Assembly (NCBI GenBank): GCA_016183985.1
Contig: JACPDN010000010.1
Location: forward strand, 434,001-498,000
Direction of reading: 5' to 3'
Source: Pseudomonadota bacterium
Lineage (GTDB): Bacteria > Pseudomonadota > Alphaproteobacteria > Dongiales > Dongiaceae
DNA length: 64,000 bases
The notes under the pieces were generated by a model. That model saw only the letters and a list, made by a program, of their open reading frames with translations, did no database searches and had not been told where the DNA came from. Within the stretch, counting starts at the first letter, position 1. Every line of letters starts with the position of its first letter. A program made the translations under genes and the position numbers. Positions 1 to 64,000 of this stretch are shown here, in pieces.

Positions 1-172
1 GTCCCGCGCCAAGGGGTCACGCGCGTGGGCGTCACGGGGGGGAGACGAAGGTTCTTTGGCCGACATGGCCGCCCTGATAGCGGATTGGCGGGCGCTTGTC
101 TAACCGCCTGGGGGCTGAGAGGGGATGGGTGCGGCAATTTTCAGCCGATTTTGCCCCAGAACGTGCGGTAGA

Positions 173-1894
173 TCACGCCTCGATGATGCGTATCTTTGGC
201 AGCCACAGGGTGACGCGGGTGCCGATCCCGAGCCGCGAGTGGAGATCAAGCTTCCCGCCTTGCGCCTCGGCAAGGGCCCGGGCGATGGGGAGGCCGAGGC
301 CCGCCCCTTCATGGCCGCGCACAAAAGCATCCTGAACCTGGCCGAAAGCGGAAAAGACCAGCGGGATATCCTCGGTGGCGATGCCGATGCCGGTATCGGA
401 AACGGCAAGCGCCAGGCCATCTCCCGCTTCGCCATGATTGACACGGGCCGCATCCACCCGGATCTCGCCGCCCGGCAAGGTGAACTTCACCGCATTGTTG
501 ACGAGGTTGAGCAGGATCTGGGTCAGCGCCCGCGCATCGGCCTGAATCATCGGCAGGTCGATCGGCACGGCATTGACCAGCTTCAGGCTCTTGGCATGGG
601 CCGCATTGGCGACAAGATTGAGGGCACCCTTGGTAAGATCGCCGAGATCACAGGGAACGTCGCTGAGTTCCATACGCCCGGCCTCGATCTTCGAAAGATC
701 GAGAATGTCGTTGATGATGTTGAGCAGCAGCCGGCCACTCTGGTGAATGTCGCCGGCATAAGCTTGCATTTTCTCCGGCGCCAGGGGGCCGATGGCATTG
801 CGGGCGAGGATTTCCGAGAAGCCGAGAATGGCATTCAAAGGCGTGCGCAGTTCATGGCTCATATTGGCAAGGAATTGCGATTTTGCCTGATTGGCCGCCT
901 CGGCATGTTCCTTGGCGTCGATCAGTTCTTCCTGTGCCAGCCTCGCTTGCGTGATCTCGACACCGATACCACCGATGGCGACGGTGGTGCCGCCTTCATC
1001 GGGGATCGGGAATTTAATGTCGCGGTACCAGCGCTTGCCGCCATCGCGCTCATAGCAGACTTCGCGCATCATCGAGGTGCCGGCCCTGAGCATGTCGGCC
1101 TCAAGGGTCGTGATGGCACCGGCGCCCGATGATTTTTCGATATCGCCGATCCGCTGGCCGAGGATTTCGGCGGCATTCCTGCCATAGAAGCGTTCACTGG
1201 CGCGATTGACCATCAGGTAATGGCCGGAAAGGTCCTTCACCGACATGGTGATCGGCGCATGCTGCATGAAAGCGGAAAGTCGCGCCTCGGTCGAACGCAG
1301 GGCCTGGGTGCGGTTGGCAATCTCGCGCTCCTGGTCGCGCAGCAGCGTCTGAAGCGCGATCTGGCTGCCGCATTGATTGGCAAGGCGCGTGAGCGCATTG
1401 CGCTGCGCCTCGGTCAAATCGCGCGGGCGGCGGTCGATGACCGCAAGCGTTCCAAGGATTGCCCCACTGCAGGATCTGATGAGTGCCGAGGCGTAGAAGC
1501 GGAAGCCCCATTCCGTGACCAGCATATGCTCGGCAAAGCGTGGGTCGAGCGTCAGATCGTCCACTTCGAAGACGCCCTCTTGGCGGATGGCTTCATCGCA
1601 GAAGGAATGGGCGCGGGGGAATTCCTTGAGGTCAGCACCGAAGCAGGATTTGAACCACAGCCTTTCGGCATCGACGAAGGAAACAAGGGCCAGCGGCGTT
1701 TCGCAGATCTGGGCGGCGAGGGCGGTGAGGTCGTCGAAATTCTGCTCGGCCCCGGTGTCGAGGATGCCACTCTGGCGCAAGGCAGCGAGGCGCCGTTCCT
1801 CCCAGGCCGGGACATCCGCCGGATCCCCCGGATAGGGATCGGCCGCCACGCGACCATCGTCATGGTCCGGCAAGTCTTTGGCCCTGGGCTGCAA
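173..1894 (-). CDS. GAF-PAS sensor histidine kinase
   Basis: A predicted cytoplasmic sensor kinase of 573 residues with no membrane segment or signal peptide. Domains in order are a GAF domain (about 30-180), a short coiled coil (185-205), a PAS domain with PAC tail (205-320), HisKA with SHELRTP and phospho-acceptor H347, and a HATPase domain (N-box about 462-469, DTGIG at 500, GLGL at 532). The start is TTG at 1894, chosen because GGGAGAGA lies a few bases upstream and the GAF domain needs this N-terminus; no in-frame ATG precedes residue 124. No response regulator is next to it, so its partner is encoded elsewhere. The ligand is unknown. Confidence 0.88.
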   Translation of the reverse strand: MQPRAKDLPDHDDGRVAADPYPGDPADVPAWEERRLAALRQSGILDTGAEQNFDDLTALAAQICETPLALVSFVDAERLWFKSCFGADLKEFPRAHSFCDEAIRQEGVFEVDDLTLDPRFAEHMLVTEWGFRFYASALIRSCSGAILGTLAVIDRRPRDLTEAQRNALTRLANQCGSQIALQTLLRDQEREIANRTQALRSTEARLSAFMQHAPITMSVKDLSGHYLMVNRASERFYGRNAAEILGQRIGDIEKSSGAGAITTLEADMLRAGTSMMREVCYERDGGKRWYRDIKFPIPDEGGTTVAIGGIGVEITQARLAQEELIDAKEHAEAANQAKSQFLANMSHELRTPLNAILGFSEILARNAIGPLAPEKMQAYAGDIHQSGRLLLNIINDILDLSKIEAGRMELSDVPCDLGDLTKGALNLVANAAHAKSLKLVNAVPIDLPMIQADARALTQILLNLVNNAVKFTLPGGEIRVDAARVNHGEAGDGLALAVSDTGIGIATEDIPLVFSAFGQVQDAFVRGHEGAGLGLPIARALAEAQGGKLDLHSRLGIGTRVTLWLPKIRIIEA

Positions 1895-2082
1895 GCGTCT
1901 CTCTCCCGTCCCCCGCTCTCTCGTCCCCCGCTCTGGCGCCCACCATCAAAAATAATATGGCCCGCGTTAACGATTTTCGCGGAAAAGAGCGAAACTCTAC
2001 ATTTGAGCGGTATTTCTCAGACAATTCCTAGGAGTGTACCCTCTCGCTCACAAGCGTTTTTTCGCGTCGGCGGAATAAAGTG

Positions 2083-2114
2083 AACGGCCGGCATCCGGTG
2101 GGATGCCAGCCGTT
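2083..2114. terminator. Intrinsic terminator, hydrolase side
   Basis: A 14-bp stem with one mismatch (AACGGC.GGCATCC against GGATGCC.GCCGTT) closes on a four-base loop. It lies 25 bases beyond the stop of the minus-strand hydrolase gene. T-rich sequence follows on both sides (TTTTC on the plus strand, CACTTTATT on the minus strand), so it may act in both directions. Confidence 0.6.
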
Positions 2115-2138
2115 TTCTTAAGCCCGCTTGAAACGCGA

Positions 2139-2969
2139 TCAGCCCTTGATGAAAGCCAGCAGATCCGCGTTCAGCTGGTCCTTATGGGTATCGGTGATGC
2201 CGTGGGGCGCGCCCGGATAGACCTTGAGGGTGGACCCCTTCACCAGCTTGGCGGAGGACCGGCCGGCAGCATCGATCGGCACGATCTGGTCGTCATCGCC
2301 ATGGATGATAAGGGTGGGAATGTCGAACTTCTGCAGATCCTCGGTGAAGTCCGTTTCCGAGAATGCCTTGATGGAGTCGAAGGTGTTCTTGTGCCCGCCC
2401 ATCATGCCCTGCAGCCAGAAGGAATCGATGGCGCCCTGGGAGGGCTTGGCCCCCGGGCGGTTATAGCCGAAGAAGGGGCCGCTCGCGATGTCCTGATAGA
2501 GCTGCGAGCGATCCTTGATCGAGCCGGCGCGGATGCCATCGAACACGTCGACGGGCAAGCCGCCCGGATTGCCGGCGGTCTTCACCATCAAGGGCGGCAC
2601 GGCGGAAACCAACACCGCCTTGGCGACACGCGACGTGCCATGGCGGCCGATATAGCGCGTAATCTCACCGCCGCCGGTCGAGAAGCCGATGAGCACGATA
2701 TTTTTGAGATCGAGATGATTGATCACCGCCGCGAGATCGTCGGCGTAATGATCCATGTCGTTGCCATCCCAGGTCTGGGTCGAGCGGCCATGACCGCGCC
2801 GGTCATGGCCGATGGCACGGTAGCCAGCATCGGCGACGTGCAGCATCTGCGCTTCCCAGCTATCCGAGGTGAGCGGCCAGCCATGGCTGAAGACAACCGG
2901 CTGGCCGGTCTTGGGGCCCCAATCCTTGTAATAGATCTCAGTGCCGTCTTTGGTTTTGACGAGGCTCAT
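2139..2969 (-). CDS. Alpha/beta hydrolase, cofactor-free haloperoxidase type
   Basis: A 276-residue alpha/beta-hydrolase that most resembles the cofactor-free (non-heme) chloroperoxidase and esterase group. The nucleophile elbow is GFSTGGG with S97, the acid is in HGDDDQIVP (probably D227), and the base is H256 in GAPHGI. The oxyanion region HGWPL is near residue 29. There is no signal peptide, so it should be cytoplasmic. AAGGGAAAGG lies just upstream of the ATG. It is co-oriented with the isochorismatase-like gene 65 bases upstream and may share its transcript. Such enzymes usually act as esterases or perhydrolases in vitro; the natural substrate cannot be read from sequence. Confidence 0.85.
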
Positions 2970-3033
2970 GATGCCTTTCCCTTCTTGCTCTTTTTGGATG
3001 GGAGGACGGGGCCATATTGGCGGGAGCCGGACC

Positions 3034-3594
3034 CTACGCCTTCTTCAACGTAGAAGTGATGACATCCGCCGTCGATACGACCTTCGCATAAGAGCCGAGC
3101 GCCGCCATGAAGGAGGCATGCACCTGCGCTGCCGGCACTTTCACGCCGCCGAATTCGGCATCGCGCGTGGCGCAGGCATCGTGGGCCAGTGTCACCTTAT
3201 AGCCGAAATCGGAAGCGGCCCGGGTTGCCGCGTCGACGCACATATGGCTCATCGCCCCACAGACGACGAGGTCTTTGACACCGGCTGCATCGAGCTTCGC
3301 TTTGAGATCCGTGCCGAGGAAGGAATTCACCTCATGCTTCACCACATGAGCCTCACCGGCCGCGGGCTTCACCTTGGCGTGAATCTCAGCGCCCGTCGTG
3401 CCCTTGGTGAAGAAGGGGGAATCGGCTTCGTCCATGATGTGCTGCACATGGAAAACCGGATAGCCGGCGGCACGCGCGGCGGCGATCAGCTTCACCACAT
3501 TGTCGCTGGCCTGGTCCATGTTGCTGAGGGTCCAGCGGCCGCCGGGAAAATAATCGTTCTGCACGTCGACGACGAGAAGGCCGTTCTTGCTCAT
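3034..3594 (-). CDS. Isochorismatase-family cysteine hydrolase
   Basis: A 186-residue cysteine hydrolase of the isochorismatase/nicotinamidase superfamily. The expected triad is visible as D10 (VVDVQNDY), K86 and C119 ([13 protein letters not shown]). I start it at the ATG at 3594, which has AGGAGTG nine bases upstream; the frame stays open further upstream, but that would run through the divergent promoter. It is transcribed away from the GlxA-type regulator at 3699 across a 104-base gap, which suggests that regulator controls it. The substrate is unknown. Nicotinamidase proper is less likely because its metal-binding histidines are not evident. Confidence 0.85.
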
Positions 3595-3652
3595 TTTAAG
3601 ATCACTCCTGGATTTGGCGTTTCGATGTGGCCTTTTTAGCCGGACCCGCGCA

Positions 3653-3697
3653 TTCTGCCCATTGGCAGAACTGACATAGATCTGGTCAAAACTGACA
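3653..3697. promoter_or_regulatory. Candidate GlxA/AraC operator in divergent promoter
   Basis: Between the divergent isochorismatase and GlxA genes there is a perfect 7-bp inverted repeat, TTCTGCC (3653-3659) and GGCAGAA (3664-3670). Overlapping it are two direct copies of AACTGACA at 3669-3676 and 3690-3697. They are exactly 21 bp apart, two helical turns, the spacing expected for the two-site direct repeats bound by AraC-family proteins. The assignment is inference. Confidence 0.45.
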
Positions 3698-3698
3698 A

Positions 3699-4694
3699 AT
3701 GACCGCCATGGGCAAATACGTCGATATCGGCATCCTCGATTATCCAGGGGCGCAAGCCTCGGCACTTCACGGCCTCACCGACATGTTCCTGGTCGCCAAT
3801 CGGCTCTGCGCCGAGCAGGGGCTCAAGGACGCGGCCATTCTGCGGGTGAGCCATTGGCACCTCGGGCATGACGGCCAAGTCATTCGCGGCTTCACCTCGT
3901 CGGAGGCAGCGGCCAAATCGCTCGACGTGCTGATCCTGCCTCCGAGCCTCGGCGATCCGGTGTGGACGGCGCAGCGTGCGCCCTTGCTGCGCTTTCTCAA
4001 GAACCTGCATGGCAAGGGCACGGTCATGTCCTCGGTCTGCGCCGGTGCTTTCCTGCTCGCTGAAGCCGGGCTGCTCGACGGGCGGCCGGCGACGACGCAT
4101 TGGTCTCTGGCGGAGGAGCTGCAGGCGCGCTTTCCGGAAATCGCCGTCGATGCCGACAAGCTGGTGATCGAGGATGGCGACGTCATCACCGCCGGCGGCG
4201 TCATGGCCTGGGTGGAGCTGGGCCTCAAAGTCATCGAGCGCTTCATCAGCCCGGCCATCGTGCTAGGCGTCGCGCGCTTCTTCCTGGTCGATGCGGCGGG
4301 CCGCGAACAGCGCTTCTATTCGGCATTCCGGCCGAAGCTCGCCCATGGCGACGAGATCGTCCTAAAAGTGCAGCATTGGCTGCAGCGCCATGCGCTGGAG
4401 AAGGTGACCTTGCCGCAGATGGCGGCGCAGGCACGATTGGGTGAGCGCACCTTCCTGCGCCGCTTTCGACACGCGACCGGCCTCAACCCGACGCGCTACC
4501 TGCAATCATTGCGCCTGACCAAGGCGCGCGAGATGCTGGAGCTCACCAACCAAAAGATCGACCAGATCGCCTATCGCATCGGCTACGAAGATCCCGGCGC
4601 GTTTACGAAGCTGTTCCAATCGCAGATCGGCCTAACGCCGAGCGAGTATCGGCGACGGTTTGGCGTGGGGACGGGTGATGTGCGCAAAAGTTAA
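3699..4694 (+). CDS. GlxA-family AraC-type transcriptional regulator
   Basis: A 331-residue regulator with an N-terminal DJ-1/PfpI-like (class I glutamine amidotransferase-like) domain (about 5-190; the elbow SVCAGAFLLAEAG holds the conserved Cys) and a C-terminal AraC HTH domain (about 222-320, ending in the typical Y..P..FTKLF....G.TPSEYRRRF block). The family usually activates neighbouring catabolic genes; the divergent isochorismatase-like gene is the obvious target. The ATG at 3699 or the ATG at 3708 could be used, and no strong ribosome site is visible. The gene ends 8 bases before a palindromic repeat at 4703. Confidence 0.88.
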   Translation: MTAMGKYVDIGILDYPGAQASALHGLTDMFLVANRLCAEQGLKDAAILRVSHWHLGHDGQVIRGFTSSEAAAKSLDVLILPPSLGDPVWTAQRAPLLRFLKNLHGKGTVMSSVCAGAFLLAEAGLLDGRPATTHWSLAEELQARFPEIAVDADKLVIEDGDVITAGGVMAWVELGLKVIERFISPAIVLGVARFFLVDAAGREQRFYSAFRPKLAHGDEIVLKVQHWLQRHALEKVTLPQMAAQARLGERTFLRRFRHATGLNPTRYLQSLRLTKAREMLELTNQKIDQIAYRIGYEDPGAFTKLFQSQIGLTPSEYRRRFGVGTGDVRKS

Positions 4695-4702
4695 ACCTTA
4701 TT

Positions 4703-4790
4703 GTCATCCCTTGCGAAGGCGGGGGATCCACGAGTTACTTCTTCATGTTGCTGAGAAACTCGTGGATGGTCCGCCTCCGCGGACCATGAC
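4703..4790. repeat. Twin-hairpin GTCAT repeat (88 bp)
   Basis: Fills the gap between the convergent glxA-type gene and hslU. Both ends read GTCAT inwards, each is followed by a 7-bp hairpin, then ATCCACGAGTT, in inverted orientation. The right half has a perfect stem (GGTCCGC/GCGGACC). The left stem (CCCTTGC/GCGGGGG) keeps pairing only through two G-U type pairs. It belongs to the family that includes 19174-19755, 24165, 41874 and 61955. Confidence 0.8.
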
Positions 4791-4801
4791 GGTGAGTGGG
4801 G

Positions 4802-6181
4802 TCAGAGAATGAACTTGCTGAGATCCGCGTTCTTGGCCAGCGGGGCCACGCGTTCGCGGACGTAGTTGCCGTCGATGGTGACCGTCTTGCCACCCATCTC
4901 GGAGGCCGTGAAGCTGACGTCTTCGAGCAGGCGCTCGAGCACGGTTTGCAGGCGACGGGCGCCGATGTTTTCGACTGAGGCGTTGATCTCGGTCGCGAGA
5001 TCGGCCAATGCATCGATCGCGTCATCGGTGAAATCGAGTGTCACGTCCTCGGTCTTGAGCAAGGCGACATATTGCTTGATGAGGCTTGCTTCCGGCTCGG
5101 TGAGGATGCGCCGCAGATCGGCGCGCGTCAGCGCATCGAGTTCGACACGGATCGGCAGGCGGCCCTGCAATTCCGGCAACAGGTCACTGGGCTTGGCGAG
5201 ATGAAACGCACCCGAGGCGATGAAGAGGATGTGATCCGTCTTCACCGCACCATATTTGGTCGCGACGGTGGTGCCTTCGATGAGCGGCAGCAGGTCGCGC
5301 TGCACGCCTTCGCGGCTGACATCGGCGCCGGCACGGCCTTCGCGGGCGCAGATCTTGTCGATCTCGTCGAGGAACACGATGCCGTTCTGCTCGACGGCGC
5401 GGATCGCCTCGGCATTGACCTTTTCCTGGTCCAAGAGCTTGTCCGCTTCTTCGGCCACCAGTACGTCATAGGATTCCGCCACCGACATGCGCCGCGTCTT
5501 GGTGCGGCCACCGAAGGCGTTGCCCAGCACCTCATTGAGATTGATCATCCCCATTGAAGCACCGGGCATGCCGGGAATATCGATGGTGGGCATTGAGGCG
5601 TTGCCGCTATCCTTGACGTTGAGCTCGATCTCCTTCTCGTCGAGCTCGCCGGTGCGCAGCATGCGGCGGAATTTCGCGCGTGTCTCAGTGCCGGCACCTT
5701 CGCCCACAAGCGCGTCGAGCACGCGCTCCTCGGCCAGCGTCTCTGCCTTGGCGCGCACCTGGCGGCGCATCCTTTCCTTCGATTGGACGATGCCGATTTC
5801 GATGAGGTCGCGCACGATCTGTTCGACATCGCGCCCGACATAGCCCACTTCGGTGAACTTGGTCGCTTCGACCTTAAGGAACGGCGCCTGGGCAAGCTTT
5901 GCCAAGCGGCGCGCGATCTCGGTCTTGCCGACGCCCGTCGGCCCGATCATCAGGATGTTCTTCGGATTCACTTCCTCGCGCATGCCGTGATCCAGCTGCT
6001 GGCGGCGCCAGCGGTTTCGGAGCGCGATGGCGACGGCACGCTTGGCGTCATTCTGGCCGACGATGAACCGGTCGAGCTCTGAGACGATCTCGCGCGGTGT
6101 CAGCGATGAGGTGACGAGCGGCTCTTCGGCCTTGGTTTCGGATTTGCGTGCTGTGTTGCTGCCAGGATTGGAATCGGTCAT
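4802..6181 (-). CDS. hslU: HslU, ATPase subunit of the HslUV protease
   Basis: The AAA+ unfoldase that feeds substrates to the HslV peptidase. I start it at the ATG at 6181 (459 residues), 4 bases after the hslV stop, because the longer frame would run back into hslV. Walker A GPTGVGKT is at 80-87, Walker B is in IVFLDEIDK, and the sensor-2 region is [15 protein letters not shown]. The C-terminus ends in DLSKFIL, the tail that docks into HslV. The N-terminus has about 20 more residues than the E. coli protein (443 aa), of low complexity. Co-transcribed with hslV on the minus strand. Confidence 0.97.
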
Positions 6182-6185
6182 CGGA

Positions 6186-6764
6186 TCAGAGCTTTTCAAT
6201 GAGAACATTGTGGTTGGTGTAGATGCAGATATCCCCCGCGATCTTCATCGACTTGCGGGCGATGTCTTCGGCACCCAAGCCATCGATATCGATGAGGGCG
6301 CGGGCGGCGGCCAGCGCATAGGCGCCGCCTGAGCCGATGCCGATGAGGCCATCTTCGGGTTCCAGCACATCGCCTGTGCCAGTGAGGATGAGGCTGACGG
6401 AAGAATCCGCCACCGCCATCATGGCTTCGAGGCGCCGCAAATAGCGGTCGGTGCGCCAATCCTTGGCAAGTTCCACACAGGCTCTCGCGAGCTGCGCCGG
6501 ATATTGCTCCAGCTTGGCCTCCAGCCGCTCGAAGAGGGTGAGGGCGTCGGCCGTGGCACCGGCAAAGCCGGCGATCACCTGGCCCTTCCCCAAACGCCGC
6601 AGCTTTTTGGCGTTCGACTTCATCACCGTATGGCCGACGGTCACCTGGCCATCGCCAGCCAGCACCACCTCGGCCCCTTTGCGCACAAGAAGGATCGTGG
6701 TGCCGTGCCAGGGGGCCATCCCATGCATGGAGGGGCCGTGCTCGTCGTTATCGTCGCGTGCCAT
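6186..6764 (-). CDS. hslV: HslV, peptidase subunit of the HslUV protease
   Basis: The threonine-type peptidase of the cytoplasmic HslUV complex, 192 residues from the ATG at 6764 (AAAGGG seven bases upstream). The mature catalytic threonine is expected at T22 in [11 protein letters not shown], giving a 21-residue propeptide, longer than the one or few residues usual in the family. Starts at M13 or M16 would shorten it. GDGQVT and the C-terminal [10 protein letters not shown] block are typical. The gene is divergent from hisB across 243 bases and sits directly upstream of hslU. Confidence 0.96.
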
Positions 6765-7007
6765 GAAAAACCCTTTATTCGCCCATGGATAGGACCCAGA
6801 TGCACTCGGTGGGCCGGACCGGCGGGGCAGGCTGGAATTGATCAGAGGGAGATAGGTTAACGCATCTTGGCAATCAAGGCGCAATCGGCCACAGGAAGGG
6901 GCGCCCGGCGGATCGCCGGCATGGTCTTGCGAAGCTACTGGCCAGACCGGCTTATCGCTGCTAAGAACCCGCCGATAAAGGCTTTTTACCTAGACGGACC
7001 AGTGGAA

Positions 7008-7616
7008 ATGCGCACCGGCAAGATCGAGCGGCGGACCAAGGAAACCGAGATTGCGGTCGAGGTGAATCTCGACGGGCAGGGGCGGTCGGATATTTCGACC
7101 GGCATCGGCTTTCTCGACCATATGCTGGACCAGCTGGCCAGGCATTCGCTGATGGATCTGACGGTCAAGGCGAAGGGCGATCTCCATATCGACTTTCACC
7201 ACACCACCGAGGATACCGGCATCGCCATCGGCCAGGCGGTGGCCCAAGCGCTGGGCGAGCGCGTCGGCATCAACCGCTATGGCGAGGCGACCATCCCGAT
7301 GGATGAGACGCTGACCCGCGTCGCCCTCGACGCGTCGAACCGCGCCTATCTCATCTGGAAGGTCGGTTTCAGCCGCGACAAGCTGGGCGAAATGGACACG
7401 GAACTCTTCAAGGAATGGTTCCAGGCCTTCGCGCAAAACGCCGGTCTCACCCTCCATGTCGAGAATCTCTACGGCGAGAACAACCATCATATCGTCGAGA
7501 GCTGCTTCAAGGCGCTGGCGCGGGCTTTGCGACACGCGGTCGAGATCGATCCCAGGAAATCCGACGCCGTGCCCTCGACCAAGGGAACGCTCGGAAAGTC
7601 GCTCAGCCCGTCATGA
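7008..7616 (+). CDS. hisB: Imidazoleglycerol-phosphate dehydratase
   Basis: Catalyses dehydration of imidazole-glycerol phosphate to imidazole-acetol phosphate in histidine synthesis. 202 residues from the ATG at 7008, the usual length of the monofunctional enzyme. The His-rich metal sites are present: [20 protein letters not shown] and ENNHHIVES. The frame is open further upstream to 6867, but that segment shows no similarity and lies in the hslV/hisB promoter gap. First gene of a hisB-hisH-GNAT-hisA-hisF-hisE cluster; its stop overlaps the hisH start (ATGA). Confidence 0.97.
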
Positions 7617-8248
7617 CGGTCGCAGTCATTGATTACGGCGCGGGTAACCTGAAATCCGCCGCGAAGGCGCTCAGCTATGCCGCCACTGAAACCGGTGACG
7701 AGGTGGTCATCACTGCCGACGCCGATGTCATCCGCAAGGCTGACCGTATCGTGCTGCCGGGTGTCGGCGCCTTTGCCGAATGCAAGCGTGGCTTGGAAGC
7801 GCTCGATGGCGGTATCGCCGCCATGCGCGAGGCCGTGCTGGAGAAGGGGCGCCCCATCCTCGGCATCTGTGTCGGCATGCAGCTGCTGGCGACGGTCGGT
7901 GTCGAGTATGGCGAGCATGCGGGTCTCGATTGGATCAAGGGCCGCGTTGTCAAGCTGACGCCGGACGACCCGAGCTTGAAGATTCCGCAGATGGGCTGGA
8001 ACAATCTCAATCTCAAGCGGCCGCACCCGATTTTCGACGGCCTTGAGAGCGGCGTGCACGCCTATTTCGTTCATTCCTATCACTTCATCGCCGATGATGC
8101 GCGCGACGTGCTGGCCGATGTCGATTACGGCGGGAAAGTCACCGCTGCGATCGGGCGCGGCAACATTGTCGGCGTGCAGTTCCATCCTGAAAAGAGTCAG
8201 GCGGTGGGCTTGCGCTTGCTCGGCAATTTCCTGCGCTGGAGGCCGTGA
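7613..8248 (+). CDS. hisH: Imidazole glycerol phosphate synthase, glutaminase subunit
   Basis: The glutaminase half of the HisH-HisF complex; it passes ammonia to HisF to make imidazole-glycerol phosphate and AICAR. 211 residues. The class I amidotransferase triad is visible as C86 (GICVGMQLL), H191 and E193 (QFHPEKS). The start overlaps the hisB stop by four bases (ATGA), implying translational coupling. Its partner hisF lies 1.4 kb downstream, separated by a GNAT gene and hisA. Confidence 0.97.
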
Positions 8249-8253
8249 AACCC

Positions 8254-8775
8254 ATGGCCGATATCGCGATCAGCATCGTCACCGAATTGAAACGCAGCGA
8301 GCTTGAAGAGCTGTGCGACGCGACCGAACTTGCCATCGAAGCGGGCGGCGGTTTCGGCTGGCTGAAGCCGCCACATCGCAACATCCTCGAAATCTTCTGG
8401 AAGGGCGTCATGCTGGTGCCCGACCGCGCGCTGTTCATCGGCAAGCTGGATGGTGCTATCGCCGCTTCCGCGCAATTGGTGCGCCCGACGCGCAACAACG
8501 AAGCGCAAGGCCATTCAGCGCAGATCACCACCTCCTTCGTCGCCCCCTGGGCACGCGGCCACGGCCTCGCGCGGCAATTGACGCTGGCGGTCGAGGAAGA
8601 AGCGCACAAGCGCGGCGTCAAAGTGCTCAATCTCGACGTCCGCGAAACGCAGCAGGCGGCGATCAGCCTTTATCGCAATCTCGGTTATCACGAGATCGGC
8701 CGTCATCCGCGTTACGCCCAGGTCGACGGGCAATATGTGGGCGGCCTTTATTTCTGGAAATCGCTGGAAGGGTGA
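8254..8775 (+). CDS. GNAT-family N-acetyltransferase
   Basis: A 173-residue acetyltransferase of the GNAT fold embedded in the histidine cluster. The acetyl-CoA binding core is around 90-150: [14 protein letters not shown] fits the R/Q-x-x-G-x-G/A loop, followed by [22 protein letters not shown] use the ATG at 8254, which has GGAGG 11 bases upstream; a GTG at 8245 overlapping the hisH stop is the alternative. It has no known step in histidine synthesis, so its place in the operon is unexplained. The substrate is unknown. Confidence 0.85.
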
Positions 8776-8783
8776 TGGGCGCG

Positions 8784-9533
8784 ATGATCCTCTTTCCCGC
8801 GATCGATCTCAAAGGCGGTCAATGCGTGCGCCTGGTGAAGGGCGACATGGCACAGGCGACCGTGTTCAACACCGATCCCGCCGATCAGGCGCGCCAATTC
8901 GCCACGGCCGGCGCCGAGTGGCTGCATCTCGTCGACCTCGATGGCGCCTTCGCCGGGAAGGCAGTGAACGCGGCAGCGGTTGAAGGCATCCTCGCCGCCG
9001 TCAGCATTCCGGTGCAGTTGGGCGGCGGCATCCGCGAGATGGGCCATATCGAATCCTGGCTGAACAAGGGCGTGGCCCGCGTCATCCTCGGCACGGTCGC
9101 GTTGAAGAATCCAGATCTCGTGAAGGTGGCCTGCAAACGCTTCCCCAACCAGATCGTCGTCGGCATCGACGCCAAGGGCGGCAAGGTCGCGGTCGAAGGC
9201 TGGGCCGAAACATCGGAGCTCAGCGCACTCGATCTCGCGCTGCGTTTCGAAGACGCCGGCGTTGCCGCCATCATCTACACTGATATCGATCGCGACGGAC
9301 TGCTCAAGGGCGTCAACGTGACCGCGACAGCGGATCTCGCAGCGGCTCTCTCGATCCCGGTGATCGCCTCCGGCGGCGTTTCCTCGATCGCCGATATCGA
9401 CGCCCTGCTCGCCGCCCAATCGCGCGCCACGCAGAAAGGCGGCGGCATCACCGGCGTCATCTCCGGCCGCGCCATCTACGACGGCCGCCTCGATCTCAAA
9501 GATGCGTTGCAGAAATTGCGGGCAAGCGCATGA
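8784..9533 (+). CDS. hisA: ProFAR isomerase
   Basis: Phosphoribosylformimino-5-aminoimidazole carboxamide ribotide isomerase, a TIM barrel acting just before HisHF. 249 residues from the ATG at 8784, which gives the family's usual N-terminus MILFPAIDL and has GGAAGGG 11 bases upstream. An ATG at 8775, overlapping the GNAT stop, would add three residues but leaves only two bases after the ribosome site. The catalytic Asp pair is in PAIDL and YTDIDRDG; the phosphate sites are VQLGGGIR and IASGGVSS. Confidence 0.96.
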
Positions 9534-9565
9534 GCGCGCCGCGCGCCGCGCACCCTTCATCCCAA

Positions 9566-9593
9566 CCCCTCTCCCCGCAAGCGGGGTGAGGGG
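9566..9593. repeat. C/G-rich palindrome, family 2
   Basis: A 28-base hairpin between hisA and hisF: CCCCTC.CCCCGC, an AA loop, then GCGGGG.GAGGGG. Related C/G palindromes occur at 10888, 30696, 32303, 33923, 40684, 59051 and 60125. It has no T-run, so it is unlikely to be a terminator. Confidence 0.7.
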
Positions 9594-9616
9594 CCCGTCA
9601 AGAAAGAGACAAAGCC

Positions 9617-10375
9617 ATGCTGAAGATGCGCGTCATACCGTGTCTCGATGTGAAGGACGGTCGCGTCGTGAATGGTGTCAACTTCGTCAACCTCGTCGAT
9701 GCCGGCGATCCGGTCGAGCAGGCGAAGATCTATGACGCCGCTGGCGCCGATGAGCTGACCTTTCTCGACATCACGGCAAGCTCGGACAATCGCGACACGC
9801 TGTACGACGTGGTATCCAAGACCGCAGAGGCCTGCTTCATGCCGCTGACCGTCGGCGGCGGCGTGCGGAAGTCGGAAGACATCCGCAAGCTGCTGCTGGC
9901 CGGCGCCGACAAGGTCTCGATCAACACGGCGGCGGTGAAGAATCCGGACTTCGTCAAGGAAGCCGCGCAGAAATTCGGCGACCAATGCATCGTCGTCTCG
10001 ATCGACGCCAAGGAGACGGCGCCGGGGAAGTTCGAGATCTTCACCCATGGCGGGCGCGAACCCACGGGCATCGACGCCGTTGCCTTCGCCAAGCGCATGG
10101 CAGCAAACGGGGCGGGTGAGTTGCTGGTGACGTCGATGGACCGCGACGGCACCAAAAAGGGCTATAACATCCCGCTGACGCGTGCGATCGCCGATGCAGT
10201 TTCTGTACCTGTCATCGCCTCAGGCGGGGTTGGGTCGCTCGACGATCTGGTGGCCGGCATCCGCGACGGCCACGCCACGGCCGTCCTGGCCGCATCGATA
10301 TTTCATTTTGGCACCTTTACCATTGGTCAAGCAAAAGCCCATATGCTGGCTGCTGGTCTCAGTATGCGCCCCTGA
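9617..10375 (+). CDS. hisF: Imidazole glycerol phosphate synthase, cyclase subunit
   Basis: The cyclase TIM-barrel subunit that pairs with HisH. 252 residues, the normal length. The N-terminus [18 protein letters not shown] with the catalytic Asp (CLDV), the second catalytic Asp in [13 protein letters not shown], and the phosphate loops TVGGGVR and IASGGVGS are all present. It follows hisA after 83 bases that hold a C/G hairpin. It is paralogous to hisA, and the two share the half-barrel repeat. Confidence 0.97.
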
Positions 10376-10385
10376 TTTGTCGCAT

Positions 10386-10410
10386 TTTGACCTGAACTTG
10401 TTCGGTCAAA
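10386..10410. promoter_or_regulatory. Inverted repeat between hisF and hisE
   Basis: TTTGACC (10386-10392) and GGTCAAA (10404-10410) form a perfect 7-bp inverted repeat with an 11-base spacer, starting 11 bases after the hisF stop. It could be an operator or a small hairpin in the transcript. There is no T-run, so a terminator is unlikely. Confidence 0.35.
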
Positions 10411-10486
10411 GTGTGTCGGGCGCCACTGACATGCAGCAACATGCCGTCCAATATGGGGGAAGGACGACAAGGGTTAAGGGCTTTTA

Positions 10487-10840
10487 ATGATGTCGGAAAA
10501 ATTCGACGGGACCGTGTTGGATTGCCTGTTTCGCACCATCGAAGGACGGCGCGGCGGCGATCCCGGCAATTCCCATACCGCTCAGCTCTTCGCCAAGGGC
10601 ACGGGCAAGATCGCGCAGAAGGTCGGTGAGGAGGCCGTCGAGGCCATCATCGAGGCAATGCGCGGCGATAACCCGGCGCTGGTCGCCGAATCCTCGGACC
10701 TGCTCTATCACCTGCTGGTGCTATGGGCCGATCGCGGCGTGCGTCCCGAAGATGTCTGGGCCAAGCTCAAGGAACGCGAAGGCATTTCCGGCATCGCCGA
10801 AAAAGCAGCCCGCCGCGAAGCCAAGCTCGCCGGCAAGTAA
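10487..10840 (+). CDS. hisE: Phosphoribosyl-ATP pyrophosphatase
   Basis: Hydrolyses phosphoribosyl-ATP to phosphoribosyl-AMP, the second step of histidine synthesis. 117 residues, all-alpha MazG-like fold with the metal-binding region [13 protein letters not shown] followed by [13 protein letters not shown]. It starts with two adjacent ATGs (10487 and 10490) preceded by TAAGGG. It is monofunctional; no hisI is fused or adjacent. It is last in the cluster and 111 bases from hisF, so it might have its own promoter. Confidence 0.96.
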
Positions 10841-10887
10841 GAGTTTCCCCGCACCCCGCTGGGATTTCGAACGCGTGCGCACTCGAG

Positions 10888-10925
10888 CCCCTCGCCCCTC
10901 CAGGGAGAGGAGTTGGCGTCAGGGG
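10888..10925. repeat. C/G-rich palindrome, family 2
   Basis: Lies between the convergent hisE and lipoprotein genes. It begins CCCCTCGCCCCTC and ends AGGGG. Read in reverse complement it matches the left half of the repeat at 40684, including the neighbouring GCGCACTCGA, so it is a truncated or diverged copy. Confidence 0.55.
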
Positions 10926-10945
10926 CCGTTGTCAAATTTCAGTAA

Positions 10946-11497
10946 TCAGCTCGTGGGCGCGTTGTCGGCGACGACGGGCGCCGGCAATGATTTGAGGCAG
11001 GTATCGACCGGCTTCTTCTCGGCCTTGACCGAGCGCGCCTCGGCATAGGAGACGCGGAATGCACCGGCCGCTTCCGGATAGAGGAAGAGGTCGAGCACGC
11101 AATCGCGGCCGATATATTGAAAGATGCGGCCGTCTTCCTCATCGCGGATGCGCGCAGGCTTGCCGAGAGCCGCTTGCAATTCCTCGGCACCGAGGCCCAT
11201 CAGCTTGTCAGCGCTTTGCCAGATGATGGCCGGTTGCTGCGGCACCGCGGCCGATGTGCCAGCGACTGGTGCGGCAGCGGCGGTGGCAGGCTGCTGAACG
11301 CCATGCGCCGGATTCTTCGGCTGATGCATGGCGGACCCGAGCTTATGGGGCTGGGCGGCGCAGGCGCTGAGCAGAACGGCGCCCCCGATGCAAAGCGTTA
11401 GTCGGGCGCAGAGCGTTAGTTGGGACAGGACGCGCGCGCCAGCACCAGCATCGCCGACGGCTACGGAAGTCCTACCCCGATGTTTGGAACGCATCAC
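10946..11497 (-). CDS. Lipoprotein of unknown function
   Basis: A 183-residue predicted lipoprotein. The signal peptide ends in a lipobox (LLSAC), with the lipidated Cys near residue 46 if the first ATG is used. An Ala/Pro/Gln-rich linker follows (about 50-90), then a small domain of about 85 residues starting WQSADKLMGLGAEEL and containing a conserved-looking pair of cysteines (GRDCVLDL and DTCLKSL). The helix-then-strand pattern recalls SmpA/BamE-like modules, but I cannot assign it. It lies downstream of bactofilin on the same strand, 124 bases away, and may share its transcript. Confidence 0.7.
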   Translation of the reverse strand: MMRSKHRGRTSVAVGDAGAGARVLSQLTLCARLTLCIGGAVLLSACAAQPHKLGSAMHQPKNPAHGVQQPATAAAAPVAGTSAAVPQQPAIIWQSADKLMGLGAEELQAALGKPARIRDEEDGRIFQYIGRDCVLDLFLYPEAAGAFRVSYAEARSVKAEKKPVDTCLKSLPAPVVADNAPTS

Positions 11498-11621
11498 GTT
11501 CCGATCTCCCCAGCACCGGCGCCCTTTGGCAAGGGCGCCACCCCAAGTCAGTCGCTAAAGCCTAATCCGCCGATGGTTTCCCTGCTCTTGACGGCCGGGA
11601 TAACCAGATGATCGGGGCCGT

Positions 11622-12188
11622 TTAGCGACCGTTGCCGGACGTTACCGGCGCGCCGTCGGCCAGCGCTTCTATCGTGCCGGAGATGACGCCGCCACGCTCG
11701 ACCTCTAGCTGGCCATAGCGGATCTTACCCAGCACCTTGCCGGTGGCGCGGATGGTCAGGCGCGAACGCACGACCAGGTCGCCATCGAAGCGGCCGGAAA
11801 TGTCAGCGGATTCGATCTCGGCCGAACCCTTGAACTCACCCGACTGGGCGATGTCCATGGCGCGGCAATCGGAGAGGACGGCTTCGACCTTGCCTTCGAC
11901 GACCAGGCTGTCGCAGGTGCGGATCTCGCCGTTGAGGAAGATGTCGCGGCCGACGATGAGCTTCTTCTGCTCGGCTTCCGGGGCGCGCGGCGCAGAGGCG
12001 GCGCCACCGCTGGGTCGCGGCGCAAAGGCACTCATATCCGGGCTGCGGCGGGCGATATCGGGATTCATGGCCGGGCGCGACGGCGCGGTGGGAGCGGAAT
12101 CGGGCTTCGCGTAGTTCTTGTTCTCGCCATCGGTCGATGCCGCGGCGGTATTGGGGGTGGGTTGTTCGTCTTTCTTTTTACCAAACAT
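11622..12188 (-). CDS. Bactofilin (polymer-forming cytoskeletal protein)
   Basis: A 188-residue bactofilin. A disordered N-terminal tail rich in Pro, Ala and Ser (1-75, starting MFGKKKDEQ) precedes the right-handed beta-helix core (about 76-172), seen as repeated short strands such as LIVGRDIFLNGEI, LVVEGKVEA and DISGRFDGDLVV. Bactofilins polymerise without nucleotides at the membrane and organise local cell-wall or stalk synthesis. A possible partner is the lipoprotein downstream; there is no peptidase gene next to it as in some bactofilin operons. Confidence 0.92.
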   Translation of the reverse strand: MFGKKKDEQPTPNTAAASTDGENKNYAKPDSAPTAPSRPAMNPDIARRSPDMSAFAPRPSGGAASAPRAPEAEQKKLIVGRDIFLNGEIRTCDSLVVEGKVEAVLSDCRAMDIAQSGEFKGSAEIESADISGRFDGDLVVRSRLTIRATGKVLGKIRYGQLEVERGGVISGTIEALADGAPVTSGNGR

Positions 12189-12294
12189 GCGGTGCTGGTC
12201 CCTAGCCTGAAACGTGAGAATTTGGTCCCCAGGGATAAGCCCCTGGCGAATGCGCTTGCCCTTCCCGTACGCCGCCCGGCATCCACCGAACGAC

Positions 12295-12969
12295 CTACCC
12301 CCTACGCGGCCCCAGATTTACCACAGATTCAAACATATGCACCATAAAAGCGATGCCGATAATGGGGGCAATGAAATTGAGAATGGGGATTGTTGCCAGG
12401 AAAGCGATGACAACGCCCGCCAGGACAAAACGCACCTTGTGACGACGGAACATCGCCTTGGCCTCGGCCCGCGGCAGGCGGCGGAAAGCCGGCATCTCGA
12501 AATACTCCCGCCCCAGCAGATATCCATTGAGGCCATAAGCGACCGCCGCATAGACCGGCGGGAAGAAAAAGAGCAGCGGCAAGGTAAGGACGTTAACGAA
12601 GAGAGCAATGATGGCGAGCTTCATACCGTCGAACAGCATTTCGCCGATCGAAACCTTGTACGGCATGCTGGCTCCCGGGTAATGCCGCGCCACCACCGCA
12701 TCCACCACCTGATCGGAGAAAAGGGCCGCCGTGGTTGCGGTGACGATCGGAAGGGTGAACCAGGCGATCACCAGCACGGCGAAGAGCCCCAAAGCGTGGG
12801 CGATATCCGACCACCAGCCATTGAGATTGGTCAGCCAATCAATCAGATACCAGCCACCGACCATCAGGCCGGCAAAGACCGCCACCGCAATGGCGACGCT
12901 GATACCGATGACCTTCTGGATGCGCGGGTCGGAAAGCTGGCCGAAAGCCAGCGACAAGGCTTGGATCAC
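12295..12969 (-). CDS. EI24/CysZ-family membrane protein
   Basis: A 224-residue inner-membrane protein of the EI24 domain family, which includes the sulfate transporter CysZ. Hydrophobic segments lie near 20-45, 58-85, 112-150 and 180-210, with the family-like block YLLGREYFEMPAFRRL around 152-168. No cys genes are nearby, so sulfate transport is only one possibility. It stands alone on the minus strand, 106 bases upstream of bactofilin. Confidence 0.82.
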   Translation of the reverse strand: MIQALSLAFGQLSDPRIQKVIGISVAIAVAVFAGLMVGGWYLIDWLTNLNGWWSDIAHALGLFAVLVIAWFTLPIVTATTAALFSDQVVDAVVARHYPGASMPYKVSIGEMLFDGMKLAIIALFVNVLTLPLLFFFPPVYAAVAYGLNGYLLGREYFEMPAFRRLPRAEAKAMFRRHKVRFVLAGVVIAFLATIPILNFIAPIIGIAFMVHMFESVVNLGPRRG

Positions 12970-13074
12970 GTGGAAATATCCAGTTCTGTCAGAATGTTGC
13001 CACTTTTTAGCGGAAAGCTCTTAAGCTCACAACAACACGGGTGTTTCGCGGTGGAGTTTCAAGGAAATAGGCGC

Positions 13075-13461
13075 ATGCACCGTCGGCGCAAGGGTTTAGC
13101 CATCCTGCTCACGGCTTCGTTTCTGCTGGGTTCCGGCACGGCCCTGGCCGAGGAGAAGGAGCGCCTGTTCGGTGCCTGGTGCGACGATACCGGCTACCGC
13201 ATCGATATCGGCCCCGAGGCGATCCGCTTTCGCGACCGGCAAATGGGCGACCCGCCGTCCGGCACCAATCTGGTGGTGAAGAACGGGATCGCCACCTACG
13301 CCCAGGATTTCCGCAAAAGCGCCTGGCCGCATATCGGCTTGCTGAGCTGCACCTTGCGCCTGCTCGGCGACAACGCCGCCGCCGAGACCTGTTCCGGCGA
13401 TGGCTACGGCTTCATGCCCTTCTTTGCCCTGAAGCGCTGCCCGAAGGAAGTGATCAGCTGA
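13075..13461 (+). CDS. Secreted protein of unknown function
   Basis: A 128-residue protein with a clear signal peptide (RRRKGLAILLTASFLLGSG, cleavage likely after TALA near residue 25). The mature part of about 103 residues contains four cysteines (AWCDDTG, LLSCTLR, AETCSGDG, KRCPKEV), which would allow two disulfides in the periplasm. I start at the ATG at 13075, with AAGGAAATAG upstream. I do not recognise a family. It is divergent from the EI24 gene and lies upstream of adenosine kinase. Confidence 0.7.
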   Translation: MHRRRKGLAILLTASFLLGSGTALAEEKERLFGAWCDDTGYRIDIGPEAIRFRDRQMGDPPSGTNLVVKNGIATYAQDFRKSAWPHIGLLSCTLRLLGDNAAAETCSGDGYGFMPFFALKRCPKEVIS

Positions 13462-13592
13462 CGACGTATCGAGGGTGCCGGTACAGTCGCGGTGCCGGCT
13501 TTCCTTGCCCAAACGCCCTCGATCCCTATACTCCGCCCCGAAAAAGCGCCCGGACAGGGGCGCCGGAACAGGACCAGTTTTCGCGGGGATGA

Positions 13593-14585
13593 ATGAGCGA
13601 CAAGTTGTTTGACGTCTGCGGTATCGGCAATGCCATTGTCGATGTGCTCTCGCATTGCGATCTCGATTTCATCGACCGCATGCAGCTCAACAAGGGCACC
13701 ATGACCCTGATCGACGCTGCGCGTGCCGAGGAGCTTTACGACGCCATGGGCCCGGCGGTCGAAGCTTCCGGCGGTTCCTGCGGCAACACGATTGCCGGCG
13801 TGGCTTCCCTTGGCGGCCGCGGCGCCTATATCGGCAAGGTCGGCAACGACCAGCTGGGCGGCATTTTCCGCCATGATATGCGCGCGACCGGCGTGCATTT
13901 CGAAACGCCGTCAGCCACCAGCGAAACTCCCACCGCGCGCAGCATGATCTTCGTGACGCCGGATGCCGAGCGCACGATGAACACCTATCTTGGCGCCTGT
14001 GTCGAGCTCACCCCCGACGACGTCGACCCCGCAGTGGTGACGCGCTCGAAAGTGACCTATCTGGAAGGGTATCTGTGGGATCCGCCCTTGGCGAAGCAGG
14101 CTTTCTTGAAGGCCGCCAATCTCGCCCATGGCGCGGGGCGCGAAATCTCGCTTTCGCTCTCCGATCCCTTCTGCGTGCAGCGTTACCTCGCCGAATTCCA
14201 GGATCTGGTGAAGAACCATGTCGACATCCTCTTCGCCAATGAACACGAGATCACGGCGCTGTGGGAGACCTCGGATTTCGAGGCAGCGGTGAAGGCGACG
14301 CGGGCCCAATGCAGCCTTGCCGCCATCACCCGGAGCGCCAAGGGTTCGCTGATCGTCACCGAAAACCAGGTGATCGACGTCCCGGCCTGGCCGGTGCGGC
14401 AGGTGGTGGATGTGACGGGGGCAGGCGATCTCTACGCCGCCGGCTTTCTTTACGGCTACACCCAGGGACGCGACCATGCCGACAGCGCCCGGATCGCCTC
14501 ATTGGCGGCCGGCGAAGTCATCAGCCATTTCGGCGCCCGGCCCGAAACCCCGCTTTCCGAGCTTCTGTTGCAGCAAGTGGGCTAA
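13593..14585 (+). CDS. PfkB-family carbohydrate kinase, probable adenosine kinase
   Basis: A 330-residue PfkB (ribokinase-like) kinase. N-terminal signature GGSCGNTIAGVASLGG with GKVGNDQLGG, and C-terminal signature DVTGAGDLYAAGFLYG holding the catalytic Asp. The N-terminus (VCGIGNAIVDVL) and length match the alphaproteobacterial adenosine kinase group, which phosphorylates adenosine to AMP in purine salvage. Other PfkB substrates cannot be excluded. The start at 13593 follows GGGGATGA. It lies alone, between a secreted protein gene and typA. Confidence 0.86.
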   Translation: MSDKLFDVCGIGNAIVDVLSHCDLDFIDRMQLNKGTMTLIDAARAEELYDAMGPAVEASGGSCGNTIAGVASLGGRGAYIGKVGNDQLGGIFRHDMRATGVHFETPSATSETPTARSMIFVTPDAERTMNTYLGACVELTPDDVDPAVVTRSKVTYLEGYLWDPPLAKQAFLKAANLAHGAGREISLSLSDPFCVQRYLAEFQDLVKNHVDILFANEHEITALWETSDFEAAVKATRAQCSLAAITRSAKGSLIVTENQVIDVPAWPVRQVVDVTGAGDLYAAGFLYGYTQGRDHADSARIASLAAGEVISHFGARPETPLSELLLQQVG

Positions 14586-14761
14586 TCAGGTAAAAGCCCG
14601 CCTGAAACAACACCCCTCATTCCAGCCGCTGCCCTTTGACTTGTTCGGGCCGCGGATGAGGCGTTGCCGTCTGAACCGGCGGTACTGTTAAGTGGTTGCC
14701 ATTCCACAATAATTTCCTCCGCCGGGCAGGGCCGGACAAGAGGAATGGGTGAGGGTGACCG

Positions 14762-14784
14762 ATGGCGATTGTAACAATCGCCAT
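14762..14784. promoter_or_regulatory. Perfect 23-bp palindrome upstream of typA
   Basis: ATGGCGATTGT (14762-14772) and ACAATCGCCAT (14774-14784) are perfect inverted arms around a single central A, 42 bases upstream of the typA start. Such a long tight palindrome suggests a dimeric operator. In RNA it would form a hairpin, but no T-run follows it. Confidence 0.5.
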
Positions 14785-14826
14785 GGGATGATGGGCGTTA
14801 CGGCAATTTTTGGATCAAGTGACGTC

Positions 14827-16659
14827 ATGAAACTGCGCAATATCGCCATCATCGCCCACGTCGACCACGGCAAAACCACCCTGGTCGACCAGCTTTTGAA
14901 GCAATCCGGCGCCTTCCGGTCGAACCAGCTGGTCGCCGAACGCGTGATGGATTCGAACGATCTCGAAAAAGAACGCGGCATTACCATCCTCGCCAAATGC
15001 ACCTCGATCCAGTGGCAGGATACCCGCATCAACATCGTCGACACGCCGGGCCACGCCGATTTCGGCGGCGAGGTCGAGCGTATTCTCTCGATGGTCGACG
15101 GCGTCGTGCTGCTGGTCGATGCCGCCGAAGGCGCCCTGCCGCAGACGAAATTCGTGACCACGAAGGCGCTGCGCCTTGGCTTGCGCCCGATCGTCATCAT
15201 CAACAAATGCGACCGCCCGGACGCCGACCCGCATGCCGTGCACGACCAGGTGTTCGACCTGTTCGCCGCCCTCGATGCCTCGCCTGAGCAGCTCGATTTC
15301 CCCACCCTCTTCGCCTCGTCGAAGCAGGGCTGGGCGACGACCGATCTCGAGAAGGGCGAGCGCACCGATCTCAGCCCGCTCTATAATCTCATCGTCGAGC
15401 ATGTGCCGGCGCCCAAGGTCGAGGAGAACAAGCCCTTCTCGATGCTGGTGACGACGCTCGAATACGACAACTATCTGGGCCGCGTGCTCACCGGCCGCAT
15501 TCAGACCGGCAAGGCGCAGGTCAACATGCAGCTGCGCGCCATGCGTCCTGACGGCACGCAGGTGGAAGTGGGCCGTCTCACGAAGCTGCTCGCCTTCCGC
15601 GGCATCGAGCGCACCCCGGTCGAGACGGCGGAGGCGGGCGACATCATCGCCATCGCCGGCCTCACCGAGAGCACCGTTGCCGACACCATCGCCGCGATGG
15701 AAGTCGACGTGCCCTTGAAAGCACAGCCGATCGATCCGCCGACGCTTGCCATGTCCTTCTCGGTCAATGACAGCCCGCTTGCCGGCCGCGATGGCGACAA
15801 GGTGACGAGCCGCATGATCCGCGATCGCCTGATGCGCGAAGCCGAAGGCAACGTCGCCATCCGCATCACCGAGACGGAAGACAAGGACGCGTTCCAGGTC
15901 GCCGGTCGCGGTGAATTGCAGCTGGGCGTGCTGATCGAAGTCATGCGCCGCGAAGGCTTCGAGCTCTCGATCAGCCGCCCGCGCGTCATCTATCAGAACG
16001 ACCCGAAGACCGGTCAGCGTCTGGAGCCGATCGAAGAAATCGTCATCGATGTCGACGAGGAATTCACCGGCGTCGTCATCGATAAGCTGGGCCAGCGTCG
16101 CGGCGAACTGGTCGAGATGCGCCCGTCGGGTGGTGCCAAGACGCGCCTGGTCATGTTGGTGCCGGCCCGTGGCCTCATCGGCTATCACGGCGAGTTCCTG
16201 ACCGATACGCGCGGCACCGGCGTCATGTCGCGCCTGTTCCACGGCTATCAGGCCTATAAGGGTCCGATCGACGGCCGTCGCAACGGCGTGCTCATTTCCA
16301 ACGCCAACGGCACATCGGTCGCCTATGCCCTCTGGAACCTGGAAGAGCGCGGCAAGCTCATGATCGATGCCGGCGTGCCGATCTATGAAGGCATGATCAT
16401 CGGCGAGAACAGCCGCGCCAATGATCTTGAGGTCAATCCGCTGAAGTCGAAGCAGCTCACCAACATCCGTACGACGTCGAAGGACGAAGCCATTCGCCTG
16501 ACGCCGCCGATGAAGTTGAGCCTTGAGCAGGCGCTGGCTTATATCCAGGACGACGAACTCGTGGAAGTGACGCCGAAGGCGATTCGTATCCGCAAGGCGC
16601 TGCTCGATCCCAACGAACGCAAGAAGGCCGAACGCGCTGCGGAAGCGGCGCAAGCCTAA
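14827..16659 (+). CDS. typA: Translational GTPase TypA/BipA
   Basis: A ribosome-associated translation-factor GTPase involved in stress and ribosome assembly. 610 residues from the ATG at 14827 (MKLRNIAIIAHVDHGKTT), the normal length; the frame is open to 14749 but that would add 26 residues not seen in the family. G-motifs: AHVDHGKTT (G1), ERGITI (G2), DTPGHADFGGEVER (G3), NKCDRPDA (G4). EF-G-like domains III and V and the TypA C-terminal domain follow. Single-gene transcript ending in the terminator at 16684. Confidence 0.96.
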   Translation: MKLRNIAIIAHVDHGKTTLVDQLLKQSGAFRSNQLVAERVMDSNDLEKERGITILAKCTSIQWQDTRINIVDTPGHADFGGEVERILSMVDGVVLLVDAAEGALPQTKFVTTKALRLGLRPIVIINKCDRPDADPHAVHDQVFDLFAALDASPEQLDFPTLFASSKQGWATTDLEKGERTDLSPLYNLIVEHVPAPKVEENKPFSMLVTTLEYDNYLGRVLTGRIQTGKAQVNMQLRAMRPDGTQVEVGRLTKLLAFRGIERTPVETAEAGDIIAIAGLTESTVADTIAAMEVDVPLKAQPIDPPTLAMSFSVNDSPLAGRDGDKVTSRMIRDRLMREAEGNVAIRITETEDKDAFQVAGRGELQLGVLIEVMRREGFELSISRPRVIYQNDPKTGQRLEPIEEIVIDVDEEFTGVVIDKLGQRRGELVEMRPSGGAKTRLVMLVPARGLIGYHGEFLTDTRGTGVMSRLFHGYQAYKGPIDGRRNGVLISNANGTSVAYALWNLEERGKLMIDAGVPIYEGMIIGENSRANDLEVNPLKSKQLTNIRTTSKDEAIRLTPPMKLSLEQALAYIQDDELVEVTPKAIRIRKALLDPNERKKAERAAEAAQA

Positions 16660-16683
16660 AGTCGGCTTCGGCTGTCGATTGGA

Positions 16684-16714
16684 AAAGGGCCGCCCCGTTG
16701 GGGTGGCCCTTTTT
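16684..16714. terminator. Intrinsic terminator of typA
   Basis: AAAGGGCC.CCCC, a GTT loop, then GGGG.GGCCCTTT followed by further T's: a strong GC-rich stem 24 bases after the typA stop. It also lies directly beyond the stop of the minus-strand MocR gene and could terminate both convergent transcripts. Confidence 0.85.
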
Positions 16715-16717
16715 ATT

Positions 16718-18130
16718 TCAGCTGAAGCGATCGATCACGGAGAGCAGCCGGTCGCACGACCTTGCCACATGCCGGACCGGCGAGGTGGCGACGCCAAGCA
16801 GCAGGCCGGACTTCGCCGTCACCGGCGATGCGTACCAGATCGACAGCGGCGCCGGCGTCAACCCGAACGGCAGCATCTCGCGGATGATGGCAAGATCGGA
16901 TGTCGTGTTGGGAAATTCCAATACGACGGCAAGACCCGCTGTCGTGATGTTGAAATCCCCCGCGCGGGGCTCAAGCTGTTTCAGCAAGGCATCGCGTTGT
17001 GCGCCGTAGGTCCGTTTCGTGCGCCGCAGGTGACGCAGGTAATGGCCATCCTGCATGAAGGCTGCAATCGCGTTCTGTGTCGCCGGCCCAGGCGGTGGCG
17101 CCAGGCATGCCGCAACCTCGCCAAAACGGGCAACCAGGGACGGTGGTGACACGATGAAACCGAGACGCAGGGCCGGGCTGATCGTCTTGCTGAACGACCC
17201 GATATGGATGACGCGCCCGCTGCGGTCGAGCGATGCCAGCGCCGGTGCGGCACGGCCTTTGAGCTGCAGCTCGCTCAAGTAATCATCCTCGATCACCCAG
17301 GCATTCGCTTGCGTCGCCCAGTCGAGAAGCGCCAGGCGGCGTGTCAGCGACAGCGTGACACCGAGCGGTGCCTGCTGGCCGGCTGTCACGACGGCGAGCG
17401 CCGCGTCGGCCGCGTGCTGCAGCCCGTACGCCACATCGATGCCCTGCATATCGACCGGAATCGGCACCAATGACAGCCGCCCCAGTTCGAGGCCGTGCTT
17501 GGTAAAAGGGAAGCCGGGATCTTCGAACCAGGCCTTGCGGCCCTCCAGCCCAAGGACGCGAAGCGCCAGGCCGAGGCCGGCGCTGAAACCGCCGGTGACG
17601 ATGATCTGCCCAGGCGAACAATCGATGCCACGGGCGATGGCGAGATAGGTGGCGATTTCCCGCCGCAATTCCAGCTCGCCGCGCGGGTCCGGATAAAGCG
17701 GAGCGGCGCTGGTTTCCTCACGCAACGCACGGGCACGGATCCGCGCCAGCAGCTTTGCCGGGAATGCCTGTTGGCCGGCAATCCCCATCTGGAAGATGGC
17801 CGGCCCGGCGGTCATCTCGCGGTACATTTCCATGAATGAGCCAGGATCGGGCTTCCGGTCGGGCCGCGCCGTCGTCGCTGGCTGGGCGGCGACGCGGGTG
17901 CCGGTTGCGCGCGACGCGACGATAAGCTGGGCGGCGGCAAGCTTCTCATAGGCCACCCGCACGGTGCCGCGGGCGACACCCAATTGGACGGCCAGATCCT
18001 GCCAGGACGGCAGGCGCGCGCCGGGAGCGAGCACGCCACTGTCGATGGCTGCGGCGATGCCCCGGCTGATCTGTTCAGCGAGCGGCACCTTGGCGGCACG
18101 GTCCAGTTCCAATTGCATGGGCTTGGTCAT
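16718..18130 (-). CDS. MocR/PdxR-type GntR regulator with aminotransferase domain
   Basis: A 470-residue PLP-dependent regulator: an N-terminal winged HTH of the GntR family (about 8-80; SWQDLAVQLGVARGTVRVAY), a linker rich in Ala, Pro and Arg, and a fold-type I aminotransferase-like domain (about 110-465) with the PLP lysine K315 in GSFSKTISPALRLGF and EDDYLSEL. Such proteins bind PLP or amino-acid derivatives and usually control an adjacent divergent gene. Here that is the cupin/AhpD-like pair starting at 18220. A catalytic role is unlikely. Confidence 0.9.
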   Translation of the reverse strand: MTKPMQLELDRAAKVPLAEQISRGIAAAIDSGVLAPGARLPSWQDLAVQLGVARGTVRVAYEKLAAAQLIVASRATGTRVAAQPATTARPDRKPDPGSFMEMYREMTAGPAIFQMGIAGQQAFPAKLLARIRARALREETSAAPLYPDPRGELELRREIATYLAIARGIDCSPGQIIVTGGFSAGLGLALRVLGLEGRKAWFEDPGFPFTKHGLELGRLSLVPIPVDMQGIDVAYGLQHAADAALAVVTAGQQAPLGVTLSLTRRLALLDWATQANAWVIEDDYLSELQLKGRAAPALASLDRSGRVIHIGSFSKTISPALRLGFIVSPPSLVARFGEVAACLAPPPGPATQNAIAAFMQDGHYLRHLRRTKRTYGAQRDALLKQLEPRAGDFNITTAGLAVVLEFPNTTSDLAIIREMLPFGLTPAPLSIWYASPVTAKSGLLLGVATSPVRHVARSCDRLLSVIDRFS

Positions 18131-18219
18131 GAGCTCGTAGTATAGGCATTTTGACGATTTTTGGTGCTTCTTTATGGACCAGAGGCAGGCCAGGTATAAC
18201 GCGAAAGGAGACAGAAACC

Positions 18220-18657
18220 ATGAACATGAAATTCTTCCTGGGTGCTGCGGTCGCCATCGCGCTTGCCGCGCCCACCGTTGCCCATCTGGCCATTATCCAT
18301 CCGGCCATTGCCGACGACGCGGGTGAAACGGTCACCCCGCAATTCAATCAGGCGATCCCCAACATTCCGGGAAAGTCGCTGATCGCCGTGACGGTCGATT
18401 ACGCGCCGGGTGCCGCTTCGCCCGCGCATCTGCATGCGAAATCGGCCTTCATTTTCGCCTATGTCGTCGCGGGCGCCATCGAATCCCAGGTCGACGACGG
18501 GCCGGTCGAGATCTTTAAGGCGGGCGAGAGCTTTCATGAACAGCCTGGCGCCACGCACCGTGTCAGCCGCAATGCCAGCACCACCGAGCCCGCAAAGCTG
18601 CTCGCCGTCTTCGTCGTCGACAGCGGCGACAAGGCCCTGACGACACCGCTGCACTAA
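18220..18657 (+). CDS. Exported cupin-domain protein
   Basis: A 145-residue single-cupin protein with an N-terminal hydrophobic export signal (about 1-31, cleavage probably after AIA). The cupin motifs HLHAKSAFIFAYVVAGAIES and GESFHEQPGATHRV supply the likely metal-binding histidines. The ATG at 18220 has GGAG eight bases upstream. It is divergent from the MocR regulator and 26 bases ahead of the AhpD-like gene, forming a small operon. Cupin plus carboxymuconolactone-decarboxylase-like pairs often deal with reactive species; the actual substrate is unknown. Confidence 0.85.
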   Translation: MNMKFFLGAAVAIALAAPTVAHLAIIHPAIADDAGETVTPQFNQAIPNIPGKSLIAVTVDYAPGAASPAHLHAKSAFIFAYVVAGAIESQVDDGPVEIFKAGESFHEQPGATHRVSRNASTTEPAKLLAVFVVDSGDKALTTPLH

Positions 18658-18683
18658 ATCCCTCTCATCAAGGAGCATGAGCC

Positions 18684-19139
18684 ATGAGCCAACGTCTCGA
18701 CTACAACAAGATCGCACCGGCCGGCGCCAAGGCGCTTGGCGGTGTCTACGCCTATGTCATGCAGAGCGGCCTCTCGCCGGCGCTGATCGAACTGGTTTTC
18801 CTGCGCATCTCGCAGATCAACAACTGCGCCTATTGCCTCGACATGCATACGCGCGATCTGGTGAAGAAGGGTGTCGCCATTGAAAAGCTGGCGCTGGTGC
18901 AGGCTTGGGGCGAGGGTGGCTCTCTCTTCGACGAGCGCGAGCGTGCAGCGCTCGCCTGGGCCGAAACCGTGACGCGCGTTGCCGAAACCAACGTGCCCGA
19001 TGATGCATACCAGGCCGCCCGTGTGGTGTTCGAAGAACGCGAACTCATCGACCTCACCATCGCGATCGGCCTGATGAACACCTACAATCGCCTAGCCATC
19101 AGCTTCCGCAACGCGCCGCAGGCGGTGGCGGCGAAGTAG
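18684..19139 (+). CDS. Carboxymuconolactone decarboxylase / AhpD-like protein
   Basis: A 151-residue protein of the CMD/AhpD-like fold. The redox CxxC is C48-x-x-C51 with H55 (NNCAYCLDMH), the arrangement of alkylhydroperoxidase-type members rather than true decarboxylases. The start has AAGGAG eight bases upstream. Second gene of the cupin operon probably controlled by the divergent MocR protein. Predicted cytoplasmic peroxidase or thiol oxidoreductase. It ends 34 bases before the repeat array. Confidence 0.88.
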   Translation: MSQRLDYNKIAPAGAKALGGVYAYVMQSGLSPALIELVFLRISQINNCAYCLDMHTRDLVKKGVAIEKLALVQAWGEGGSLFDERERAALAWAETVTRVAETNVPDDAYQAARVVFEERELIDLTIAIGLMNTYNRLAISFRNAPQAVAAK

Positions 19140-19173
19140 GGTCATTCATTTCATCAGGCTCCTTCCTTTGCTC

Positions 19174-19755
19174 GTCATGCCCGGGCTTGTCCCGGGCATC
19201 CAGTCTCGCAGACGGCACTACTGGATCCCCGGGACTGCGCCCGGGGATGACGGTAGAGGGTGGGGCGGTGACGTCGTCAGGCAGAATGACGAGGGCGCGA
19301 GAACGACGGGGGGCGGGGCGACGAGGGGGAGGCGATACGCAACCGGTCAGCGGGCGCCATGCACCTGCCCAAGTTCGTCATGCCCGGGCTTGTCCCGGGC
19401 ATCCAGTCTCGTAGACGGCACCACTGGATCCCCGGGACTGCGCCCGGGGATGACGGTAGGGGGTGGGGACGACGAGGAAGAGGCGATACGCAACCGGTCA
19501 ACGGGCCCCATGCACCTGCCCAAGTTCGTCATGCCCGGGCTTGTCCCGGGCATCCAGTTTCGCAGGCGGCACCGCTGGATCCCCGGGACTGCGCCCGGGG
19601 ATGACGGTAGGGGGCGGAGCGACGAGGGGGAGGCGATACGCAACCGGTCAACGGGCGCCATGCGCCTGCCCAAGTTCGTCATGCCCGGGCTTGTCCCGGG
19701 CATCCAGTTTCGCAGACGGCACCAGTGGATCCCCGGGACTGCGCCCGGGGATGAC
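19174..19755. repeat. Array of four 78-bp twin-hairpin repeats
   Basis: Four near-identical 78-bp units at 19174-19251, 19377-19454, 19528-19605 and 19678-19755. The last three recur at 150-151 bp because a conserved spacer (containing GCGATACGCAACCGGTCA) is duplicated with them; the first interval is 203 bp. Each unit begins GTCAT, has a hairpin with stem GCCCGGG/CCCGGGC, then ATCCAG, a short loop, and an inverted second half with stem CCCCGGG/CCCGGGG ending ATGAC. A fifth identical-length unit lies in the predicted origin at 61955. The array ends 30 bases from the stop of a GIY-YIG gene. Confidence 0.93.
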
Positions 19756-19785
19756 GGTAGAGGGTGGGGACGACGATGGGCTGAG

Positions 19786-20073
19786 TTACAGCATCAGCCT
19801 GTCATAGAGGTCATCCCAATCGGGATTGCTGGCTTCGATCACATTGATCTTCCAGGCGCGCGGCCAGTGTTTGATGCTCTTTTCGCGCTGGATCGCCGAT
19901 CGGATATCGTCGTGAAATTCAGCAAAGACCAAGCGCTTCAGCGCATATCGCGCGGTGAACCCGTCAACGACGTGGGTCCGATGCTCCCACGCCCGTCTCG
20001 ATAGGTCGCTGGTGACGCCGGTATAGAGCGTGCCGAGTTTTCTGTTCGTGACGATGTAGACCCAGCCGCCCAT
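19786..20073 (-). CDS. GIY-YIG nuclease-family protein, repeat-associated
   Basis: A 95-residue single-domain GIY-YIG protein. The GIY and YIG strands are seen as GGWVYIVTN and TLYTGVT, followed by the conserved Arg region DLSRRAWEHR and a Glu in REKSIKHW. There is no DNA-binding extension. By eye it is about 65 percent identical, without gaps, to the protein at 41934-42230. Its 3' end faces the four-copy repeat array 30 bases away; its 5' end is 14 bases from the yggS stop. The repeat association suggests a mobile or repeat-processing role, not a housekeeping one. Function is inferred. Confidence 0.88.
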   Translation of the reverse strand: MGGWVYIVTNRKLGTLYTGVTSDLSRRAWEHRTHVVDGFTARYALKRLVFAEFHDDIRSAIQREKSIKHWPRAWKINVIEASNPDWDDLYDRLML

Positions 20074-20087
20074 CGTCGCCCGTCAAT

Positions 20088-20759
20088 TCACCGCGCGCCG
20101 AAGATTGCCGTGCCGATGCGGACATGGGTGGCGCCGAATTGGATCGCCGTCTCGAAATCGCCGCTCATGCCCATGCTGAGCTGAGTGAGGCCGTTGCGTC
20201 TGGCCATTTCGCGCAGCAATGCGAAATAGGGGGCGGGGTGTTTGTCGGCAGGCGGGATACACATCAGCCCGTCGATCTTCAACGCCAATTCATCGCGGCA
20301 GAGTTTCACGAAGGCATCGATCTCGGTCGGGGCAATGCCGGCCTTCTGCGGCTCCTCGCCGATATTGACCTGGATGAAGAGGCGGGGTGCGCGTTTCTGC
20401 TTCTGCATTTCCCCGGCGAGGGCGCGCGCGAGCTTCTCGCGATCGACACTTTCGATGACATCGAAGAGGGCGACCGCTTCAGGCACCTTATTGCTTTGCA
20501 ACGGGCCGATGAGATGCAGCTCGAGATCCGGATACTGTGCTTTGAGTGCCGGGAACTTGCCCTGCGCTTCCTGCACGCGGTTCTCGCCGAAGACTCTCTG
20601 TCCGACAGCAATGGCGGCAGCAACGGCTTCGGCCGGATGCATCTTTGAAACGGCGACCAGCGTGACGGCTTCCGCGAGGCGCCCGTCGGCCTTGGCCGCT
20701 GCATCGAGATGACGGCGGACCTCAGCGAGATTGTCGGCAATGTGGGGGAAATCGGTCAT
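20088..20759 (-). CDS. YggS-family PLP homeostasis protein
   Basis: A 223-residue PLP-binding protein with the alanine-racemase N-terminal TIM-barrel fold but no C-terminal domain. The PLP lysine is K39 in LVAVSKMHP, and GENRVQEAQGK, LIGPLQSNK and LSMGMSGDFETAI are typical. The family (YggS/PLPBP) balances free PLP and amino-acid pools rather than catalysing a known reaction. Often near cell-division or proC genes; here it stands alone, followed by the GIY-YIG gene. Confidence 0.93.
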   Translation of the reverse strand: MTDFPHIADNLAEVRRHLDAAAKADGRLAEAVTLVAVSKMHPAEAVAAAIAVGQRVFGENRVQEAQGKFPALKAQYPDLELHLIGPLQSNKVPEAVALFDVIESVDREKLARALAGEMQKQKRAPRLFIQVNIGEEPQKAGIAPTEIDAFVKLCRDELALKIDGLMCIPPADKHPAPYFALLREMARRNGLTQLSMGMSGDFETAIQFGATHVRIGTAIFGAR

Positions 20760-20848
20760 GGCGGCACGGCGATATCGGTGGTGAAAGTGCCGCGACCTTA
20801 GCTTGCCAGCCTGCAGCTATACAATCGATCCGTGAGGCACAAAAGCAA

Positions 20849-20876
20849 GAAGGGGCGCGGTTGCCCGCACCCCTTC
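20849..20876 (-). terminator. Intrinsic terminator of the porin gene
   Basis: GAAGGGG.GCGG, a TTGC loop, then CCGC.CCCCTTC. Read on the minus strand it lies 39 bases beyond the porin stop and is followed by TTGCTTTTGT. Confidence 0.7.
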
Positions 20877-20914
20877 AAGTGATCGTCTAACTTATCTGGC
20901 CGAAGCCAGAAGCA

Positions 20915-22024
20915 TTAGAACTTAATCGACGAACCGACCGAGAATTCGATCGAGTCGTAGTCGTCCAACGCATCGTCCTGGTCGGCATCAGCCCAGCTGT
21001 AGAAGATGCCCGCATCGAGATCGATGCCCGGGCCCATCGCGTACGAACCGGTCACACCGACGCGATCCGAGGTCTGGTCCTTCGCATCAGCGACATCGAG
21101 TTCGGCATGGGCCCAACCAGCGCCGACGGTCCAAGCGTCGACGTTGTAGCTGAGACCGGTACCGATGGCCCAGCCATTTTCGCCCTGACCATTGACGTCG
21201 TCGAGGTAGGTACCCGCGACGCCGACACTGAAGCCGCCGAACGTGGCATTGATACCGGCGTTGTAGCCAGCCTGCTCGTCAGCACCATCGGCCTGTTCCT
21301 GGAGATCACCTTCCCAGTAAGCCGCACCACCGAGTGACAGACCCCAGCCATCGCCTTCGAGGTCGTAATGGACGCCGAGGCCGAAGTTGTTGTCAGCATC
21401 GACACCGTCGTTGCTGGTCGCACGCCACGAACCGTCAGCGTTATCGCCGTTGTTGTAGTCTTTCTCGTTGTCGTTCGGCGTGTACGACACACCGAAGCTG
21501 AAACCACCCCAGTTCGGCGAGTAGTAAACGAGCTTCTGCGACTTGTCCTGGTTGGCCAGCATGCCTTCCGGATCGAAGATGCCCGGCGAGGTCGCGGAGC
21601 CGGTGGTGTTCGGCGAATACGGGCCGAAGTTCGCGGTCGAGCCCGGCGGCAGCATGTACATGTTGCCGGCCGCACCAGCCTGCGAACCGATACGGAAGTC
21701 ACCGAAGCCGCCCTTGAAATAGGCATAGGCCTGGTCGATCTGGTCGTTGTTTTCGTCGCCGCCTTCGAGGTCGAAGCGGGCGCCGACGGTGATGCCGTTA
21801 TCCAGCGTCACGCTGCCGAGGAAATAGATTTCGGCGTCGGTACCAACGCCAACGGCGTTGATGTTGTCGCCGGCTTCACCAGCGCTGTCGTCGTCGAAAG
21901 CGACGCCGAACTGGTTGGTGATGTAGCCACCGAGGCTCAGTTTGACACCATCGGACGCCTGAGCGGTACCGGCCAGAAGGCCGACGCCGAGCAGAGCCGA
22001 GGTCCCCAGGAGAACTTTTTTCAT
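20915..22024 (-). CDS. Gram-negative porin
   Basis: An outer-membrane beta-barrel porin, 369 residues from the ATG at 22024. The start is chosen because it begins a typical signal peptide (MKKVLLGTSALLGVGLLAG, cleavage after TAQA) with AGGGA upstream; the longer frame is leader sequence. The mature protein is acidic and Gly-rich with alternating strands, the EGGDENNDQIDQAYAYFKGGFGDFRIG block of the alphaproteobacterial porin family, and ends in the terminal Phe needed for Bam-dependent assembly (SSIKF). Own terminator at 20849. Substrate range is not predictable. Confidence 0.92.
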   Translation of the reverse strand: MKKVLLGTSALLGVGLLAGTAQASDGVKLSLGGYITNQFGVAFDDDSAGEAGDNINAVGVGTDAEIYFLGSVTLDNGITVGARFDLEGGDENNDQIDQAYAYFKGGFGDFRIGSQAGAAGNMYMLPPGSTANFGPYSPNTTGSATSPGIFDPEGMLANQDKSQKLVYYSPNWGGFSFGVSYTPNDNEKDYNNGDNADGSWRATSNDGVDADNNFGLGVHYDLEGDGWGLSLGGAAYWEGDLQEQADGADEQAGYNAGINATFGGFSVGVAGTYLDDVNGQGENGWAIGTGLSYNVDAWTVGAGWAHAELDVADAKDQTSDRVGVTGSYAMGPGIDLDAGIFYSWADADQDDALDDYDSIEFSVGSSIKF

Positions 22025-22456
22025 CTCGAGATTCCCTAAGTTTGCGATTGCCACCAGACTTTCCCCACCTTTACGGTTTTCTGAGGAAGGCCCGGATGCC
22101 CCTCGTTCGAAGACCGGCTTGCTGGGTCGGTTTTGCCAAGTACTTGACGAAATCGACTCAAAAAGCCCGCTCAGTCCGCGAACACGTCGTACCTTCTCGG
22201 AATGGCGGGGGGGTGTCAAACCATTTGAGCCGAACACTGTGGCATTTTTCAGTGCCTGTGGCGCAAAAGACACAAGCCTTACTGCGAGCCCGACGCCACC
22301 ATGACCGCATTTTGGGCGCCAGAAAATTGTCGAGCGATATTAAACGGATCGCCCTCGACCTGTGACAAGTAAATGAAGGCGCCGGGCTGGATGGCACGCG
22401 CCGCGGCGCAGCAATGACACACCCGCACGCGACCTCGGCATCCGAGGCGCGGGCGA
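22025..22456. other. Intergenic region upstream of the porin (432 bp)
   Basis: No gene is supported here. On the minus strand a TTGACA (plus-strand 22214-22219) could be a -35 element, which would give the porin a leader of roughly 160-190 bases, but I see no good -10 at the right distance. A G7 run is at 22207-22213. The sulfotransferase gene also reads into this region from the other side on the same strand. Confidence 0.4.
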
Positions 22457-23317
22457 TCAGTTGGCCCTGGTCGTTTCGAGCGGGTAATAGCCGAAACGCG
22501 CCATCTGCTCCTGGTGTTTGCTGACCACCTGTTCAATTTGTGCCGGGGTCAGCACATCGCGCCACTGGCCGGACTTGCCGACCCGGAAGAACTTGCTGCC
22601 CTTGGCCGATTTCTCATGGAAACCCTTGGCTTCTTCCTGGGCGCGGAGGTTCTTGAAGGAAGATTGCTCGATCGCCTTCTCGAGCACCTCGCGCGGCGGC
22701 TTCAACCCTAGGAACCGGGTGATACCGCCGAAAGTATGCAGCGGCTTAGCCAGCATGTCCTCGTAACGGACGACGTGAAGGCCGGGATGCGGGTTCTGGG
22801 TCCAGCTTTTGACATGCATCGACCAGGAGGAGTGGATCTCGAAGACGATATTGCCGTCGGCAAGGCCCCCATTATTGGGGTCGCTCATGACCTCGATGGC
22901 CTTGTCGATATCGACTCCGTAATGGTCGGCCAGTGAAATCACCAGATCCAGCGGGTTGCGCACCACATATATAGTGCCGGCGGTAAGATCCATATTGATG
23001 GTCGGATGGCCATGAAGCTCCATCAAGGCGTTATGGGTCTTGGCAATCACGGTCCGCGGGGTGGAGGCGACCATGGCGAGCTGCGCCCCCCGGCGCATCT
23101 TCGCCACATCCTGACGGGTCCATTGCAGGGGCGGGCGGGTATCGAGATGTTTGAACCATTGCACCAGGGAATCCCCGGTGGTGAGTTCGTTCATCTGGTT
23201 AATGTCGACCGCGCCGCCTTTACCGGTGGCGGCCGGGCGCATCAAATTGTGAATAAAAGCCCTAAGCCAGGTATTCCCCGATTTGGGATAGCTCGCCAGC
23301 CACAGAATCTTGCCCAT
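22457..23317 (-). CDS. Sulfotransferase-domain protein
   Basis: A 286-residue PAPS-dependent sulfotransferase homologue. The 5'-phosphosulfate loop is SYPKSGNTWLRAF near the N-terminus, the 3'-phosphate motif is VVRNPLDLVISLADHYG, and the C-terminal FFRVGKSGQWRDVLTP matches the family's cofactor-binding block. It is more like cytosolic aryl/alcohol sulfotransferases than the Stf0 type. The acceptor is unknown; cell-surface glycans or lipids are plausible. There is no cys or PAPS-synthesis gene nearby. Confidence 0.88.
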   Translation of the reverse strand: MGKILWLASYPKSGNTWLRAFIHNLMRPAATGKGGAVDINQMNELTTGDSLVQWFKHLDTRPPLQWTRQDVAKMRRGAQLAMVASTPRTVIAKTHNALMELHGHPTINMDLTAGTIYVVRNPLDLVISLADHYGVDIDKAIEVMSDPNNGGLADGNIVFEIHSSWSMHVKSWTQNPHPGLHVVRYEDMLAKPLHTFGGITRFLGLKPPREVLEKAIEQSSFKNLRAQEEAKGFHEKSAKGSKFFRVGKSGQWRDVLTPAQIEQVVSKHQEQMARFGYYPLETTRAN

Positions 23318-23564
23318 TCCGACCTTCCCGGCGCCAGCGCACCGAATTTTGAACTGGCAGACCGATCGCCCAGAGCGTTAACCCTGCGACAGAACTGCGA
23401 TTTAGCCGCGGATGGCACCGCGATCTGGTTGACGAGAGGGGGCCATTTCGCATACCAGTCTTGGGCCGCTTTTCGGGCCGGTTGCTGACGAGACCATGCG
23501 CTCTGACGCCAAAGACTTTCGTCCGTTAAGGTGGCTTTAGGGGTAAGAGCGTCAGGCCGTCAAT

Positions 23565-24143
23565 ATGAAACTCCCACATCGTCACACTGGCCGGTCCCGG
23601 CTGGGTCTTCTCGTCGGGAAAAGGCTGCTTCTTGGCCTCTCTGCCGGTGCCGCAGCTTTGACGCTGGTCGCCTGCAACGCCGATTTCGGCGGCGAGGAAA
23701 AATATCCGGAGCGCCGCCAGAAGGGCGATAACGGCCCGGTCTACGACCAGGGCAATACGATTTTTGGCGAAGGCGGCCTGTTCGGCGCGCAGCCCAAGGA
23801 TGACGGGTCGGGCGGTTCCGGCGTCGGCGTCAACTCGCTGCTGTGGCGCGCCAGCCTCGACACCATCTCATTCATGCCGCTGGTTTCGGCCGATCCCTTC
23901 GGCGGCGTCATCATCACCGATTGGTACACGCCGCCGGCCACCCCGGATGAGCGTTTCAAGGTGAATGTCTACATCCTGGGCCGCGCGCTGCGGGCCGACG
24001 GCGTCCGCGCCTCGGTCTTCCGCCAGCAGAACCAGGGCGGCACCTGGATCGACGCGCCAGTGGCCCTCAACACGGCGACCGATCTCGAAAACGCCATCCT
24101 GACCCGCGCCCGCCAGCTGCGCCAATCCGGCCAGCAGGAATAG
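23565..24143 (+). CDS. DUF3576 lipoprotein
   Basis: A 192-residue predicted lipoprotein; the signal peptide ends LTLVAC near residue 37. The mature part contains the DUF3576 pattern GVNSLLWRASLDTISFMPL and DPFGGVIITDWY. Genes of this family commonly precede leuS in alphaproteobacteria, as here, and the set with lptE suggests an envelope role. Function is unknown. A twin-hairpin repeat separates it from leuS. Confidence 0.9.
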   Translation: MKLPHRHTGRSRLGLLVGKRLLLGLSAGAAALTLVACNADFGGEEKYPERRQKGDNGPVYDQGNTIFGEGGLFGAQPKDDGSGGSGVGVNSLLWRASLDTISFMPLVSADPFGGVIITDWYTPPATPDERFKVNVYILGRALRADGVRASVFRQQNQGGTWIDAPVALNTATDLENAILTRARQLRQSGQQE

Positions 24144-24164
24144 GGGCCGGACACACCTCCACTT

Positions 24165-24251
24165 GTCATGGCCCGCTTTAGGCGGGCCATCCACGAGTTT
24201 GTCGGCAGCGGCTTGTAATTCGTGGATGGCCCGCCTAAAGCGGGCCATGAC
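24165..24251. repeat. Twin-hairpin GTCAT repeat (87 bp)
   Basis: Lies between the DUF3576 gene and leuS. The two arms match perfectly in inverted orientation for 32 bases: GTCAT, a hairpin with stem GGCCCGC/GCGGGCC, then ATCCACGA. The central loop is about 23 bases and has no gene. The GTCAT ends and ATCCACGA are shared with 4703 and 41874, but the stem sequence differs. Confidence 0.88.
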
Positions 24252-24268
24252 ACCGAAAGAAACCGATC

Positions 24269-26848
24269 ATGTCGCGATATAATTTCCACGAAGCAGAAGG
24301 CAAATGGCAGCAGGCCTGGTCTGCCCGGAACTGCTTTGCCGCCTCGACCGACCTCACCAAGCCCAAATATTACGTCCTCGAGATGTTCCCCTATCCGTCG
24401 GGGCGCATCCATATGGGCCATGTGCGCAACTATACGATGGGCGATGTCGTCGCCCGCTATAAGCGCGCCAAGGGCTTCAATGTGCTGCATCCCATGGGCT
24501 GGGACGCCTTCGGTCTGCCGGCGGAAAACGCCGCACGCGACATGAAGATCCATCCGGCCAGCTGGACCTATGACAACATCGCCAATATGCGCGCCGAGCT
24601 GAAGCGCATGGGCCTGGCGCTCGACTGGTCGAAGGAATTGGCAACCTGCCATCCGGGCTATTACGCCCACCAGCAGCGCATCTTCCTGGAATTCTTCAAG
24701 GCGGGCCTCGCCTACCGGAAAGAGGCTTTCGTCAATTGGGATCCGATCGACATGACCGTGCTCGCCAACGAGCAGGTCATCGACGGCAAGGGCTGGCGCT
24801 CCGGCGCCCCGGTCGAGAAACGCAAGCTCAGCCAGTGGTTCCTGAAGATCACCGATTACGCCGACGATCTTCTGAACGCGCTGGGCTCGCTCGACCGCTG
24901 GCCCGAGAAGGTCCGCCTGATGCAGGAAAACTGGATCGGCAAATCGACCGGTGCCTATGTCCGCTTCAAGCTGGCGGGTAGCGACAAGCGGATCGAGGTC
25001 TTCACGACCCGTCCCGATACGCTGTTCGGCGCCAGCTTTATAGCTGTCTCGCCCGATCACGCGATCGCGGAAGCCGCCGCGAAGTCGGATCCGAAGGCCG
25101 CCGCCTTCATCGCCGAATGCCGCGCGGCCGGTACCTCCGAAGCTGCCGTCGAAGCGCAGGAGAAGCGTGGGTTTGCCCTCGGCCTCGAGGCCGAGCATCC
25201 CTTGATGCCGGGCAAGAAACTCCCGGTCTATATCGCCAATTTCGTGCTGATCGAATACGGCACCGGCGCCATCTTCGGCTGCCCGGCCGGTGACCAGCGC
25301 GATCTCGACTTCGCGCGCAAATATGATCTGCCGGTCATTCCCGTAGTGCTGCCCGCGGGCGAAGACCCGGCGACCTTTGCCATCGGCGACACCGCTTATA
25401 CCGATGACGGCACGATCTACAATTCCGACTTCCTCGACGGCCTCGATACGGAGAGCGCCAAGAAGAAGGTGGGTGCGGTCCTGAAATCGCAAGGCGACGG
25501 CGAAGCGACCACCGTCTTCCGCCTGCGCGATTGGCTGGTCAGCCGCCAGCGTTACTGGGGCTGCCCGATCCCGATCATCCATTGCGAGACCTGTGGGCCA
25601 CAGCCGGTGCCCGAGAAGGACATGCCGGTACTGCTGCCCGACGATGTGACCTTCGAGAAGCCGGGCAATCCGCTCGATCACCACCCGACCTGGAAGCATG
25701 TCGATTGCCCCAAATGCGGCAAGGCCGCGCGGCGCGAAACCGACACCTTCGACACTTTCGTCGATTCCTCCTGGTATTTCGCGCGTTTCTGCTCGCCCCG
25801 CCATGACCAGCCTGTCGACCAGGCCCTGGTCGATTACTGGCTGCCGGTCGATCAGTATATCGGTGGTGTGGAGCATGCCATTCTGCACCTCCTCTATTCG
25901 CGCTTCTTCACCCGCGCCATGAAGAAGGTGAATTTGGTGAAGCTCGACGAGCCTTTCGCCGGCCTCTTCACCCAAGGCATGGTCTGCCACGAGACCTATC
26001 GCGATCCCAAATCGGGCGAATGGCTGCTGCCCGAGCAGGTCGAGAAGAAGGGCGAGGCCGCCACCCGTACCGATACCGGCGCCGCCATCGAGATCGGCCG
26101 GTCCGAGAAGATGTCGAAGTCGAAGAAGAACGTGGTGGCGCCGGACGTCATCATCGGCGGCTATGGCGCCGATACCGCGCGCTGGTTCGTCCTCTCCGAC
26201 AGCCCGCCGGAACGGGACATGGAATGGACGGCAGCCGGGGTCGAAGGCGCCTGGCGCTTTGCCCAGCGGCTGTGGCGCCTCTCGGCCACCTGGCTCGAAG
26301 CCTATCCCACCCTCAAATCGGCACAAAGCCAACCCGGCAATCTGTCGGATGCGGCCGTGGCCCTGCGCCGCGCCAGCCACAAGGCGATCGCCGCCGTTTC
26401 CGAGGATATCGAGAAGTTCCGCTTCAACCGGGCGGTCGCCAAACTCTATGAATTCGCCAATACCCTCTCGGATTTGGCCGATAAAGACCTGAACGATGCC
26501 GGCGGCCTCTTTGCCCGGCGCGAGGCGCTGGTGACCCTTTCCCAGCTCATTGGCCCGATGATGCCGCATCTGGCCGAGGAAATGTGGGCGGCCCTCGGCC
26601 ATTCCACCCTCCTTGCCGAGACGGCTTGGCCCGAGGCCGATCCCCGGCTTATCATCGACGACACCGCGACCGTCGCCATCCAGGTCAACGGCAAGCTGCG
26701 CGCGACCATCCAGTTGGCGCGCGATTGCCCCAAGGACCAGGCGGAAGCGGCGGCCTTGGCCGAGGATGCGGTGATCCGCGCCCTTGAGGGCAAGGCCCCG
26801 AAGAAAATCGTCGTGGTGCCGAACAGGATCGTCAATGTCGTGGTCTAG
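24269..26848 (+). CDS. leuS: Leucyl-tRNA synthetase
   Basis: Charges tRNA-Leu. 859 residues, normal length for bacterial class Ia LeuRS. The HIGH-type motif is in [15 protein letters not shown] (41-55), KMSKS is at 614-618, and the CP1 editing domain (about 225-420) includes [12 protein letters not shown] and the [14 protein letters not shown] block. A zinc-like module CETCGP and CPKCGK is seen in the catalytic insert. It overlaps lptE by 14 bases, and the leuS-lptE-holA run is a conserved alphaproteobacterial operon. Confidence 0.98.
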
Positions 26849-27434
26849 AAGAGACGTCATTCGCCTTGGGTTGGGTGGTTTTGCCCTGGCAGCAGCCGGC
26901 CCGCTGCTTTCCGCCTGCGGCTGGAAGCCGCTTTACGGCCAGGCCAGCGCCGGCCCCAGCGGCAACGCCACGGTGGATGCCAATCTGGCCTCGATCGGCA
27001 TCAAGGAGCCGTTCTGGGAGCGCGACGCCGCCCCCTTCGGCGAGTTCAGCGATGCGGGCCGTGCCAAATACGACGCGCGCACGGCGCAAATCCTGCACAA
27101 CGCCCTGCGCGATGGCCTCAACCCTTACGGCCAGCCATCATCGCCGGCCTATACATTGGGCATCAAATTGTCGGAGGCCATCAATCGTACCCTCACCGCC
27201 GATGAGGGCGATGCGCGCCGGGAAGATCTTGTGCTGAAGGCCAGCTTCCTGCTCTCCGATCTCAAGGGCGCCGAACTGCTCAAGGAACGGGCCCACTCCA
27301 CTCTCTCTTATACCGTGCTGCAGGATCCCTATACCGATCTCGAAGCCCGCAACGACGCCCGCGACCGCGCCGCGCGGCAATTGGCCGAGCAGATCAAGCT
27401 GCGCATCTCGAGCTATTTCGCCACGCATGGGTGA
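26835..27434 (+). CDS. lptE: LPS-assembly lipoprotein LptE
   Basis: The outer-membrane lipoprotein that plugs LptD in lipopolysaccharide export. 199 residues from the ATG at 26835, inside the last codons of leuS. The lipobox is LLSAC at about 24-28, followed by GWKPLYG, the family's conserved start of the mature protein. The signal peptide begins [12 protein letters not shown], which resembles a twin-arginine motif. The body is low in similarity, as usual for LptE; position between leuS and holA supports the call. Confidence 0.9.
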
Positions 27435-27455
27435 AGCTGTCAGCGACAGCCCCTC

Positions 27456-28496
27456 ATGAAACTCGATAAGCAGCCGCTCGAAAAATTCCTGAAAGACCCG
27501 GCGCAGAATGTCGCCGCGGCGCTGGTCTTCGGTCCCGACGAAGGCATGGTGCATGAACGCGTCATGGCGATGAGCCGCGCCGTCCTTGGAGATGGTGACG
27601 ATCCCTTCCGCCTGACCGAGCTCACCGGCGACGAGATCAAGGCCGACCCCGCGCGCCTCATCGACGAAGCGCGCGCGATTGCCATGATGGGCGGGCGTCG
27701 TGTCGTGCGCGTCACCCGCGTCAGCGACACGCATGAGCCGGCCTTTGCGGCACTGCTTGCCGATCACAAGGACAGCGCGCAATGCCTGGTCGTCATCGAG
27801 GCAGGTGATATCGGCGGCAAGTCATCGCTGAAGCGTCTCTTCGAGAATGCGCCCCACGCCGCCGCCATCGCCTGCTACCGCGACGAGGCGGCCGCCCTTC
27901 CCGCGCTCATCACGCAACATCTCAAAGCTGCCGGCATCGAGATCGATCGCGACGCCGTTGCTTATCTCGCCGCCAATCTCGGCGGCGATCGCGGCATCAC
28001 GCGCGCCGAGCTCGACAAGCTCGTTCTCTATATGGGGCCAATGCTTCAAGATGGGGAAAAGAGGGTCAGCCTCGAAGACGCCATGGCCAATGTCGGCGAT
28101 CAATCGGCCATCGGCCAGGACGATCTCTGCACCGCCATCGGCCTAGGCGATTTGAAAGGCCTTGAACGCCAGATCGAGCGCAACCTTGCCGAGAGCAATG
28201 AGATCTCGCTCATTCGCGCGGTCTCGCGCCATTTCATGAAGCTCCATCAGGTGACGGCCCGCATGGCGCGTGGCGAGCAGCTGGAAGCGGCAATGGCCGG
28301 CCTGCGTCCACCGGTCTTCTGGAAGGCGGTCGACGGCTTCAAGGCGCAATGCCGCCGCTGGCCCGCCGAGACCATCGGCCAGGCTCTCTTGCGCCTCACC
28401 GAGATCGAGGCCGAAGCCATGCGCCAGCACCAATTCGCCGACACCCTCACCCGCCGCGGCCTGATGGAAATCGCCGCCATGGCGGGAAAGCGGTAG
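27456..28496 (+). CDS. holA: DNA polymerase III subunit delta
   Basis: The clamp-loader delta subunit that opens the beta clamp. 346 residues. N-terminal P-loop-like but degenerate domain (ALVFGPDEGMVHERV), the MMGGRRVVRV strand, and C-terminal domain with AELDKLVLYMG, consistent with the delta family. It follows lptE after 21 bases in the leuS-lptE-holA operon; parB, often next in this order, is nearby on the opposite strand. Confidence 0.94.
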   Translation: MKLDKQPLEKFLKDPAQNVAAALVFGPDEGMVHERVMAMSRAVLGDGDDPFRLTELTGDEIKADPARLIDEARAIAMMGGRRVVRVTRVSDTHEPAFAALLADHKDSAQCLVVIEAGDIGGKSSLKRLFENAPHAAAIACYRDEAAALPALITQHLKAAGIEIDRDAVAYLAANLGGDRGITRAELDKLVLYMGPMLQDGEKRVSLEDAMANVGDQSAIGQDDLCTAIGLGDLKGLERQIERNLAESNEISLIRAVSRHFMKLHQVTARMARGEQLEAAMAGLRPPVFWKAVDGFKAQCRRWPAETIGQALLRLTEIEAEAMRQHQFADTLTRRGLMEIAAMAGKR

Positions 28497-28505
28497 CAGG
28501 GCCCC

Positions 28506-29300
28506 TCACCCCTGCGCCACTTTGAGATAGGACACGCGCGGTGCCGGCGCCGGGGCGACCGGGGCCGCCGGCTTCTGCGCTTTCGCGAACGGACTCAAGC
28601 CCAGCCAGATCTGCATGTGGCGCGCGATTTCCTTATCACCGCTGGCATCGAAGCGACCGGCTGAAATTTCGGCGGCCACGGTGCTGATGCCCATCCAGAT
28701 CGCGGTCATGGATTTGAGCGGCGTCTCGACATAGAGGTCGACCTCGAAACCGGGATCGGTTTGGCAAAGATCGACATCGCCGGCATGGACCACCAGCCAC
28801 CAATCGCGTCGATTGGGCAGTTCCGGAAAGTTGAACTGGATCGTGCAGCGGCGCGGCGGCAAGGGCTGCGGGTTCAAATGCCGGCGCATGTCCCACATCA
28901 GGAGCGATGCGTCGAGATTCTTGAGCGACTTCTGGGTATCGACCCAGCGTGTGCCCCAGAAGCCAAGAGCCATCACCAGCTCACGCAGATTCTCACCGGC
29001 GGGGGTAAGCTGATAGGCGCCGTTCTCGCTGATGAGCAAACCGCTCTGCTGCATCTCCTTGAGGCGCCGTGACAACAGGGTGGGCGAGATGCGCGGCACG
29101 CCGCGTTTCAAATCATTGAAATGCCGGCTGCCGCATAGCAGCTCGCGCAGGATGAGTGGCGTCCAGCGGGTGCAGAAGATTTCCGCCGCCATCGCCACAG
29201 GACAGAACTGCCCATAGCCTAGGCCCTCGCCTTCTGCCGCCAGGCCGCGGGCGCTGGGAACAGATGCAGCCGGGGCTTGTGTACCGATCGGGGTATCCAT
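28506..29300 (-). CDS. HxlR-family regulator with C-terminal sterol-carrier-like domain
   Basis: 264 residues from the ATG at 29300 (AGAGG upstream). The winged HTH of the HxlR family lies at about 25-125 (RWTPLILRELLCGSRHFNDL, then ISPTLLSRRLKEMQQSGLL). The C-terminal 110 residues, beginning near FNFPELPNRRDWWLVVHAGDVDL, resemble the SCP2-like domain often fused in this regulator group. It is divergent from the acyl-CoA-dehydrogenase-like gene at 29518 and probably represses it. The longer open frame reaching 29741 runs through that gene and is rejected. Confidence 0.87.
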   Translation of the reverse strand: MDTPIGTQAPAASVPSARGLAAEGEGLGYGQFCPVAMAAEIFCTRWTPLILRELLCGSRHFNDLKRGVPRISPTLLSRRLKEMQQSGLLISENGAYQLTPAGENLRELVMALGFWGTRWVDTQKSLKNLDASLLMWDMRRHLNPQPLPPRRCTIQFNFPELPNRRDWWLVVHAGDVDLCQTDPGFEVDLYVETPLKSMTAIWMGISTVAAEISAGRFDASGDKEIARHMQIWLGLSPFAKAQKPAAPVAPAPAPRVSYLKVAQG

Positions 29301-29338
29301 GGATGCCTCTCTCATGAAGGTAGTCCGTCGAATGGTGC

Positions 29339-29432
29339 CCCTGATACACCCGCTACAAAATCTGAAGCGTCTACCGATTGGGAGAGGTGATGACATGAAG
29401 TGATTTTTTAGGGAAAGCGCACCCTGATACAC
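29339..29432. promoter_or_regulatory. Direct-repeat operator candidates for the HxlR regulator
   Basis: CCCTGATACAC occurs twice in the same orientation, at 29339-29349 and 29422-29432, within the 217-base gap between the divergent HxlR and acyl-CoA-dehydrogenase genes. An 11-base exact repeat in so short a gap is unlikely by chance, so these are good candidate binding sites. Confidence 0.5.
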
Positions 29433-29517
29433 TTCCGTGACTAGAGGGCTTGGCGCCGTCGGTGCATTTGATGAGGCGGGATGACCGCACCATCGATTTG
29501 GACAGAGGAGCTTACCC

Positions 29518-30672
29518 ATGAACCGCCCGCAGGAAACTGCCGCCATTGACCATCCGGCTGATTTCACCGCCCGCGCCCACGCGCTGGGTCCGGCCTTCGC
29601 CGCGCGCGTCATCGCTGCCGATGAGACCGACGCTTTCGTTGCCGAGAATTTCGCGGCACTCAAGGAAGCCGGCCTGATTGAGGCCGGCGTGCCGACCGAT
29701 TTCGGCGGTGGCGGCGCCAGCATCGCTGAGCTTTGCAGCATGCTGCGCGAGATCGCGCATCATTGCAGCTCAACGGCACTTGCCTTTGCCATGCACACCC
29801 ATCAGGTGGCGATCCCCGCCTGGCGCTGGCAGCGCCAGCAGGCAGCACCGGTGGTGCCGCTGCTGAAGCGGGTCGCCGCCGAGCGCCTGGTGTTGCTCTC
29901 CAGCGGCGGCTCGGATTGGATCGCGGGTTCGGGTGAGGCGCAGAAGGTCGAGGGCGGCTATCGCATCACCGCGCGGAAAGTTTTTACGTCCGCGGCACCG
30001 ATCGGCGATCTGCTGATGACCGGTGCCGTGTGGGAGGCGGCGCCGGATGGCCCGAGCGTCTTGCATTTCGGCATCCCGATGAAATCGCCGCATGTGAAGG
30101 TGCTGACCAATTGGAAGGCCATGGGCATGCGCGGCACCGGCTCGCATGACGTCATGATCGACGGCCATGTGGTACCGGAAGAAGCCGTCGCCTTGAAGCG
30201 CAAGCAGGGTGAGTGGCATCCGCTCTTCCACATCATCACGATGATCGCCTTCCCGCTCATCTACGCCGCCTATCTCGGCGTTGCCGAAGCGGCACGCATG
30301 CGCGCCGTCGAGATGGCATGCAAGCGGCGCATGAGCGAACATGTGATGAGCTTGGTCGGGCGCATGGATACCGAGCTTCGTGCCGCGCAATGGGCCCATG
30401 CCGAAATGGTCCGCATCGCTGAAACCGCAGCGCCGGGCGCCGCCACCACCAACGAGATCATGATCGGCCGCGCGCTCGTCGCCCGCCACGCCATCGCCGC
30501 GGTCGAGCTGGCCATGGAGGCGGCAGGCGGTGCCGGTTTCTACCGCGACGCCGGGTTAGAGCGCCTCTTCCGCGACATCCAAGGCGCAAGATTCCACCCG
30601 ATGCAACAGGGCCCCCAAGCAACTTACGCCGGCCGCATCGCGCTAGGTCTCGATGTGTCGACGGTGTTTTGA
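29518..30672 (+). CDS. Acyl-CoA dehydrogenase-family flavoprotein
   Basis: A 384-residue protein with the acyl-CoA dehydrogenase fold: N-terminal helical domain (ALKEAGLIEAGVPTDFGG), central beta domain (GGYRITARKVFTSAAPIGD) and C-terminal helical domain (AAGGAGFYRDAGLERLFRDIQGARFHPMQQ). The last block ends in HPMQQ, which fits the DszC-like, flavin-dependent monooxygenase branch better than classical dehydrogenases, whose ending is ..EGT..; I do not see the catalytic Glu of beta-oxidation enzymes. A ribosome site GAGGAG precedes the ATG. The divergent HxlR gene suggests substrate-induced expression. Confidence 0.85.
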   Translation: MNRPQETAAIDHPADFTARAHALGPAFAARVIAADETDAFVAENFAALKEAGLIEAGVPTDFGGGGASIAELCSMLREIAHHCSSTALAFAMHTHQVAIPAWRWQRQQAAPVVPLLKRVAAERLVLLSSGGSDWIAGSGEAQKVEGGYRITARKVFTSAAPIGDLLMTGAVWEAAPDGPSVLHFGIPMKSPHVKVLTNWKAMGMRGTGSHDVMIDGHVVPEEAVALKRKQGEWHPLFHIITMIAFPLIYAAYLGVAEAARMRAVEMACKRRMSEHVMSLVGRMDTELRAAQWAHAEMVRIAETAAPGAATTNEIMIGRALVARHAIAAVELAMEAAGGAGFYRDAGLERLFRDIQGARFHPMQQGPQATYAGRIALGLDVSTVF

Positions 30673-30695
30673 CGGAGCGGGACTGACGGATAGAC

Positions 30696-30847
30696 CCCCC
30701 TCTCCCCGACCCTCCCCCACGTTGGGGGGAGGGGGTCCGACCGAGCTCGCAACAGCATTCGCGTTCAAGCTGGCTCGAATTCCCTCCCCCCGCCCGCCGA
30801 CGCATGTCGGCATTCGCCGACCGTGGGGGCGGGTTAGGGAGAGGGGG
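30696..30847. repeat. Family 2 C/G palindrome pair (152 bp)
   Basis: Outer arms of 25 bases at 30696-30720 and 30823-30847 are inverted copies with three mismatches, both of the form CCCCCTCTCCC..ACCC.CCCCCAC. An inner hairpin (ACCCTCCCCC/GGGGGGAGGG) sits at about 30709-30735. It fills most of the gap between the acyl-CoA-dehydrogenase-like gene and the secreted nuclease gene. Confidence 0.7.
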
Positions 30848-30926
30848 CGCATCAGCGCGAACTTCTCGCGCGCGCCGCTCGTCCCGGTCGGTTGCGTCGA
30901 CTCGGGCGGGACGCTGCTGATGGGGG

Positions 30927-31364
30927 ATGCTTCGCCCGTTCCTCCTCATTCTCGCCATCGCCTTCACCGCCCCCGCTCTTGCCAGCCCCGGCGAGGGCGG
31001 GCGCTATGAATGGCCGGTTGTCGGCGTCATCGATGGCGACACGTTGAAAATCCATCTGCCCGGCCTGCCCGCCGAATTGCAGCCGGTGAAAGTGCGCGTG
31101 CGCGGCATTGATACGCCGGAGCTCAAGGGCAAATGCGCCTCAGAAAAAGCGGCGGCGAAAAAGGCCGGCAGCTTCACGCGCAACCTGATCGACGCTGCCA
31201 ATGCAGCAAAACGCCGGATCCATTTTTCCAAGATCGATTGGGACAAATATGGCGGCCGCATCGACGCCGATATCGCCATCGACGGCAGATCGCTCGCCGA
31301 CATGCTGGTCAGTGCGGGCTTGGCGCGCCGCTATGACGGCGGCAAGCGCGGCGGCTGGTGTTGA
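30927..31364 (+). CDS. Exported thermonuclease-like (SNase) protein
   Basis: A 145-residue staphylococcal-nuclease-fold protein with a signal peptide (MLRPFLLILAIAFTAPALAS, cleavage after about residue 19). SNase landmarks: VIDGDTLKI, VRVRGIDTPELKG with the catalytic Arg and Asp, and KYGGRIDADI carrying the second Arg. Probably a periplasmic or secreted nuclease. It is convergent with parB, 7 bases from its stop, with no terminator between. The terminal Cys and the GGKRGGWC tail are common in alphaproteobacterial members. Confidence 0.9.
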   Translation: MLRPFLLILAIAFTAPALASPGEGGRYEWPVVGVIDGDTLKIHLPGLPAELQPVKVRVRGIDTPELKGKCASEKAAAKKAGSFTRNLIDAANAAKRRIHFSKIDWDKYGGRIDADIAIDGRSLADMLVSAGLARRYDGGKRGGWC

Positions 31365-31371
31365 GCCCGTC

Positions 31372-32265
31372 TTACCGCAGCTTCTCGATGATGTCGTCGA
31401 GCTGATCGAGGCTTTTATAATGCAGCGTGAGGCTGCCGCCCTTGCCGTTGAAATCGATCTCGACCTTGAGGCCGAGGCGCGCGGCCAAATCGCTCTCGAG
31501 CGCCTTGGTGTCAGCGTCCTTTTCCTTGGGCGCCTTCTTCGCCTTCAGGGTCTTCAGCAGCGATTTCGGTTTGTAATTGTCGGCGAGTTTCTCGGTCTGG
31601 CGCACGTTCAAGCCTTGCGCCACCACTTCGGAGGCAAGGCTCACCGGGTCGGAGCATTTCAGCAAGGCGCGCGCGTGCCCGGCGGTCAAGCGGCCATCGG
31701 TCAACATCGAGCGGACAGCGCCTGGGAGATCCATCAGGCGCAGGAGATTGGCAATGGCTGAGCGCGACTTGCCCATGCGCTCTGCCAATTCTTCTTGCGT
31801 GTATTTGAACTCGTCCATCAGGCGGCGATAGCCTTCCGCTTCTTCGAGCGGACCCAGATCCTGGCGCTGGATGTTTTCGACCAGCGCGCTTTCGAGGGCG
31901 TCGCGATCCGTGAGTGTCCTCTCGACCACCGGCACTTCATGGAGCTGCGCCAGCTGTGCCGCGCGCCAGCGGCGTTCGCCGGCGATGATCTCGAAATTGC
32001 CCTTTGGTTTGGCAGGATGCGGCCGCACCAGGATCGGCTGCAGCACGCCATTGCTGCGGATCGACTGCGCGAGATCTTCCAGCGCCTGCGTGTTGAACGT
32101 GCCGCGCGGCTGATACTTGCCCGGATGCAGGAACTCGATCGGCACATGGCGCTGGCCGGCAATGGGTGCCGCCGTCGCCGCATCGGCCGGCGCAATCGTC
32201 GCCGCCACCACCGCATCATTGCCCAACAAGGCCGAGAGGCCCCGCCCCAGATGTTTCTTCGCCAT
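31372..32265 (-). CDS. parB: Chromosome-partitioning protein ParB
   Basis: CTP-dependent DNA clamp that loads at parS sites and recruits SMC. 297 residues. The N-terminal CTPase region includes PRGTFNTQALEDLAQSIRSNG and GERRWRAAQLAQL; the HTH core (about 130-190) has EELAERMGKSRSAIANLLRLMDLP; the C-terminal dimerisation domain ends LDQLDDIIEKLR. Its parS targets lie 1.6-3.6 kb away in rsmG and mnmG. It follows parA on the minus strand after 175 bases holding a large palindrome. Confidence 0.97.
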   Translation of the reverse strand: MAKKHLGRGLSALLGNDAVVAATIAPADAATAAPIAGQRHVPIEFLHPGKYQPRGTFNTQALEDLAQSIRSNGVLQPILVRPHPAKPKGNFEIIAGERRWRAAQLAQLHEVPVVERTLTDRDALESALVENIQRQDLGPLEEAEGYRRLMDEFKYTQEELAERMGKSRSAIANLLRLMDLPGAVRSMLTDGRLTAGHARALLKCSDPVSLASEVVAQGLNVRQTEKLADNYKPKSLLKTLKAKKAPKEKDADTKALESDLAARLGLKVEIDFNGKGGSLTLHYKSLDQLDDIIEKLR

Positions 32266-32302
32266 GATCGTCTTTTCTATTCGGCTCTAATCTTCAGTCT
32301 CG

Positions 32303-32411
32303 CCCCCCTCCCCGACCCTCCCCCTAAAGGGAGAGGGAGAAGAGGCGCGATCGTCTCCGACAACTCGCTGCAGTCCTCTCTCCCTTTAGGGGGAGAGTTA
32401 GAGAGGGGAGG
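32303..32411. repeat. Family 2 C/G palindrome between parA and parB
   Basis: A 109-bp element with inverted arms; each arm contains CTCCCCCTAAAGGGAGAG-type sequence, so it is a pair of hairpins facing each other. It fills the parA-parB gap, where most genomes have the two genes nearly adjacent. In the transcript it would form stable RNA structure between the two coding regions. Confidence 0.75.
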
Positions 32412-32440
32412 CGTTGCCGCACACTCTCTATCTGCCCGCG

Positions 32441-33268
32441 TCACGCCACCTTCAGCGATCGGCCCTCGAGCCCCTGCTCCCGCCGCAGCAATTCGCTGGC
32501 CAGATGGATATAGGCCTGGGACCCTGCGCAGCGGATGTCATAGAGGAGTGCGGGCTTGCCGTAGGACGGCGCTTCGGCGATGCGGACATTGCGGGGGATC
32601 GCGGTCTCATAGACCTTCGGCCCAAAATGCGCGCGCACATCGGCGGCGACCTGTTCATTCAAGGATGAGCGCTTGTCGTACATGGTCAGCACCACGCCCT
32701 GGATCTCGAGCACCGGATTGAGATTCTGCTTCACGCGCTCGACCGTCTTGATCAGCTGCGACAATCCCTCCAGCGCATAGAATTCGCATTGCAGCGGCAC
32801 CAGCACGCAATCGGCGGCGACCATCGCATTCAAGGTGAGCAATGAGAGCGAGGGCGGGCAATCGATGAGGACGAAATCGTAAGCGAGGTTGGCCGCGGCC
32901 AACGCGTCCTTCAGGCGATATTCGCGCCGCTCCAGGTCGATGAGCTCGATTTCGGCGCCCGCCAAGTCCGGTGTAGTGGGGACGATCGACATGCCCGGCA
33001 CGATGGTGCCCTGTGTCGCGTCTGAGATCGCCGCACCATCGACCAGCACTTCATAGGCGCCGGTTTCGCGCTGGGCGTTTTCGAGGCCGAGACCCGTCGA
33101 GGCATTGCCCTGGGGATCGAGATCTATGATCAGGACTTTTTTCCCACAAGCAGCCAGGGCGGTCGCCAGATTGACGGCGGTCGTGGTTTTGCCCACCCCG
33201 CCCTTCTGGTTGACCACGGCCATGATGCGCGGATGCATGGCATTGGGATGCGAATTACCACCGCTCAC
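32441..33268 (-). CDS. parA: Chromosome-partitioning ATPase ParA
   Basis: Walker-type ATPase that drives origin segregation with ParB. 275 residues from a GTG at 33268, chosen because it overlaps the rsmG stop by one base (TAGTG) and has GGGGGA just upstream; an ATG at 33238 would shorten it by ten residues. The deviant Walker A is QKGGVGKTTT (21-30), and the Walker B region is DFVLIDCPPSLSLL. Soj/ParA of the chromosomal type, without an N-terminal HTH. Confidence 0.97.
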   Translation of the reverse strand: MSGGNSHPNAMHPRIMAVVNQKGGVGKTTTAVNLATALAACGKKVLIIDLDPQGNASTGLGLENAQRETGAYEVLVDGAAISDATQGTIVPGMSIVPTTPDLAGAEIELIDLERREYRLKDALAAANLAYDFVLIDCPPSLSLLTLNAMVAADCVLVPLQCEFYALEGLSQLIKTVERVKQNLNPVLEIQGVVLTMYDKRSSLNEQVAADVRAHFGPKVYETAIPRNVRIAEAPSYGKPALLYDIRCAGSQAYIHLASELLRREQGLEGRSLKVA

Positions 33269-33915
33269 TATTGTCCCCCGTTCGATCCCAATCGGCGCTT
33301 GATGTTGGAGAGCTTCAGAATGACGCCGCTGGGGTCGGTGAGACTCCCATGGCGTGTCGCCGCCATATTCCAGGACCGGCTTGCCAGGGTCAATTCATCT
33401 TCCGCTTTCGCTCCTTTAAGGAACAGGCAGACGGTCTGCGGCGTGAGGTAAGGCTCGGCCCAATCCAGCAATTGGTCGAGGGCGGCCAAGGCACGCGCCG
33501 TGATGATCGGTGCCTTCCAGGCCTGGGCGGCCTCGATCCGCGTGGTGTGGACTTTGACCCGGTTCAGTACCCCAGCCTGTCTGGCGCATTCCAGAAGAAA
33601 GGCGCCCTTGCGCTGGTCGGAATCGACCAGATGCACCTCGCGCTCGGTCATCATGGCAAGGACCAGGCCGGGAAAGCCGGCGCCGGAACCGAGATCGGTG
33701 ATGGGGTCATCGCCCTCGGGCAATAGCGGCAGGAGCTGGGCGGAATCCAGGAAATGCCGTCGCCAGAGCTCCTGGAGGCTGTCCTTGGCCACCAGATTGA
33801 TCTTCGCCTGCCATTTCCTGAGCAGGGCGTCATAGGTCTCAAGCCTGGAAAATGTTTCACGTGAAACATTTTGGCCGAGGCGGCTCATCTCTGAGGCGAA
33901 TTGGGCGGGAGTCAT
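33268..33915 (-). CDS. rsmG: 16S rRNA (guanine-N7)-methyltransferase RsmG
   Basis: Methylates G527 of 16S rRNA. 215 residues. The SAM motif is DLGSGAGFPGLVLAMM, with VHLVDSDQRKGAFL and ITARALAALDQLLDWAEPYL. The segment NVSRETFSRLE near residue 16 is encoded by a perfect parS site, a common arrangement in alphaproteobacteria. It lies between mnmG and parA in the mnmE-mnmG-rsmG-parA-parB order typical of the origin region. Confidence 0.97.
   Translation of the reverse strand: MTPAQFASEMSRLGQNVSRETFSRLETYDALLRKWQAKINLVAKDSLQELWRRHFLDSAQLLPLLPEGDDPITDLGSGAGFPGLVLAMMTEREVHLVDSDQRKGAFLLECARQAGVLNRVKVHTTRIEAAQAWKAPIITARALAALDQLLDWAEPYLTPQTVCLFLKGAKAEDELTLASRSWNMAATRHGSLTDPSGVILKLSNIKRRLGSNGGQ
33853..33868. 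other. parS site 1
   Basis: Perfect 16-base palindrome TGTTTCACGTGAAACA, the universal chromosomal ParB-binding sequence, inside the 5' part of rsmG. Together with parB and parA it forms the chromosome-segregation locus. Confidence 0.95.
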
Positions 33916-33922
33916 TGAGTAG

Positions 33923-33961
33923 CCCTCTCTCCCCCACGTGGGGGAGGGTTAGGGAGAGGGG
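33923..33961. repeat. Family 2 C/G palindrome
   Basis: CTCCCCCACGTGGGGGAG is a perfect 18-base palindrome, flanked by CCCTCT and AGGGAGAGGG, in the 73-base gap between mnmG and rsmG. Confidence 0.7.
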
Positions 33962-33988
33962 GTGTCAGCACCTGAAAACTCCCATCGA

Positions 33989-35869
33989 TCACGCGCTCTG
34001 CCGCTCCGCCTTCTGCCGCCGGACATGGCGCAGCAAGACCGTGAGGGCCGCCGGGGTAATGCCGGAGATGCGGCCGGCGGCACCGAGCGACGCGGGCCGG
34101 GCGTTTTTGAGCTTCTCGCGGACTTCCGCCGAGAGCGAGGCCACCTGGTCGTAATCGAGATCCTCGGGCAACAGCAGCGCTTCGTCCTTGCGGAAGGCGA
34201 TGATGTCGGCGTCCTGGCGCTTCAGATATCCGGCATAGCGGCCGTCGATTTCGATCTGCTCGGCGATTTCGGGGGCGAAACCGGCCACTTCCGGCCAGAT
34301 CTGCGCCACGCGGGCGAGGTCGATTTCGGGGTAGCTGAGCAGCCCCATCGCAGTCCGGCGCTGGCCGTCCTGGTTGATGGTGAGGCCGTGGTTCTTCAGT
34401 TCATTGGGTGTCGCCGAAAGTTCGGCCATGCGGACGCGCGCCGTTTCCAGCGCCGCCATCTTGGTGGAAAAGGCCGATTCACGGGCGTTTCCGACGCATC
34501 CCCAGGCGATCCCGAGGGCCGTCAGCCGCTGGTCGGCGTTGTCCTGGCGCAGCTGCAGCCGGTATTCGGCGCGGCTGGTGAACATGCGGTAGGGCTCGGC
34601 CGTTCCACGTGAAACAAGGTCGTCGATCATGACGCCGATATAGGCGCTGGCCCGGTCGAGGGTCACACCCGCCCCCGCCCCGCCGGCCAGCCGCGCGGCA
34701 TTGAGGCCGGCCATCAGCCCCTGCGCCGCCGCTTCCTCATAGCCCGTGGTGCCGTTGATCTGCCCGGCCAGGAATAGGCCCGGCAACGCGCGAAGCTCCA
34801 AAGTCGGCTTCAGGGCGCGCGGGTCGACGAAATCGTATTCGATGGCATAGCCCGGGCGCAGCATGACGGCATGCTCGAGCCCGGCGATCGTCTTCAGCAA
34901 ACCCGCCTGCACGTCAGCCGGGAGCGAGGTCGAAATGCCGTTGGGATAGACGGTGTCGTCGTCCAGACCTTCCGGCTCCAGGAAGATCTGGTGCCGGTCC
35001 TTTTCGGCGAACCGCACTACCTTATCCTCGATGGAGGGGCAATAACGCGGCCCCGTCCCCTCGATCTGGCCCGAATAGATGGGCGCGCGGTGGAGGTTGC
35101 CGCGGATCAACTCATGGCCCGCTTGGGATGTATAGGTGATGCCGCAGGCAATCTGGGGCGTCGTGATTTCCCGGGTGAGATACGACATCGGCGCCGGCGG
35201 GTTGTCGCCAGGCTGCGATTCCAGAGATTTCCAATCGATGGTGCGGCCGTCGAGGCGCGGTGGCGTCCCGGTCTTCAGGCGCCCCAACGGCAGGTCGAGG
35301 CGCTTGAGGGTTTCGGCCAGCTTCACCGACGGCGCTTCACCGACACGGCCGGCAGGCATTCGCTCCTCGCCGCAATGGATGAGGCCGTTCAAGAAGGTGC
35401 CCGTGGTCAGCACCACGGCGCCGCAAGCCAAACGCTCGCCCGCCTCGGTCACCACGGCGGCGACACGCCCATCTCTGCCGATCTCCAGATCGGCAGCGGC
35501 GCCGGCCTTGAGGGTGAGGTTGGGCTGCTCGGCGAGGAGGGCCTGGACGGCCTGGCGATAGAGTTTGCGATCGGCCTGGGCGCGGGGGCCACGGACGGCC
35601 GGGCCTTTCGACTGGTTGAGCATGCGGAACTGGATGCCACCCTTATCGATGGCACGCGCCATGATCCCGTCGAGGGCGTCGATCTCGCGCACCAGGTGGC
35701 CCTTGGCCAGGCCGCCGATCGCCGGGTTGCAGGACATCTCGCCGACCTTCAGCAGGTCGTGGGTGAGGAGTAGTGTCCGGGCGCCGAGGCGCGCGGCAGC
35801 CGCTGCCGCTTCCGTTCCGGCATGGCCGCCACCGACCACAATAACGTCGTATGTCTGTTCAGTGCTCAT
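33989..35869 (-). CDS. mnmG: tRNA U34 carboxymethylaminomethyl enzyme MnmG (GidA)
   Basis: FAD protein that works with MnmE to modify U34 of several tRNAs. 626 residues, normal length. The N-terminal Rossmann motif is [19 protein letters not shown], the CNPAIGG block and [10 protein letters not shown] are typical, and the C-terminal helical domain includes YLKRQDADI. The start codon touches a parS site. It follows mnmE by 56 bases on the minus strand. Confidence 0.98.
34601..34616. other. Degenerate parS-like site
   Basis: CGTTCCACGTGAAACA matches the 16-base parS consensus at 14 positions. It lies inside mnmG, between the two perfect sites. Coding constraint could explain part of the match. 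Confidence 0.5.
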
Positions 35870-35884
35870 GTTTCACGTGAAACA
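35869..35884. other. parS site 2
   Basis: A second perfect TGTTTCACGTGAAACA, at the start codon of mnmG and extending into the mnmE-mnmG gap, 2.0 kb from site 1. Confidence 0.95.
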
Positions 35885-35925
35885 ATTTCATATTTGCCAT
35901 ATATTTCAATGGCTTGGCAAAATTT

Positions 35926-37245
35926 TCACTTGCCGATGCAGAATTCCCGAAAGATCAAATCGAGAACATCATCGACTTCCACGCGGCCGGTGATCCGGCC
36001 CAGGGCCTGGACGCCCAGACGCAAATCTTCCGCCTTCAGCTCTACCACCGGGGCGTTAAGCCCGCGTTGCAGGGCACCGAGGCACCGTTCCAGCGCCGCC
36101 CGGTGCCGAAGCCGGGTCAAGGCTGGCTGAGCGCCAGGGTTCAGGGCCTTCGCCGCCTTTTCAGCCAAGGCAAGGACCAGAGCCTCAAGCCCCTCGCCGG
36201 TCTTGGCCGAAACCAGCAACAGGTCACGGTCGGCAATCGCCGTTTTCCGCCCCACCGCGAATTCGGCCTTGTTCAATACGACAATCGCCTCGGCGTCAAT
36301 CTGCTCGGCAACGGCAGGGTCGAAATCGGGCCAGACGGCACCGTCAAAAACAACAAGCTTGAGGTCGGCATGCTCGGCGCGTTTCAGGGCGCGCTTGACA
36401 CCTTCCTGCTCGATCTCGTCGGGGCTTTCGCGCAAGCCTGCGGTATCGGCGATGAGCACGGGATAGCCGCCGAGGTCGAGCTTCACCTCGATGACGTCGC
36501 GGGTCGTGCCGGCGCGGGCCGAGACGATCGCGGCATCGCGTCCGGCGAGCCGATTGAGGAGCGACGACTTGCCCACATTGGGCGAACCGAGGATGGCAAC
36601 GGAAAGGCCTTCGCGCAGCATCTCGCCGCGGTGATTATCGGCAAGATGCGCCTCGATCTCTTCGATGAGAATCCGCATCGTCTCGTCGACCAGCGTCATC
36701 AGTCCGTCGGGCAGGTCTTCGTCGGGAAAGTCGATCGCCGCTTCCATGCGCGCCAGCGCTGAAATGAGCGGTCCGCGCCAGCTTTCATAAAGAGCTGACA
36801 GCTCGCCTTCCGCCTGGCGCAAGGCTTGGCGGCGCTGCGCTTCCGTCTCCGCGGCGATGAGGTCGGCGAGGCCCTCGATCTCGACCAGGTCGAGCTTGCC
36901 ATGATCGAAAGCGCGCCGCGTGAACTCGCCGGGTTCGGCAAGACGCAGCTGGAGTGCCGCGAGCGCCCTGGCGACAGCTGCGATGATCGCGGGACCGCCA
37001 TGGATATGAAGCTCGACGACATCCTCGCCAGTGAAGCTCGCCGGACCTTTGAAATAAAGGACAAGTGCATCGTCGAGGGGAATCCGCTGCGCATACAGCC
37101 GCCGCTTCACCGCGACGCGCGGTGCCGGCAGGGCCTTGCCAGTCAGCGTCTCCAGTACCTCCGCGCAGCGCGGGCCGGAGAGGCGAAAGACGGCGACGCC
37201 CGATCTTCCGGCTGCTGTCGCCAAAGCGAATATGGTGTCGGTCAT
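35926..37245 (-). CDS. mnmE: tRNA modification GTPase MnmE (TrmE)
   Basis: GTPase partner of MnmG in U34 modification. 439 residues. The N-terminal formyl-THF-binding domain includes LSGPRCAEVLETLTG and VVELHIHGGPAIIAAV; the G domain has GSPNVGKSSLLNRLAG, AGTTRDVIEV and DTAGLRESPDEIE; the C-terminus ends FCIGK with the conserved catalytic Cys. Its start overlaps the stop of the ferredoxin gene (ATGA), so the two are translationally coupled. Confidence 0.98.
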   Translation of the reverse strand: MTDTIFALATAAGRSGVAVFRLSGPRCAEVLETLTGKALPAPRVAVKRRLYAQRIPLDDALVLYFKGPASFTGEDVVELHIHGGPAIIAAVARALAALQLRLAEPGEFTRRAFDHGKLDLVEIEGLADLIAAETEAQRRQALRQAEGELSALYESWRGPLISALARMEAAIDFPDEDLPDGLMTLVDETMRILIEEIEAHLADNHRGEMLREGLSVAILGSPNVGKSSLLNRLAGRDAAIVSARAGTTRDVIEVKLDLGGYPVLIADTAGLRESPDEIEQEGVKRALKRAEHADLKLVVFDGAVWPDFDPAVAEQIDAEAIVVLNKAEFAVGRKTAIADRDLLLVSAKTGEGLEALVLALAEKAAKALNPGAQPALTRLRHRAALERCLGALQRGLNAPVVELKAEDLRLGVQALGRITGRVEVDDVLDLIFREFCIGK

Positions 37246-37625
37246 TGCCCTGTTTTGGCGAGCCGGTCTTCCGGCAGCTTGTCTTCGGGCTGCAGCATCA
37301 GGCGCTCGACGCGCTCGCCCTTGATGAGATGGCGCTGGATGATTTCCTCGGCGTCTTCGATCGTGTGATAGGAATACCAGATGCCCTCAGGGTAAATGAC
37401 GAGGGTCGGCCCCAATTCGCAGCGGTCGAGGCAGCCCGATTGGTTGATGCGGATATTGTCGAGGCCCAGCTCCTTGGCCCGCGCTTTCATGTAATTGCGC
37501 AAGGGCTCGGCACCGCGCGATTTGCAGCAGCCGCGCTTATGGCCAGCCGGCCGTTCGTTGACGCAGGCGAAGACATGGGTCTCGTAATACGGCGCCGGAT
37601 CGCCAGCTTGTCTGTGATCGCTCAA
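37242..37625 (-). CDS. Thioredoxin-like [2Fe-2S] ferredoxin
   Basis: A 127-residue (2Fe-2S) ferredoxin of the thioredoxin-like type (COG3411 group). Candidate cluster ligands are Cys residues in HVFACVNERP, KRGCCKSRG and NQSGCLDRCELGPTLVIYPEG. I start at the TTG at 37625, one base after the stop of the DUF6489 gene; no suitable ATG exists nearby, and the longer frame overlaps that gene. It is translationally coupled to mnmE. Its electron partner is unknown; the coupling hints at a link to tRNA modification or just to growth. Confidence 0.82.
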   Translation of the reverse strand: MSDHRQAGDPAPYYETHVFACVNERPAGHKRGCCKSRGAEPLRNYMKARAKELGLDNIRINQSGCLDRCELGPTLVIYPEGIWYSYHTIEDAEEIIQRHLIKGERVERLMLQPEDKLPEDRLAKTGQ

Positions 37626-37626
37626 T

Positions 37627-37881
37627 TTACTTGCCGTTCTCTTTGTTGCTCGTGCCGCCGCCGAAGGCGTTCCAGAACATCTTTTGCATCTGCTCGATAC
37701 CGGCGGCACCTGCCGGCACCCAGGTCTTCAGCAGCGTCTCGGCATCGGTTCCCTTCATCGCCGCGAGAACCCGGTCCTGCATTTCCTTCATCACCGCCGC
37801 CTGCATCGGCGCCACATCGGGCAGGCCGAAAAAGGCGCGTGCTTCCTCCGGCGTACAGTCTATATCGACATGGATCTTCAT
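37627..37881 (-). CDS. DUF6489 family protein
   Basis: An 84-residue small protein starting MKIHVDIDCTPEEARAFFGL. Residues 10-32 read TPEEARAFFGLPDVAPMQ, characteristic of the alphaproteobacterial DUF6489 family. The rest is helical and ends in a hydrophilic tail (FGGGTSNKENGK). AGGAG lies seven bases upstream of the ATG. First gene of the DUF6489-ferredoxin-mnmE run. Function is unknown. Confidence 0.85.
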   Translation of the reverse strand: MKIHVDIDCTPEEARAFFGLPDVAPMQAAVMKEMQDRVLAAMKGTDAETLLKTWVPAGAAGIEQMQKMFWNAFGGGTSNKENGK

Positions 37882-38034
37882 ATGGGAACTCCTGATGAAA
37901 GCACTCTGGCGGCAACAAGCCCTGGTCTTTGGCCGACACTAGCCGATGCCCGGCATGAACAAAAGGCAGGCGACAAATATGTGACGCCCGCTTTGGCCCT
38001 TTGGGGCGCCGGGCTCTTTGTGCTAGAGGGGTCC

Positions 38035-38499
38035 ATGACCGGTTTTATTAATTATCTCAATCTCCCCGCCGATCCGCGCGTCCTGCGCCTCAAGGAAATC
38101 TGGGAGCAAATCGGCGATGCCGGCAGGCTGCCCGCCTATAATGTCTCGACGCTGACCGAATTTCCGCAGGCGGCCGACAATGCCAGCCTCATCGAGGTGC
38201 GGCGCGAGAACGGCCGGACGCGCTATTTCGTCCTGAAAGACGGGCCGGCCGTGGTCGCCGCCGTCGGTATCGACAGCAGCGGCACCTATCTTGACGCGCC
38301 CAGCAATACGCCGGAATTCAACACCATCCTCATCAGCGATTATGACGGCGTGGTGAAAAGCAGGCGCCCCCGCCTCTATGCCGAGGAACACCATCTCGAC
38401 GGCTGCGTGCGCAAGATCACCGGCATCCAGCTGCCTTTTGCCGCCGATGGCGAGACTGTCGACTGGATCGTGGAATATGTCTTTCCGATCGAGGGGTAG
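38035..38499 (+). CDS. PAS-like domain protein of unknown function
   Basis: A 154-residue cytoplasmic protein. Its layout, from LRLKEIWEQIGDAGRLPAYNVSTLTEFP through LIEVRRENGRTRYFVLKDGPAVVA to the closing WIVEYVFPIE, resembles the single-domain PAS proteins (PAS_5 type) that occur in many copies in Rhodospirillales, though the match is by pattern only. I start at the ATG at 38035 with GAGGGG upstream. It is divergent from the DUF6489 gene. No effector domain is attached. Confidence 0.65.
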   Translation: MTGFINYLNLPADPRVLRLKEIWEQIGDAGRLPAYNVSTLTEFPQAADNASLIEVRRENGRTRYFVLKDGPAVVAAVGIDSSGTYLDAPSNTPEFNTILISDYDGVVKSRRPRLYAEEHHLDGCVRKITGIQLPFAADGETVDWIVEYVFPIEG

Positions 38500-38589
38500 G
38501 GCTACTTCCGAGAGAGCCTTCGCCTGGTCCATCAGCACGCACCCCCAAAAAGGGTTGATTCACCGTGCCCATCGCCCACATTGTGCCGG

Positions 38590-40662
38590 ATGACCAGACA
38601 CGCAAGCCCATCTCATCCGACCGAGCCCAATCCGCTAAATCTGCTGAGTGCGGAGACCAGTCCCTATCTGCTGCAGCACAAGGACAACCCCGTCAATTGG
38701 CGGGGCTGGAATGATGCGGCGCTGAAGGAAGCCCGGGAGGCGGATAAACCGATCCTGCTTTCGGTCGGATACGCCGCCTGCCATTGGTGCCATGTCATGG
38801 CCCATGAAAGCTTTGAGGATGACGAGATCGCGGCGCTGATGAATGCGCGCTTCGTCAATATCAAGATCGACCGCGAGGAACGGCCGGATCTAGATCAGAT
38901 CTATCAGCAGGCGCTGGCGCTGCTCGGCCAACAAGGCGGCTGGCCGCTCACCATGTTCCTGACGCCGCAAGGCCAGCCCTATTGGGGCGGCACCTACTTC
39001 CCGAAGGAACCGCGCTATGGAAGGCCCGGCTTCGGCCAGGTGCTGAGCGCGCTTTCCGACGCCTATCGCGACGACAAGGCCAAGGTGGCGCAGAACGTCG
39101 CCGGCATTGCCGAAGCAATGCAGCGACTCTCCACGCCCCAAGGCGGCGACGCGGTGCCACTGGAGGTCGTCGACCGCATCGCCGAACGGTTGCTGCAGGA
39201 AGTGGACCTGGTGAAAGGCGGCATCAATGGCGCGCCGAAATTCCCGCAAGCGCCGGTGATGAATCTGCTGTGGCGCGCGCATTTGAGGACCGGCGACGGA
39301 CGATATCGTGAGGCAGTGCTGCTGTCGGTCACGCGCATGATCCAGGGCGGCATTTACGATCACCTCGGCGGCGGCCTTGCGCGCTATGCCACCGATGCCG
39401 ATTGGCTCATTCCCCATTTCGAGAAGATGCTCTACGACAATGCCGAACTGCTCTCGCTCTTGGGCGATCTGTGGATCGCAACCGGCGAGCCGCTGTTCGA
39501 GGCGCGCGCCGCCGAGATCGTCGATTGGCTGAAGCGCGAAATGCTGGCGCAGAGTGACGCCGCCGGCAACCACGCCTTCGCCGCCTCGCTCGATGCCGAT
39601 TCCGAAGGGGTCGAAGGCAAGTTCTATGTCTGGGACCAGGCCGAGATCGACGCCGTTCTGGGGGCCGAGGCGCCCTTCTTCACCCATGTCTACGGCGTCT
39701 CCCATGAGGGCAATTGGGAAGACGTCAACATCCTCAACCGTGGCCATCAAATGGGCCTGCTGGCCCCCGCCGATGAGCGGCGCTTAGGTATTGCCCGCGA
39801 AAAGCTGCTGGCACGGCGCGCGGGCCGCATCCGTCCGGGTTGGGACGACAAGGTACTGGTCGATTGGAACGGCTTGATGATCGCCGCCCTTGCCAAGGGT
39901 TCGACGATCTTCGCGAAGGCGGAATGGCTGGATCTTGCCAGAAGCGCCTTCGCCTTCATCGATGGCAGCATGCGCGATGCGAAGGGTCGCCTCAAACACG
40001 CCTGGCGCGCGGGCAAGCTCGCGCATCCGGCAACACTCGACGACCATGCCCATCTGGCCGCGGCCGCGCTGGCGCTGCATCAGGCGAGTGGCGACGCCGC
40101 TTATCTCGAGGCCGCGAAGAAGATCGTCGCCGATCTCGACGCGCATTACTGGGACGTCCAGAACGGCGGCTATTTCTTCAGCGCCGACGATACCGGCGAT
40201 GTCATCATCCGCACCAAATCGGCCAATGACAACGCGACGCCCGCCGGTAACGGCGCGATGGTCGAAGTGCTTGAGCGGCTTTACCATCTGACCGGCGATG
40301 GGATTTACGAGGCCCGCGCCGATGCTTTGGCCGCGGCTTTCGCCGGCGAAGTGCAGCGCAATTTCTTCCCGCTCGCCACTTATCTCGGCGGCCTCGATTT
40401 CCGTGCCCGCGCCACCGACGTCATCGTCATCGGCGCGCGGGAAAAGGCCGATACGCAAGCCCTGCTCGGCGCCCTGCTCGCGCAGGACCAATCGCATCTG
40501 GTGCTGCAGGTCGTGGCCGACACGAAGGGCTTGGCTGCCGACCATCCGGCCCATGGCAAGATGGCGATCGACGGCCACGCCACCGCCTATGTGTGCCGCA
40601 ACCGCACCTGCTCCGCCCCAGTGACCGATCCAGCCAAACTCGCCGCTGTCTTGAGCCGCTGA
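38590..40662 (+). CDS. DUF255 thioredoxin-domain protein (YyaL/SSP411 family)
   Basis: A 690-residue protein with an N-terminal thioredoxin-like DUF255 domain (about 10-175; SVGYAACHWCHVMAHESFED with the CHWC motif) and a C-terminal alpha/alpha-barrel like N-acylglucosamine 2-epimerases (about 230-640). The family is widespread and conserved but its biochemical role is not settled. The ATG at 38590 is used; a TTG three codons upstream is possible. It stands alone before hemH. Confidence 0.92.
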   Translation: MTRHASPSHPTEPNPLNLLSAETSPYLLQHKDNPVNWRGWNDAALKEAREADKPILLSVGYAACHWCHVMAHESFEDDEIAALMNARFVNIKIDREERPDLDQIYQQALALLGQQGGWPLTMFLTPQGQPYWGGTYFPKEPRYGRPGFGQVLSALSDAYRDDKAKVAQNVAGIAEAMQRLSTPQGGDAVPLEVVDRIAERLLQEVDLVKGGINGAPKFPQAPVMNLLWRAHLRTGDGRYREAVLLSVTRMIQGGIYDHLGGGLARYATDADWLIPHFEKMLYDNAELLSLLGDLWIATGEPLFEARAAEIVDWLKREMLAQSDAAGNHAFAASLDADSEGVEGKFYVWDQAEIDAVLGAEAPFFTHVYGVSHEGNWEDVNILNRGHQMGLLAPADERRLGIAREKLLARRAGRIRPGWDDKVLVDWNGLMIAALAKGSTIFAKAEWLDLARSAFAFIDGSMRDAKGRLKHAWRAGKLAHPATLDDHAHLAAAALALHQASGDAAYLEAAKKIVADLDAHYWDVQNGGYFFSADDTGDVIIRTKSANDNATPAGNGAMVEVLERLYHLTGDGIYEARADALAAAFAGEVQRNFFPLATYLGGLDFRARATDVIVIGAREKADTQALLGALLAQDQSHLVLQVVADTKGLAADHPAHGKMAIDGHATAYVCRNRTCSAPVTDPAKLAAVLSR

Positions 40663-40683
40663 CAACCTCTCGGCTACAGTCCA

Positions 40684-40775
40684 CCCCTCACCCCAACCCC
40701 TCTCCCCTGAGGGGCGAGGGGTTCAAGATAAGGCGCACTCGAAGCTCTCTCGCCCCGCTTGCGGGGAGAGGGGCC
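40684..40775. repeat. Family 2 C/G palindrome pair
   Basis: Two hairpins in the gap before hemH: CCCCT..CCCCT / AGGGG..AGGGG at 40697-40721, and CTCTCGCCCCGC / GCGGGGAGAG at 40746-40771. They are joined by AAGGCGCACTCGAAG, which also flanks the copy at 10888. The second hairpin matches the one at 9566. Confidence 0.75.
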
Positions 40776-40798
40776 TTTCCAGGATGATCGGAACCACC

Positions 40799-41827
40799 AT
40801 GCCCACCCCTCGCCGCATCGCCATCGTGCTGTTCAATCTCGGCGGGCCGGATTCACTTGCGGCCGTGCAGCCGTTTCTCTTCAACCTCTTCAACGACCGC
40901 AGCATCATCAATCTGCCGCAGCCCTTGCGCTGGGCGATTGCCAAGCTCATCTCGTCGCGCCGCACGCCGACGGCCACCCATGTCTATCAGCAAATGGGCG
41001 GGCGCTCGCCGATCCTCCCCAATACGGAAGCCCAGGCGGCAGCGCTCGAGGCGCAGCTTGTCGGCGGCGATGAGGTGCGCTGTTTCATCGCCATGCGCTA
41101 TTGGCTTCCGTTCACGGAAGATGTGGCGCGGGATGTGAAGGCCTGGGGGCCAGATGAGGTGATCCTGCTGCCGCTCTATCCGCAATTCTCGACCACCACG
41201 ACGGCATCCTCGTTCCGCGTCTGGACGGCAGCGGCGCGGCAGATCGGCCTCACCGCACGCCAGCGCCTGGTCTGCTGCTATCCGGATGAGCCGGGCTTCA
41301 TCGCGGCACTGGCCGACGTCACGGGGGCGGCCATCGCCAAGGCGCAAGCAGATATGCCGGGCATCGCCCCCGCCATCATCTTCTCGGCCCATGGCCTGCC
41401 GCAGAAGATCGTCGATGCCGGCGATCCTTACGTGACCCAGGTCGAGGCCACGGTGCGGGCGGCGGCGGCGGCGCTGGGCCTTGGCAAAGAGGAATACCAG
41501 ATCGCCTATCAAAGCCGCGTCGGTCCGCTGAAATGGGTGGGGCCGGCGACGGATGAAACGATCCTCGCCGCCGCACGCGCAGCCAAACCCATCGTCGTGG
41601 TGCCCGTGGCCTTCGTCTCGGAACATTCCGAAACGCTGGTCGAGCTCGACATCGAATACGGTGCCTTGGCCCGCGACAATGGCGCTACCACCTATGTCCG
41701 GGCACCCACGGTCGCCACCCACCCCACTTTCATCGCCGGCCTCGCTGACCTGGTGCGCAAGACCCTCGCCCAGAACAGCGCAGTGCTGCATGACAGCGGC
41801 AAAGCCGTGGGGTCGTGTGTGTGGTGA
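40799..41827 (+). CDS. hemH: Ferrochelatase
   Basis: Inserts Fe2+ into protoporphyrin IX, the last step of haem synthesis. 342 residues from the ATG at 40799; an ATG at 40784 would add five. Landmarks: NLGGPDSLAAVQPFL at the N-terminus, the metal-binding His in FSAHGLPQKIVDAGDPY, and SEHSETLVELDIEY with the catalytic Glu. A short, soluble-type bacterial enzyme. hemJ follows, but a GIY-YIG element has been inserted between them. Confidence 0.97.
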   Translation: MPTPRRIAIVLFNLGGPDSLAAVQPFLFNLFNDRSIINLPQPLRWAIAKLISSRRTPTATHVYQQMGGRSPILPNTEAQAAALEAQLVGGDEVRCFIAMRYWLPFTEDVARDVKAWGPDEVILLPLYPQFSTTTTASSFRVWTAAARQIGLTARQRLVCCYPDEPGFIAALADVTGAAIAKAQADMPGIAPAIIFSAHGLPQKIVDAGDPYVTQVEATVRAAAAALGLGKEEYQIAYQSRVGPLKWVGPATDETILAAARAAKPIVVVPVAFVSEHSETLVELDIEYGALARDNGATTYVRAPTVATHPTFIAGLADLVRKTLAQNSAVLHDSGKAVGSCVW

Positions 41828-41873
41828 CATTCCGCGCGTTGAAACAGCAATTCGCCTAGCCTAACCTATCTCC

Positions 41874-42282
41874 GTCATGCCCGGGCTTGGCCCGGGTATC
41901 CACGAGTTGCTGACGGCCTCCAGAGACGCTGTCATGGTGGCGCTAGAGAAAGGCGGTTGGGTGTACATGGTCACCAATAAACCCAACGGGATTCTTTACA
42001 CCGGCGTCACGAACGACATCTCGCGCCGTATCGGAGAGCATCGCAGTGGTGCGATCGATGGCTTTTCTCGCCGCTACGGCCTCAAGCGGTTGGTGTTTGC
42101 CGAACAACATGACGATATCCGTTTCGCTATCCAGCGCGAGCGCACGATCAAGCATTGGTCACGCGCGTGGAAGGTGAGGCTGGTCAATCAAATCAATCTC
42201 GACTGGAGTGACCTCTATGATTCGCTTTAGGCCATCACGCGGCGGCAAACTCGTGGATGCCCGGGCCAAGCCCGGGCATGAC
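41874..42282. mobile_element. GIY-YIG element with 35-bp terminal inverted repeats
   Basis: A 409-bp unit between hemH and hemJ. Its ends are inverted 35-base repeats with a single mismatch (41874-41908 and 42248-42282): GTCAT, a hairpin with stem GCCCGGG/CCCGGGC, then ATCCACGAGTT. The only gene inside encodes a GIY-YIG protein whose stop is 18 bases from the right repeat. Gene-free relatives with the same ends are at 4703, 24165 and in the 19174 array. No target-site duplication is obvious. The gene's frame is open back to an ATG at 41877 inside the left repeat. Mobility is inferred. Confidence 0.75.
41934..42230 (+). CDS. GIY-YIG nuclease-family protein inside the element
   Basis: A 98-residue single-domain GIY-YIG protein. 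The core strands are GGWVYMVTN and ILYTGVT, then DISRRIGEHR with the conserved Arg, and RERTIKHW with a possible catalytic Glu. It is about 65 percent identical by eye to the protein at 19786-20073. I start at the ATG at 41934; an in-frame ATG at 41877 within the terminal repeat would add 19 residues. Same strand as hemH and hemJ, so it could be expressed by read-through. No partner gene is in the element. Confidence 0.88.
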   Translation: MVALEKGGWVYMVTNKPNGILYTGVTNDISRRIGEHRSGAIDGFSRRYGLKRLVFAEQHDDIRFAIQRERTIKHWSRAWKVRLVNQINLDWSDLYDSL

Positions 42283-42312
42283 GTGTTTTACTTGGTAGGG
42301 GTTCGCTGAGTC

Positions 42313-42741
42313 ATGGACCCATATTTCTGGCTTAAAGCGCTGCATGTCATTTCCGTCATCGCCTGGATGGCGGGGATGCTCTATCTGCCGCGCCTCTATG
42401 TCTATCACGCGAAGGCCAAGCCCGGTTCCGAGCTCGGTGAAACCTTCAAGGTGATGGAGCGGCGGTTGCTGCGGGCCATCATCAATCCGGCGATGCTGGC
42501 CTCCTGGGTCTTCGGTCTGTCCCTCGCGTGGATGGGCGATTGGTGGGGGGCGGGCTGGTTCCATGGCAAGCTCGCTTTGCTGCTCGGCATGCAGTTGACC
42601 CACGCCGCTTACGCGCGCTGGCGGCGGCAATTCGCCAATGACGCCAATACCCATGACGAGAAGTTCTTCCGCATCATGAACGAGGTGCCGACGTTGCTCA
42701 TGATCGGCATCGTTATCCTGGTAGTCGTGAAACCGTTCTGA
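42313..42741 (+). CDS. hemJ: Protoporphyrinogen oxidase HemJ
   Basis: The membrane protoporphyrinogen IX oxidase used by most alphaproteobacteria. 142 residues with about four transmembrane helices (6-24, 55-75, 82-100, 122-140). The family block WLKALHVISVIAWMAGMLYLPRL carries the conserved His near the N-terminus; ERRLLRAIINPAM is also typical. It functions with hemH upstream. The normal hemH-hemJ-rho order is kept apart from two insertions. Confidence 0.95.
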   Translation: MDPYFWLKALHVISVIAWMAGMLYLPRLYVYHAKAKPGSELGETFKVMERRLLRAIINPAMLASWVFGLSLAWMGDWWGAGWFHGKLALLLGMQLTHAAYARWRRQFANDANTHDEKFFRIMNEVPTLLMIGIVILVVVKPF

Positions 42742-42881
42742 CCCAAATTCGGCTTAAAACAAAGATTGGTCGCGCTATCATGGCCCGGCGCCTGTGACCC
42801 GGATCACAAGCGGCCGGACTAATCATTGCCATCATTCCATTGGGCGCTCAGAGAAGCGCCAGACGCTAAGGGAACGGATGA

Positions 42882-43931
42882 ATGGACAAGGATGTCATGA
42901 TGACGACGACTCTCACCCCCGCCCGCCTACTCGATATCGGCTTTGGCTTTACGCGGGCGCAGACGCTGCTCACAGCCACGGCGCTTGAGCTCTTCACCAA
43001 GCTCGGCGACAGCGCCATGACTGCCAAGGAACTTGGCGACAAGCTCGGCCTCCATCCCGCACCCCGCGCCCGCATCGATTTTTTCGATGCGCTGGTCTCG
43101 CTGCAGATTCTGGAACGCCTAGGGAGCGGCGAGAAAGCGCTCTATCGCAACACGCCGGAAAGCGGGCTGTTCCTCGACAAGTCGAAACCGTCTTATGTCG
43201 GTGGCATTCTGGAAATGTCGCAGGCGCGGTTGTTTCCGTTCTGGGCGGATCTCAAGACGGCACTCGTCACAGGCAAGCCCCAGAACGAGATCAAGCATAG
43301 CGGCAAGCCGATGTTCGACGAGCTCTATGCCGACCCCGCGCGGCTCGAGCAGTTCATGCGGGCGATGTCCGGCATCAGCCGCGGCAATTTCCAGGCCTTC
43401 GTCGACCAGTTCGATTTCTCGCCCTACCAGACCTATTGCGATGTGGGCGGTGCGACTGGATTGCTGGCCGGCATGGTGGCGCGCGCCAAGCCGCATCTCA
43501 CGGTAGCCAACTACGACCTTCCGGCCGTAGCACCCATCGCCAAGCGCTCCCTCAAGGAACAGGGGCTCGATGGCAAGGTGCAGATCCTCACCGGCGATTT
43601 CCTCAAGGAGAATCTGCCCCAGGCCGACGTCATCAGCATGGGCATGATCCTTCATGACTGGAACATGGACGGGAAGATGCACCTTATCCGCGCCGCCTAT
43701 GACGCCTTGCCCAAGGGCGGCGCCTTCGTGGTGATCGAACACATGATCGACAATGAGCGGCGCACCAACAGCTTCGGCCTGATGCTCTCTCTCAACATGC
43801 TGATCGAGTTCGGCGATGCCTTCGACTACACCGCTGCCGAGTTCGAGGGCTGGTGCCGCGAGGTAGGCTTCACGCGATTTGAGACCATCCCGCTCACCCC
43901 GGTCGCCAGCGCGGCGGTGGCCTACAAGTAA
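42882..43931 (+). CDS. O-methyltransferase, acetylserotonin-methyltransferase-like
   Basis: A 349-residue SAM-dependent methyltransferase. The N-terminal HTH-like dimerisation domain (about 15-105) precedes the Rossmann domain with YCDVGGATGLLAGMVARAKP as SAM motif I, GDFLKENLPQADVISMGMILHDW as the family's catalytic stretch, and FVVIEHMID. Such enzymes methylate hydroxyl groups of aromatic or polyketide compounds; hydroxyneurosporene methyltransferase is a related type. It interrupts the hemJ-rho order. The ATG at 42882 is preferred; ATGs at 42897 and 42900 are alternatives. Confidence 0.85.
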   Translation: MDKDVMMTTTLTPARLLDIGFGFTRAQTLLTATALELFTKLGDSAMTAKELGDKLGLHPAPRARIDFFDALVSLQILERLGSGEKALYRNTPESGLFLDKSKPSYVGGILEMSQARLFPFWADLKTALVTGKPQNEIKHSGKPMFDELYADPARLEQFMRAMSGISRGNFQAFVDQFDFSPYQTYCDVGGATGLLAGMVARAKPHLTVANYDLPAVAPIAKRSLKEQGLDGKVQILTGDFLKENLPQADVISMGMILHDWNMDGKMHLIRAAYDALPKGGAFVVIEHMIDNERRTNSFGLMLSLNMLIEFGDAFDYTAAEFEGWCREVGFTRFETIPLTPVASAAVAYK

Positions 43932-44311
43932 TTCCAACCGATCGGTCAATAAATTGGGCCAATAAATCCAGGCCGATAAATCCAGGCCAATAAATCCAGG
44001 CGGGTGGCACGTCAGATGTCATCCGCCCTACTAATTTAAGGTCATTTGACTTCGACCCGGAATTCCGGTACGGCTTTTGTTAAGGGTTTTGGGCTCACCA
44101 TTCGGTGGCGACCGGCCCTTGTCTTTGATGCACCTCCGCTCCCATATCATGTTGGCCGGCCCGGAAAACGAAACGGGCAAAGACGTGGCGTAAGGGCGGC
44201 TCCAAGGGCCGAAGACCACTTTCCCGGCGCCGCCGACTTCAAAAAGCCTTTTCCAGACATCGAAAAGCCAGACCGACCCGGTCCCCACACTCCACACATC
44301 CAGAAAAATTC
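43932..44311. other. 380-bp rho upstream region
   Basis: No gene is supported. It starts with a 14-bp tandem repeat (43945-43999). A TTGACT at 44046 and a CCGGAATTCCGG palindrome just after could belong to the rho promoter, but I see no clear -10. The remainder up to the rho ATG is a long leader, in keeping with rho genes that regulate their own transcription. Confidence 0.4.
43945..43999. repeat. 14-bp tandem repeat
   Basis: Three consecutive units, GCCAATAAATCCAG, GCCGATAAATCCAG and GCCAATAAATCCAG (43958-43999), preceded by a degenerate 13-base unit GTCAATAAATTGG. It begins 14 bases after the methyltransferase stop and is AT-rich compared with its surroundings. Confidence 0.85.
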
Positions 44312-45673
44312 ATGAATCTACAAGAACTTAAGCGTAAGTCCCCAGCCGAACTCCTGGAGTTCGCCGAAAGCCTGCAGATCGAAAACGCCAATTCACTCCG
44401 GCGCCAGGACATGCTGTTCGCGATCCTGAAGCAGCTCGCCGATAACGACACCGCGATTTTCGGCGCCGGCGTGCTCGAAATCCTGCAGGATGGCTTCGGC
44501 TTCCTGCGCAGCCCCGAGGCAAACTATCTGCCCGGCCCCGACGATATCTATTGCTCACCCTCCCAGGTGCGCCGCTTCGGTCTGCGGACCGGCGACACGG
44601 TCGAAGGGCAGATCCGCGGCCCCAAGGATGGCGAGCGTTACTTCGCCCTCCTCAAGGTCAACACGATCAATTTCGAGGATCCGGACAAGATCCGGCACCG
44701 CATCAACTTCGACAATTTGACGCCGCTCTACCCGGACGAGAAGCTCAAGATGGAGCTCGAAGGCAAGGGCGACGACAAGATGCCCGAGCCCGAGGCGCTC
44801 CCCAAGGCCGAAGCCGCCCGCACCGTCGAGATGAGCCGCCGTGCCTTGAAGGCGCGCGAGAGCAAGGATCTCAACAAGGTCGACATCACCGGCCGTGTCG
44901 TCGATCTCATCTGCCCGATCGGCAAGGGCCAGCGCGCGTTGGTGGTCGCCCCGCCGCGCACCGGTAAGACGGTGATGCTGCAGAACATCGCCAATTCGAT
45001 CGCCACCAACCATCCGGAGGCCTATCTCATCGTGCTTTTGATCGATGAGCGGCCGGAAGAAGTGACCGACATGTCGCGCTCGGTCAAAGGCGAGGTCGTC
45101 TCCTCGACCTTCGACGAACCGGCAGCCCGCCACGTCCAGGTCGCGGAAATGGTGATCGAGAAGGCCAAGCGTCTGGTCGAGCACAAGCGCGACGTCATCA
45201 TCCTGCTGGATTCGATCACACGTCTCGCCCGCGCCTACAACACCGTCGTGCCATCGTCGGGCAAGGTGCTGACCGGTGGTGTCGACGCCAACGCCCTGCA
45301 GCGCCCGAAGCGCTTCTTTGGTGCCGCGCGCAATATCGAGGAAGGCGGCTCGCTCACCATCATCGCGACCGCGCTCATCGACACCGGCAGCCGCATGGAC
45401 GAAGTCATCTTCGAAGAATTCAAGGGCACCGGTAACTCGGAAATCATCCTCGACCGCAAGCTTTCGGACAAGCGCACCTTCCCGGCGATCGACATCACCA
45501 AGTCGGGCACGCGCAAGGAAGAACTGCTGGTCGATCGCTCGACCCTTTCCAAAATGTGGGTTCTGCGCCGCATCCTGATGCCGATGGGCGTCACCGATGC
45601 GATGGAATTCCTGCTCGACAAGCTGAAGCATTCCAAGACGAATGCCGATTTCTTCCAGTCGATGAACCAGTAA
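44312..45673 (+). CDS. rho: Transcription termination factor Rho
   Basis: Hexameric RNA helicase that ends transcription. 453 residues. The N-terminal OB-fold RNA-binding domain includes [22 protein letters not shown]; the ATPase has Walker [13 protein letters not shown] (213-224), [16 protein letters not shown] and the R-loop block [13 protein letters not shown]. Between the two domains (about 145-192) there is a charged segment, [20 protein letters not shown] and onwards, which accounts for the roughly 34 residues by which it exceeds E. coli Rho (419). Followed by a strong terminator. Confidence 0.97.
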
Positions 45674-45720
45674 CGGAAAGAGCCCGGGCGTCTCCGAGCC
45701 GTTCCACCAAAGTGTGAAAT

Positions 45721-45760
45721 AAGGCCGACGAGCAAATTTGCTGTTCGTCGGCCTTTTTTA
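45721..45760 (+). terminator. Intrinsic terminator of rho
   Basis: An 11-bp perfect stem, AAGGCCGACGA and TCGTCGGCCTT, with a loop holding the palindrome GCAAATTTGC, followed by a run of T's. It starts 48 bases after the rho stop. Confidence 0.9.
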
Positions 45761-45780
45761 TGGAATTCGGTGGTGGTGGA

Positions 45781-45828
45781 TTGACATAGGTGTATATGCT
45801 CCTATATTAAGCGTATATGCACCTATAT
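45781..45828 (+). promoter_or_regulatory. marR promoter with overlapping double operator
   Basis: TTGACA (45781-45786) and TATATT (45803-45808) with a 16-bp spacer form a good promoter. Two operator copies overlap it: TATATGCTCCTATAT (45793-45807) and TATATGCACCTATAT (45814-45828), identical at 14 of 15 positions and 21 bp apart. An inverted pair ATAGGTGTATAT (45786-45797) and ATATGCACCTAT (45815-45826) matches at 11 of 12. The layout suggests autorepression by the MarR protein encoded 15 bases downstream. Confidence 0.7.
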
Positions 45829-45842
45829 GCGAGCCCAAGCAC

Positions 45843-46280
45843 ATGACACCTGAAGCCGCAGCGATATTTGAACAGTGCAACTGCCTGGCGGTTCGCCAGG
45901 CGGCCCGGCACCTGACGCAGTTTTACGATCAGTTCCTTGCATCGTCCGGGCTGCGGACCACCCAGTTCTCGATCCTCGCGAAGCTAAGGGGGTACGGCCC
46001 GCTTTCGATCAACGCGCTGGCCAAAGAGCTCGTGATGGACCGCACGACGCTGGGCCGGAACATGCTGCCCCTGGAACGCGAAGGCCTCATCGAGATCGCC
46101 TCGAGTGCGACGGACCGCCGAACCAAGGAGCTGCGCCTCACCGAGGCCGGGGTGGAGCGCCTGCGTGCCGCGGCCCCTGGCTGGATCGACGCCCAGTCGC
46201 GCTTTGAGCAAGCCTTCGGCCGCAAACGGTCGTCGGCGCTTCGTGCCTTGCTCGGCGAGGTCGTGGCTTCCGAGATGTGA
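45843..46280 (+). CDS. MarR-family transcriptional regulator
   Basis: 145 residues from the ATG at 45843, the first start downstream of the promoter. The winged HTH lies at about 50-110: LSINALAKELVMDRTTLGRNMLPLEREGLIE followed by the wing DRRTKELRLTEAG. CNCLAVRQAARHLTQFYD at the N-terminus has two closely spaced cysteines, which may allow redox control. Likely repressor of itself and of the SDR-adaptor-RND genes that follow on the same strand. Confidence 0.9.
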   Translation: MTPEAAAIFEQCNCLAVRQAARHLTQFYDQFLASSGLRTTQFSILAKLRGYGPLSINALAKELVMDRTTLGRNMLPLEREGLIEIASSATDRRTKELRLTEAGVERLRAAAPGWIDAQSRFEQAFGRKRSSALRALLGEVVASEM

Positions 46281-46344
46281 GCCACTTTCGTCGCCGGATC
46301 GACACTGAGAATTGGCGCGCGGGCGCCCTAACTTCGGAGAAGTC

Positions 46345-47160
46345 ATGAACGCGCATTCCGCAAAAACGGCGATTGTTACCGGTGCATCCAGCGGGATCGG
46401 TCGGGCCACCGCCGAGGCCTTGGTCCGCGCCGGATTTACAGTCTTCGGCACAAGCCGCCGAGCGCACGACAACGGCCCTCGCGGCGTCACCATGATGATA
46501 TGCGATGTCACCGACCAAGCGGCGGTCGCTGCCCTGGTCTCGACGGTGCAGGAGCGGGCCGGACATATCGATGTTCTGGTCAACAATGCCGGCATCGGTC
46601 TGGTAGGCGGCGCAGAGGAATCCTCGATCAGCCAGGTTCGGGCCCTGTTCGACGTCAATCTGTTCGGCGTAATACGCCTAACAAACGCGGTTCTGCCGTC
46701 GATGCGGCAGCGCGGACACGGCCGCATCATCAACATCAGCTCGATCCTTGGCCTCATACCAGCACCTTATTCCGCGCATTATTCGGCGACCAAGCATGCG
46801 CTCGAAGGGTATTCGGAATCGCTCGACCACGAGACCCGCGCCTTCAATGTCCGTGTCTCCCTCATCGAGCCCGCCTATATGCGCGGCGTCTTCGAGCAGA
46901 ACGCTCTCGGCCCGGATTCGGCGGTGCAGGACTACGACCAGGCCCGGACCCGCGCCCGCAAGCATGAGCGGGATGCGGCAAGTGTCGCCGAACCGCCGGA
47001 AGTGGTGGCGGAGGCGGTCGTCCTGGCCGCGACCGCGGCGCGCCCGCGGCAGCGCTATACCGCCGGCAAGCTTGCACGGAAAGTCAGCATGCTGCGCCGG
47101 TTCGTGCCCGCACATGCATTCGACAAGAGCCTGCGCAAGCAGATGGGCCTGCCTGTGTGA
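46345..47160 (+). CDS. Short-chain dehydrogenase/reductase
   Basis: A 271-residue classical SDR. The cofactor loop TGASSGIG is at 12-19, NNAG at 80-83, and the catalytic Tyr-Lys is Y146-x3-K150 (HYSATKHA) with Ser in ISSILG. SRR after the second strand favours NADPH. The start at 46345 has CGGAGA upstream. It lies between the MarR gene and the efflux genes and probably belongs to the same induced operon, perhaps modifying the compound that is exported. The substrate is unknown. Confidence 0.88.
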   Translation: MNAHSAKTAIVTGASSGIGRATAEALVRAGFTVFGTSRRAHDNGPRGVTMMICDVTDQAAVAALVSTVQERAGHIDVLVNNAGIGLVGGAEESSISQVRALFDVNLFGVIRLTNAVLPSMRQRGHGRIINISSILGLIPAPYSAHYSATKHALEGYSESLDHETRAFNVRVSLIEPAYMRGVFEQNALGPDSAVQDYDQARTRARKHERDAASVAEPPEVVAEAVVLAATAARPRQRYTAGKLARKVSMLRRFVPAHAFDKSLRKQMGLPV

Positions 47161-47222
47161 CTCGCCGTGCGGTCGACACGCCGCCAACTGACGATTGAGG
47201 CCAATTGAGGATTGAACAGCTC

Positions 47223-48332
47223 ATGCTGAGGACGCCCGAACATTCACGGGAACTTGCCGCGCGAGGCCGTCTGGTCCTTGGTGCTGCCGTCGCCATCTTT
47301 GTCGCCGGCTGCGAACAACCGGCATCGGCACCCGAAGCCAGCGAAACACGCGTGCGGCTTGTCTCCGCGGCACCGGCCGCGCCCCAGGCGAGAGCCTTCA
47401 CCGGCACTGTCGCTGCCCGGGTCCAAAGCGATTTGGGTTTCCGGATCAGCGGCAAGATCATTGAACGCCTGGTGGATACCGGACAAATGATCCAAGCCGG
47501 AACGCCGCTCTATCGGATCGATCCGACCGATTACGACCACGTCATCGCCGCCCAGCGCGGCAATGTCGCCGCCGCCAAGGCGCGGCACATTCAGGCCACA
47601 GCGGATGAAAAGCGCTATCGCGACCTGCTGCCGACCCGTGCCGTCTCAGCCTCGGACTACGATGCGGCCAAGGCTGCGGCAGACAGTGCGCGCGCCCTGC
47701 TGGACGCGGCGCAAGCCCAGCTGCAGGTTGCGCTGGATGACAGGCAATACACGACCCTTGTCGCCGACGCCGATGGTACCGTGGTGGAGGCGCTGGCCGA
47801 GCCTGGCCAGGTGGTGAGTGCCGGGCAGATCGTTGCGCGCATCGCACATACGGGCCCGCGCGAGGCGTCGATAAGCTTGCCCGAAACCATACGGCCGACG
47901 ATCGGGTCGGTTGCGCAGGCCCTGCTCTATGGCCGCGACGACCGCCGGCCGGCGCATCTACGGCAGCTCTCGGATTCCGCAGATCCACAAACCAGAACCT
48001 ATGAGGCGCGTTATGTCCTCGACGGCGACGCCGCGGGGGCGCCGCTGGGCGCTACCGTGACAATCCTTCTCCCCAACGACGCCTCCGCTCAGGAGACGTC
48101 CGTGCCGCTCGGCGCCCTGACCGACGAAGGCCAGGGCGCGGGCGTCTGGGTCTTCGACGGCAAGACCTCCACGGTGCATTTCCGGCCAGTACGGATCGAT
48201 CAGCTCGGTGCCGAGACCGCTATTCTGAGCCAGGGGCTTTCGGTCGGAGAGCAGATCGTCGCTCTTGGCGCGCATCTGTTGCATGACGGGCAGCAGATCC
48301 GCGTCAACGATGCCCAGGCGAGCCTGCCATGA
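47223..48332 (+). CDS. RND efflux periplasmic adaptor (HlyD/MFP family)
   Basis: A 369-residue membrane-fusion protein that links an RND pump to the outer membrane. The signal peptide ends in the lipobox FVAGC, so it is a lipoprotein of the inner membrane. Barrel-sandwich halves flank a helical hairpin (DYDHVIAAQRGNVAAAKARH to ALLDAAQAQLQVALDD); TLVADADGTVVEALAEPGQVV is the lipoyl-like half. The ATG at 47223 is used; a TTG at 47205 would add six residues. Its stop overlaps the pump start (ATGA). Confidence 0.9.
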   Translation: MLRTPEHSRELAARGRLVLGAAVAIFVAGCEQPASAPEASETRVRLVSAAPAAPQARAFTGTVAARVQSDLGFRISGKIIERLVDTGQMIQAGTPLYRIDPTDYDHVIAAQRGNVAAAKARHIQATADEKRYRDLLPTRAVSASDYDAAKAAADSARALLDAAQAQLQVALDDRQYTTLVADADGTVVEALAEPGQVVSAGQIVARIAHTGPREASISLPETIRPTIGSVAQALLYGRDDRRPAHLRQLSDSADPQTRTYEARYVLDGDAAGAPLGATVTILLPNDASAQETSVPLGALTDEGQGAGVWVFDGKTSTVHFRPVRIDQLGAETAILSQGLSVGEQIVALGAHLLHDGQQIRVNDAQASLP

Positions 48333-51300
48333 GCCGGTTCAATCTCTCGGCCCTGGCTGTCCGGGAACGCGCGATCACGTTGTTCCTGTTGATCGCCATC
48401 AGCGCCGCTGGCGCCTTTGCCTTCCTGCAGCTCGGCCGCGCCGAGGATCCGGCATTTACGATCAAGGTGCTTACAGTAACCGCCGCCTGGCCGGGTGCCA
48501 CTGCCGAAGAGATGCAGAACCTGGTCGCCGAACCGCTGGAAAAGCGCCTTCAGGAATTGCGTTGGTATGATCGGGTGGAGAGCTTCACCCGGCCGGGCCT
48601 GGCCTTCCTGACGCTATCTCTCCAAGATAAGACGCCGCCTTCTGCAGTCGAGGACGAGTTCTATCAGGCGCGAAAGAAACTCGGCGACGAGGCACGCAAC
48701 TTGCCTGGGGGCGTGCTGGGCCCGTTCATCAACGATGAATATTCGGATGTACAGTTTGCACTCTACGCGCTCAAGGCACGGGGCATGCCGCCGCGGCAAC
48801 TGACGCGGGAAGCCGAATCCCTGCGCCAGCGCCTGCTGCATGTCCCTGGGGTGAAGAAGGTCGACCTCGTCGGAGAACGGCCGGAACGCATCTTTGTGGA
48901 GTTCTCATACGCCCGGCTGGCAAATCTCGGGATCAATGCCCGACAGATCTTCGAGGGACTGCAACGCCAGAACGTCGTGACGCCCGCCGGCTCGATCAAC
49001 ACCAACGGTCCGCAGGTCTTCATCCGCGTCGATGGCGGCTATGACGAACTGCAGAAAATTGCCGACACGCCCATCACCGCCGCTGGGCGGACGCTCAAAT
49101 TGTCGGATATCGCCGACGTGCGGCGCGGCTACGAGGATCCCGCAACCTTCCTGATCCAGCATGAGGGCGAGCCGGCGATGGTTCTCGGCGTCGTCATGAA
49201 GGAAGGGTGGAACGCCCTCGACCTCGGCAAGGCCCTTGACGCACAAGAGCGCCAGATAGCGGCGGAGCTGCCGGCCGGGCTTTCGTTCACCAAGATCAGT
49301 GACCAAGCGGTGAACGTCACAGAGGCCGTCGACGAGTTCATGATCAAGTTCTTCGTGGCCTTGGGCGTTATCATGGTGGTGAGCCTGATCAGCCTCGGCT
49401 GGCGCGTGGGGATCGTGGTGGCTGCCGCCGTGCCGCTGACCTTGGCGGCGGTATTCGTGGTCATGCTTGTCACCGACCGGGTGTTCGACCGCATCACCCT
49501 TGGCGCCCTCATCATTTCACTGGGACTCCTGGTCGACGACGCCATCATCGCCATTGAGGTCATGGTAGTGAAAATGGAGGAGGGCTGGGATAGGATCAAG
49601 GCAGCCGCCTATGCCTGGAGCCATACCGCCGCGCCGATGCTCTCGGGGACGTTGGTCACGATCATCGGCTTCACGCCGGTCGGCTTTGCCCGATCGACTG
49701 CGGGAGAGTACGCCGGCAACATCTTCTGGATCGTCGGCTTTGCCCTGATCATGTCCTGGATCGTCGCGGTCGTCTTTACGCCGTATCTGGGCGTGAAGCT
49801 GCTGCCCGACATCAAGCCCATCGCGGGTGGTCATGAAGCGATCTATGCCACGCCGCGGTACGAAAGGTTCCGGCGGCTGGTCACATGGGCGGTGAACCAT
49901 AAGTTCTGGGTCGCCGGCGCCGTTATCGTCGCCTTCATGTCGGCCGGTGCCGGCATGGGGCTTGTCAAACAGCAGTTCTTCCCCGCCTCCGACCGTCCGG
50001 AAGTGCTGGTCGAAGTGCAGATGCCAGAAGGGACTGGCATCGATGCCACGACCGCCGCGGTGAAGAAGCTGGAAGGCTGGCTGAAGCAGCAGCCGGAGGC
50101 GAAGATCGTCACCGCCTATATCGGCCAGGGCGCACCGCGCTTCTTCTTCTCCTACAATCCGGAGCTCCCCGACTCATCTTTTGCCAAGGTGATCGTGCTC
50201 ACCCCCGATGCCACGGCACGCGAGCACCTCAAGCTCAGGCTTCGTGCGCAGGTGGCCGATGGATTGGTGCCGGAAGGGCGGGTGCGGGTGACACAGCTCG
50301 TCTTTGGTCCCTATTCGCACTTCCCGGTTACGTTCAGGGTCATGGGCCCGGATCCGGCCAAGCTTCGCGAGATCGCGAAGGATGTGCAGGCGGTGATGCG
50401 TGCCAACCCCAATACCCGGCAGGTCAATCAGGATTGGGGCGAACGGGCACCCACCGCACATTTCGTCCTCGACCAGGATCGGCTGCGCTCGATCGGCCTG
50501 ACGTCGTCGGATGTGGCTCAGCAGCTGCAATTTCTCCTCACCGGCGTGCCGGTTACCCAGCTGCGCGAAGACATCCGCACTGTCGAGATCATGGCGCGAA
50601 GCGCCGGCCCGGAAAGGCTCGATCCCGCTCAGTTCGGCGACCTGACCTTGACCAGCCAGGACGGCCGCATCGTGCCGCTGAGCCAGATCGGCCGCATCGA
50701 GATCCGACCGGAGGATCCGGTATTGCGGCGGCGGGATCGCACACCGACAATTACAGTCCAATCGGACATCGACGAAAGACTGCAGCCGCCGGAAGTCTCC
50801 CTGGAAATCGAGGCAGCTCTGAAACCGATCATTGAAAGCCTGCCATCGGGATATCGCATTGAAATGGGCGGCAACATTGAGGATGCCGGCAAAGCGAACA
50901 GCGCACTTGCGCCGGTCTTTCCCGTCATGATCGCCTTGACCCTGCTTGTGCTCGTCATTCAAACCCGGTCGCTTTCCGCGATGACAATGGTCTTCCTGAC
51001 CGCACCCCTCGGCCTGATCGGGACGGTTCCGATCCTGCTGCTGTTCCATCAACCGTTCGGCTTCAACGCCATTCTCGGCTTGATCGGCTTGTCGGGCATC
51101 CTGATGCGCAACACGCTGATTCTGATCGGGCAGATCCAGACCAATCGAGAAGAGGGCCTTGACCCTTATCGCGCCGTGATCGAGGCCACCGTGCAGCGTG
51201 CACGACCCGTTGTCTTGACGGCACTTGCGGCCATTCTCGCCTTCATACCGCTGACGCAATCCGTCTTCTGGGGCTCCATGGCCTACACGCTTATCGGTGG

Positions 51301-51430
51301 AACCGCCGTTGGGACAGCGTTGATCCTGCTGTTTCTCCCAGCGCTGTATGCGATCTGGTTCCGCGTGCGCCCGGCAGCTACGGTCGAAAGTGCCCCGGTC
51401 GAGAACCGAATGCAGGTTGCTGCCCAGTAG
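48329..51430 (+). CDS. RND-family efflux pump permease (AcrB type)
   Basis: A 1033-residue proton-driven inner-membrane transporter of the HAE1 or closely related RND group. There is one N-terminal helix (15-35), a large periplasmic loop, then a six-helix block around 335-500 containing LGLLVDDAIIAIEVM (the proton-relay Asp pair), a second periplasmic loop, and a second block at 865-1020. No outer-membrane channel gene is nearby. Translationally coupled to the adaptor. The MarR regulator upstream implies induction by a small hydrophobic compound. Confidence 0.94.
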   Translation: MSRFNLSALAVRERAITLFLLIAISAAGAFAFLQLGRAEDPAFTIKVLTVTAAWPGATAEEMQNLVAEPLEKRLQELRWYDRVESFTRPGLAFLTLSLQDKTPPSAVEDEFYQARKKLGDEARNLPGGVLGPFINDEYSDVQFALYALKARGMPPRQLTREAESLRQRLLHVPGVKKVDLVGERPERIFVEFSYARLANLGINARQIFEGLQRQNVVTPAGSINTNGPQVFIRVDGGYDELQKIADTPITAAGRTLKLSDIADVRRGYEDPATFLIQHEGEPAMVLGVVMKEGWNALDLGKALDAQERQIAAELPAGLSFTKISDQAVNVTEAVDEFMIKFFVALGVIMVVSLISLGWRVGIVVAAAVPLTLAAVFVVMLVTDRVFDRITLGALIISLGLLVDDAIIAIEVMVVKMEEGWDRIKAAAYAWSHTAAPMLSGTLVTIIGFTPVGFARSTAGEYAGNIFWIVGFALIMSWIVAVVFTPYLGVKLLPDIKPIAGGHEAIYATPRYERFRRLVTWAVNHKFWVAGAVIVAFMSAGAGMGLVKQQFFPASDRPEVLVEVQMPEGTGIDATTAAVKKLEGWLKQQPEAKIVTAYIGQGAPRFFFSYNPELPDSSFAKVIVLTPDATAREHLKLRLRAQVADGLVPEGRVRVTQLVFGPYSHFPVTFRVMGPDPAKLREIAKDVQAVMRANPNTRQVNQDWGERAPTAHFVLDQDRLRSIGLTSSDVAQQLQFLLTGVPVTQLREDIRTVEIMARSAGPERLDPAQFGDLTLTSQDGRIVPLSQIGRIEIRPEDPVLRRRDRTPTITVQSDIDERLQPPEVSLEIEAALKPIIESLPSGYRIEMGGNIEDAGKANSALAPVFPVMIALTLLVLVIQTRSLSAMTMVFLTAPLGLIGTVPILLLFHQPFGFNAILGLIGLSGILMRNTLILIGQIQTNREEGLDPYRAVIEATVQRARPVVLTALAAILAFIPLTQSVFWGSMAYTLIGGTAVGTALILLFLPALYAIWFRVRPAATVESAPVENRMQVAAQ

Positions 51431-51628
51431 CTGGGGCCTGACCAAGTCGAGTAGGCCGCGCGAATTCGAGACACATCTTGTGGTATGTCGCAGGCTTAGG
51501 CTGCGACATTCGCGCGGCCCATGAAGAAATATCGGCTGTTTTAACAGATGTTAAACTATCTGCCCCGATAGTTTGAGGTGCGAGCCAAGGGGAAGTTGGC
51601 CCGTCCGCTCCTTCGGGGATCTCATGTC

Positions 51629-52141
51629 ATGGCGCTTCGTGCGGCCGCTACGCTTGCGTTTCTCATGTTTGCCGGTCTTGTGCCGGCGGCCGCAGTGGAG
51701 CCGTTGCCGGCGCCGACGGGGCCGGTGATCCTGGTGCTGGACGGCAAGCTCGACACCCATAACACCAGCGACGGCAAGGCCGCATTCGATCTTGCCATGC
51801 TGCAGGCCCTGCCGAAGACCAGCTTCGCGACGACGACCATCTGGACCGACGGCATGCAGAGCTTCGAGGGCGTGAAGATCGCCGATCTGCTGGCGCGCCT
51901 CGATGCCAAGCCCGCCGAAATCAACGCCCTTGCCAGCAATGATTACGAGATCCGCTTTCCCACCGGCGACGCGGTGGCGCATGGCGCCATCATCGCTTAT
52001 GCGCAGAACGGTGCTGCCATTCCGCGCAACGACAAGGGGCCGCTCTGGATCGTCTATCCTTACGATCAGGAGGCCGAGCTTTCCAATGAACGGTTCCTCA
52101 GCCAGTCGGTATGGAGCCTCGATCATATGACGTTGTACTGA
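51629..52141 (+). CDS. Exported molybdopterin-oxidoreductase-fold protein lacking Cys
   Basis: A 170-residue protein with a signal peptide ([20 protein letters not shown], cleavage after AAA near residue 23). The mature part, from [14 protein letters not shown] through [28 protein letters not shown] to [10 protein letters not shown], follows the sulfite-oxidase/YedY-like molybdopterin fold but is short and contains no cysteine, so it lacks the Cys that would bind molybdenum. Its stop is two bases from the start of a histidine kinase gene. A periplasmic sensing partner for that kinase is the simplest reading. Confidence 0.78.
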
Positions 52142-52143
52142 CC

Positions 52144-53562
52144 ATGCCGATTGCCGGCACATCGAGGCCCGCCATCTGGCGCCGTGCCATTACCACGGTC
52201 TTCGCCGTGCTGGTCTGTGCCTTGCTGCTCGCCTTGTTTTTCCTGCGTTACGACGTCTCGCAGCATTTCGACCGCATGCGCCGCGCCACGGCCAGCGCCC
52301 TTGTCTGGACCACGGCGCAATTCGAGGTCGACGCAGCGCGCTTCGCAACGAGCTTTGCCACCATGCATGGCGCCGACCCAACCTTGCTGTCGCCCGATGT
52401 CCTGCGCCGCTGGCACGCGCTGCAAACGCGCTACCGCGTGCTCACCGCCGGCGTGGTCTATCAGGAGCTGCAGGGCAACCCCAACACGGCTGAGATGCTG
52501 CCGGGCCTTGCCAACGATCTCGCCGGGCTTGGCGACCTGCTGGAAGGGCCGACAGCGCGGCCGCTCGAACACTATGACGCAATCATCGCCCTTACCGCCG
52601 AACTGCAGGTAACTGCGCATCGCCTGGCGGTGCTGACCAATACCAATGCCGCGGCCAAGGATGAGCGGGCGCGTGAATCGCTGGCAGCCCTCATCGACCG
52701 GCTGGCACTGGTGCGCTTGGCGCTCGGTATCGTGCTGGCGCTCGGCATGGTCGTTCTGTTCCTGCAGCAGCGCCGCCTGAAGCGCCTGGCCAAGGAGCTG
52801 GTGCGCGCCAAGTTCCAGGCCGAGGAAGCCAATCGCGCCAAGACCGATTTCCTGGCGCATATGAGTCATGAATTCCGCACGCCGCTCAACGCCATCATCG
52901 GCTTTTCGGATCTGATGAAGGCCGAGGTCTACGGTCCGGTCGCCCCGGCGCGCTACAAGGATTACGTCGGCGATATCTCCGATGCCGGCATGCATCTTCT
53001 GGGCCTCATCGACAAGGTGCTGGATGTCGCCAAGATCGAGGCCGGCAAGGTCGAGCCGCGGCCGCAGCCGGTCGACATTCCAGATCTCCTGAAGACCTGC
53101 GCCGCTCAAATCCAGCAGCCCCTGGACGCGCGCCGGTTGACGCTGAGCATGCAGCTCCCTGCGGAACTGCCGACGGTGGTTGCCGACCCGCAACACTTAC
53201 GGCAGATCATGCTGAACCTGCTCAGCAATGCCGTGAAGTTCACCCTGGCCGGCGGTGAGGTCAGCATCGGCGCCGGCTGCATTGCCGCCAATGACGATGC
53301 GAATAAGGGTGGGGCGCCGGGTATCGAGATCTGGGTCCGGGATACCGGGATCGGCATCGCCCCCGCGGACATCGCCAAGGCTCTTTCACCCTTCGGGCAG
53401 GTGCGCACCAATGCCACCACCGCCCAGCAGGGCACGGGGCTCGGCCTGCCTATCACCAAATCGCTCACCGAGCTCAATGGCGGGCGTTTTGAGATCGAAA
53501 GCGCCCCCGGCAAGGGTACCAGGGTCAGCATTCATTTCCCGGCCGAGAAGCTCGCGGCCTGA
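52144..53562 (+). CDS. Membrane sensor histidine kinase
   Basis: A 472-residue kinase. TM1 is at about 15-34 and TM2 at 188-207, enclosing a mostly helical periplasmic domain of about 150 residues. A short coiled coil leads to HisKA with H242 ([10 protein letters not shown]), then HATPase ([26 protein letters not shown]). Start at the ATG at 52144, two bases after the molybdopterin-fold gene stop, so the two are one operon and probably one signalling unit. No response regulator is adjacent. Confidence 0.9.
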
Positions 53563-53689
53563 TATTCCCGCCAGTAACCGGTCCTTTCGTCTATCACATT
53601 GCCGCGTTTGACATTTTTTGACGGAACATTAACCTAATCCGGCACACGATCATGGTCCGCGCTTGGGCTCTCAGGAGGGCACCGGATCG

Positions 53690-56600
53690 ATGCCGGCAGA
53701 CGGGTGGTCGCACGCTATCACGATCGGTGGGCGCAAATTCCCTTACGCGCCCGCTATCCTTGTTGCCGCGCTGCTCTATTTCCTCTGCGCGAGGCTGGGT
53801 CTCGCCTTTGCCACCCTGCAGGAAAGCGCCTCGCCGGTCTGGCCGGCCTCGGGCCTTGCGGTGGCCCTCCTCATCCTTGCCGGGCCGCGTGCCTGGCCCG
53901 CCGTGGCCATCGGCGCCCTCTTTGCCAATGCACTGACCGGCGGCTGGGCCAGCGCCCTCTTCATCACCGTCGGCAATACGCTGGAAGCCGTGCTGGGGCT
54001 TCTCATCTATCAGCGCATCGCCGCGATCGGTGCCAGTCAATTGCCCATCGCCCGCAGCGCCGGCTTTGTGCTGGCAGCGCTCGCCGCGCCGGTTGCCAGC
54101 GCCGGGACCGGCGTCATCACTCTGGGCCTGCAGGGTGTCCTGGGCGAGGCCTCCATCGGCAGCGTTTTTGCCACCTGGTGGTCGGGCGATGTCCTGGGCA
54201 TCCTGGTGCTGGCGCCGGCGCTGCTTTCCTTCACCCCAAATTCCGGCTGGCTTGCCGGCGACCTGCCGGCAAGCTTCGCCATGCCCAACAAGGCCCGCTT
54301 CATTCAACTGCGCCAGGCGGCGATCCTTGCCGCCTTCATCTTCGGCAGCACGGCGGTCTCCTTCCTGCCCGACGGATGGATCGGCGGTTTCTTTCTTATC
54401 CTGCCAACGCTGCTGCTCTCCGCACGCTGGTTCGGCAGTCGCGGCATCAGTGCCACTTTGCTGCTGACCGGCGCCCTGTGGCTGAGCGGAACCGCCGCCG
54501 GCATCGGCCCTTTCAGCGACCAGACTATCAACGATTCGATGCTCAACGCGCAGATCATGCTGGGGGCCATCGCCATCACCGGCTTGATCCTTGCCGATGT
54601 CGACTATGTGCGCTCCCCCTCTGCGACCGTGGTCTTTATCGGCGGCGCGGTCATCGCCGCCTCAATCTTCCTCGTGCAACACGCCAAGAACGCGGCGGTC
54701 GATGAGCGGCATCTCATTACCATCGCCAAACGCATGGTGGATGACATCAATCACCGCCTGGACTCCTATGTAGACACCTTGCGTGGCGGTACCGCTTATG
54801 TCACCGCCTCGACCGATGTCACGCGCTGGGAATGGCGCAGCTATGTCGATTCCCTCGATATCGGGACTCGCCTGCCCGGCCTGCTGGGTGTCGGCGTCAT
54901 CCTGCCGGTCGATCCGTCCAGTCTGAAAGCGTTCGCGGCACAGCTTGCCCATGACGGTGTCGCCAGCTTCAAGCTGAAAACCGTTCCCGGCACCCAGCAA
55001 CGCCACGATCAGCATTTCGTCATCGTCTTTGCCGAACCCGAAGACATCAATGGCAGCGCCATAGGCCTCGATATCGCGACCGAAGCCGTCAGGCGCAACG
55101 CCGCCATCGCCGCGCGCGATACCGGCAAGGCGCAACTCTCGGCACGCATCACCCTGGTGCAAGATCCCAAGCATCGCCCCGGCTTCCTCCTGCTTCTGCC
55201 GATGTATCGCGAGCCGACCGGCAACAAGGATTCCAAGGCCCTGCGCTGGTCCTTCCACGGCTGGGTCTACGCACCCATCATCGCCGAGAAGTTCTTCGAA
55301 GATGCCCTGCTGCACACGCCTGACGAGCTGGAATTGCGCGTCCTGGATGGCTCCGATCCAGCGCGGGGTGAACGCCTCTTCCAATGGCAACCCAACGACC
55401 GTCAGCTCGCAGCATTCCGCACGGAGTACCAAACGCGCATCAACCTCCTGGATCACGAGGTCACGCTGCAATGGGGCCGCGCACCCGACTTCGACGCAAC
55501 CGGCTATCGCATGCCGACCCTGTTCGGCGCCGGCATCATCCTGTTCTCCGCCTTGCTCGCCGCCCTCGTCGGTACGTTGATGTCGCAGCGCGAGCGGGCG
55601 AATGCGATTGCGCGGCAGATGAATGCGGCCCTCGCCACCGGCAACGAACGCCTCGAACTGGCCGCCGCCTGCACAAGGGACGGTATTTGGGATTACGACG
55701 CCAAGACGGGGACGGTCTGGCGATCGCCACGCTATGCCGAAATCTATGGCTATACCGAAGCGGATATCAGCGACCATTGGGATTTCTGGCGTTCCATCAT
55801 CCTGCCCGAAGACGCCACGAAATCGGACCACCAATATCAGCAGATGCTAGCCGGCGAGCGTGACGGAATCGATCTCGTCCAGCGCTACCGCCATCGCGAC
55901 GGGCATATCGTGCACATCCACAGCCGTGCCATCGCCGTTCGCGACGAGGCTGGCCGGCTCACGCGAGTGATCGGCGTTCATACCGATATCAGCCTGGTCG
56001 TGCTGCTGGAGCAGCAGTTCAAGGACGCGGTCAATGTCATGCGCGACGGCTTCGGCCTGTTTGATGAAAATGACCGGCTGCTCATCTTCAACGAGGCCTT
56101 TATCGACGAAGGCACGCGCAAAGCCATCGGCGATCCTACCGGCTGCACCTTCGAGGAAGTCGTGCGCGCCTTCGTCGAACATGACATGCCGGATGCCCGG
56201 GATCCAACGTTCGACCGGGAAGCCTGGATCGCCAGGCGCATGGAGCTGCATCGTAACCCGCCCTCGCAGCCGATCGAGGTGAAATGGAGTGGCGAGCGGT
56301 GGATGCGCATCAGTGAAAGGCGTACGAGCACCGGCGGCTATGTCGGCATCTGGGCCGATGTCACCGAGATCAAGCGTTTGGGCCAGCTGTTCCACGATGC
56401 CGTCAGCGTTCTGCCCGATGCCTTTGCGATATTCGGGCCCGACGACCGGCTGCTCATCTGCAACGACAGCTATATCACGCCCAAGGTTCGTGCGGCCCTC
56501 GGCGGCCCCATCGGCCACCGCTATCAAGACCTCTATGATGCCTATGCCGAGCTCGAACTCGGCATGACGGACCGCGACAAGCGCGCCCAATGGGTGGCCG

Positions 56601-57952
56601 AACGCGTCACCCGGCACCGCAATCCCAGCGAAGAGCCCTATGAGGTCATGACCGCGGACCATCACGTGCTGCGCGTGATCGAGCGGCGCACCACGAGCGG
56701 CTGCATTGTCGGCCTGTGGAGCGACATTACGGCGCTGCGCCAGGCGGAGCGCCGCCTCAATGACGCCATCGCCAGCATCAACGAGGGTTTCGTCCTGCTG
56801 GATTCGGACATGCGCTACGTGGTCTTCAACGACGAATTCCTGCGCCTCTATCCGAAGATGGCGCCCCATGTGAAGGTCGGCGGCCGCTTTGAGGATGCCC
56901 TGCGCGCCGGTGCCGCGGCCGGCGAATATCCCGATCTTGAAACGCCGATGCAAATAGAGGCCTTTATCGCCGAATGGTCGAACCGCTACCGCGACCCTGC
57001 CGCCTACCAGGGCGAGGGTGCCTTTGCCGATGGACGCTGGGTGCTGATCGGCCATCGCGGCACGTCGGATGGTGGCTGCGTCAACGTCTATACCGACATT
57101 ACCGCGATCAAGCAGCGCGAGACGGACCTGGCTGCCGCCAAGCAGCGGCTGGAAACCCAGGCCATCGAACTCATCGCCCTTACCGAGGATCTGCGCAACG
57201 CCCGGCAAGTGGCCGTTGCCGCCAATATCAGCAAGTCGCGCTTCCTTGCCGATATGAGCCACGAGTTGCGGACGCCGCTCAACGGCATCTTGGGATTTGC
57301 CGAGATCATCAAGGAGCAGATGTTCGGCGAAATAAGCCCGCCCCAATACCGCGAGTACGCCGCCGACATTCATGCCAGCGGCTTGCATCTCCTGCGTCTC
57401 ATCAACGACCTGCTCGATCTATCCAAGATCGAGGCGGAGCGCATGACGCTCACCATCGACGCCATCGAAACCAGCGCCGTCGTCGGCCAGACCGTGCGCC
57501 TGGTCGAGAATCTGGCCCGCGAACGCGACGTAACGCTCGATGCCAGCGATATTGCCGGCTGCCCGGTCCTTCATGCCGATGAACGCCAGGCGCGACAGAT
57601 CCTCCTCAACCTGCTCTCCAACGCGATCAAGTTCACACCCGATGGCGGCAGCGTCACCTTGCGCTGCGTCGACGATGGCGAGATGGCGGTCATCACCGTC
57701 AAGGATACCGGCATCGGCATGACCGAGGCCGAGGTCAAGAAGGCCATGGAACGCTTCGGTCAGGCCGAGGCCGGTTATTCAAAGAAGACACTGGGCACGG
57801 GGCTCGGCCTGCCGCTGGTCGACGGGTTGGTGAAGCTGCATGGCGGAAGCCTCACCATCGACAGCACCAAGAATGTCGGCACGACCGTGACGGTGCGCCT
57901 GCCCTGGCGCGACGATCTCTACCGGCCGCACAAGATCGTCGCCGCCTCATAA
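53690..57952 (+). CDS. Large MASE1-CHASE-PAS sensor histidine kinase
   Basis: A 1420-residue membrane kinase. An N-terminal MASE1 domain with about eight to ten helices (12-320) is followed by a CHASE-type periplasmic domain (about 330-590), a further TM segment (605-628), four PAS modules (about 650-765, 775-890, 896-1010, 1018-1135), a coiled coil, HisKA with H1191 (DMSHELRTP), and HATPase (LLSNAIKFT, DTGIGM, GTGLGLPL). PAS modules 2-4 are similar to one another and look like internal duplications. No receiver domain is attached and no regulator gene is adjacent. ATG at 53690 has AGGAGG ten bases upstream. Confidence 0.9.
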   Translation: MPADGWSHAITIGGRKFPYAPAILVAALLYFLCARLGLAFATLQESASPVWPASGLAVALLILAGPRAWPAVAIGALFANALTGGWASALFITVGNTLEAVLGLLIYQRIAAIGASQLPIARSAGFVLAALAAPVASAGTGVITLGLQGVLGEASIGSVFATWWSGDVLGILVLAPALLSFTPNSGWLAGDLPASFAMPNKARFIQLRQAAILAAFIFGSTAVSFLPDGWIGGFFLILPTLLLSARWFGSRGISATLLLTGALWLSGTAAGIGPFSDQTINDSMLNAQIMLGAIAITGLILADVDYVRSPSATVVFIGGAVIAASIFLVQHAKNAAVDERHLITIAKRMVDDINHRLDSYVDTLRGGTAYVTASTDVTRWEWRSYVDSLDIGTRLPGLLGVGVILPVDPSSLKAFAAQLAHDGVASFKLKTVPGTQQRHDQHFVIVFAEPEDINGSAIGLDIATEAVRRNAAIAARDTGKAQLSARITLVQDPKHRPGFLLLLPMYREPTGNKDSKALRWSFHGWVYAPIIAEKFFEDALLHTPDELELRVLDGSDPARGERLFQWQPNDRQLAAFRTEYQTRINLLDHEVTLQWGRAPDFDATGYRMPTLFGAGIILFSALLAALVGTLMSQRERANAIARQMNAALATGNERLELAAACTRDGIWDYDAKTGTVWRSPRYAEIYGYTEADISDHWDFWRSIILPEDATKSDHQYQQMLAGERDGIDLVQRYRHRDGHIVHIHSRAIAVRDEAGRLTRVIGVHTDISLVVLLEQQFKDAVNVMRDGFGLFDENDRLLIFNEAFIDEGTRKAIGDPTGCTFEEVVRAFVEHDMPDARDPTFDREAWIARRMELHRNPPSQPIEVKWSGERWMRISERRTSTGGYVGIWADVTEIKRLGQLFHDAVSVLPDAFAIFGPDDRLLICNDSYITPKVRAALGGPIGHRYQDLYDAYAELELGMTDRDKRAQWVAERVTRHRNPSEEPYEVMTADHHVLRVIERRTTSGCIVGLWSDITALRQAERRLNDAIASINEGFVLLDSDMRYVVFNDEFLRLYPKMAPHVKVGGRFEDALRAGAAAGEYPDLETPMQIEAFIAEWSNRYRDPAAYQGEGAFADGRWVLIGHRGTSDGGCVNVYTDITAIKQRETDLAAAKQRLETQAIELIALTEDLRNARQVAVAANISKSRFLADMSHELRTPLNGILGFAEIIKEQMFGEISPPQYREYAADIHASGLHLLRLINDLLDLSKIEAERMTLTIDAIETSAVVGQTVRLVENLARERDVTLDASDIAGCPVLHADERQARQILLNLLSNAIKFTPDGGSVTLRCVDDGEMAVITVKDTGIGMTEAEVKKAMERFGQAEAGYSKKTLGTGLGLPLVDGLVKLHGGSLTIDSTKNVGTTVTVRLPWRDDLYRPHKIVAAS

Positions 57953-57957
57953 GAGGC

Positions 57958-58959
57958 TTAGGGCAGCAGGACGACCGACCCCGTCGTCTTGCGCGCTTCA
58001 AGATCCCTTTGCGCCTGGGCAGCATCCTTCAGCGCATAAGTGTGGCCGATATTGATCTTGACCGTGCCTTTCGACACCACGTCGATCAGCGCATTGGCGG
58101 AAAGTTCGAGATCGGCGCGGGTCGCGGTATAGGCCATCAAGGTCGGGCGGGTCAGGAACAGGGAGCCTTTCTGCGACAGCAGCAAGGGCTCGATCGCCGG
58201 CACGGGACCGGACGCGTTGCCGAAGGTCACCAGATAGCCGCGTGGCCGCAGGCAATCCATCGACGGGATGCAGGTATCCTTGCCGACACCGTCATAGACG
58301 ACGTGGACACCCTTGCCGTCGGTAAGCTCCTTCACCCGCTTCACCCAATGGTCGGATCCGGCTTCGGCGCGGTAATCGATCACATGATCGGCGCCAAGCG
58401 ATTTGGCGATGGCACATTTCTCCTTGCCGCCAGCCGTGCCGATAACGGTGGCACCCAGCGCTTTCAGCCATTGCACCGCGATCGACCCGACACCGCCCGC
58501 CGCGGCGTGGAAGAGAACAATGTCGCCCGGCTTCACGGTATAGGTGCGGCGGATGAGATATTCGACCGTCATGCCCTGCAGCATCATGGCGGCCGCCGTA
58601 TTGAAATCGATGCTGTCCGGAATTTTCACCAGCTTGTCGGCCGGGTAATTGCGCCATTCGGCATATGAACCCAGGGGTGCCGCGCAATAGGCGACCCGAT
58701 CACCGACTTTCAAGCTCGTGACGCCGGGACCAAGGGCCTCAACGATGCCGGCGCCTTCCAGGCCGATGCCGGAGGGAAGCTGCACCGGGTAAAGTCCGCT
58801 GCGGTGATAGGTGTCGATGAAATTGAGCCCGCAGGCCTTGTTGCGCAACGTCACTTCACCGGCATTGGGCGCTGCCAGTTTGACGGTCTCCCATTTCAGC
58901 ACCTCCGGCCCGCCGGTCTGGTGGAAACGAATCGCATTGGTCTCGGTGGGGATTGTCAT
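57958..58959 (-). CDS. Quinone oxidoreductase (zinc-free MDR family)
   Basis: A 333-residue NADPH:quinone reductase of the QOR branch. The N-terminal GroES-like domain has ACGLNFIDTYHRSGLYP; the Rossmann domain has AAAGGVGSIAVQWLKALGA; no zinc-ligand cysteines are seen. It is convergent with the large kinase, 5 bases between stops, with no terminator visible. Predicted cytosolic; it probably reduces quinones or reactive alkenals. Confidence 0.92.
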   Translation of the reverse strand: MTIPTETNAIRFHQTGGPEVLKWETVKLAAPNAGEVTLRNKACGLNFIDTYHRSGLYPVQLPSGIGLEGAGIVEALGPGVTSLKVGDRVAYCAAPLGSYAEWRNYPADKLVKIPDSIDFNTAAAMMLQGMTVEYLIRRTYTVKPGDIVLFHAAAGGVGSIAVQWLKALGATVIGTAGGKEKCAIAKSLGADHVIDYRAEAGSDHWVKRVKELTDGKGVHVVYDGVGKDTCIPSMDCLRPRGYLVTFGNASGPVPAIEPLLLSQKGSLFLTRPTLMAYTATRADLELSANALIDVVSKGTVKINIGHTYALKDAAQAQRDLEARKTTGSVVLLP

Positions 58960-59050
58960 CGGAGAGCTCCGGCCTGATGGGAAGTTGAGGCGAAGATTAG
59001 CTGGCCGCCCCCCGAGATAAAACCCTGAGGATCGACCGGGTATGTTGCCG

Positions 59051-59096
59051 GCACCCCCTCTTCCCGACCCTCCCCCGCGTTGGGGGGAGGGGGTGC
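59051..59096. repeat. Family 2 C/G palindrome
   Basis: GCACCCCCT at the left end and AGGGGGTGC at the right end are inverted copies, with an inner CTCCCCC / GGGGGGAG hairpin. It lies in the gap between qor and ribB, downstream of the ribB stop. Confidence 0.7.
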
Positions 59097-59108
59097 AACA
59101 GATGACTC

Positions 59109-59765
59109 TTACGCCGCTTTCGCCATCAAATTCTGCCGATAAGCAACGATGTCTTCGATGGTGAGCACCGGGAAACCGTTGCGGCGGCCATAGGCCTTGG
59201 CCTGGCGGCCGCGCAGCATTTCGCCGTCGCGGGTCATCAATTCACAGAGCACCGCCGCCGAGCCGAGGCCAGCCAGCTGGGCGAGATCGACCGAGCCTTC
59301 CGTGTGCCCGCGGCGGGTCAGCACGCCACCGGGGCTTGCCCGCAAGGGGAACATATGGCCAGGGCTGACAATGTCACTGGTCTTGGCGTTGGAGGCGATG
59401 GCGGCGCGCACGGTCGTGAGGCGATCAGCTGCCGACACACCGGTGGTGACGCCATGGCGCGCCTCGATCGAGACGGTGAAAGGTGTGCCAAAACGGCTTT
59501 CATTGCGGCTCGCCATCATCGGCAGTTCCAGCCGGTCGACGGTCGTGGCATCGAGGCACAGACACACGATGCCGCTGCAATCGCGGATCATCCGGGCCAT
59601 GACATCGAGGGTCAGATTGCTGGCAGCGGCAATGAGATCCGCTTCGTTTTCGCGGTCGTCATCATCCAGCACGATGACCGGCAAGGCAGATTGCATCGCG
59701 TCGATGGCTGCCTGAATGCGGCCCTCGATATGCAACAATTCGAGTTGGGAATGATGTTTGGACAT
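59109..59765 (-). CDS. ribB: 3,4-dihydroxy-2-butanone 4-phosphate synthase
   Basis: Makes the four-carbon precursor of riboflavin from ribulose 5-phosphate. 218 residues from the ATG at 59765 (GAGGAG eight bases upstream). The substrate loop [12 protein letters not shown] and the [17 protein letters not shown] block are diagnostic. Monofunctional: there is no fused GTP cyclohydrolase II. The frame is open back to 59897, but that region is the riboswitch and its expression platform. An isolated ribB under riboswitch control, separate from other rib genes. Confidence 0.96.
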
Positions 59766-59884
59766 ATGAAACGCTCCTCGCATGGTTTTTGCGACAAACG
59801 TTCCAGGGCAAGATACCTGACGCCGCCCCACCCGGTCTCCACCGTCGCCGACGGCAGAATCCAGGCGCATTGGCGCCACGATCT

Positions 59885-60046
59885 CGTCTTCTTTCATCCG
59901 GACTATGACCGTCGGCTCAGGATTCTGACCTGATCTGCTGGACCCGTTCCGGATTGCTCCGGATCGGCGCTCGCGGGCTCGACTACTCAGGTTTGCACCC
60001 GAATTGTCCTACCGCCGGTGGGGATTTTCACCCCGCCCTGAAGACG
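59885..60046 (-). promoter_or_regulatory. FMN riboswitch (RFN element) of ribB
   Basis: On the minus strand the conserved RFN core is clear: P1 is a perfect 7-bp pair CGTCTTC / GAAGACG at the two ends. Inside are AGGGCGGGGTGAAA, CCCACCGGCGGTA, GAGCCCGCGAGCG, GTCAGAATCCTGAGCCGACG and the closing TCATAGTCCGGATGAAAG. The ribB start lies 119 bases beyond P1. I see no clear T-run terminator in that stretch, so control may act on translation or through Rho. Confidence 0.95.
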
Positions 60047-60124
60047 TATTGACAACTCCGAACATGGCAGGAGCGGGCCGTTCCCGTCAAGCAAGGGAAA
60101 GTTGAGCCTGGACGACAAAAAAAA

Positions 60125-60175
60125 CCCCTCTCCCCACCCCCCCCCCCAACGTGGGGGAGGGGCGGGGAGAGGGGG
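60125..60175. repeat. Family 2 C/G palindrome with C11 tract
   Basis: Inverted arms CCCCTCTCCCC and GGGGAGAGGGG enclose a second stem and an uninterrupted run of 11 C's at 60137-60147. It lies between the ogt stop and the riboswitch. The run may be variable in length. Confidence 0.75.
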
Positions 60176-60179
60176 CCGG

Positions 60180-60686
60180 TCAAAACAGCCGTCCCTGGCC
60201 CTTTTCGAGATCCAGCAGGAAGCGCTTGGCAGTGAGACCCAAATCGCTGGAATAACCGCCGAGCTGGGCGCTGCCGATGACCCGGTGGCAGGGGATGATG
60301 ATGGCGATAGGATTCTGACCGCAGGCGACGCCGACGGCACGGGCCGCCGTGTAATCCGCCTGCCCCAGCAAGGTCGCGAGATCCCCATAGCGCCGCGTCT
60401 CGCCAAAGGGAATGCGCAGCAAGGCATTCCAGACACCTTCCTGGAATTCTGTCCCCGGATAGTTCAGCGGCAAATCGAAATGGTCTAGCCGCCCGTCGAT
60501 ATAGGCTGCCATCTGCCTCTTGGCTTCTTCGGCAAGGGCTGAAGAAACCATCACCTTGGGCTCGATCTTGCGCCAATAGCATTGCGTGACGGCATTCTCG
60601 TCGCAGCGGATCTCGACCCAACCGATCTTGACCCGCAAGGTCGCGCCGATGGGAATGCCGCCTCCGATTGATTCGCCTTCGCTCAC
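60180..60686 (-). CDS. ogt: Methylated-DNA-protein cysteine methyltransferase
   Basis: Suicide repair enzyme removing O6-alkyl groups from guanine. 168 residues, Ogt type without the Ada N-terminal module. The active site is C133 in IIIPCHRVIGS; the recognition helix region is YTAARAVGVACGQNP. It starts with GTG at 60686, overlapping the hemE stop by four bases (GTGA), so it is coupled to hemE, an unusual but plausible housekeeping pairing. Confidence 0.93.
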   Translation of the reverse strand: MSEGESIGGGIPIGATLRVKIGWVEIRCDENAVTQCYWRKIEPKVMVSSALAEEAKRQMAAYIDGRLDHFDLPLNYPGTEFQEGVWNALLRIPFGETRRYGDLATLLGQADYTAARAVGVACGQNPIAIIIPCHRVIGSAQLGGYSSDLGLTAKRFLLDLEKGQGRLF

Positions 60687-61723
60687 CGATGCCAGCCTTG
60701 GACGAGCTTCACAAGTTCGCCCACGTGTTCCGGCGGTGTTTCCGGCACGATGCCATGGCCCAGATTGAAGACGAAGGGACCGCGTCCCAGCGTTTCCAGG
60801 ATCTTCGTCGCCGCACTCCGCATCGCTTCACCACCGGCGACCAGCAATTGCGGATCGAGATTGCCTTGGAGGGCGATGCGGCCCTGCAGCTGGGTGAAGG
60901 CCCAATCGAGCGGCACGCCGGAATCGATCCCCAGGCCATGCATGAAGCTGGAGCGCGCAAAATCAAGGTAGCCCGCGCCGCAGGCACGCGGAAACACGAT
61001 CACCGGCACTTCCGGATGCGACATGCGCACACGGTCGACGATCGCCTTCATCGGCGCCAAGGACCAGCGCAGCAGGCCGGCATGGTCGAGCGCGCCGGCC
61101 CAGCTGTCGAATATCTGCAGGACTTCGGCACCAGCCTCAATTTGCGCGATGAGATAGCTCGAGGTTGCATCGACCAGCAGATTCACCAGGCGCTGGAAAC
61201 TATCCGGCCGCTGATAAGCCCAGGCCTTGGTCTTGGCATAATCGCGCGAGGAGCCGCCTTCGATCATATAGCTCGCCACCGTCCAGGGAGCCCCGGCAAA
61301 GCCGATCAGCGCCGTTTCCGGCGGGAGGGCTGCCTTGATCCCCGAGACGGCCGCGTAGACCGGTTTGAGGCGTGCATGGAACTGGTCCAGCCCGAGCCGT
61401 GCCATGCCGGCATCGTCGGTGATGGCATCGAGCAGCGGTCCCCGCCCTTCCTCGAACCTCAGTTCCTGGCCCAGGGCATGGGGCACCACGAGAATGTCGG
61501 AAAAGAGAATGGCCGCATCGAAACCGAAGCGACGGATCGGCTGCAGTGTCACCTCGACCGCAAAGTCCGGATTGTAGCAGAGATCCAGGAAGGAACCGGC
61601 CTTGGCACGCGATGCCCGGTATTCGGGCAGATACCGTCCTGCCTGGCGCATCAGCCAGATGGGCGGGCGCGACAGGGTTTCCCCCTTCAAAGCCCTTACC
61701 AGCAATTTCTGAGGCGTCTGCAT
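60683..61723 (-). CDS. hemE: Uroporphyrinogen decarboxylase
   Basis: Converts uroporphyrinogen III to coproporphyrinogen III. 346 residues. The signature LMRQAGRYLPEYR is at 24-36, GFAGAPWTVASYMIEGG and DSWAGAL follow, and VSGIKAALPP is as expected. It flanks the predicted replication origin, as in Caulobacter-type chromosomes, while the other haem genes of this window (hemH, hemJ) lie 20 kb away. Confidence 0.97.
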   Translation of the reverse strand: MQTPQKLLVRALKGETLSRPPIWLMRQAGRYLPEYRASRAKAGSFLDLCYNPDFAVEVTLQPIRRFGFDAAILFSDILVVPHALGQELRFEEGRGPLLDAITDDAGMARLGLDQFHARLKPVYAAVSGIKAALPPETALIGFAGAPWTVASYMIEGGSSRDYAKTKAWAYQRPDSFQRLVNLLVDATSSYLIAQIEAGAEVLQIFDSWAGALDHAGLLRWSLAPMKAIVDRVRMSHPEVPVIVFPRACGAGYLDFARSSFMHGLGIDSGVPLDWAFTQLQGRIALQGNLDPQLLVAGGEAMRSAATKILETLGRGPFVFNLGHGIVPETPPEHVGELVKLVQGWHR

Positions 61724-61954
61724 GATCTTGCTCAGTCCTGATCTTCGTTCAGTCTCATTCTTACCAGCGCTCTTCCTACATCTCTAAAAGATAAGACTCT
61801 AGGTGGAAGATGATGATGTGGGGTGGATAACGAGAATCCCCAATCTTGGATTCCTGTCCCCGTGGCGGACTTGGATAAAGCTGCCATGGCGATCTTGCAG
61901 AAATACCGGACAAATCTGTGGGCAAACTATCTGGTTCTTGCCATTTCTTGTTCC

Positions 61955-62032
61955 GTCATGCCCGGACTTGTTCCGGGCATCCAGTCTCTCAAGTGGCACC
62001 ACTGGATCCCCGGGACTTCGCCCGGGGATGAC
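61955..62032. repeat. Twin-hairpin GTCAT repeat inside the predicted origin
   Basis: A 78-bp unit of exactly the same length and layout as the four in the 19174 array. The left stem is GCCCGGA/TCCGGGC, where the array has GCCCGGG/CCCGGGC: both sides have changed so that pairing is kept. The right stem is CCCCGGG/CCCGGGG. It lies between the DnaA-box clusters. Confidence 0.9.
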
Positions 62033-62187
62033 AATCATACATAACGTGAATCCTGTGGATGACTTGAAACCGGATTGGTCGTCCACGTTATCCCCGGGAT
62101 TCGACCGTTTTCGCCCCTACTCTTGTCAGGCGGGAAAAGGGGTGCCATGAAAAGATAACAAAGGTGAATGGATTGGACACACATGGA

Positions 62188-62196
62188 TTATCCACA
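62188..62196 (+). other. Perfect DnaA box
   Basis: TTATCCACA, the consensus high-affinity DnaA site, 79 bases upstream of the ppsR start, followed by TTATCAACG 14 bases later and TGTGGAAAG on the opposite strand. Confidence 0.85.
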
Positions 62197-62274
62197 GCAT
62201 CCAGGCCAGTTATCAACGGTTTGGCTGTGGAAAGCATGACGTGTCGGTCACCTGTCAGGCAAAGGTCTGTGAAG

Positions 62275-63147
62275 ATGCCCAATACCGAGTCCGCGCGGCA
62301 GTTGCATATCCATCTCGTTTCCGACGCGACGGGCGAGACCTTGAACAGCATCACCCGCGCTTGCCTGGTGCAATTCGAACGCGCCCATCCGATCGAGCAT
62401 CACTGGACCCTCATCCGTACGACCGGCCAGATGGACAAGGTGCTGTCCGGCATCGAGGCACATCCGGGCCTGGTGCTCTTTACCGTCGTCAATGATCGGC
62501 TGCGCCAGCACCTCCTCAATGGCTGCCGGCATCTCGGCGTCAAATTCGTCTCGGTGCTGGATCCGATCATCGCCGCCCTCACCGATCATTTCGGCCAGGT
62601 CGCCCGTGGCCAGTCCGGGCGCCAGCATGCGCTCGATGCCGAATATTTCGACCGCATCGCCGCTATGGACTTCGCCCTCGCCCATGATGACGGGCAATCT
62701 GCGCGGAATTACGAAGATGCCGACGTGATCCTCATCGGCGTCAGCCGTTCGTCGAAGACACCGACCTGCATCTATCTCGCCAATCGCGGTGTGAAGGCTG
62801 CCAATATTCCGCTGGTGCCGAACTGCCCGTTGCCGCCGGAGCTCTTCCTGGTGAAGAAGCCGCTGGTCATCGGCCTCACCAAGGATGTGAACTCCCTGGT
62901 GCAGATCCGCCGCAATCGCCTCGCCATGATCGCCAAGGACGAGGATTCGGATTATGTCGACCCGCAATCCATCCGCGAGGAAGTGGCACAGGCACGCAAG
63001 CTGTGCAGCGAACATGGCTGGCACATGATCGACGTGACGCGCCGCTCGATCGAGGAAACGGCCGCCACCATCATCCAGATGCTCAGCGAACATCGCGATG
63101 CGCTGCTGGATGCGAGATCCGCCGAGGAAAGCCGCGAGGAGGCATGA
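62275..63147 (+). CDS. ppsR: Pyruvate,phosphate dikinase regulatory protein
   Basis: Bifunctional ADP-dependent kinase and Pi-dependent pyrophosphorylase that switches pyruvate,phosphate dikinase or PEP synthase (DUF299 family). 290 residues from the ATG at 62275. The N-terminus LHIHLVSDATGETLNSI and the P-loop GVSRSSKTPTCIYLANRG are diagnostic. The longer frame to 62164 would cover DnaA boxes and is rejected. First gene of the ppsR-maf-aroE run that leads away from the origin; its stop overlaps maf. Confidence 0.95.
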   Translation: MPNTESARQLHIHLVSDATGETLNSITRACLVQFERAHPIEHHWTLIRTTGQMDKVLSGIEAHPGLVLFTVVNDRLRQHLLNGCRHLGVKFVSVLDPIIAALTDHFGQVARGQSGRQHALDAEYFDRIAAMDFALAHDDGQSARNYEDADVILIGVSRSSKTPTCIYLANRGVKAANIPLVPNCPLPPELFLVKKPLVIGLTKDVNSLVQIRRNRLAMIAKDEDSDYVDPQSIREEVAQARKLCSEHGWHMIDVTRRSIEETAATIIQMLSEHRDALLDARSAEESREEA

Positions 63148-63743
63148 AAGCGGCCCTCATTCTCGCCTCAGGCAGCTCGGCCCGCGCCAAGATGCTGCGC
63201 GATGCCGGCGTCGCGCTCGAGATCGAGAAGCCGGCTGTCGATGAGGATGAACTTAAAGCCAGCTACCGTGCCGATGGCGCCGATGTCATCGATACGGCTA
63301 TCGCCTTGGCAGAAATGAAGGCCCTGGCCGTCAGTCGAAAACACAGCGGCCGTTATGTGCTGGGTGCCGACCAGATGCTGGAATGCGAAGGCATCTGGTT
63401 CGACAAGCCGGCGGATGTCGCCGCTGCCCGCGCGCAGTTGAAGGCCCTGCGTGGCCGCCGCCACCACCTGGTGAGTGCCGCCGTGCTGGTGAAGGATGGT
63501 GAGCGCCTGTGGCATCATGTCGACCGCGCCGAACTCACCATGCGCGATCTCAGCGATGAATTCCTGGAATGGTATCTGGCATTGGCGGGCGAGGCCGTCA
63601 CCTCATCGGTCGGTGCCTATCACCTGGAAGGCCTCGGCGCCCAGTTGATGACACGGGTGCGCGGCGACTTCTTCACGGTGCTCGGCCTGCCGCTCCTCCC
63701 CGTCTTGGCGATTTTGCGCACCCATGGCATGTTGCACGCATGA
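63144..63743 (+). CDS. maf: Maf-family nucleotide pyrophosphatase
   Basis: A 199-residue Maf protein, a house-cleaning nucleoside triphosphate pyrophosphatase. The motif LILASGSSARAKMLRDAG is at the N-terminus; GADQMLECEG stands where the family has the catalytic GADT/Q region; VSSVGAYHLEGLGAQL closes it. Whether it prefers dTTP/UTP or 7-methyl-GTP cannot be told. GAGGAGG precedes the ATG at 63144, which overlaps the ppsR stop; its own stop overlaps aroE (ATGA). Confidence 0.94.
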   Translation: MKAALILASGSSARAKMLRDAGVALEIEKPAVDEDELKASYRADGADVIDTAIALAEMKALAVSRKHSGRYVLGADQMLECEGIWFDKPADVAAARAQLKALRGRRHHLVSAAVLVKDGERLWHHVDRAELTMRDLSDEFLEWYLALAGEAVTSSVGAYHLEGLGAQLMTRVRGDFFTVLGLPLLPVLAILRTHGMLHA

Positions 63744-64000
63744 CGGATATCAAGACGCAATCGGGCAAGACCCTCGTGGCCGGTGTCTTCGGCTGGCCAA
63801 TCAACCATTCGCGCTCGCCCCGCCTCCACGGCTATTGGCTGGCGAAATACGGCATCGACGGCGCCTATCTGCCCTTCTCGACCCGGCCGGAGAATCTCAC
63901 CGAGGCGATCCGCGCTTTGCCGAAACTGGGTTTCCGTGGCGGCAACATTACCCTGCCGCATAAGGAACGCGCACTCGACGCCGTCGATCATTTGAGCGAC
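63740..64000 (+). CDS. aroE: Shikimate dehydrogenase (3' end beyond window)
   Basis: The first 87 residues of the NADPH-dependent enzyme that reduces 3-dehydroshikimate; the frame is still open at the window edge. Substrate-binding features are visible: INHSRSPRLHGYWL (S24, S26) and GGNITLPHKE with N69, T71 and the catalytic Lys K75. The start overlaps the maf stop by four bases (ATGA). The ppsR-maf-aroE order is the conserved origin-flanking set. Confidence 0.95.
   Translation, partial: MTDIKTQSGKTLVAGVFGWPINHSRSPRLHGYWLAKYGIDGAYLPFSTRPENLTEAIRALPKLGFRGGNITLPHKERALDAVDHLSD

Follow-up and report, generated by a model that had tools for sequence, protein, structure and literature searches.

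A small GIY-YIG nuclease gene enclosed by CGTC-type REPs in a Dongiaceae genome, and the pairing of its homologs with such repeats

Introduction

In a Dongiaceae genome (4.65 Mb in 16 contigs) a gene for a small GIY-YIG nuclease stands between hemH and hemJ, enclosed by inverted repeats. The stretch of 64,000 nt that was analysed is called the window here. The locus raises the question of whether such a nuclease is the partner, and possibly the maker, of the repeats that surround it. CGTC REPs are present in many bacteria, and the survey of Di Nocera, De Gregorio and Rocco (2013; PMC3733652), in its passages on their origin, leaves their maker open: the repeats are apparently without a dedicated transposase, and no RAYT gene flanked by CGTC repeats was found. 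The word GIY has 0 occurrences in its main text, and a literature search of partial coverage returned no title or abstract opening that connects GIY-YIG with REPs. A nuclease that travels with CGTC REPs would be a testable candidate for the maker and would provide a set of enzyme-repeat pairs for comparison.

Results and Discussion

The nuclease unit between hemH and hemJ

The features of the locus, in window coordinates, are as follows.

40784-41827, forward strand: hemH (ferrochelatase), left neighbour, PF00762 at 354 bits
41873-41908, forward strand: left CGTC-type REP, an inverted-repeat arm with a hairpin stem, its GTCA tag facing outward
41934-42230, forward strand: GIY-YIG nuclease gene of 98 codons, ATG at 41934, stop codon ending at 42230
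42248-42283, reverse strand: right CGTC-type REP, mirroring the left REP with one mismatch
42313-42741, forward strand: hemJ (UPF0093), right neighbour, PF03653 at 199 bits

The two arms are 36 nt each, 97% complementary with a single mismatch, and are spaced by 339 nt. This confirms the near-perfect, hairpin-bearing inverted ends that a first-pass annotation of this DNA had placed around the 98-residue gene. Folded as single-stranded DNA, the arms form hairpins at -10.8 and -14.3 kcal/mol, values that were equalled by 0 of 200 shuffles for either arm, and both folds allow the tag's CGT to pair with ACG. The open frame of the nuclease gene extends upstream to 41877, i.e., into the left REP.

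The translated protein matches GIY-YIG (PF01541) with 56.5 bits against a cut-off of 22.6. It is the sole family matched in the Pfam search, with no Y1 HUH domain and no known transposase or recombinase, and the earlier statement that the protein is neither a DDE, HUH nor tyrosine recombinase agrees with this. The hemH-hemJ unit has terminal inverted repeats as does a classical insertion sequence or transposon, but differs from these in that a known transposase or recombinase is absent from it. A group I intron endonuclease, the sole NCBIfam match, scored below threshold (19.7 bits against 56.05) and was rejected as an identity. An Rfam search over 41800-42320 gave nothing at E up to 1.

REPs in the window and in the source genome

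Further repeats and a second nuclease gene are found elsewhere in the window.

4767-4790, reverse strand: single REP with yet another stem sequence
19174-19755: four tandem REP pairs (19174-19251, 19377-19454, 19528-19605 and 19678-19755)
19786-20073, reverse strand: second GIY-YIG gene, of the subfamily of the hemH-hemJ gene and 66% identical to it, with REPs found on its 3′ side only
24165-24251: gene-free REP pair with another stem sequence (type D)
61955-62032: gene-free REP pair

A first REP pattern, GTCATTSCGARSS, gave 23 matches against a shuffle mean of 29 and was dropped as not enriched. A 23-nt core, allowed up to 3 mismatches, is found at 7 places in the window and at none in 100 shuffles. 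At the same stringency the whole genome has 125 matches (70 forward, 55 reverse), and the pattern read backwards has 0. Seven of the eight REP places in the window are head-to-head, the nuclease unit being counted as one place. The first-pass annotation had stated that the ends of the unit recur in the window without the gene. This is correct in that no gene lies between the arms of the other pairs. However, the four tandem pairs adjoin the second GIY-YIG gene (19786-20073), and thus their surroundings are not gene-free. Within about 1.5 kb of UvrC and two other GIY-YIG genes of the source genome no window REP core is found.

The window repeats are CGTC-tagged REPs: short hairpins with a CGTC tag at one end, present in many copies and mostly head-to-head. 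They start with CGTC/GTCA and not with GTAG. They resemble the CGTC REPs described in the passages of PMC3733652 on that class in the tag, in a hairpin stem of 8-9 with a short loop, in the dominance of head-to-head dimers and in their abundance in alphaproteobacteria; dRS3 is the Neisseria form. They differ in that a GIY-YIG gene stands between repeats here, whereas those passages report no dedicated transposase. The RAYT/REPIN system provides a second likeness, because there also a gene is flanked by palindromic REPs, gene-free REP pairs are found genome-wide, and several gene-repeat lineages may coexist in one genome. As in REPtrons, the REPs that flank the nuclease gene are of the type found throughout the genome. 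The differences are that the enzyme is GIY-YIG and not a Y1 HUH transposase, and that the tag is CGTC/GTCA and not GTAG.

It should be noted that genome G002 has, beside a neighbour gene shared with window region 19174-20073, another GIY-YIG gene and another repeat type. The two loci (L015 and L022) have 1.1 kb of flank in common.

Most homologs are bracketed by repeats

Homologs were found in 16 of the 17 family genomes and, at E up to 0.001, in 180 of 385 genomes of the class (by hand count, 122 have E below 1e-20); no more than 13 first-look candidates were scored per genome in the class scan, so that nuclease genes may have been missed. In Sinorhizobium meliloti strain Ak57 the homolog has gltA and lpxB as its neighbours, and Novosphingobium aromaticivorans DSM 12444 also has the gene. 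From named genomes of several phyla, the best 80 of 589 were confirmed. Of the 160 loci obtained, 143 were kept; in 1 of those dropped the gene could not be located, 10 were duplicates and 6 had less than 200 bp of flank. Orthologous loci of related genomes were retained, and the 143 are not independent.

An inverted repeat with a score of 16 or more spans the gene in 80 of the 143 loci, and 95 have a REP on either side of the gene, mirrored in 90. Taken together, 109 loci are bracketed by an inverted repeat or by REPs on both sides, and 34 are not; a REP was detected on one side only in 28. At least one sign of repeats is present in 131 loci and none in 12. Thus the gene without repeats is not as common among relatives as the gene with them; equal frequencies would, by the first-pass annotation, have refuted a mobile unit. 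The bracketing is GTCA-tagged (REPs on both sides or a tagged arm) in 104 of the 109. Of the other five, L021 and L032 have a second palindrome, which is described below, and L029, L107 and L173 have similar arms in which the tag is changed or absent. In 64 of the 95 loci with REPs on both sides the nearest repeats are mirrored with the tag outward. Although a hairpin was not demanded of the 80 inverted-repeat arms, 69 have a perfect stem of at least 7 and 75 have a GTCA tag; a perfect stem of 7 or more occurs in 23 of 1175 random segments.

As a control, 322 ORFs from 400 kb of family genomes were taken, and one GIY-YIG gene was set aside. Inverted repeats are found at 2 and mirrored REPs at 3 of the remaining 321, and at 0 of the 67 with 80-150 codons; the stretches were hand-chosen, and of the 20, 2 contain known nuclease loci and 1 was known to carry REPs. 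In shifted windows at the 80 named loci a score of 16 was reached in 2 of 2306. Comparison of these loci shows that the GIY-YIG subfamily is paired with CGTC-type REPs in several phyla.

Repeats beside the gene could be mere transcription terminators or mRNA stabilisers, which gather beside any gene. The nearest REP after the stop codon lies at a median of 13 bp (95 loci), and REPs are placed predominantly downstream of coding regions in the passages of PMC3733652 on their location; both observations suit such a role. Terminators would not be expected on both sides of a gene, mostly mirrored and far more commonly than at other ORFs of the family, nor would their type be expected to follow the nuclease, as it tends to do (see below). 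We regard this explanation as hardly credible.

Much longer terminal repeats, of 46-70 nt, surround the gene in L071, L077 and L083 (two Caulobacter records and an alphaproteobacterial MAG). The L077 gene copy is broken by a stop.

Repeat type and nuclease lineage

The nearest repeats on the left and right of the gene differ by a mean edit distance of 3.2 within a locus, with 29 of 95 identical, compared with a mean of 9.2 for repeats of different loci. Within the family, 14 comparisons set the repeat at a gene against that of its closest homolog in a different genome and that of a paralog in the same genome; the homolog's repeat is the nearer in 10 (3 lost, 1 tie). A Mantel test gave r 0.32, with 0 of 2000 permutations as high, host relatedness being ignored. 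These comparisons show that left and right repeats match, and that repeat type tends to follow nuclease lineage.

Three repeat types were counted in the 17 family genomes. Type A is found in G005 (38), G009 (69), G010 (42), G011 (31), G008 (4) and G000 (1), and the other 11 have zero. Type A genes are present in G005 (L012, and a second on contig C20 that sits between two type A repeats), G009, G011 (with a variant stem) and G008 (without a start codon). No nuclease gene was found in G010, which is 68% complete. Type B is found in G008 (26), G009 (91), G010 (28), G011 (23), G012 (32) and G013 (1), the rest having zero. Genes of this type are present in G008, in G011 and, with an internal deletion that keeps the reading frame, in G009; among the loci fetched no matching gene was found for G012. 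Type D is found in G000 (13), G002 (12), G004 (6) and G006 (3), the rest having zero. A matching gene for type D is present, among the loci fetched, in G002 only, and three genomes carry the type without one. Thus the counts of types A and B fit a dependence on the cognate gene, with exceptions, and those of type D fit it poorly.

In the type A gene of G008 (L010, contig C51 around 35443-35817) a stop replaces the start codon of the sister copy. G008, with this start-less gene, has its 4 type A repeats against the 38, 69 and 31 of G005, G009 and G011.

Among the 385 class genomes, the nuclease is found in 45 of the 65 that are REP-rich (at least 5 matches to one pattern) and in 77 of the 320 others (p 8e-12, host kinship ignored). 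Among 160 large complete class genomes, at least 5 REPs are present in 39 of the 72 with the nuclease and in 17 of the 88 without a detected gene; 28 of the 72 have zero REPs of the single pattern searched.

A further explanation is that a RAYT or other transposase moves the CGTC REPs and that the GIY-YIG gene is a passenger. Y1 transposase genes are indeed present in 5 of the 17 family genomes, the source genome included. Four Y1 loci were fetched out of 8 matches: a CGTC pair lies some 400-500 bp from one of them, and similar hairpins are scattered 350-1350 bp from the other three. However none of the four is bracketed within 200 bp, and 12 of the 17 genomes have no Y1 match, among them G009 with its large type A and type B populations, and a dependence of the REPs on RAYT was rejected on these grounds. 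Nor would a passenger gene be expected to be bracketed across phyla, and the passages of PMC3733652 on RAYT genes likewise give none flanked by CGTC repeats. A passenger gene is thus very improbable.

Occupied and empty sites

hemH and hemJ are adjacent in 17 of 17 family genomes. In the source genome 485 bp separate them and in G006 540 bp; the gap in the remaining 15 genomes is -4 to 48 bp. Empty sites, the absence of which from close relatives would have refuted the mobile unit of the first-pass annotation, thus exist in 15 of the 17 genomes. In G006 the gene lies between two repeat pairs and its protein is 74-76% identical, which would suit either a single gain common to both genomes or two independent ones.

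A 375-bp unit that ends at GTCA tags is common to G217 and G401, which belong to another genus. At this site G399 lacks the gene and has instead a repeat pair of another type; in the other seven of the ten genomes compared the flank gave no long match. In Sphingobium plasmids the junction between fnrL and a response regulator gene holds a unit, with a full-length match in seven records (three aligned). The same junction has a solo, double-tagged REP in TYG64 and TYG74, has no CGTC REP in TYG72 and TYG65, and is compact in S. herbicidovorans. A solo REP would be the expected remnant of a deletion between the ACCCCGGG repeats of both arms; it is also possible that a solo REP gained the gene. In the Azospirillum lipoferum 4B plasmid (L260) a nuclease-repeat unit separates sufB from sufC, as hemH is separated from hemJ here. 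Comparison of these sites shows a unit that is present or absent at otherwise conserved positions.

When units at unrelated sites are aligned, the alignment ends at most 6 bp from the tag in 416 (left end) and 464 (right end) of 846 pairs, which have members in common. No target-site duplication is visible by eye at the compared sites (hemH-hemJ, G217/G401/G399 and Sphingobium), and beyond the repeats, too, tens of bases distinguish filled from unfilled sites. Near-identical copies of the gene within a genome are absent from 20 stretches of five genomes (G138, G307, G353, G322 and G019), and recent amplification of the gene was thus not found there. The closest same-genome gene pairs in the fetched set are 72-78% identical.

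The nuclease protein and its Neisseria homolog

Residues G18, Y21, G23, E68 and N87, among others, are invariant in 23 homologs, and R31 and H35 are nearly so; we take these seven to fit the GIY-YIG catalytic motifs. The AlphaFold model has a pLDDT of 91, and its closest fold is the UPF0213 protein BH0048 (E 2e-4), followed by Slx1 with a weak match (E 0.02 and above). Slx1, which acts on branched DNA, and UvrC share the GIY-YIG fold but are larger or partnered proteins. In 11 of 12 homolog pairs dN/dS is 0.04-0.13 (the 12th was not computable), and the protein is under strong purifying selection.

In Caulobacter crescentus the GIY-YIG genes CCNA_00744 and CCNA_01405 are reported to be under the control of XRE regulators and subject to repression by a phage regulator (PMC10688885); the passages of that paper on these genes make no link to REPs. 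A GIY-YIG homolog in the Planktothrix agardhii plasmid (L263) has an MmeI-like restriction enzyme on one side and DISARM drmA on the other. Repeats of the GTCATTCTGAG kind are nearby, and a REP pair was not found by the detector.

The Neisseria gonorrhoeae homolog (L259) is 43% identical to the window protein over 86 residues. Its gene lies inside a dRS3-type array of CGTCATTCCCGCGCAGGCGGGAATC repeats, at a place where the feature table is blank, and is presumably the published ssn. Ssn, reported in Nature Communications in 2025, is said to be a site-specific single-strand nuclease of the GIY-YIG superfamily that acts on such repeats and tunes recombination or natural transformation in Neisseria. 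The study reportedly describes a small enzyme, cognate repeats in hundreds of copies, and thousands of homologs that differ in specificity; the accompaniment of the gene by cognate repeats in many copies is a feature of the present loci also. To our knowledge that work does not treat empty sites, solo-REP states or REPIN-like turnover.

To the first-pass annotation a GIY-YIG nuclease in this role would be new. With respect to the REP survey, as far as its passages on these repeats go (PMC3733652), this surprise was justified. The enzyme-repeat part is reportedly covered by Ssn. We believe four things to be new here: the link with CGTC REPs in several phyla, repeat populations that are specific to a lineage, sites that are polymorphic and include solo REPs, and the second pairing described below.

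The gonococcal homolog within its array suggests a different explanation, namely that the nuclease serves the host. By cutting single strands at REPs, whether these strands are incoming or displaced, it would tune recombination or natural transformation, and the REPs would owe their spread to something else. The repeats next to the gene would then act as an anchor or a self-target. Strong purifying selection and a gene that is not recently multiplied in the sampled stretches are in keeping with a host function. On the other hand, units that are placed differently in related genomes, empty sites and differing units or pairs at one site have the look of semi-selfish turnover, and the repeat type tends to follow the gene lineage. 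A service to the host thus appears unlikely, though it merits consideration.

A probable REPtron-like unit

The best reading of the locus, and one that we hold to be fairly probable, is that of a REPtron-like unit of nuclease and repeats built on an unrelated enzyme, in which the nuclease recognises its own REPs and may spread them. Recognition would most likely be of single-stranded DNA hairpins, during replication or DNA uptake, and the nuclease would nick the REPs so recognised. Repair of the nick from another copy could then transfer the repeat, or the whole unit, to the place of the cut by a homing-like gene conversion. Since GIY-YIG enzymes cut by hydrolysis, the ends would have to be joined by host repair. 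A solo REP would remain after loss between the palindromic arms, and gene-free REP pairs would be a by-product of action in trans.

Nick-and-copy between repeats is consistent with the matched arms, with the lack of a visible target duplication and with the different units at one site. The comparisons show that nuclease and repeats stay together as a unit; that the nuclease does the cutting and the moving is what we infer from them. The first-pass annotation had proposed an autonomous element with gene-free derivatives. The matched ends, and lineage-specific populations for two of the three repeat types, fit that proposal. Gene conversion between existing repeats fits as well, and movement enters the proposal by inference. 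If the nuclease also spreads the repeats, then REP populations have grown up around enzymes that are unrelated to each other, and short intergenic palindromes could be read as traces of nucleases and not as host signals.

A second GIY-YIG subfamily and its palindrome

A broader proposal is that CGTC REPs owe their mobility to small GIY-YIG nucleases, the dedicated enzymes that had been missing, which would have evolved independently of RAYT, and that the pairing is general, a second subfamily serving a CTCATCCTGAGCTTGTCGAAGGATGAG-type palindrome. We offer this tentatively, as possible and somewhat doubtful. If it is true, REP-like repeats would have come about as by-products of three or more partnerships between a nuclease and a repeat, two of which involve GIY-YIG enzymes.

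In the second subfamily (seed L032), inverted repeats bracket 8 of 12 loci, which are L021, L032, L207, L209, L210, L212, L214 and L215. The palindrome is found on one side in L208 and L213, and on neither side in L211 and L216, the latter a short locus of 1754 bases. It has a variable stem around a conserved GAGCTTGTCGA loop and is of the TGAGC-TTGTCGA type in seven loci. The repeat of L210 is a longer sequence, perhaps related to that type.
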